Virus record (IMG/VR): IMGVR_UViG_3300025736_000231
Span: 1 to 22,257 of that record
DNA: 22,257 nt
Source of the DNA: a virus
Reading direction: 5' to 3' (one strand)
A program made the translations under genes and the position numbers. Of the stretch, positions 1 to 22,257 are shown one piece after another (within the stretch, counting starts at the first letter, position 1; every line of letters begins with the position of its first letter). The notes below the pieces were generated by a model. That model did no database searches. It was not told where the DNA came from and saw nothing but the letters and a program-made list of their open reading frames with translations.

Positions 1-1785
1 CAGACTTGCCAAGGCATCTGCAACAACTTCATCACCATGAGCGGATTTTGCGCCAGATGGATCCTGAGAGTTCGCGGCCTTTGAATGTTCAACTAACCCA
101 CCCGGTTTAACAATAAACTGCAGACACTCCATATATGCCGCGGCTGATCTATTGATAAATGTCTGAGAACCTAAAGCGTCTCGATAATTCTCAAACACAT
201 GCGTTCTGGCTTCCGGATTAAGAAAATAACCGGGTTCGTCAGTTACACGCTGGCCAACCTTCTTCTCCATCTTCCGGTAATAGACATTCCCGTATCCGGA
301 AGCGATCACTTTCATCGTAAAAGTTTTGCCAGTGGGCCCTGACGCATCCCAGATCATAAAAGCGTTATTAAAGAATTTTGCAAGGGCCATCGTATAATTA
401 GCAAATCCGTTTGGTCTGACGTGTGGAGTACGAAGAACACCGACCTTCTCGCCGGTTGAAATGTCCACGATCGAGGACACGGAATTTGATGCACCGGTAC
501 CGGCAGACACATCTGATCCGATTGCGAATTTCATATCATGTGGAATTTTGCCGGAAGAATTTAAAGGCAGCCAAAGAGAAATATCGCCATGAATGTTTTC
601 AGTGAAGCGTTTCGGGATTTGAGTTTCTGGATCAAACTCAAGATCCCCAATTAATAACGGAGTTCTTGCATTCTTTTTTCTTAATATCTCGATCGTTTCC
701 GGATCAAAAAACTGATAATCGGATCCCAGAAAATCAATGTCAAGTTCCTGTGCAATTTCCATTTCCGATACGCATCTTGAACATTCGTTGTCATACCATG
801 GACTTCTGGTCTTTCCATCAAGGCGAAAAGGATAGTCTTCCGGAAATTTTACTTCCCGAGCTGCTTCCCCCTTTTTCCGAACAGTAACAACAGTACTATA
901 ACCGTCAAGGAGTTCTAGTTTCCCATCTTTGTCAGCCCGGTATAGACCTTTGTTATATTCCGGATGTGAGGTCCAGTGCAGTCGAATGTTTCTGGCTGAT
1001 GAATTATGGCAAATTTCATAAAAGGCATTATTTGCGCCCTGAGGTGTAGAGTTAAATCCACGGCATTTCGTTGTGTCCCGGGTCGCTCTTAAAACTTTAA
1101 AGCCGTCATTTATATCGAAAGCTGCATGTTCGTCAATGAACATCGCGGTCCGTCGATCGCCGCGGCCAGCGTCACCAGTCGTTGACTCACCGTCAATAAC
1201 ACTATCGTTATCAGCGTTCGCTAAATGAAGAAGTCTTCTCCCGGGATCTTTGTCCGCCATCCATCTTCCGGTCGGGAGTAACCATTTCGGCTGATATTTA
1301 TGTAAAAAATCTATTTTCCAAAAAAGCGTTTTTGGGTTTCCGGACTCATCAACATATTTCTCGTTTCTCGATATAAGTAAAAAACTCAAATCTTTCTTAA
1401 AATGCCAAAACCACTCAAAAACCGTCAGACCCATCCATGATGCACCCATAGTCCTCGATTTCGGCACAACAAAATCCTCACCGGATTGAATACAATCGGC
1501 CATGGATAACATCGCTTCGTCTTGAAAGTCATAAGTAATAAAAGGAAGTACAGGAGTTTTATGGCGAGGATCATACGTCCAGCAGAAAGTATTGATATAA
1601 AACATCAAATCATCAGCGCACATCTGCTTAACCGCGGCTGCTTTAAAAGGATCGCTCCGGCAGATTGAAAGGACATTTTTCCGGAATGTTAAATTTGCAG
1701 CCATACTTTTCGGAACCATGCCGTAATGTGGGCAAGACATCGATCCCAAAACAGTTAAAACCGCCACTAAAAACCATTTCCGCAT
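1..1785 (-). CDS. terL: Phage terminase large subunit (partial, runs off left edge)
   Basis: This is the ATPase-nuclease motor that packages phage DNA into the prohead. An unbroken minus-strand frame starts at ATG 1785 and is still open at base 1, giving 595 codons. Numbering from 1785, the Walker A-type loop is PKSRTMGASW (residues 108-117). Walker B is MFIDEHAAF, with D218 and E219. The RNase H-like nuclease domain has GSDVSAGTGAS (D425), MIWDASGPTG (D480) and HGDEVVADALA (D585) as the acidic set. The missing part should be only the C-terminal tail. The first ATG follows AGAGG by about 10 bases and overlaps the upstream gene by 19 bases. However, residues 5-14 are unusually hydrophobic for a terminase, so ATG 1740 (MSCPHYG...) may be the true start. 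The pairing with the 1767-2486 gene is typical of a terminase operon. Confidence 0.93.
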   Translation of the reverse strand, partial: MRKWFLVAVLTVLGSMSCPHYGMVPKSMAANLTFRKNVLSICRSDPFKAAAVKQMCADDLMFYINTFCWTYDPRHKTPVLPFITYDFQDEAMLSMADCIQSGEDFVVPKSRTMGASWMGLTVFEWFWHFKKDLSFLLISRNEKYVDESGNPKTLFWKIDFLHKYQPKWLLPTGRWMADKDPGRRLLHLANADNDSVIDGESTTGDAGRGDRRTAMFIDEHAAFDINDGFKVLRATRDTTKCRGFNSTPQGANNAFYEICHNSSARNIRLHWTSHPEYNKGLYRADKDGKLELLDGYSTVVTVRKKGEAAREVKFPEDYPFRLDGKTRSPWYDNECSRCVSEMEIAQELDIDFLGSDYQFFDPETIEILRKKNARTPLLIGDLEFDPETQIPKRFTENIHGDISLWLPLNSSGKIPHDMKFAIGSDVSAGTGASNSVSSIVDISTGEKVGVLRTPHVRPNGFANYTMALAKFFNNAFMIWDASGPTGKTFTMKVIASGYGNVYYRKMEKKVGQRVTDEPGYFLNPEARTHVFENYRDALGSQTFINRSAAAYMECLQFIVKPGGLVEHSKAANSQDPSGAKSAHGDEVVADALASL

Positions 1786-2486
1786 AGTTTTTCAGCCTCT
1801 TTACTGATGCTCAACAATTCATCAATAACTTCAGTCGTTTTACTACCGTCTGTGTCCTTTTCGCCTTTAGATGCTTCCATTTGCGCTCGACTCGGAAGCA
1901 ATTTTGTAAATGTCGTCTTCCAAAATTCTGCGGCGGACATATTACTCTGTCTGCAATGGGCCAATAACCCCCACGCAGATCCGTCTGGACATTCCGCAAT
2001 CGATGGATCGTTTACCATCATGTTTCTGGCAACCCACCTTATAATCTCAACTTCAGTAGCCTGCTTCCCTTCAAATACACTTAAATCAACAGGCTTTAAA
2101 GGATCTGCCGTTGCTGATAGGCCAGCCAGAAGCTTTCTAACCTCCGGCTGACCATCATCGGAGACAACACCATTTTCAGAACCCACGACAGGTTTCTTTT
2201 CAGGACTTAAATCCTGTTTCTTATCATTTTTGTTTTTTGAAGTTTTTTCCGTAGCCGGCTTTGTCTCTGTCCTTTTACGACTTCCAGACTGGCCAATAAC
2301 TTTAGGAGGATTTTTGAAAAACTCTGCGACGGCTCTGGCTTGAGCCTCCTTAGGAGAACAACCCTGGAGCTTTAACTCATCTCGTAAACGAATGAATCCG
2401 GGCCATTGTCCAGCCTCCTTTAATTGATTCTTTAAAGATTCGCTTAATTTCGCCATGTCTACCATATAGCCTCTGATATTTTTCAT
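1767..2486 (-). CDS. Probable terminase small subunit
   Basis: The encoded protein has 239 residues. Small terminase subunits bind the packaging site and load the large subunit onto DNA. I assign this role mainly from position: it lies directly upstream of the large terminase, on the same strand, overlapping its start. The N-terminal third is helical and could form a helix-turn-helix (LRDELKLQGCSPKEAQARAV, about residues 34-53). A Lys/Ser/Thr-rich linker (about 65-105) leads to a second folded region that ends in an acidic helical tail. The first ATG (2486) has no evident ribosome site. ATG 2465 (MVDMAKL) has AGAGG four bases upstream, and ATG 2456 is also possible. An unrelated DNA-binding protein remains a possible alternative. 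Confidence 0.6.
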   Translation of the reverse strand: MKNIRGYMVDMAKLSESLKNQLKEAGQWPGFIRLRDELKLQGCSPKEAQARAVAEFFKNPPKVIGQSGSRKRTETKPATEKTSKNKNDKKQDLSPEKKPVVGSENGVVSDDGQPEVRKLLAGLSATADPLKPVDLSVFEGKQATEVEIIRWVARNMMVNDPSIAECPDGSAWGLLAHCRQSNMSAAEFWKTTFTKLLPSRAQMEASKGEKDTDGSKTTEVIDELLSISKEAEKLCGNGF

Positions 2487-2601
2487 GTCAAGTAAAAACT
2501 ATAAAACTTTTTTATAATTCCCTGCTTTCTTGAGAACATTGTAAAATTTTTTTATATATTTTTTTGGGTTTTTGTCTCTAATAAATTTATATCAGGGAAA
2601 A

Positions 2602-2619
2602 GTGTGCAGCGCTATACAC
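2602..2619. promoter_or_regulatory. Operator-like imperfect palindrome upstream of terminase operon
   Basis: The 18-base sequence GTGTGCAGCGCTATACAC pairs with its own reverse complement at seven of nine positions, plus one G-T wobble. It lies about 115 bases upstream of the small-terminase start, between two copies of an AT-rich TTTATATATTTTT motif. The size and symmetry fit a dimeric repressor or activator site. No cognate regulator is identified. Confidence 0.3.
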
Positions 2620-2845
2620 AATTTTATATATTTTTGGGACTTTTCCGGCTAAACAAATAAAACGTAAACCGGCAAATTAGCCGCTTACCCACTTTTTTTA
2701 AGTTTACATTATGAATTACCTTCGATTATCGACACGGAAGGGCTGAGGTAACTAGGGACTCCAACAGCTTTCGGGCCGGGGGGTGTGGTAAGAAAATCCC
2801 AGGCCAAAATAAAAAGAAATAAGATAATAAATCATCTAATCAAAT

Positions 2846-2940
2846 TACAGCCCACAGCCTCACAGCTCACCACCTCACAGCACAGCTCACAGCACAGGAC
2901 CCGCACTGCCCACAGCCCACCACACCACATGACAGCCCAT
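2846..2940. repeat. Low-complexity CACAG/CTCAC-rich tract
   Basis: About 95 bases made almost only of C and A with scattered G. ACAG recurs at 2847, 2854, 2862, 2877, 2882, 2889, 2894, 2912 and 2932, with spacings often of 5 or 7-8 bases. The tract is strongly strand-asymmetric. It is not a clean tandem repeat and has no coding potential. It recalls the other strand-biased pentamer-like tract in this window at 8530-8843, but the unit differs. Confidence 0.6.
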
Positions 2941-3150
2941 GTATTATAGGTGATATTGGTATTGTGTTACTTACCAAGCGAACGCTTGGACATTATCGCA
3001 GCTCAACTAGTTATAAAGCCAAGATCTAACAGGTCCATAAGCAGATAACCAGAACGGCCTGACTACCCACCACCTCCACCTATACACACGGGAGGCCAAA
3101 ACACTCCAAATTTATAACCCCTAACCCCCTGATATACCTTCATAAAGGGC

Positions 3151-3442
3151 CAAGTTTATACGATTTATAACTTGTGATTATAAATTTACCCTCTGTCTAA
3201 CTACCTGTTATTACTTTATAAAACACCTCTTTTTATCAAGTTTATAATTTATAACCCGTTACCCCCATACAATAAAAAGTCTAAATCAACATAAATTCAC
3301 AGAATAATTAACACAATAGTATTTAAAAAAAAAAAAAATATAATAATAAAATAACACTACACTACTCAAGCAAAATCAAGCACTTAGCAACATTTCAAGT
3401 TTATAATAAGTGCAATATGAAGAGCTATAAACTTATAAACTT
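3151..3442. repeat. Cluster of AAGTTTATAA-type repeats, both orientations
   Basis: Direct copies of CAAGTTTATA(A) lie at 3151-3160, 3237-3247 and 3396-3406. Inverted copies TATAAACTT and TTATAAACTT lie at 3426-3434 and 3433-3442. Degenerate inverted versions occur near 3166-3175 (TTATAACTTG) and 3178-3186. The cluster ends just upstream of the early promoter. Such short repeats in an AT-rich gene-free region are typical of replication-initiator iterons or of operators; which applies here is inference. No initiator gene of a known iteron-binding type was recognised. Confidence 0.5.
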
Positions 3443-3460
3443 CTCCCTGTACCACGAATA

Positions 3461-3494
3461 GGTTGTTGACAACCTCGCCTTAGTAATATATAAG
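3461..3494 (+). promoter_or_regulatory. Early rightward sigma70-type promoter with overlapping inverted repeat
   Basis: The -35 box TTGACA (3466-3471) is followed after 17 bases by TATAAG (3489-3494), close to consensus. The -35 box is embedded in GGTTGT-TG-ACAACC (3461-3474), whose six-base arms pair perfectly; a repressor bound there would block the promoter. The first gene starts at 3531 with GGAGG at 3519-3523, so the leader would be about 30 bases. It should drive the operon of small genes from 3531 onward. Confidence 0.7.
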
Positions 3495-3530
3495 TACAGG
3501 TAGAATATAAACAATATTGGAGGTTACACC

Positions 3531-3701
3531 ATGCCAAGAACATCAAACAATATAACAGACAAAACGGGCAGAATAATTGATGGTTATGATTATGATTTGC
3601 AGGTCTGGATTTTGTCCGGCAGATATCAAAACTGTGGACATCCTGAAGACATGAATTGTGATTGTTTTGGCCGACTACATCAGGGAGAGGAAAACAAATA
3701 A
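3531..3701 (+). CDS. Small Cys-containing protein of unknown function (56 aa)
   Basis: This is the first gene after the early promoter. ATG 3531 lies seven bases after GGAGG. The 56-residue product ends in a Cys/His-bearing stretch, CGHPEDMNCDCFGR, that could bind a metal ion. The N-terminal half is polar and has no recognised motif. It is followed after two bases by the next gene. Many phages place small host-modifying proteins in this first early position, but no specific function can be assigned. Confidence 0.6.
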   Translation: MPRTSNNITDKTGRIIDGYDYDLQVWILSGRYQNCGHPEDMNCDCFGRLHQGEENK

Positions 3702-3703
3702 TC

Positions 3704-3847
3704 ATGAAATTAACAAGTGATGGATATATCTTGAAAGTAATTAAATCGACCTATTATAAAACATTAAATATTACTTGCAGTCTGGTATTAAAAAGACTTC
3801 CAGACGGCAGAAAAACAAAGTTAAATATTATAACGAAAGGCCAGTAA
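3704..3847 (+). CDS. Small unknown protein (47 aa)
   Basis: A 47-residue basic protein with alternating hydrophobic and charged residues that suggests beta strands (residues about 8-45). The frame is open further upstream to 3662, but ATG 3704 is preferred because it sits two bases after the previous stop and avoids a 40-base overlap. A GGGAGAGG sequence lies about 13 bases upstream, which is far, so translation is probably coupled to the gene before. Its TAA is directly followed by the ATG of the next gene. Confidence 0.5.
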   Translation: MKLTSDGYILKVIKSTYYKTLNITCSLVLKRLPDGRKTKLNIITKGQ

Positions 3848-4195
3848 ATGAAAATTGAAACATTAAAAGAATTATCAAAACTATCTGACCGCATTTTAGA
3901 CATTGCGGACAAATTCGACGAACTCACCACTTCAGACCTGCAAGGCATTATTGGTGCTGTTCTTCTGGACGCTTTCAACCTTGAAAGAATTAAGAAACCC
4001 AAACCCACACCCACAGCAGGAGCAGGAAACAAGAAGAAATTTAATTATGTTGATGAACAGTTTAAAAAAATTGTTCCTTATGATTCTGGATATAAAGCCA
4101 CGATCAAAATCATGACAACCGCAGGCCATACAAACAACATGGATATAACCGTTCCACAACTTAATAAAATCAAATTAATCTTAGCAGGAGAATGA
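3848..4195 (+). CDS. Unknown early protein (115 aa)
   Basis: The N-terminal half (residues 1-50) is predicted helical and acidic. It is followed by a Pro/Ala/Gly linker (KPKPTPTAGAG, about 51-61) and a basic, strand-rich C-terminal half. This resembles two small domains joined by a flexible linker. AAAGG lies eight bases before the ATG, which abuts the stop of the preceding gene. No family was recognised. Confidence 0.7.
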   Translation: MKIETLKELSKLSDRILDIADKFDELTTSDLQGIIGAVLLDAFNLERIKKPKPTPTAGAGNKKKFNYVDEQFKKIVPYDSGYKATIKIMTTAGHTNNMDITVPQLNKIKLILAGE

Positions 4196-4196
4196 C

Positions 4197-4355
4197 ATGG
4201 TAAAAGAAAACTTTCAGAAAATGACAACAATTGAATTGTTGCAACATGATAAAGTCTGGGAAAATAACGGCAAATATACCCTGAGATATTTGGTAAATAA
4301 GTTAATAAAAGATCGTGAAGAACTTCAAACAATAATTGATTCACTCTTAAAATAA
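4197..4355 (+). CDS. Small helical unknown protein (52 aa)
   Basis: A 52-residue, mostly helical charged protein, starting one base after the preceding stop, with AGGAG about seven bases before the ATG. The pattern of Leu/Ile in the second half (YLVNKLIKDREELQTIIDSL) suggests a short coiled coil. No family was recognised. Confidence 0.6.
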   Translation: MVKENFQKMTTIELLQHDKVWENNGKYTLRYLVNKLIKDREELQTIIDSLLK

Positions 4356-4369
4356 CTGGAGGCCATACC

Positions 4370-4528
4370 ATGACAGAATTAACAAAACAAAATATTTATG
4401 ACTGGTTAGGCTCTGACAACACCGAAGCCCAAGCCGTTGAGATCATCCAAGATTTAGCCAATGGGAATTATGATATTGAAGCCCTGAAAAGTGATATCTC
4501 AGGATATCAAGATAATTTGAAGCCATAA
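4370..4528 (+). CDS. Small acidic unknown protein (52 aa)
   Basis: A 52-residue acidic protein with a strong ribosome site, CTGGAGG, seven bases before ATG 4370. The central helix (EAQAVEIIQDLANGNYDIEALKSDI, called here in part) resembles many short phage proteins of unknown role. After its stop, another frame stays open from 4516 to 4620 with a CxxC-like segment but no normal start codon, so a lost C-terminal extension is possible. Confidence 0.6.
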   Translation: MTELTKQNIYDWLGSDNTEAQAVEIIQDLANGNYDIEALKSDISGYQDNLKP

Positions 4529-4597
4529 CCCATGATGATATTTGTCAAACTTGTGAGACTATCGCTAAAAAATTGAACTTAACTATCGGGGCAAAAC

Positions 4598-4777
4598 ATG
4601 CACGTTTACAGCAAAGACATTAACAATAAAAGAATAGTTCTAACTGAAGTAAAAGGCATTTGGAAACTGACTGTAATTAATAGATCAAGTAATAATTATA
4701 CAACATCAAAAGTATATGGAAAGGATGAAAAAAAGGCCCGGGCAGAATATAAACAGAAAATAAAAGATAATTCTTAA
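4598..4777 (+). CDS. Small basic unknown protein (59 aa)
   Basis: A 59-residue Lys-rich protein. Residues 12-40 have the alternating pattern of a beta hairpin and the last 19 form a charged helix. The ribosome site before ATG 4598 is weak (GGGG). A stem-loop follows directly after the stop. No family was recognised. Confidence 0.5.
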   Translation: MHVYSKDINNKRIVLTEVKGIWKLTVINRSSNNYTTSKVYGKDEKKARAEYKQKIKDNS

Positions 4778-4781
4778 AAGC

Positions 4782-4821
4782 TTGAGGAAATAAGCGCACC
4801 TGCTTATTTCTTAAACTTTTT
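4782..4821 (+). terminator. Stem-loop followed by T-run; first copy of a duplicated leader element
   Basis: GAAATAAGC (4787-4795) pairs perfectly with GCTTATTTC (4802-4810) across a six-base loop. The outer pairs G4786-T4811 and A4785-T4812 extend the stem, and T5 follows at 4817-4821. It could be a weak intrinsic terminator after the 4598-4777 gene. The stem is AU-rich and a near-copy precedes the 5354 gene, so it may instead be a leader or mRNA-processing element. Confidence 0.5.
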
Positions 4822-4842
4822 AATAATAACAGGAGACATAAA

Positions 4843-5268
4843 ATGAAATATACAGAACTAAAAGCAAAGCATTCGGCCGAAGTAAACAACTTCCCCATGG
4901 CCTTCTCTTTCTCAGACGATCAGCTTGTTAAGGCTTTGAAAAAATTAAATGTAAAACGTGAAAACATGGAGGCGGAACTTATGGGCCTTGACGGTGGCGG
5001 AATGATCCGAAAAACGGACGTAGAAGCTTTTGACAACATGTTTGCAAGACACCGGACAGAACGGGCCGAAGCCTTTAAAGACGACGAATTTTTAATTAAT
5101 GCGATTAATTACGAACTGGGAAATCATGAATTTATTATAACTTATGACCCACAGCCAGTAATTGACGCGCTCAACCTTGATATTGAAGACGAACGGGTTT
5201 TGAAATGTTTTTGTATTGCAAGAAAAAAATATCTGGAATGGCAGGAAGAACACGGCTGTTTTGCATAA
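4843..5268 (+). CDS. Conserved-looking phage protein of unknown function (141 aa)
   Basis: An acidic 141-residue protein with AGGAG seven bases before its ATG. The N-terminal segment (NFPMAFSFSDDQLVKALKKL, about residues 16-35) resembles a group of small phage and plasmid proteins that share an FP-x-x-FxFS-x-x-Q motif. I recognise the motif by memory only. A Gly-rich turn (GLDGGGM) and a helical C-terminus follow. The gene is flanked on both sides by copies of the same hairpin element. Function unknown. Confidence 0.8.
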   Translation: MKYTELKAKHSAEVNNFPMAFSFSDDQLVKALKKLNVKRENMEAELMGLDGGGMIRKTDVEAFDNMFARHRTERAEAFKDDEFLINAINYELGNHEFIITYDPQPVIDALNLDIEDERVLKCFCIARKKYLEWQEEHGCFA

Positions 5269-5281
5269 CTTTTTAAACTTT

Positions 5282-5330
5282 TTAGGAAATAGGCTTAAGG
5301 GCTTATTTCTTAAGATGTTTAAATAATAAT
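5282..5330 (+). repeat. Second copy of the duplicated hairpin/leader element
   Basis: GAAATAGGC (5286-5294) pairs with GCTTATTTC (5301-5309). Outer pairs down to T5282-A5313 make a 13-base stem that includes two wobble pairs. The right arm TTATTTCTTAA and a following TTTAA(A)TAATAA segment match the copy at 4782-4832. The loop differs (TTAAGG versus GCACCT) and no T-run follows, which argues against a simple terminator. Confidence 0.55.
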
Positions 5331-5353
5331 ATCAATTACTTGAAAGGTGCATT

Positions 5354-5626
5354 ATGAAAACCTACGCAGATTTAGAAACCGCTTTAATGCTCGAATTAAA
5401 AATTTGGTTTAAAAGACAGTGCTTGCTTCCTTCTGAAAGTTTTTATCTTTATTATCAAGAGAAAACATCAGAACATAACGGGGGAATTATTATTTTAGTG
5501 GATCCGCCGGCAAATAAAAACTATCGCCTTGCCTCTGCTGAAAGAATTAACAAAGGCGCAACAATTGAACAGAATTCTAATTACTTCCGCAATTCAATAC
5601 TTGGTGGACTTCCGGTATTAGGATAA
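5354..5626 (+). CDS. Unknown early protein (90 aa)
   Basis: AAAGGTG lies seven bases before ATG 5354. The N-terminal 20 residues form an amphipathic helix; the middle has a strongly hydrophobic strand, GGIIILVDPP (about 43-52). The C-terminus is polar. A family was not recognised. Its stop codon begins one copy of the recurring ATAAACAATTA spacer. Confidence 0.7.
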   Translation: MKTYADLETALMLELKIWFKRQCLLPSESFYLYYQEKTSEHNGGIIILVDPPANKNYRLASAERINKGATIEQNSNYFRNSILGGLPVLG

Positions 5627-5660
5627 ACAATTATTAATCATTAACAAAGGGATTAAACAA

Positions 5661-5999
5661 ATGAAATTAGATTATAAGTATATTTTAAATCAAACTACTT
5701 TAGTAGGGAATGGTGATTGTGGACATTCTTTTTATGATTCTATTATTGAAGTATGCCGACTATTGTTTAAAAATGTAACCTACAAAGACGGGCTTATAAC
5801 TTCTAAAACAAAACTTGGAAAACTCCGTATTATTTGCAGCTTTAACGAGCCTAAAGTATATATTGATATTTCTAATTGTTGGTGTCAAGAAAGTCAGTTA
5901 AATTCTTCAAATATAAGATTTTTAAATTATGAATCTTGTTGCAACTTCCTGGACGGAGTAAAGGACCTTGAAGATATTATTGTTAAAAACGAAGGATAA
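5661..5999 (+). CDS. Cys-rich unknown protein (112 aa)
   Basis: A 112-residue protein with eight Cys residues spread along the chain, including CGHSF, CRLLF, CWC and CC. They do not form a clear zinc finger. Strand-rich segments (about residues 40-75) sit between helical ends. AAAGGG lies about 11 bases before the ATG. No signal peptide. No family was recognised. Confidence 0.65.
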   Translation: MKLDYKYILNQTTLVGNGDCGHSFYDSIIEVCRLLFKNVTYKDGLITSKTKLGKLRIICSFNEPKVYIDISNCWCQESQLNSSNIRFLNYESCCNFLDGVKDLEDIIVKNEG

Positions 6000-6025
6000 T
6001 AAACAATTAAACAGGAGCTAAAAAC

Positions 6026-6232
6026 ATGAAAAAATTTAACACTATAAACACAAAAGAACAAAATAATATAATTTATGACCTTTGTTTGTTACATGATAAG
6101 TTAAACGAAATTAAAAGGAGCGACAAGCTATTAACGCCAGCCGTTGAAAAGCTTATTATTGACATGCAGAATGAAATTAAAGATAGAATCCGCCTTGCAG
6201 CAAGATTAATAAAAGAACTTAACGCCAAATAA
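6026..6232 (+). CDS. Small helical unknown protein (68 aa)
   Basis: A 68-residue Lys-rich protein made of two probable helices (residues about 9-32 and 39-66). AGGAG lies about nine bases before ATG 6026, within the recurring spacer. The next, 30-residue gene has a loosely similar helix pattern. Confidence 0.6.
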   Translation: MKKFNTINTKEQNNIIYDLCLLHDKLNEIKRSDKLLTPAVEKLIIDMQNEIKDRIRLAARLIKELNAK

Positions 6233-6255
6233 ACAATTAACTCGGAGGCTTAAAA

Positions 6256-6348
6256 ATGAAAACCTGCACCTTGTCAGAAGAGACACAAAAAGAGCTTTAC
6301 GACGTATTAGTACAAATTGAAAAAATACGGAGAGTTGAACACATTTAA
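6256..6348 (+). CDS. Very short unknown peptide gene (30 aa)
   Basis: A 30-codon frame with a strong ribosome site, CTCGGAGG, eight bases before the ATG. It uses the same upstream spacer as the previous gene. The segment ELYDVLVQIEKIRR is loosely like IIYDLCLLHDKLNEIKR in the 6026 gene, so it may be a shortened relative of it. Translation is plausible but unproved. Confidence 0.4.
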   Translation: MKTCTLSEETQKELYDVLVQIEKIRRVEHI

Positions 6349-6375
6349 CTATAAAATCATACGAGAGGACAAGCC

Positions 6376-6673
6376 ATGGCCGATACAGCTAAAGTTATTT
6401 TAATCGAGGGAAACCCACATAATAAAATTCCCAGGTGGATCAATTGCAGTTTGCAGAACTTCAGACAATGAGTATTGGGCGCATATCGAAGTAAATCACA
6501 AAGACGGGCCAAACGGTCAGATCCTTGAAGACGATCACCGGCAGAGCAAGAACGGGGAAGTCGTCACAAGCCGGGTTGATTACAACTATCCTCATACAGA
6601 CATTCCGGCCATTCAGTACCATGAAAACATAAACCACATAGCCGTCCGGATCAAGACGAAAGGAGGCAAGTAG
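6376..6673 (+). pseudogene. Frameshifted unknown gene
   Basis: ATG 6376 has a good ribosome site (GAGAGGA) and reads MADTAKVILIEGN before drifting into a short nonsense end with TGA at 6469-6471. The +1 frame is open from 6404 to TAG 6671-6673 and reads a coherent protein (HIIKFPGGSIAVCRTSDNEY and onward, ending IKTKGGK). Joining the frames near the GGGAAACCC run (6408-6416) would give a protein of about 98 residues. The cause could be a natural indel, a base error in a homopolymer run, or a +1 recoding event. The next gene starts two bases after the joint stop, supporting a formerly intact gene. Function unknown. Confidence 0.6.
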
Positions 6674-6674
6674 T

Positions 6675-7283
6675 ATGGACACGATAACCAGAAAATATAA
6701 TCTTTACCAGTATCAGGAGCTTTCAGAACAGGCCAAACAGAAGGTGCAGCAGATGTTTGGCGAGGATCCGATTGATGAAACGAGCATGCTGACAGAAGAC
6801 TTTAAAATGTTACTTGAACAGGATAACCCGTATTTTACAAACCCAGAATTTCAGTGGAGTTTGGGCCATTGCCAGGGAGACGGATTGAGCTTTTCCTGTG
6901 ATGTTGATGTTTTAGCGTTTGTAAAGGCAGAACTGGAAAGCATTAAAAAACCTAGTGTGCAGAATGTGATTTCTAACTATTTAACAATCAGGTCAACGGG
7001 GAATAAAGGCCGATATTGTTACGCATCAAAGAACGATATTGATTTTGATTTTGAGACAGATGTCGGTGGGAACATAGAGCAGGTTTTTGATTCTGTAATT
7101 AAAGCCGTACAGGATAAGTATATGGATCTTTGTGCTAAATTCGAGAAAAGCGGTTATGAGCAATATGCTTACAGGTATTCCGACGAGAACGCACAGGAAA
7201 TGTCTGAGGGGAATGATTACACTTACCTTGAAGACGGAACGATGTTTAACAAAGAGGAAGGAGATACACCGAGCAATGGTTGA
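6675..7283 (+). CDS. Phage protein resembling 'antitoxin of toxin-antitoxin stability system' annotations (202 aa)
   Basis: AAAGGAGG lies eight bases before ATG 6675. The N-terminus (YNLYQYQELSEQAKQKV, residues 8-24) and the central LGHCQGDGLSFSCDV (about 63-77) match a pattern I know from phage proteins often annotated as an antitoxin of a stability system: a YxxxELSxxAKxKA start, then SxGDGxxF. That name is inherited from database annotation and no toxin partner is visible here, so the true role is unknown. The C-terminal third is acidic, with a long helix followed by a low-complexity tail. It overlaps the next gene by eight bases. Confidence 0.75.
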   Translation: MDTITRKYNLYQYQELSEQAKQKVQQMFGEDPIDETSMLTEDFKMLLEQDNPYFTNPEFQWSLGHCQGDGLSFSCDVDVLAFVKAELESIKKPSVQNVISNYLTIRSTGNKGRYCYASKNDIDFDFETDVGGNIEQVFDSVIKAVQDKYMDLCAKFEKSGYEQYAYRYSDENAQEMSEGNDYTYLEDGTMFNKEEGDTPSNG

Positions 7284-7449
7284 ATATACAACAGTACCCA
7301 TGGACGACGGGACGGACGATTTTATTTTGCAGTGTAACAACTGCGGAGCATTTAAACTGAATGCAGGAAGTGGATCCGAAATCGAACACCACAAGACCTG
7401 CAAACCTAACGACGATGACTGGACGGAAGGAGCAGGCGAGTCATGGTAA
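7276..7449 (+). CDS. Small zinc-ribbon-like protein (57 aa)
   Basis: ATG 7276 overlaps the end of the preceding gene; the frame is open further upstream but only as a shadow of that gene. The 57-residue product contains CNNCGAF and then HHKTC about 22 residues later, a plausible CxxC...HxxxC zinc-binding knuckle. It is acidic at both ends. ATG 7300 (MDDGTDD) is an alternative start. Function unknown. Confidence 0.6.
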   Translation: MVEYTTVPMDDGTDDFILQCNNCGAFKLNAGSGSEIEHHKTCKPNDDDWTEGAGESW

Positions 7450-7499
7450 AGAAGTAAACAGAGACATTAACCCATAATTTTAAAAACGGAGACAGTATC

Positions 7500-8084
7500 A
7501 TGGCACAAAAAAAAGTAGTTAAATCACCAGCGATCAAAATCCAATTTATGAACCTTATTTTAGTGGGAGATTCCCCGTTGGTTTGTCATGCTTGGAGCGA
7601 AAAGGCAAAGAAAATAATGGCAGACGACCAGGACCCCGAAAAGGTCAAGCCTCCAAGAACAAAAAGAGACAAAATAGCAGAATATCAGGCGAGCATGTAT
7701 CATCTTCCGAACGGAAAACATGGTTTCCCGTCAATTGCTTTTAAATCTTCCGCCGTCCGAGCAGCAAAGAACGTGGAAGGGATGACCATGGCCGACACCA
7801 GAAACGCTTTTCATGTTCAGGGGGAACTGGTAGAGATAAAAGGAAAACCGGAAATGCGTGAGGATATGATCCGCGTTAAAACTGGCGGAGCAGATTTGCG
7901 CTATCGTGGAGGTTTTAACGAATGGGAGGTTGAGATTACCGTCCGGTTTAATTCTTCAGTTATTAGCGCAGAAAAGATTGTGAACCTGTTTAATCTTGCA
8001 GGGTTTGGCGTAGGTGTTGGAGAATACAGACCAGAAAAAAACGGATCTTGGGGCTTATTTCATGTTAAAACGGAGAAGGAATAA
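7500..8084 (+). CDS. Conserved phage protein of unknown function (194 aa)
   Basis: GGAG lies nine bases before ATG 7500. The protein begins with a basic segment, then a strand-rich core: residues about 15-30 (FMNLILVGDSPLVCH), 70-95 (FPSIAFKSSAVRAAK) and 140-190. The C-terminus carries GFGVGVGEYRPEKNGSWGLF. I recognise this G-x-G-x-G-[EW]-x-RPE-x-x-G-x-[WF]-G signature from unannotated proteins in other phages. The catalytic role is unknown. Its TAA overlaps the next ATG (TAATG), so the two proteins are likely made together. Confidence 0.8.
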   Translation: MAQKKVVKSPAIKIQFMNLILVGDSPLVCHAWSEKAKKIMADDQDPEKVKPPRTKRDKIAEYQASMYHLPNGKHGFPSIAFKSSAVRAAKNVEGMTMADTRNAFHVQGELVEIKGKPEMREDMIRVKTGGADLRYRGGFNEWEVEITVRFNSSVISAEKIVNLFNLAGFGVGVGEYRPEKNGSWGLFHVKTEKE

Positions 8085-8530
8085 TGGAATATGACTGGAA
8101 ATACGGCTCAAGAATCTCCGGTAATGCGAGTGTTGTTGGCGGTCAGATTGAATCTATACGTCAAAAAAAGGGCGGTTTTGTTGGTGCTAGAGACGTTTTG
8201 CAGAGTGCAAAGAGAAAAACATCTCCCCTGCACGAATATTTTGAATGGGACGATGGTTTGGCTGCTGATGAATATCGGTTAGTTCAGGCAAGAGAATTGC
8301 TGCGAGCTATTGTTATTGTCAGGGAAGATGTTACTGTTCGAGGATTTGTAAACGTCCAAATTGAAGACGATCTAACTTATACCAGTATTGACTTTGCTTT
8401 GTCAGATGCGGAGTTGAGGTTACAAGTTATAAATAAAGCAAAAAAAGAAATGATATCATGGCATCAAAGGTATAAAGATTTAGTAGAGTTTAATCCCATT
8501 CATGAAGCTATTGCGAGGTTTGCAGACTAG
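8084..8530 (+). CDS. Conserved phage protein of unknown function (148 aa)
   Basis: Translationally coupled to the preceding gene through TAATG. The central motif SPLHEYFEWDDGLAADEYRL (about residues 47-66) is a signature I know from many phage and prophage proteins of unknown role. The N-terminus (YGSRISGNASVVGGQIESI) also fits that group. The second half is alpha/beta, ending in a helix. The stop codon lies at the very start of the GGCNN array, so the array may have inserted or expanded just behind this gene. Confidence 0.8.
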   Translation: MEYDWKYGSRISGNASVVGGQIESIRQKKGGFVGARDVLQSAKRKTSPLHEYFEWDDGLAADEYRLVQARELLRAIVIVREDVTVRGFVNVQIEDDLTYTSIDFALSDAELRLQVINKAKKEMISWHQRYKDLVEFNPIHEAIARFAD

Positions 8531-8843
8531 GCAGGCGTGGACTGGCGGGGCGGGGCATGGTCAGGCCCGGCGCGGAATGGCTTGGCAGGCATGGCCAGGC
8601 GCGGTGAGGCAAGGCGAGGTGAGTGGGGCGAGGCATGGCAGGCGTGGTCAGGTCTGGTTTGGCATCGCTGGGCGAGGCGAGGTATGGCGGGGCAGGCTGG
8701 GCGCGGCAAGGTTCGGCGGGGAGAGGCAAGGCGTGGCAGGGCAGGGCAGGTTAGGCGTGGCGAGGCAGGGCAGGGCACGGCAGGCTAGGCGTGGCGAGGT
8801 TTGGCTTTGCAAGGTCAGGCATGGCAGGGCGAGGCAGGCAGGG
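8530..8843 (+). repeat. Degenerate pentamer (GGCNN) array, about 60 units
   Basis: About 314 bases in which GG recurs every five bases, mostly as GGC followed by two variable bases (GGCAT, GGCGA, GGCAG, GGCAA, GGCGT, with some GGT variants). Occasional four-base units shift the phase. The plus strand is extremely G-rich and the minus strand C-rich. A period of five cannot encode a regular protein, and the long open frames on both strands (for example plus 8502-8873 and minus 8527-8778) exist only because the pentamers seldom contain stop codons. The G2N3 spacing could form two-layer G-quadruplexes in single-stranded DNA or RNA. It lies between the 148-residue gene and the recombinase. Confidence 0.9.
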
Positions 8844-8869
8844 AAATCTATAACGAAAGGAGGAACAAA

Positions 8870-9571
8870 GTGACTAATGCAATTATTTACGCGAGGTTTT
8901 CTCCGCGCAGAAACGCTGAAACTTCAGACTCAAACGAGATCCAGAAGGCATATTGTGAACAGCATGCTCATGACAAAAAATACACTGTGGCCGGTTTTCA
9001 TGAGGACAAGGCCCTTTCCGGATCCGACGCAGATCGTCCGGCTTTGTGGGCCGCCCTGGAGCAATTAGAAAAGGGCTCCGTCTTGCTGGTTTATAAGCTC
9101 GACAGACTGGCCAGAAACGTCTATCTGATGGAATTAATAAAGCAGGCAGTGAAAACCTGCGGCGCAAGGATTGAAGCCGTTGAGGGCGATGTTGAAGGCG
9201 ATACGGCTGAATCTGTGCTGATTAGACAGATACTTTCTAGTATATCGGAGTATGAACGCAAGATCATAGCCTTAAGGACTAAATTTGCAATGCAGCAACA
9301 TCAGCGAAACGGAAAGAGAATGGGTAGGTTTCCGCCTTATGGTTTCCAGATCGATCCGGAAGACAATACCATGCTCATCCCGGTTGAACTAGAGCAAAAG
9401 GCAATCGTCCGGATCTGGGCGATGAAGGCCGAAGGATATGAGACTATGCAGATTGCCAGAAAGATGAACCATGAGAAGTTGCATAAGACCCGGAACGGAA
9501 ATCGCTGGGCCAGAAAACAAATTGATAAAATCTTAAGTAATCACAAACAAATAAAAGGAGACAGTAAATGA
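8870..9571 (+). CDS. Small serine site-specific recombinase (resolvase/invertase family)
   Basis: Serine recombinases cut and rejoin DNA at short sites through a covalent 5' phosphoserine link. The resolvase domain is clear: YARFS (Ser11 as the nucleophile, Arg9 beside it), DRPAL (Arg56), and VYKLDRLARN (Arg79 and Arg82). The SEYERKIIALRTKFAM helix follows, then a short C-terminal DNA-binding part with GRFPPYGFQI and a helical NRWARKQIDKIL end. The GTG start at 8870 is chosen because AAAGGAGG ends six bases upstream; the frame is open back to 8801 only through the pentamer array. At 233 residues it is closer to resolvases than to large serine integrases, which run 450 or more. It could be an integrase, a resolvase, or the mover of an adjacent element. 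It overlaps the next gene by ATGA. Confidence 0.9.
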   Translation: MTNAIIYARFSPRRNAETSDSNEIQKAYCEQHAHDKKYTVAGFHEDKALSGSDADRPALWAALEQLEKGSVLLVYKLDRLARNVYLMELIKQAVKTCGARIEAVEGDVEGDTAESVLIRQILSSISEYERKIIALRTKFAMQQHQRNGKRMGRFPPYGFQIDPEDNTMLIPVELEQKAIVRIWAMKAEGYETMQIARKMNHEKLHKTRNGNRWARKQIDKILSNHKQIKGDSK

Positions 9572-10161
9572 ACAAGAATCCAATAGATAGTTCAGTAATT
9601 GCAAAAAGGCTAGCAACTGCGCTGGACAGAACTCAAAAGGATATTGAATCCTATTTTGACCGGGTTAAACAGGGGGCAACTGATATTATCCGGGAGAATG
9701 TAGCCGACGCAATAAGGAGTAAAACCTTGACAGAAGATATCGCAAAGCATGTCGATAAAAATGTTTCTTTTGTTGTCGCTAAACACTTCAGGCAAAAGGA
9801 CTTCAAAGGGGATCTTGACAGGAAAATTGAATCTATTGTTGGAGAAGAATTCAGCGCTTTTATTAATAAGTCTGTAAAGGAGGTTTTTGAGGACTATTTC
9901 CGTGAGAACATCAGGGTTATGATACAGGACTCAATAGAAAAACAAACAGACTATGTTATTGAGACGACTAAAAAGATTGCCTTAACAACTTTTACTGACG
10001 CTATATCGACAAGAGTTAAAGAGCAGTTTAATGATGTGGCTTGTAAACATGTCATTACAAAAAAGATCGACGAGCTGATGGGAGCTCTTGGGAAAAGTCA
10101 CGTTAAGCGGCTTTTAGAGACTGAGCTTGAGCACAGGGAAGGGGAAAGCGACAAGCATTAA
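9568..10161 (+). CDS. Helical, coiled-coil-like protein of unknown function (197 aa)
   Basis: ATGA overlap with the recombinase indicates coupled translation. The protein is almost wholly helical and charged, with repeated amphipathic segments (for example RENVADAIRSKTLTEDIAK and FINKSVKEVFEDYFRENI) and no membrane segment or signal peptide. It may be an accessory or structural partner of the recombinase, but this rests on gene order alone. It is the last gene of the rightward operon. Confidence 0.7.
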   Translation: MNKNPIDSSVIAKRLATALDRTQKDIESYFDRVKQGATDIIRENVADAIRSKTLTEDIAKHVDKNVSFVVAKHFRQKDFKGDLDRKIESIVGEEFSAFINKSVKEVFEDYFRENIRVMIQDSIEKQTDYVIETTKKIALTTFTDAISTRVKEQFNDVACKHVITKKIDELMGALGKSHVKRLLETELEHREGESDKH

Positions 10162-10305
10162 TATTTTTGTTCCCTCTATACTTACACTACTCATACACCA
10201 TTGTGGTGTATGCAGTGGTGTATCTGTATCCTGCCGTTTTTGCATGGTTTTCCTTCCAGACACACCATTACCTACACCTATACTTACACTACGACTTACA
10301 CTACT
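10162..10305. repeat. Convergent spacer with direct repeats and a perfect hairpin
   Basis: CTATACTTACACTAC occurs at 10176-10190 and 10278-10292, with a partial third copy ACTTACACTACT at 10294-10305. CATACACCA (10192-10200) pairs perfectly with TGGTGTATG (10204-10212) around a three-base loop, and TGGTGTAT recurs at 10216-10223. No T-run follows. The region separates the ends of the rightward and leftward operons, so it may act as a two-way terminator. The repeats could also be recombinase binding sites. Confidence 0.5.
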
Positions 10306-10519
10306 ATTTTTCTTCTATAATCTGAACAATACTCTTTAAAACGTCCAGTGGTACCTCTGACCCGTGAGCAGCAACATGCGCTATGGATTCTGGCTCTCCC
10401 ATCGAGGGATGTAACGTGGCTACTCTTAGCTTTTTCTTTTTGGTGATTTCATCTTGAGTGATAACAAATCCGGTCGTGGTTGCAAAATTGGTTGTAAATG
10501 TGGCGTGAAGAACTTTCAT
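10304..10519 (-). CDS. Small unknown protein (71 aa)
   Basis: The last gene of the leftward replication operon, starting one base after the RusA stop. The 71-residue product has a strand-rich N-terminal half (LHATFTTNFATTTGFVITQ), a Lys patch, and a C-terminal helix. The ribosome site is weak, so it is probably translated by coupling. No family was recognised. Confidence 0.6.
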   Translation of the reverse strand: MKVLHATFTTNFATTTGFVITQDEITKKKKLRVATLHPSMGEPESIAHVAAHGSEVPLDVLKSIVQIIEEK

Positions 10520-10520
10520 G

Positions 10521-10925
10521 TTATTTCTGTCTTTCTATTGTTAATTCAACCCTTGACGTCTTCTTGTCGATAAAAAACTCTGCCGGCAACGTGGTTAAAT
10601 GTTCCGAATCGTCGTCTACCAGTAGGTTTGCGTCAACCAACCCGTCATATGTCGGCTTTAACATTGCCAGATGGTTAATGTCGTCACGTCGGCGCTTTTG
10701 CTTGTGATAGAATTTCGCCTTGATCGTAGCTCTCCGCCATGGCCCGGAACTGATCCCTTCACGTTCTGCAGCTTCCATGGCCAGTCTCCGGGACTTCTTT
10801 GTTACTGCAGCTCGTTTCATCCTACCGCCAATAGATCCGCACACGGTATTTGGAGACAATATCGCAGGTGGAAGCGGTAGGATTATAACGACGGTTTCTT
10901 TGGTAAATTTACTTTTTACTTTCAT
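10521..10925 (-). CDS. rusA: RusA-type Holliday junction resolvase
   Basis: RusA-family enzymes cut four-way DNA junctions symmetrically and resolve phage recombination intermediates. The 134-residue length is typical. The N-terminus has the family's beta strand and LPLPP...SPNTVCG segment (residues 16-30). The conserved catalytic block is RRRDDINHLAMLKPTYDGLV (78-97), followed by LLVDDD (101-106); D81/D82, N84, K90, D94 and D104-106 fit the family's metal-binding acidic set and Lys. It overlaps the upstream gene by 17 bases. Its position downstream of primase and recombination genes fits late processing of replication products. Confidence 0.85.
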   Translation of the reverse strand: MKVKSKFTKETVVIILPLPPAILSPNTVCGSIGGRMKRAAVTKKSRRLAMEAAEREGISSGPWRRATIKAKFYHKQKRRRDDINHLAMLKPTYDGLVDANLLVDDDSEHLTTLPAEFFIDKKTSRVELTIERQK

Positions 10926-11277
10926 TAACCTGTGCTATGTGGTCGTTGTAAGAAGTGTAGGGGACAAATACTGAAGAAATCGAGCTGATTGGTTTTTCAT
11001 ATATCCAACCGCCAGGGACGCGATGAATAATTAGTGCGTTCGGCTCTTTCCCTGGCATTTTCATAATTTTAACTTCATGTAGCTTCATGTCGTAAACAGT
11101 GTACGGCTCATCCCCGAAGGAATCTTCATACTCAATAACTCTTTTCTCTGTCATCATCTTCTCCTTTTTTCGGCCTAGGCCAAGTATTCTGTTAGCGATC
11201 TTTTCTTTTTTCCAATCGACCGGACCGCCTTCGTCGTCGAATGGATCGTGAATATCTTTAAAAAGTGAATGGTCCAT
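10909..11277 (-). CDS. Unknown protein (122 aa), possible internal start
   Basis: The ATG at 11277 follows the previous stop by one base, suggesting coupling, but has no ribosome site of its own. Internal in-frame ATGs at codons 41-42 (near 11157-11152) sit just after AAAAAAGGAG, a strong ribosome site, so a shorter 81-82-residue protein (MTEKRVIEYED...) may be made instead or as well. The N-terminal extension is acidic then basic; the C-terminal part contains a strand-rich region (ALIIHRVPGGWIYEKPI). No family was recognised. Confidence 0.65.
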   Translation of the reverse strand: MDHSLFKDIHDPFDDEGGPVDWKKEKIANRILGLGRKKEKMMTEKRVIEYEDSFGDEPYTVYDMKLHEVKIMKMPGKEPNALIIHRVPGGWIYEKPISSISSVFVPYTSYNDHIAQVNESKK

Positions 11278-11278
11278 A

Positions 11279-11587
11279 TCAGTAATTTGGGATCGTTACA
11301 TTAATCGTGAAAGTGTATTTAATCTCATTGTTAGCAAGTATCTTAGCTTTCATTTTAGAGTCGTCCATTACCTTCTTTGCCATTTGTCTTTTTATGCCAG
11401 CCTTGACCATTTTCTGTAAGATAGCTATTTCGTGAATGTTCTTCCTGGTAAAGTACGCCGGGGATCCTGCTTTCGGGGCTGGGATCTCTGGCGTGATTAG
11501 CCCAGCGAATACCCAGCCGGTAAGTGTCATATATTTAAGATCGAGCATTTTGCAAACTTCACCTTTTTGCCATAAGGGATCTTTCAT
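11279..11587 (-). CDS. MerR-like helix-turn-helix regulator (102 aa)
   Basis: Residues 6-66 resemble a MerR-type winged helix: WQKGEVCKMLDLKYMTLTGW (helix-turn-helix), then a turn with PAPKAGSPAYFTRKN (wing), then IHEIAILQKMVKAGI. Such domains bind DNA as dimers. The C-terminal 35 residues are a short basic helix and a strand, with no effector domain visible. AGAAAGGA lies before the start. It overlaps the gene upstream by ATGA. It may regulate operons in this genome, perhaps at the palindromes noted elsewhere, but its target is unknown. Confidence 0.75.
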   Translation of the reverse strand: MKDPLWQKGEVCKMLDLKYMTLTGWVFAGLITPEIPAPKAGSPAYFTRKNIHEIAILQKMVKAGIKRQMAKKVMDDSKMKAKILANNEIKYTFTINVTIPNY

Positions 11588-11787
11588 TTATTGTCCTTTC
11601 TGTTTAATGGATGACAGATAGAATTACAACCATGCCAATCAAGATTACGCTTAGAGATGTCGCCCATAGTTTCGATAAACTTAACAATCATTTCTGCCAT
11701 CAAATAATCTGGCATATCAAAATCATTCTCAACATTATACTTATTTATTAATTTTTGTAAGTCTACTTGAAAAGCTACTGAAGCCAT
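11584..11787 (-). CDS. Small unknown protein (67 aa)
   Basis: A 67-residue protein with a helical acidic N-terminal two-thirds (FQVDLQKLINKYNVENDF then MAEMIVKFIETMG) and a short tail with WHGCNSICH, a possible metal site. A G-run lies just before the ATG. It overlaps the regulator gene by ATGA. No family was recognised. Confidence 0.6.
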   Translation of the reverse strand: MASVAFQVDLQKLINKYNVENDFDMPDYLMAEMIVKFIETMGDISKRNLDWHGCNSICHPLNRKDNK

Positions 11788-11799
11788 TACACCACCCCC

Positions 11800-14049
11800 C
11801 TATTCAGGTTCTTGTTTTGTTTCTTCCAATCCATACGGGTATGCCCAGACCATCAAGGCGCGTTTCCCCGGTTTTGTTCCGATTACAACATGTTTTTGTT
11901 CTTGTAAATCAGCTAAATGGTCGTCGCGTTGACGTTTGCTGTGTTTCGGGGTTTTTTGTGCAAGTACACTTTTCGGGATCCCTTTTGCTCCGGCCTTTTT
12001 AATATGGCTAAATATTCTCAGTTTGTCTTTTTCGTAAACACTTTCTACGACATGGTTCTCTACCATATTCACAGTTCTGGTCAGGAGTGCATTTGCCAGT
12101 TGACACGCCCAATCAGCGTGCATATCTGAGATCTCGGGATTGTCGAATCTATCCCCTGCAGCGACATTAAGCGCAAGCCGGCGAGCGTTCTCCCCGGACT
12201 TTAACCATAATTTATCAACACCTTTATTCTGGTTCTGTCTGGCCATTCGGTCTGACGCTAGTTCAAAATCCATAAAGCATTCATGGGCCTGCGCGTTTGT
12301 AGGGATTACTGCCGGGAATATGCCCGTTGCCGCGTCGATGTCCGGAGTTCCTGCAGGGGCCATAATTGATCTTGTCCACCATGCCTGCAGCTGAGTGACC
12401 AGATGCTCTGGAACAGGTTTTGTTTCGTGTTCTTTCCATCTTTTAGCTGGATTTGTGTTTGATATAAATATCAACACACGACCCAGCCATCCGTCCTCGA
12501 TCTCTGCAGGACTGATACCCTCGCAAAGCTTTTCAGGTGTCGTCGTACCATATAGGCAGCAACATGGTTGAACGATAACCTTGCGCTCCTGTTTTGCATA
12601 TTCTTTGCCATAATATGTCGATTTCGCACATGAATAAAGTTTCATTAATATCGGGACAATAGATGCTAAATGTGGATTAACTCCGCCAGAAGCCTTGATG
12701 CTACCCATCATGTGGCCAATTTCATCCATGGGGAAATATATCGAAGGAGATTCTGTCAGGCGTGATTCGATCGCTGCATCTCCAGTGACACTTTCTCCGC
12801 CCAAAATTGCGTGAATCCCTGCGGTTTCTATCAGTCTTTTAATCTGATCTCTGGCGTGCTCCTTCCCTGCGCTGGAAGGAGCGACACCCATTGCGTACAG
12901 GTTTGTCCGATTGTTCCATTGATCTCTGACCTTCTGTCCGAATAGTGCTCCACAGAAAGGCAGGACAGCCCCAAGAGTGAGTAAAGGTTGATCTTTTAAA
13001 GCAGTTGCGTTGATCCATGCACAAATGTCTCCAATTAAGCCTGGCGGTTTCAATAACCATTCAGGGAATGCTTCTTCAGGTTTTATCTCGGAAACTGATT
13101 CAATTCTGGGTTCGTTTTTTACTTCTTTTTTCACACTGGCCAATAATCCAGCTGCCAGTTTTCCGCCATAGTCCATGAGTTCCTCATCGTCTGGCCTTAA
13201 CCCGTATTCTTCTAATAACCAGCCTGCAGGTTTCTTCCCGGGCGTTTTCTTAGCTTCATGTACTTTTCTCTCGAAGTCTTTCCGTTCCTTTTGTGGATCC
13301 CATGGCGGATTGCACATGGGATTGTATACGCTCCATAACAGCTGGATTGCCGTACCCTCATCGAGTTCAAAACCAACTACCAAAGAGCGAGCGGCCCATA
13401 ATAGAGCCTCATGGCCGTCCTGTCCCTGATTTGCCGGCGCACATTTCTTCAGGTACAGTTTCGCTCTGTCAATAATGTCTGTTTTGGGAAGATTTACTTT
13501 GTTTATTATTTCCCTGGGCTTTTCCCATGGTAATGCCGGTGCTTCTTTTTCTGGCTTCAGATGTTCCGGATATTCTGCCAGCTCGACATCATCAGGGCCA
13601 TGTTTCGGCATCCATTGATACTTCTTCCCGTTTGGATGCGTGGACGGGGTTAGAATAATATAATAGCCGTCACCCCGGATATCGATTCCGTTCCGGAAGT
13701 TGTTTCTATTTGCAGGAGGATCGTCTGATTTAAACAGATAATGCGCTCCGCCTCTCGGTGTGATCTGAACGGCTGTTTTTGGCATGGTTTCGGAGAATTC
13801 TTCGAGAGATTCAAACCCGTCCTCACCTTTCTCTGGGTCATAGTCGATATCGACGGTATAAACTCCGGAAGCTTCACCACAGGCAAGTCCGATATTTGCC
13901 TCTGGCCATCTTTGCCACCAGGCGCGAATGGTTTTTTCGTCGGTCGTTGCGTCTCTGCAGCCATGTTTTGTCAGCGGTGTTTTGACTTTAGCTCCACATG
14001 GGAAGATGTGCCAGCCTCTTTGCGAGTAGTTCAGTGCGTGATTAATCAT
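11800..14049 (-). CDS. Primase-helicase: Prim-Pol domain fused to DUF3987-like ATPase
   Basis: A 749-residue replication protein that would make primers and unwind DNA. The N-terminal bifunctional primase/polymerase domain (about 1-165) has WHIFPCGAKVKTPL, VYTVDIDYD (D67 and D69, metal ligands), RGGAHYLF (99-106) and NGIDIRGDGYYIILTPS (120-136). A helical linker (190-290) follows. The DUF3987-like ATPase (about 325-600) has a P-loop-type GVAPSSAGK (388-396, K396) and YFPMDEIG (D442/E443) as Walker B. The C-terminal 60 residues form a probable winged helix (KGIPKSVLAQKTPKHSKRQR). The start overlaps the helicase stop by eight bases, indicating coupling. Together with the SF2 helicase it is the replication core. 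Confidence 0.9.
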   Translation of the reverse strand: MINHALNYSQRGWHIFPCGAKVKTPLTKHGCRDATTDEKTIRAWWQRWPEANIGLACGEASGVYTVDIDYDPEKGEDGFESLEEFSETMPKTAVQITPRGGAHYLFKSDDPPANRNNFRNGIDIRGDGYYIILTPSTHPNGKKYQWMPKHGPDDVELAEYPEHLKPEKEAPALPWEKPREIINKVNLPKTDIIDRAKLYLKKCAPANQGQDGHEALLWAARSLVVGFELDEGTAIQLLWSVYNPMCNPPWDPQKERKDFERKVHEAKKTPGKKPAGWLLEEYGLRPDDEELMDYGGKLAAGLLASVKKEVKNEPRIESVSEIKPEEAFPEWLLKPPGLIGDICAWINATALKDQPLLTLGAVLPFCGALFGQKVRDQWNNRTNLYAMGVAPSSAGKEHARDQIKRLIETAGIHAILGGESVTGDAAIESRLTESPSIYFPMDEIGHMMGSIKASGGVNPHLASIVPILMKLYSCAKSTYYGKEYAKQERKVIVQPCCCLYGTTTPEKLCEGISPAEIEDGWLGRVLIFISNTNPAKRWKEHETKPVPEHLVTQLQAWWTRSIMAPAGTPDIDAATGIFPAVIPTNAQAHECFMDFELASDRMARQNQNKGVDKLWLKSGENARRLALNVAAGDRFDNPEISDMHADWACQLANALLTRTVNMVENHVVESVYEKDKLRIFSHIKKAGAKGIPKSVLAQKTPKHSKRQRDDHLADLQEQKHVVIGTKPGKRALMVWAYPYGLEETKQEPE

Positions 14050-15676
14050 TTAAGCTATACCCTATTATTTCAGCGTTTTTCCCGCGCTGCCGCACGGTGA
14101 TTGTTCGGGTTCTGTCGTTGATCCATTGTGGTAAAAACATGTCCTGTAGTGCTTCTCTTACAGTTATTGTATCCCAACTAGAAAAGCCCCTAGCTCTCCA
14201 CCATTGCCGAGCTTGTCGTTCGGCATATCCACCATGATCCAAACAGATCCATTCTCTAAACGTGCTGATCCCGCATCGATATTGCACCCGGAGACTATCA
14301 GGTTTTTCTGGCTTAATATGCCGATGAACAGTGACGGCATCAACTAAGAGAGTTTCTGGTTCGCTACCCAAGATATTCTTATTACTGTGTTTTGCTTCGT
14401 TAAGTCTTCTTTCTCCTTCTTCAGATTCAAGCCTTTCAATTTCCTTTTTAGGGATCACCCAACCACAATGAGGGCATTCCCCAATAGCACGACTAAAGGT
14501 ATCACCACAGTCTTTGCACTCGATTATTTTAACCACTCCAGCGTCCAGGCAATCAATTGGCCCATGCTCTTCAATACACCCAGCATAGTCAAGCACTAGA
14601 CAATCCTCTTTCCCGGGATGCGTCCGCAGACCACGCCCGACCATCTGCATATAGAGCCCTTTTGACAGCGTAGGGCGAAATAGGGCAACACAATCCACCT
14701 GCTTTGCATTAAACCCTTCGGTATAAACATTGATGTTACAGATAGCTTTAATCCTACCGGCCTTAAATTCATCTGCTATGCGATCGCGTTCTGAGGCCGG
14801 AGTTTTTGCCGTCACAACCGGAGCGTGGAGCCCGTATTTTCGAAGTTCTTGGGACACGGCTTTGCAATGGCTAATGTCAACACAAAAGAAAATAATGTTT
14901 TTCCGTTTTTCAGCCATGATGGTCTGCATCGAGGATTGGACAGCCACAGCGACAACATCGCTTTTATCAACTGCCTCGGCCAGTGATTTTATGATATAGT
15001 CACCGCCCGAGTTCCGCTTTACTTCTGTTAGGTCGGGTTGAGCGTCACCGATTTTAGATCTCAGCCTGCAGAGATATCCACCCTCGATCAGATCCCCGAC
15101 ATTAGCCTCATAACAGACGTGATGTAAAATGTGGTCCTTATGACAAATTGGGCCACATCCCATCCGGTAAGGTGTCGCAGTAAACCCGACAATTCTCAGG
15201 TTTTTGTTAAGGCTCCGGCAACCTTTAATAAACTTCCGATATTTACCTTCCCCTTTGGCCGGTATCCTATGAGCCTCATCAATAATGATGCAATCGAAAG
15301 GTGCGAAGTTCCCCCATCTTCTGTGAATGCTGTCAATACTGGCATAAGTAACAGAATGATCTTCATCTCGTTTTCTTAGCCCTGCAGAGTAGATCCCAAT
15401 ATCCCCACCGGGCCAGACTTCCATCAACTCTTCAGCGTTTTGTTTAACCAGTTCTTTCCTGTGGGCTAAGATACAAACACGGAAAGCAGGATAGTCAGCT
15501 TTCCATCTCTGAATCGCCCACGCCATCATTAAAGACTTGCCTCCGCCGGTTGGGATTACTACGCAAGGATTCGACTCATAGATACAAATATGGTGATGCA
15601 GCGCACTTATTCCGTCCTCTTGAAAAGGATAGGGTTGTAGAATACTACTATTTGCCGTCGCAGGGAACAGTGTCAT
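14042..15676 (-). CDS. SF2 DEAH-type DNA helicase with zinc ribbon
   Basis: A 544-residue helicase of the type III restriction/SSL2-like group that is common in phage replication modules. Motif I is IPTGGGKS (41-48), motif II IIIDEAHR (130-137), motif III GFTATPYR (164-171), and motif VI QMVGRGLR (344-351). After the helicase core a four-Cys zinc ribbon lies at C387, C390, C401 and C404 (CKDC...CPHC). The C-terminal 130 residues are a separate domain (REWICLDHGGYAERQARQWW). It would unwind forks or junctions. It is followed by the primase with an eight-base overlap. Confidence 0.92.
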   Translation of the reverse strand: MTLFPATANSSILQPYPFQEDGISALHHHICIYESNPCVVIPTGGGKSLMMAWAIQRWKADYPAFRVCILAHRKELVKQNAEELMEVWPGGDIGIYSAGLRKRDEDHSVTYASIDSIHRRWGNFAPFDCIIIDEAHRIPAKGEGKYRKFIKGCRSLNKNLRIVGFTATPYRMGCGPICHKDHILHHVCYEANVGDLIEGGYLCRLRSKIGDAQPDLTEVKRNSGGDYIIKSLAEAVDKSDVVAVAVQSSMQTIMAEKRKNIIFFCVDISHCKAVSQELRKYGLHAPVVTAKTPASERDRIADEFKAGRIKAICNINVYTEGFNAKQVDCVALFRPTLSKGLYMQMVGRGLRTHPGKEDCLVLDYAGCIEEHGPIDCLDAGVVKIIECKDCGDTFSRAIGECPHCGWVIPKKEIERLESEEGERRLNEAKHSNKNILGSEPETLLVDAVTVHRHIKPEKPDSLRVQYRCGISTFREWICLDHGGYAERQARQWWRARGFSSWDTITVREALQDMFLPQWINDRTRTITVRQRGKNAEIIGYSLND

Positions 15677-15853
15677 TTACTTTATTTCGTCTACCTTCCT
15701 ATACCGCTTCTTAGTTGCTTTAGTTACGCTCCGCAAACTTGAAAAAGACCTCTTTGTTGAAGCTTTGGCTTTCCCTACTACCTTCCTCCCGGCCTGTTCA
15801 AGCCTCTTAAGGCCCTTCTTTAATTCTGCTTGTCGTCTTGTCATTTCACTCAT
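15677..15853 (-). CDS. Small highly basic protein (58 aa)
   Basis: A 58-residue Lys/Arg-rich protein with a helical N-terminus (TRRQAELKKGLKRLEQAG) and a Ser/Thr-rich basic tail. GGAAAGGG lies eight bases before the ATG. The helicase ATG follows its TAA directly. The charge suggests nucleic acid or membrane-phosphate binding, but no family was recognised. Confidence 0.65.
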   Translation of the reverse strand: MSEMTRRQAELKKGLKRLEQAGRKVVGKAKASTKRSFSSLRSVTKATKKRYRKVDEIK

Positions 15854-15876
15854 GTTTTTGCCCTTTCCTTTCGTAC

Positions 15877-16143
15877 TTATTCCTTCTTCTTTTTAGACTT
15901 TTTAGACTTTTGTTCAGTCATTTCTTTAATCTTGAACTCATACTTGTAAGGAGAAAGCGCAATGAACTTTTCTGCTAGTTCCTTAGTCTCAAACCTTTTC
16001 TCCATTTGTGTTTTTATTAATGTTCCGTGTGCGACTAAACATTTCGAGTTACCGCCCGGATTGTATTCGTCCATCTTGTACCCGGGACATGGTGTTGATA
16101 TCCACGTTGTCACTATCCAAACTACCATAAAAAACTTTGTCAT
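15877..16143 (-). CDS. Probable exported or membrane-anchored protein, Lys-rich tail (88 aa)
   Basis: The first 18 residues are a short hydrophobic segment (FFMVVWIVTTWI, 4-15) after MTK, followed by STPC, which looks like a signal anchor or leader. The body is polar with two Cys, and the C-terminus is a Lys/Ser run (KSKKSKKKKE). AGGAGG lies six bases before the ATG. It lies downstream of another exported protein and an NlpC/P60-like enzyme, so the three may act at the cell envelope. Confidence 0.65.
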   Translation of the reverse strand: MTKFFMVVWIVTTWISTPCPGYKMDEYNPGGNSKCLVAHGTLIKTQMEKRFETKELAEKFIALSPYKYEFKIKEMTEQKSKKSKKKKE

Positions 16144-16160
16144 GATTTCCTCCTATACTA

Positions 16161-16526
16161 TTAGTTTAATATTGGGTTTCGTTCTTGCCTAAAAAATATA
16201 ATTGTTTCATTGTCTTTAATCTCAACTAGTTGATAATACGGGTAGAATCCATAGTAATCATCCATTGGCTGCACCTGATATTTGTCGTTTTTCAGTCCAC
16301 CTATAAGATATCGACAATCGTCTCCGGTCTGAACATAAAGAGAAATTTCTTCAAACTGGCTACATTTTTTTTCCTTTATTTCTACCTGAATGCCAGTGCA
16401 GTTACCTCCAGTAATAGTCCCGGTAATAGTCCCGGTCTGTGCTCCAGAGTTCTTTGCAACAAAGATTAGAGGGGTCAGGCATCCAATCGTAAAAAATATT
16501 ACTATTGTCCATACTTTTTTGCTCAT
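16161..16526 (-). CDS. Probable exported beta-sandwich protein (121 aa)
   Basis: ATG 16526 is chosen because GGAGG lies seven bases upstream; the frame is open back to 16550 but without a ribosome site. Residues 1-30 form a signal peptide (MSKK, hydrophobic 5-24, then AKNSGAQ); TIGC could be a weak lipobox. The mature part begins TGTITGTITGGNCTG and has the strand-rich GxxxGxV...L..G.Y pattern of a carboxypeptidase-regulatory-like beta sandwich. Four Cys suggest disulfides outside the cytoplasm. The role is unknown; surface exclusion or lysis help are possible. Confidence 0.65.
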   Translation of the reverse strand: MSKKVWTIVIFFTIGCLTPLIFVAKNSGAQTGTITGTITGGNCTGIQVEIKEKKCSQFEEISLYVQTGDDCRYLIGGLKNDKYQVQPMDDYYGFYPYYQLVEIKDNETIIFFRQERNPILN

Positions 16527-16527
16527 T

Positions 16528-17118
16528 TTAAACCTCCACTGGCCGTTCATGTGACAAGCACCCTTTAAGTAACTTTAATTGTCTGTCTGTGGAGAAGTCT
16601 GCAGGGATATATTCATTAGAAGGCAGTTCTTCGCTTAACAGTTCCATCCGCTGATATCCTTCTGCAGTTAGCTCTGAGCAAAAAATGCTGGTCAGGTCTT
16701 CGGTGTTCATACCACCCCAGCCGTCATACATCGCTTTAAGAAGCTCAATAGTGTCCTTCTCATACGGCAGGCCAACAACTTCGTTTCTGAAGTTTTTTAG
16801 AGCCATACGCATCCCGTAGGTTCTCTCAACTTCCAAGTGCCGGATTGCAACTTCTCCATTATAGCGTCTGATCCGCTCTCTTAATGGCCCTACCTGGACA
16901 CCCCTTGTCTCAAGGCCAGACTCAATGTCAGCGACGTTACTCATAATAGTTGATTCAAAAATCAGTTTCATGTCGTACTCTGGGAGGCTCATAGCTATCC
17001 CAACATGCGACCATTTACTACCGGAACGCTTCCGGATCTGCTCACTAAAGAATCCTTTTCCAGAGAACAGCACGATATCTCCTGTTTGAATATCCTTTCT
17101 CATTAGATGGTACTTCAC
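16528..17118 (-). CDS. Permuted NlpC/P60 (YiiX-like) papain-fold enzyme
   Basis: A 196-residue protein of the circularly permuted NlpC/P60 or YiiX type. GDIVLFSGKG (13-22) and KWSHVGIAM (35-43) supply the His-containing strand (H38). The Cys nucleophile is predicted at FCSELTAEGYQ (C147), after PYEKDTIELL. These enzymes cleave amide bonds in peptidoglycan peptides, lipids or proteins; the substrate here is unknown. There is no signal peptide. The GTG start at 17118 is supported by GGAAGGAGG seven bases upstream and a GTGA overlap with the gene before. Its neighbours downstream are two exported proteins, hinting at a cell-envelope role. A lysis enzyme is possible but not proved. Confidence 0.75.
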   Translation of the reverse strand: MKYHLMRKDIQTGDIVLFSGKGFFSEQIRKRSGSKWSHVGIAMSLPEYDMKLIFESTIMSNVADIESGLETRGVQVGPLRERIRRYNGEVAIRHLEVERTYGMRMALKNFRNEVVGLPYEKDTIELLKAMYDGWGGMNTEDLTSIFCSELTAEGYQRMELLSEELPSNEYIPADFSTDRQLKLLKGCLSHERPVEV

Positions 17119-17288
17119 GACGGTTCCTCCTTCCCTAGTTTAAACCCGATCTCGTTAGCTTTAAACTTCTTTGTGGCAGGGTCAATTTCAACACCCTTAA
17201 GAACAAATTCTATGTCTCTAGTCACTACACCGTTAGCTACCGCTATACAGTCTCTCAAGACATCGGTCAGGGTCTTCATAATTTCCAT
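17115..17288 (-). CDS. Small unknown protein (57 aa)
   Basis: A 57-residue protein with GGAGG five bases before ATG 17288. Its TGA overlaps the GTG of the following gene. The N-terminal helix (TLTDVLRDCIAVANGVV) is followed by strand-like segments. No family was recognised. Confidence 0.6.
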   Translation of the reverse strand: MEIMKTLTDVLRDCIAVANGVVTRDIEFVLKGVEIDPATKKFKANEIGFKLGKEEPS

Positions 17289-17297
17289 GGTTCCTCC

Positions 17298-18617
17298 TTA
17301 TTTGTTTGGTCCTGTTAATTCTAGTATCCATGCTGTTTGTGAGCATTTAACAATAACGGCAACACGCCGTCCCTTGATCTCTTTCGCCATATATTTGCCG
17401 TCATGCTGTGTTGCTGTTGGATTCACGTTTGCCAGAGATTCGTTATAAAACGATTCCCACGCCTTATTGAGCATAGACGCTGGCCCGCTCCACTTCTGGA
17501 CGCTCAAATCACTCTCGTACCGCTCCATAACATTGCCAATCGGCACTCCACCATAAACGACCTCAGATCCCGAAAACTCTTCCTTGATTATTTGAGTTTT
17601 GTCGTTGAGACTTGAAGGAGTACAGGCCATAAGTTCTTTTGTGCTCCATTTTCCATCACCGTCGCCGTTTACCCAAATTGATCCATCCTTATTTGTGAAT
17701 TCAATGCTGTTGTCTGTTGAGTCTGTTGGTTTTGCGAAGTGGATCAGGTCTGGCAGAACGATGTGATGAGGGCAGGCTTCAAGCTGTTTTTCGCGTGAAA
17801 TTGTCGCTCCGGTATAGTTACAGCTCCAGCGTCCATGGTCCGTGTCCGTTTCGGGAGTAGAATGGCAACATTGCCTGCAGGAAATGTACGGTACCGGCAA
17901 AGCTTTTAAGGATTCCCCCCAACATAAATCGGAGGCAGGACAAAACCTGCAGGTAAATGTTCCGGGTTTTGAAACACATCTTTCTGGAGCATGTCTGGCT
18001 AGAATTATCCGACGGGCCTTCGCTATTAGTTCGTTAGATTCCCGTCCACTATAATGAATCCGCTCGGTGTAAAGTTCATCGGTGTTTTTGTTTACAGCCA
18101 TATACAAGGCACGCTTCATGCCCGTCTTATGCATATACATTTGCATCTGAGCATAGTGCTTGAAGAATCCGACCTTAACGCCTTTTTTCTTCAGGATCTT
18201 AAAATATTTGTCGTTGTGGGTTTTGCCTTCGAATACATGCCAAGTTTTAGGAGCTTCAGGAATACCTAAGCAGCAACCGTCCATATGACCGCTAAAATGA
18301 CCGCTGACATCCGACATACCAAACTGTTCACCTTTGTCATCAACGTCGTGAACGGTTACGCCTATAGACCTTAGATCCCTTACCATCCGGCCTTCCTGCA
18401 GGTGTCCTGTCTCAAACAACCTGTAAAGTCTGCCAGGGAAATTCTCTTGTACGCAATCGTTAAAATCGTACCAGAGATAACGATCACACTCATGGCCAAT
18501 GATACTGGCCCCCAGATATCCCCTTGGAGGCTCAGTATCGCCATCAACCTTAAGGCTAATATATATGGCCGTGACTGTTTGTGAATCAGTTGGGAGACAG
18601 GAACTAATATCTCCCAT
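17298..18617 (-). CDS. Cas4-like PD-(D/E)XK nuclease with extra C-terminal Cys domain
   Basis: A 439-residue nuclease of the phage Cas4/RecB-like type. The nuclease signature is GHLQEGRMV (H72/E75), GHMDG (D113), VFEGKT (E130 and K132) and HYAQMQMYM (Q157/Y161). The iron-sulfur cluster ligands fit C44 (GHECDRYLWY) and the C-terminal group near C214, C223, C226 and C232 (CRFCPASDLC). Residues from about 245 hold a second Cys/His group (CRQCCHSTPE ... WSCNYTG ... CPHH) that looks zinc-binding, and then a strand-rich domain. It would resect DNA ends for strand annealing. TAATG coupling ties it to the Gp157-type gene upstream. Confidence 0.85.
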   Translation of the reverse strand: MGDISSCLPTDSQTVTAIYISLKVDGDTEPPRGYLGASIIGHECDRYLWYDFNDCVQENFPGRLYRLFETGHLQEGRMVRDLRSIGVTVHDVDDKGEQFGMSDVSGHFSGHMDGCCLGIPEAPKTWHVFEGKTHNDKYFKILKKKGVKVGFFKHYAQMQMYMHKTGMKRALYMAVNKNTDELYTERIHYSGRESNELIAKARRIILARHAPERCVSKPGTFTCRFCPASDLCWGESLKALPVPYISCRQCCHSTPETDTDHGRWSCNYTGATISREKQLEACPHHIVLPDLIHFAKPTDSTDNSIEFTNKDGSIWVNGDGDGKWSTKELMACTPSSLNDKTQIIKEEFSGSEVVYGGVPIGNVMERYESDLSVQKWSGPASMLNKAWESFYNESLANVNPTATQHDGKYMAKEIKGRRVAVIVKCSQTAWILELTGPNK

Positions 18618-19216
18618 TACTTAATCACTAATATTTTTTCACGTTTTGGAAGGCATGCACCTTCAACCGCAATCCCAGCTTTGAGATCGGCGCGAATGTC
18701 GTCGGTCAAGACCTTGGTTGTGGTTACTTCTTTAAGGTATTTCCTAGCCAAATCCGGCACGCCTTCGCTGTCCACTTCGGCAAAAATATCAATCGGTGCT
18801 TTCCCTCCGGGGTTCTGGACGTTCAAGGTATGTTTTGTGGTTTTGACTTTTGGGATGTTTGAGGATTCCATGGCATGTTTTAATAACTCTTTGACTTTAT
18901 CAGCCTTTGCAGAAAACTGCTTCGCCATGGCCTGCAGCCTTCCAGCCTCAAGCTTGAGAGTTTTTTCCTGAGCGATAGCATCTTTGATTATATAAACAAA
19001 CTCATCAGCTCTTTCGGCCAAGTTCTCTTTGATATCGTCATAAAACGATTTCAAAGCGTCCTGAACGGCCGCGGAAGGGCCTTCGGCCTCACCTTGAACA
19101 CCAGAGGCCAATGTTTCATTCTGCTCTTCAGTATAGAGGTCCCATGCGCTTGCAAAGCTGTCGGGGGTTCCGAACGATGTCAGCTCGGGCTTAACTAATT
19201 TCAATGCTGTGTTCAT
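18617..19216 (-). CDS. Gp157-family phage protein (199 aa)
   Basis: The central helix (about residues 70-115, EFVYIIKDAIAQEKTLKLEA and onward) and the strand segment KVKTTKHTLNVQNPGGKAPI, followed by VPDLARKYLKE and then TDDIRADLKAGIAVEGACL, match the layout of the siphovirus Gp157 family. Members occur beside recombination and ssDNA-binding genes in phages; the precise function is not settled. The N-terminal 45 residues are extra, acidic and low-complexity. It sits between the Cas4-like nuclease and the DUF669 gene, which agrees with that context. Confidence 0.8.
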   Translation of the reverse strand: MNTALKLVKPELTSFGTPDSFASAWDLYTEEQNETLASGVQGEAEGPSAAVQDALKSFYDDIKENLAERADEFVYIIKDAIAQEKTLKLEAGRLQAMAKQFSAKADKVKELLKHAMESSNIPKVKTTKHTLNVQNPGGKAPIDIFAEVDSEGVPDLARKYLKEVTTTKVLTDDIRADLKAGIAVEGACLPKREKILVIK

Positions 19217-19231
19217 AAGGTGGTCTCTCTT

Positions 19232-19807
19232 CTATCGCTCCCATGGCGGTTTAGTTTTGGTTGATGACGTAGTTGCTGGTTTGATGGTTTTTTTTGCCTG
19301 AGGCTTTGCCTTTGTGGTCCCACTGTCTGGCTCAGTACCAGCAGTCGCTTCTTTTTCTTCTTTTTCTTCTTCTGCTTCTACTTCCTGATCCGGGTTAGCT
19401 GGCTTGTACGTCCGGACTTCGTTCTCAGCTTCACGATCACCGTCACCAGCCTTAACTTTGAGCTTGACGATAATTATTTTCTCGATCAGTTCCTGGCTGT
19501 CGGTAATCGCAGCCAAGCCAAGGGCCTGCCCAAGAGCGGCCAGTTGCTTAATGCCAATCTCAACGCATTTCGAATTTGGGTTGCTAAGGTTAATGTTATC
19601 AAAGACTTTCCGGCCCTCATATTCTTCTCCAATAACAGAAAGCTGAAGTTTGAGATATGATCCATCGCCTTTTTTAGTCTCTTTTACTTCTGCTTTCTCG
19701 ATGAACATGTGGTATTCACCAGGAGGCAAAGGTTTAAAGTCTTCTGTCTTTTCATGCTGGCCTGGCTCGAAAGCGTTCCCACCATAACTATCTGAAATAT
19801 CGCCCAT
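19232..19807 (-). CDS. DUF669-type ssDNA-binding protein candidate
   Basis: Residues 20-110 show the DUF669 pattern: FKPLPPGEYHMFIEKAEVKE, then GSYLKLQLSVIGEEYEGRKV, FDNINLSNPN, and a helix IGIKQLAALGQALGL. These proteins have an OB-like fold and are thought to bind single-stranded DNA in phages. After the fold comes a long acidic Glu-rich stretch (about 140-155), then a Lys/Thr/Ser-rich tail ending KPPWER. AAGGAG lies nine bases before the ATG. It probably partners the Sak4-like protein encoded just upstream. Confidence 0.8.
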   Translation of the reverse strand: MGDISDSYGGNAFEPGQHEKTEDFKPLPPGEYHMFIEKAEVKETKKGDGSYLKLQLSVIGEEYEGRKVFDNINLSNPNSKCVEIGIKQLAALGQALGLAAITDSQELIEKIIIVKLKVKAGDGDREAENEVRTYKPANPDQEVEAEEEKEEKEATAGTEPDSGTTKAKPQAKKTIKPATTSSTKTKPPWER

Positions 19808-19831
19808 GGTTCTACTCCTTATGTGTTGTTA

Positions 19832-21634
19832 TTATTTAACTACCTTAGTCAATGCTTTCATAAATTCATTCCAGTCAAGAGGCAGTTCATATGGCAATCG
19901 GCCATAAGGGCCACGACCACCACCCGGATGAGCTGGTCTTTTCTGGGTGAACAGAAATCGGAATCCACCAGTTACGTCAATACCGCGTTTCTTTTCCTGT
20001 CCAAACCCTTTGTCTTCTTTCTGCACCTTAACTTTAGTGTTGCAAAACAGAATTACATCTGCCCAACGAAAAAGCATATTTACGGCTTTCTCGTTAATGT
20101 CAAGAATGTACTGATCGTAGCTGTCACCGGATGGATCGTCAAAGCGTTTAACCTTAACATGTCCGATAATAATACTGGACATCCCTTTGTGGCTTCTCAG
20201 GGCGTCCAACCCTTCTGTGATCTGTCTCCAATAGTTCACTGATTCGGTGTATCCTTTGCCATACCCACCGCCAACGGCCTCAATATTCTTTACGTTTGCA
20301 GCGTCGCAAACAGCGTTCCAGACAAGAGGCTCCATCGCGCTTGCGCTGTCTAAAACTACGGTTCTGTGCTCATGTTCTTCGGAGTAAAGGGATCCAAGTG
20401 CTTCGATAATATCTTCAAATTTATTGCAAACTGGAAACTTTGGGATTTCCAAGTCGTCTGCTCCCTCTTCACCTTTCATCGATAATAGGATAGGAGCGTT
20501 CAAGCCGGTCTTGAATATTTTATTGTCCTTAAATTGCGTTCCGCAGGAAAAGGTCGTGTTGTGTGTTACGACCAAATCTCGTCCCGCTAGATAGGTGTGA
20601 GAGGGTGAATCGACGGATATACATTTAACAGGGACGGACTTTACAGGTGTAACGGAGACGATAGCATCTTTATTGGCTTTCCTTCTGGAGTTTTTTGTTT
20701 TAAAGCAGTTAAACTTAAACTTTGAAAACCTAAAAGGATTTTCTTTCGGGAAAAATGCTACACGAAAATTGGGCCCACAATCTTTGCCATTAAGTTTTGC
20801 ACGACATCTTGTAATAGATGCTTTGACCCCGAGAGATCGAAGCAGTTCGATAAATCCGTCACAGAGACACTCTTTGACCGTTGAGAATTCACACTGGCCT
20901 TTGTTGTTGTCGTAGCAACATCCGTCAGTATCCATGAGCCCAGCCAGCAAGCTTCTCCTGTCTTCTTCGGTACTTTCCCAAACTGAAGCATGGGGGATGT
21001 GCTTATTGCCTAGCAGGTTTCTGTTTCTTAGTTTTACTTTAAGACCTAAGATCGTAGAAGTCTTGCAGCCAGCAGTTTGGTATGGTTTACCAGTTGATCC
21101 CAAATTATTTCCAATTAGAGCGTCCCTGTCTGATATTGTTACTCGACCATCGCTAGAACTTCCATCTCCGAGCCAAACTCCCAAAACATATGGGTCAATG
21201 CCTATTACTGAAGTCTTCTTTATCTTGAGCGGGAGCGTGATTGGGACTGCATGATTGTAACGATCTCCGTTGGGAGGTCTAAGGGTCTTAAGGATTTGGC
21301 CTGTAGTCAACACTCGTTCTTTATTGTCCCGTATCGACCTTGTGAGCCATTGATGCTCTTTATCGGCTATCAATGAGGCCCCGCTCTTAAACTTCACTTC
21401 ATAGCAGGTTCGTTTTTCCATGATACCCGTCACATCGGTAACGCGTACCATGCTGCCGTCTCTATCAAAGACATAATCCCCTCTTTTAATAAATTTCAGT
21501 GGTTGCCATCCCCTGTTTGTAAAAATTGGGGTATTGTAGTCGAGAGCCTTCCCGATCTTTTCAACACCTAGAACCAGGATCCTTGGTGCTCTTAAAATTG
21601 TTTCTTTTTTAATACTGTTAAGGTCAAACGTCAT
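19832..21634 (-). CDS. Sak4-like RecA-fold ATPase interrupted by an intein in its Walker A motif
   Basis: The 600-residue precursor contains a host protein of 270 residues after splicing. The extein halves are residues 1-29, ending GVEKIGK, and 360-600, starting TTFSCGT; joined they make a normal P-loop, GVEKIGKTTF. Walker B is TVVLDSAS. The body matches phage nucleotide-binding proteins of the Sak4/RecA core type, which anneal single-stranded DNA with help from an SSB-like protein; the DUF669 gene follows directly. Gly/Pro-rich RPAHPGGGRGPYG lies near the C-terminus. The unspliced protein lacks an intact ATP site, so activity should need splicing. GGAAGGAG lies nine bases before ATG 21634. 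Confidence 0.9.
   Translation of the reverse strand: MTFDLNSIKKETILRAPRILVLGVEKIGKALDYNTPIFTNRGWQPLKFIKRGDYVFDRDGSMVRVTDVTGIMEKRTCYEVKFKSGASLIADKEHQWLTRSIRDNKERVLTTGQILKTLRPPNGDRYNHAVPITLPLKIKKTSVIGIDPYVLGVWLGDGSSSDGRVTISDRDALIGNNLGSTGKPYQTAGCKTSTILGLKVKLRNRNLLGNKHIPHASVWESTEEDRRSLLAGLMDTDGCCYDNNKGQCEFSTVKECLCDGFIELLRSLGVKASITRCRAKLNGKDCGPNFRVAFFPKENPFRFSKFKFNCFKTKNSRRKANKDAIVSVTPVKSVPVKCISVDSPSHTYLAGRDLVVTHNTTFSCGTQFKDNKIFKTGLNAPILLSMKGEEGADDLEIPKFPVCNKFEDIIEALGSLYSEEHEHRTVVLDSASAMEPLVWNAVCDAANVKNIEAVGGGYGKGYTESVNYWRQITEGLDALRSHKGMSSIIIGHVKVKRFDDPSGDSYDQYILDINEKAVNMLFRWADVILFCNTKVKVQKEDKGFGQEKKRGIDVTGGFRFLFTQKRPAHPGGGRGPYGRLPYELPLDWNEFMKALTKVVK
20558..21547 (-). mobile_element. Class 3-type intein with LAGLIDADG homing endonuclease (330 aa)
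   Basis: It covers precursor residues 30-359. The first residue is Ala30, not Cys or Ser. Trp96 (HQW, intein residue 67), Cys338 (VKCISV, intein 309) and Thr357 (VVTHN, intein 328) match the Trp-Cys-Thr signature of class 3 inteins. The last residues are His358-Asn359 and the following extein residue is Thr360. Two endonuclease dodecapeptide motifs are present: VLGVWLGDGS (150-159, D157) and LLAGLMDTDG (229-238, D237), both with their acidic residue kept, so homing may still work. Splicing would leave GVEKIGK-TTF. The insertion lies exactly between the P-loop Lys and the following Thr. Confidence 0.9.
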
Positions 21635-21845
21635 TGTTAGTAACTCCTTCCCTTTCCTCTTTTAACTGCTGTTTGGCGAATATAATGATTTTAAGCTTGC
21701 TAATATCACCCCACCTAATTCTATGCGCACACGATTGAATGTACTGGAGTAGCAAAAAAGTTCTTGACGATCTTACACAGGTAGAATGTTTGTTTTGACC
21801 TAATTTAGAAAGAAAAGTCCTTTCGTTCGACGTTGTGTATCTCAT
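21624..21845 (-). CDS. Unknown small protein, first gene of the replication operon (73 aa)
   Basis: ATG 21845 follows GGAGGTGA by a few bases, a near-perfect ribosome site, and the gene overlaps the ATPase start by 11 bases. The 73-residue product is basic with several Cys and Ser (CVRSSRTFLLLQYIQSC) and a Lys/Glu-rich helical tail. No family was recognised. A second ATG nearby (out of frame) gives only 14 codons. Confidence 0.55.
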   Translation of the reverse strand: MRYTTSNERTFLSKLGQNKHSTCVRSSRTFLLLQYIQSCAHRIRWGDISKLKIIIFAKQQLKEEREGVTNNDV

Positions 21846-21864
21846 ACATCACCTCCAAAAATTC

Positions 21865-21935
21865 GGCATAAAAAAAGACCGAAATCATAAAGCGGTGTGT
21901 GGCCTGCTTCGTAGAAATCGGTCTTTTTTTATGCC
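21865..21935 (-). terminator. Leader hairpin/bidirectional terminator upstream of replication operon
   Basis: GGCATAAAAAAAGACCGA (21865-21882) pairs perfectly over 18 bases with TCGGTCTTTTTTTATGCC (21918-21935). The 35-base loop itself holds a smaller stem (AAGCGG with CC-T-GCTT). On both strands the core GACCGA/TCGGTC stem is preceded by an A-run and followed by seven T, the form of a two-way intrinsic terminator. It lies between a leftward promoter (21989-22017) and the first gene of the operon (21845), so it may act as a leader terminator that has to be read through. It may also end transcription of the gene at 22022. Confidence 0.75.
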
Positions 21936-21988
21936 TATTGTTTGTTTGATCATTAAATATCCCCACACGGAATCAAAGTTTAAGCCCG

Positions 21989-22017
21989 ATAAAAACACAC
22001 TTTCAAAAGTCTGTCAA
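21989..22017 (-). promoter_or_regulatory. Leftward sigma70-type promoter for replication operon
   Basis: On the minus strand, a perfect TTGACA (22012-22017) is followed after 17 bases by TTTTAT (21989-21994), four of six matches to the -10 box. A start near 21982 would make a leader of about 137 bases containing the 18-base-pair hairpin, then the ribosome site before 21845. Confidence 0.55.
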
Positions 22018-22021
22018 GATT

Positions 22022-22257
22022 TTATTTTTCATTAAAAATTTTATTTAGATGTCGCATTCTCTTCCAATAACTTTTAGTACCTACCTTCCTGCCTGATCGC
22101 CTACCGTCAAGAGTAAATATCCAGCGATTCCTGAAAGCAGCTGCAACAAATTTAAAATCATCCTCATACTGTGGGTTGTTATGAATCGCGTCAAGAAGCT
22201 CTTCTTTCCGAGCCGGTGTAATGTTTGGGTTTGTTAGCTGCCATGCAGCGTTCCGGA
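22022..22257 (-). CDS. Unknown protein, 3' end only (partial at right edge)
   Basis: A leftward frame enters from the right edge and ends at TAA 22022-22024; about 77 C-terminal residues are visible (segment NITPARKEELLDAIHNN, then FVAAAFRNRWIFTLDGRRSG, ending KIFNEK). It is basic and helical. No family can be named from this part. A promoter for the downstream operon overlaps its 3' flank. Confidence 0.65.
   Translation of the reverse strand, partial: RNAAWQLTNPNITPARKEELLDAIHNNPQYEDDFKFVAAAFRNRWIFTLDGRRSGRKVGTKSYWKRMRHLNKIFNEK

Follow-up and report, generated by a model that had tools for sequence, protein, structure and literature searches.

Background

Class 3 inteins are recognised by a triplet of block residues, Trp (B:12), Cys (F:4) and Thr (G:5) (PMC7891396; PMC7664689). 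The block F position is occupied by Asp in class 1 and class 2 inteins (PMC6195587). MsmDnaBi1 is a class 3 intein that lies in the P-loop of DnaB (PMC6195587) and, together with MchDnaB1, it is represented by the structures 6bs8, 6rix and 6riy. A P-loop insertion that separates the invariant Lys from the Thr has been termed 'classic' (Kelley 2016, PMC5050341); TerL1-a, which we compare by its description, and other phage terminase P-loop inteins occupy this same Walker A Lys/Thr site. The intein of the RadA recombinase also lies in the RadA P-loop, and in Pyrococcus horikoshii single-stranded DNA stimulates its splicing (PMC5790916).

Sak4-type proteins are phage annealing ATPases in which the role of the ATP site has been studied (PMC5928155; see also PMC5499656). 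We hereby analyze an intein inserted in a gene of this type. Like MsmDnaBi1 it sits in a P-loop, and it shares with MsmDnaBi1 and MchDnaB1 the Trp-Cys-Thr triplet, the DxxH of block B and Cys48; unlike ours, those inteins are hosted by a replicative helicase, have no endonuclease domain and are followed by a +1 Ser. Terminase P-loop inteins differ from it in their host, but related inteins with an endonuclease are found among them, such as that of locus L007, which matches ours at 42% over the intein. The RadA inteins of P. horikoshii and Thermococcus sibiricus, again compared by description, share with it a position in the P-loop of a RecA-family recombinase, but they are archaeal mini-inteins without endonuclease and with a reactive C1 (PMC5790916).

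Architecture of the precursor gene

The window, by which we mean the whole stretch of viral DNA that was analysed (22,257 nucleotides), carries on its minus strand a single open frame for a precursor of 600 amino acids (19832-21634, with the ATG at 21634-21632 and the stop codon at 19834-19832). Its parts, the codons of interest and the genes of the surrounding module are listed here.

21644..21649, minus strand: Shine-Dalgarno-like AAGGAG (by eye), 9 bases ahead of the precursor ATG
21548..21634, minus strand: N-extein (residues 1-29) of the Sak4-type ATPase; it ends in ..GVEKIGK, the first half of Walker A
20558..21547, minus strand: intein of class 3 type, A30-N359 (330 aa), with a homing endonuclease of the LAGLIDADG family
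19832..20557, minus strand: C-extein, beginning with Thr360 (+1) and including the stop codon; Sak4-like ATPase with AAA_24
21404..21406, minus strand: C77 codon (intein C48), aligned to Cys48 of MsmDnaBi1, which is there the disulfide partner of the block F Cys
21353..21355, minus strand: H94 codon (intein H65), block B:10 His
21347..21349, minus strand: W96 codon (intein W67), block B:12, Trp of the triplet
21164..21166, minus strand: D157 codon (intein D128), acidic residue of the first LAGLIDADG motif, LGVWLGDG
20924..20926, minus strand: D237 codon (intein D208), acidic residue of the second LAGLIDADG motif, LLAGLMDTDG
20621..20623, minus strand: C338 codon (intein C309), block F:4, Cys of the triplet and nucleophile by analogy
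20564..20566, minus strand: T357 codon (intein T328), block G:5, Thr of the triplet
20555..20557, minus strand: Thr360 codon, +1 residue, which would double as the Walker A Thr after splicing
19232..19807, minus strand: single-strand DNA binding protein (SSB-type ORF), directly downstream of sak4
18617..19216, minus strand: Gam-like end-protection protein of the sak4 recombination module
17298..18617, minus strand: Cas4-domain exonuclease of the same module

The bounds that the first-pass annotation had given to the intein were exact on readout, and D91, H94, H358 and N359 of the precursor were read out as well. The gene is intact in six IMG/VR records, the window and five more of the same phage; the latter differ from the window gene by 0 or 1 base over 1803 bases, and the sole variable base among the six changes F558 to S, within the C-extein.

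Elsewhere in the window, at 8667-8800, we observed 4.6 tandem copies of a G-rich 29-base unit, immediately ahead of an integrase/invertase-type ORF (8801-9571).

Host protein

A phage Sak4-like ATPase had been proposed as the host, with its P-loop split between Lys and Thr, and both proposals were borne out. The C-extein matches Pfam AAA_24 (E 5e-26) and phrog_124, the Sak4-like ssDNA annealing protein (1.5e-21), and the SSB-type gene follows immediately, a linked ssb gene being usual in Sak4 phages (PMC5928155). Moreover, when the joined exteins were aligned with six insert-free Sak4-type proteins, the junction lay precisely after K29 and before the T of G....GK[TS], and joining the flanks in silico restores the Walker A sequence GVEKIGKT. 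Judged by these matches, the host is probably a Sak4-type single-strand annealing ATPase, which would be 270 residues long once spliced.

The three top PHROG matches of the whole precursor are terminase families (36964, 19299 and 15). A terminase host was nevertheless rejected, since these matches begin ahead of the intein and run through it and AAA_24 sits in the C-extein; inteins inside those families would probably explain the matches. The NCBIfam model TIGR01618 phage_P_loop gave the precursor 21.9 bits, far under its curated cut-off of 138.75, and the protein is not assigned to that family.

Class 3 signature and predicted fold

The nearest PDB sequences to the window intein are the class 3 DnaBi1 inteins 6rix, 6riy and 6bs8 (E 7e-20 to 1.7e-18), to which both of its ends align. 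The HQW of block B and the Cys of block F are matched in all three, and the terminal THN in 6rix and 6bs8, 6riy being the N145AA variant. Entries of PI-SceI come next (about 1e-6), through the endonuclease part, and in the same search gp41-1 gave E 0.2 as wild type and 0.008 in its engineered form with the triplet. In the alignment to 6rix and 6bs8, and also within the 172 distinct inteins described below, W67, C309 and T328 of the intein fall on B:12, F:4 and G:5; these are the residues W96, C338 and T357 that the first-pass annotation had singled out together with +1 Thr360, and the alignment of blocks B, F and G that it had suggested thus places them as it expected. The first residue of the intein, Ala30, is no nucleophile, and the block B His (H94), the terminal H358-N359 and the +1 T360 are all present. 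The insert can be classified, from its sequence, as a probable class 3 intein.

The endonuclease part is matched by Pfam Hom_end (7.8e-8) and LAGLIDADG_3 (1.2e-6). Both motifs keep their acidic residue, as had been noticed before; these are D157 and D237, which correspond to D128 and D208 of the intein.

The intein was modelled with AlphaFold2 from 69 aligned inteins (pLDDT 92.9, pTM 0.91). In VIA-align, PI-SceI (1jva_B) matched the model over its whole length (Z 28.0 over 313 residues), and the model shows the LAGLIDADG endonuclease fold as a prediction; MsmDnaBi1 (6bs8) matched the predicted splicing domain with Z 22.6, at 1.3 A over 125 residues and 38% identity. After the class 3 DnaB entries the next mini-inteins were engineered gp41-1 (Z 18.3) and wild-type gp41-1 (Z 18.2). 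The class 3 split intein AceL NrdHF reached only Z 15.7, a value no higher than those of class 1 inteins; it is therefore to the DnaB type, and not to class 3 as such, that the model is structurally close. A model of the whole precursor, made from a shallow alignment, was poorer in the exteins (pLDDT 75.6 overall, pTM 0.62): residues 1-27 and 361-397 have pLDDT below 50, and most of the intein is confident. Such low extein values agree with an unformed P-loop, and may only reflect the shallow alignment.

Relatives and the insertion site

Relatives were gathered with a four-sequence intein alignment, taking the best 80 of 594 confirmed viral loci and the best 80 of 105 confirmed genome loci, and two junction patterns added 22 and 49 stretches. 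Of the 206 ORFs that bear an intein, a figure that counts copies of the window's phage, 17 were dropped for missing ends. The remaining 189 represent 172 distinct inteins, and 169 of these, among them the window intein and the seeds, are no longer than 450 aa. The class 3 seeds, the block B pattern and the junction patterns pre-select part of the signature, and for this reason its positions were counted separately. Among the matches listed, the F:4 Cys, which is in no search pattern, is present in 169 of the 169 inteins; the block B Trp in 85/85 of those found without the block B search pattern; and the G:5 Thr in 155 of the 156 that were not found through junction patterns. The first residue is Ala in 154 of the 169 listed, and C48 is kept in 145, mostly in other host proteins.

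Among the same matches the intein directly follows Gly-Lys in 155/169 cases (78/92 viral or phage loci and 77/77 genome loci), intein starts being shifted to Gly-Lys if within four residues; unshifted, the figures are 153/169 and, for viral or phage loci, 76/92. The +1 residue is Ser or Thr in all 169 of the matches listed. We then have the hosts: 79 usable C-exteins from the best 80 of the 594 viral loci (L134, with 9 residues, was left out; some are near-copies, and the window's phage is not among these loci) matched TerL_ATPase in 30 cases, Terminase_6N in 18, Terminase_3 in 4, GpA_ATPase in 3, AAA_25 in 3, DnaB_C in 1 and portal families in 5, and none of the 79 matched AAA_24 at E 0.001. 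The site is consequently typical for such an intein, and the host is not.

The first-pass annotation holds in its class 3 assignment, its Lys/Thr site, its Sak4-type host and its endonuclease motifs; its suggestion that the insertion point might be undescribed has to be given up. A new kind of insertion point is ruled out by the classic status of the Lys/Thr site in Kelley's text, and MsmDnaBi1, RadA and deposited phage Sak4-like cases are precedents. Class and site are already known kinds, and it is Sak4 as a P-loop intein host that appears to be undescribed: no report of an intein in Sak4 was recognised in the open-access literature searched, the excerpts of PMC12403621, which name both inteins and Sak4, report none in Sak4, and those of PMC3888941, on a relative of phage 949, have inteins only in the reference list.

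The intein of mycobacteriophage C1 'RecB' (the label 'RecB-like' is Kelley's, PMC5050341), whose match runs into the exteins, was considered as the same insertion and discarded, because the insert follows ..VELK with no P-loop; no Pfam extein domain was found around it.

Inteins in other Sak4-like proteins

A search for inteins at the same P-loop site in Sak4 homologs, which had also been proposed, found eight distinct Sak4-like proteins besides the window's, three of them in deposited phage genomes. Through the junction pattern and a follow-up scan, L245, L253, L299, L300 and L318 were seen to carry an intein directly after the GK of a Sak4-type protein; L245 and L253 were confirmed by AAA_24, and L299, L300 and L318 were assigned to Sak4 by a seven-sequence Sak4 profile only. 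The deposited genomes are those of Lactococcus phages 949 and AM5 and Bacteroides phage BS-TP3, which share with the window an AAA_24 host domain and an intein directly after G....GK. The BS-TP3 intein belongs to another clade, and the inteins of 949 and AM5, which are outside the set of 169, differ from the window's in having, by eye, Ile where class 3 has Trp, so that P-loop relatives do not all have the class 3 triplet. For Lactococcus AM4 and LW81 there is an entry in the match list only.

These related inteins of 949 (L288, 2953-5046) and AM5 (L289, 2935-5043) start with Ala and Cys, respectively, while the F:4 Cys and the G:5 Thr are by eye retained in the two; the pair possibly marks a passage in nature between classes 1 and 3. 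L315 (ORF from 2432) and L317 (ORF from 1820) are P-loop inteins with Cys1, an F:4 Cys by eye and THN, whose nucleophile is not evident from sequence. L301 has a Sak4 and intein gene with a frame broken within the intein (two ORFs), by decay or sequencing error, and is counted outside the eight. At L245, in the same module as the intein-bearing Sak4, a protein that is helicase-like by eye (2615-5398, minus strand) has a second insert, which starts with Cys and lies in the region of Walker A (..VLPTG/C...HHN/TGKS).

For the trees the 169 inteins were thinned at 72% identity to 133; a 100-row tree had 35 genome rows removed and 949 and BS-TP3, without AM5, added, and a 33-row tree was hand-picked, with 949 left out as a long branch. 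In the 33-row tree a 100/100 branch splits two clades, the window intein being in one and those of L245, L253 and BS-TP3 in the other, and 0 of 200 bootstrap trees unite these four. A single origin of all Sak4 inteins was rejected as one clade (AU p = 0.00117, for 4 Sak4 inteins in 33 hand-picked rows), a p-value that is indicative only, as the group was picked after the first tree. Separate invasions of Sak4, more than one in number, are the simplest reading of these trees; counts of changes on the tree do not separate gain from loss, and a less simple alternative would be that Sak4 had its intein from early on and that other host proteins received theirs from it. Among the relatives collected no close intein-less allele was found that would point to recent homing: the five near relatives all bear the intein, and the closest Sak4 beyond them is at 38%.

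In the 33-row tree the sister of the window intein is that of L130 (96/89), itself a long branch; among the starred sets of the 100-row tree that hold at most half the rows, none contains the window intein. The host of L130 was read as a nuclease by its D..DWK motif. L130 (ORF from 2509) and L013 (2599-4362, Mycobacterium phage Breeniome gp213) have class 3-type inteins outside P-loops, at the D.K / E.K motif of apparent PD-(D/E)XK nucleases, by eye and with no Pfam nuclease match.

Proposed splicing and homing, and possible regulation

We give a probability of roughly 0.88 to the reading that a full-length class 3 intein with a LAGLIDADG endonuclease lies between Lys29 and Thr360, in the Sak4 Walker A motif, and is self-splicing and homing. 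By analogy with known class 3 inteins, the block F Cys338 would attack the Lys29-Ala30 bond with the help of His94 and Thr357, the N-extein would be transferred to Thr360, and Asn359 would cyclise before an acyl shift joins the exteins, giving the 270-residue Sak4 with GVEKIGKT intact. The endonuclease would cut intein-less alleles, into which the element would then be copied. Most likely it is a mobile parasite that is tolerated since its splicing leaves no scar, and we rank a plain parasite ahead of any regulatory role.

It is plausible, as the first-pass annotation had suggested, that the unspliced precursor is unable to bind ATP, so that splicing could gate recombination. In a regulated switch, Sak4 would be without a P-loop until a signal, either ssDNA or the Cys77/Cys338 redox state, sets off splicing and thereby determines when the phage recombines. 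The faster splicing of the RadA precursor with ssDNA (PMC5790916) and the need of HK620 Sak4 for ATP in ssDNA binding and annealing (PMC5928155) are in its favour, as is the Cys48-Cys118 disulfide that blocks splicing of MsmDnaBi1 (PMC6195587), of which the window intein keeps the pair as C48/C309. However, C48 is so widespread in other hosts that it indicates no Sak4-specific adaptation, and in MsmDnaBi1 Cys48 is needed for splicing itself (PMC6195587). The poorly modelled exteins would suit a switch, but a shallow alignment alone may account for them; the complete endonuclease motifs fit a parasite; and the Walker A mutant K30A of PA73 Sak4 still recombines, 2-fold above background, its authors now suspecting that the ATP site is also needed there (PMC5928155). 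We regard such a switch as unlikely, and we find it decidedly doubtful that class 3 inteins repeatedly captured the Sak4 Walker A because splicing there times recombination through ssDNA or Cys77/Cys338 redox. If this were true, active annealase would be released only once replication has made its substrate.

That the intein has decayed or does not splice, leaving Sak4 cleaved or inactive, is very unlikely in our judgement: neither the known splice residues nor the acidic ones of LAGLIDADG are missing, the reading frame is uninterrupted, the model is confident and other Sak4 genes have open-frame inteins at the same place, even if one variable base among six records makes selection unreadable from the coding sequence. 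We give hardly any weight to a class 1 or class 2 splicing route, or to a P-loop host other than Sak4. The terminase families at the top of the PHROG matches and the low phage_P_loop score could be quoted for another host, against which stand AAA_24 and phrog_124 in the C-extein and the SSB neighbour; another class is opposed by the absence of a residue-1 nucleophile and by a block F Cys in the place of Asp.

Significance

Terminase labels on AAA_24 proteins are a trap for annotation, as are the three PHROG terminase families whose match to the precursor extends over its intein: the Sak4-like intein proteins of Lactococcus phage 949 and Bacteroides phage BS-TP3 (NC_015263, PQ571276) are annotated as terminase large subunit, that of AM5 as AAA domain-containing protein. 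With the intein of the window, a phage RecA-core annealing protein joins the host proteins of P-loop inteins, and the other lineages found suggest that Sak4 is a repeatedly invaded site. As a small candidate ATP-dependent annealase, it lets the idea drawn from RadA, that ssDNA controls the splicing of a recombinase, meet a class 3 intein.
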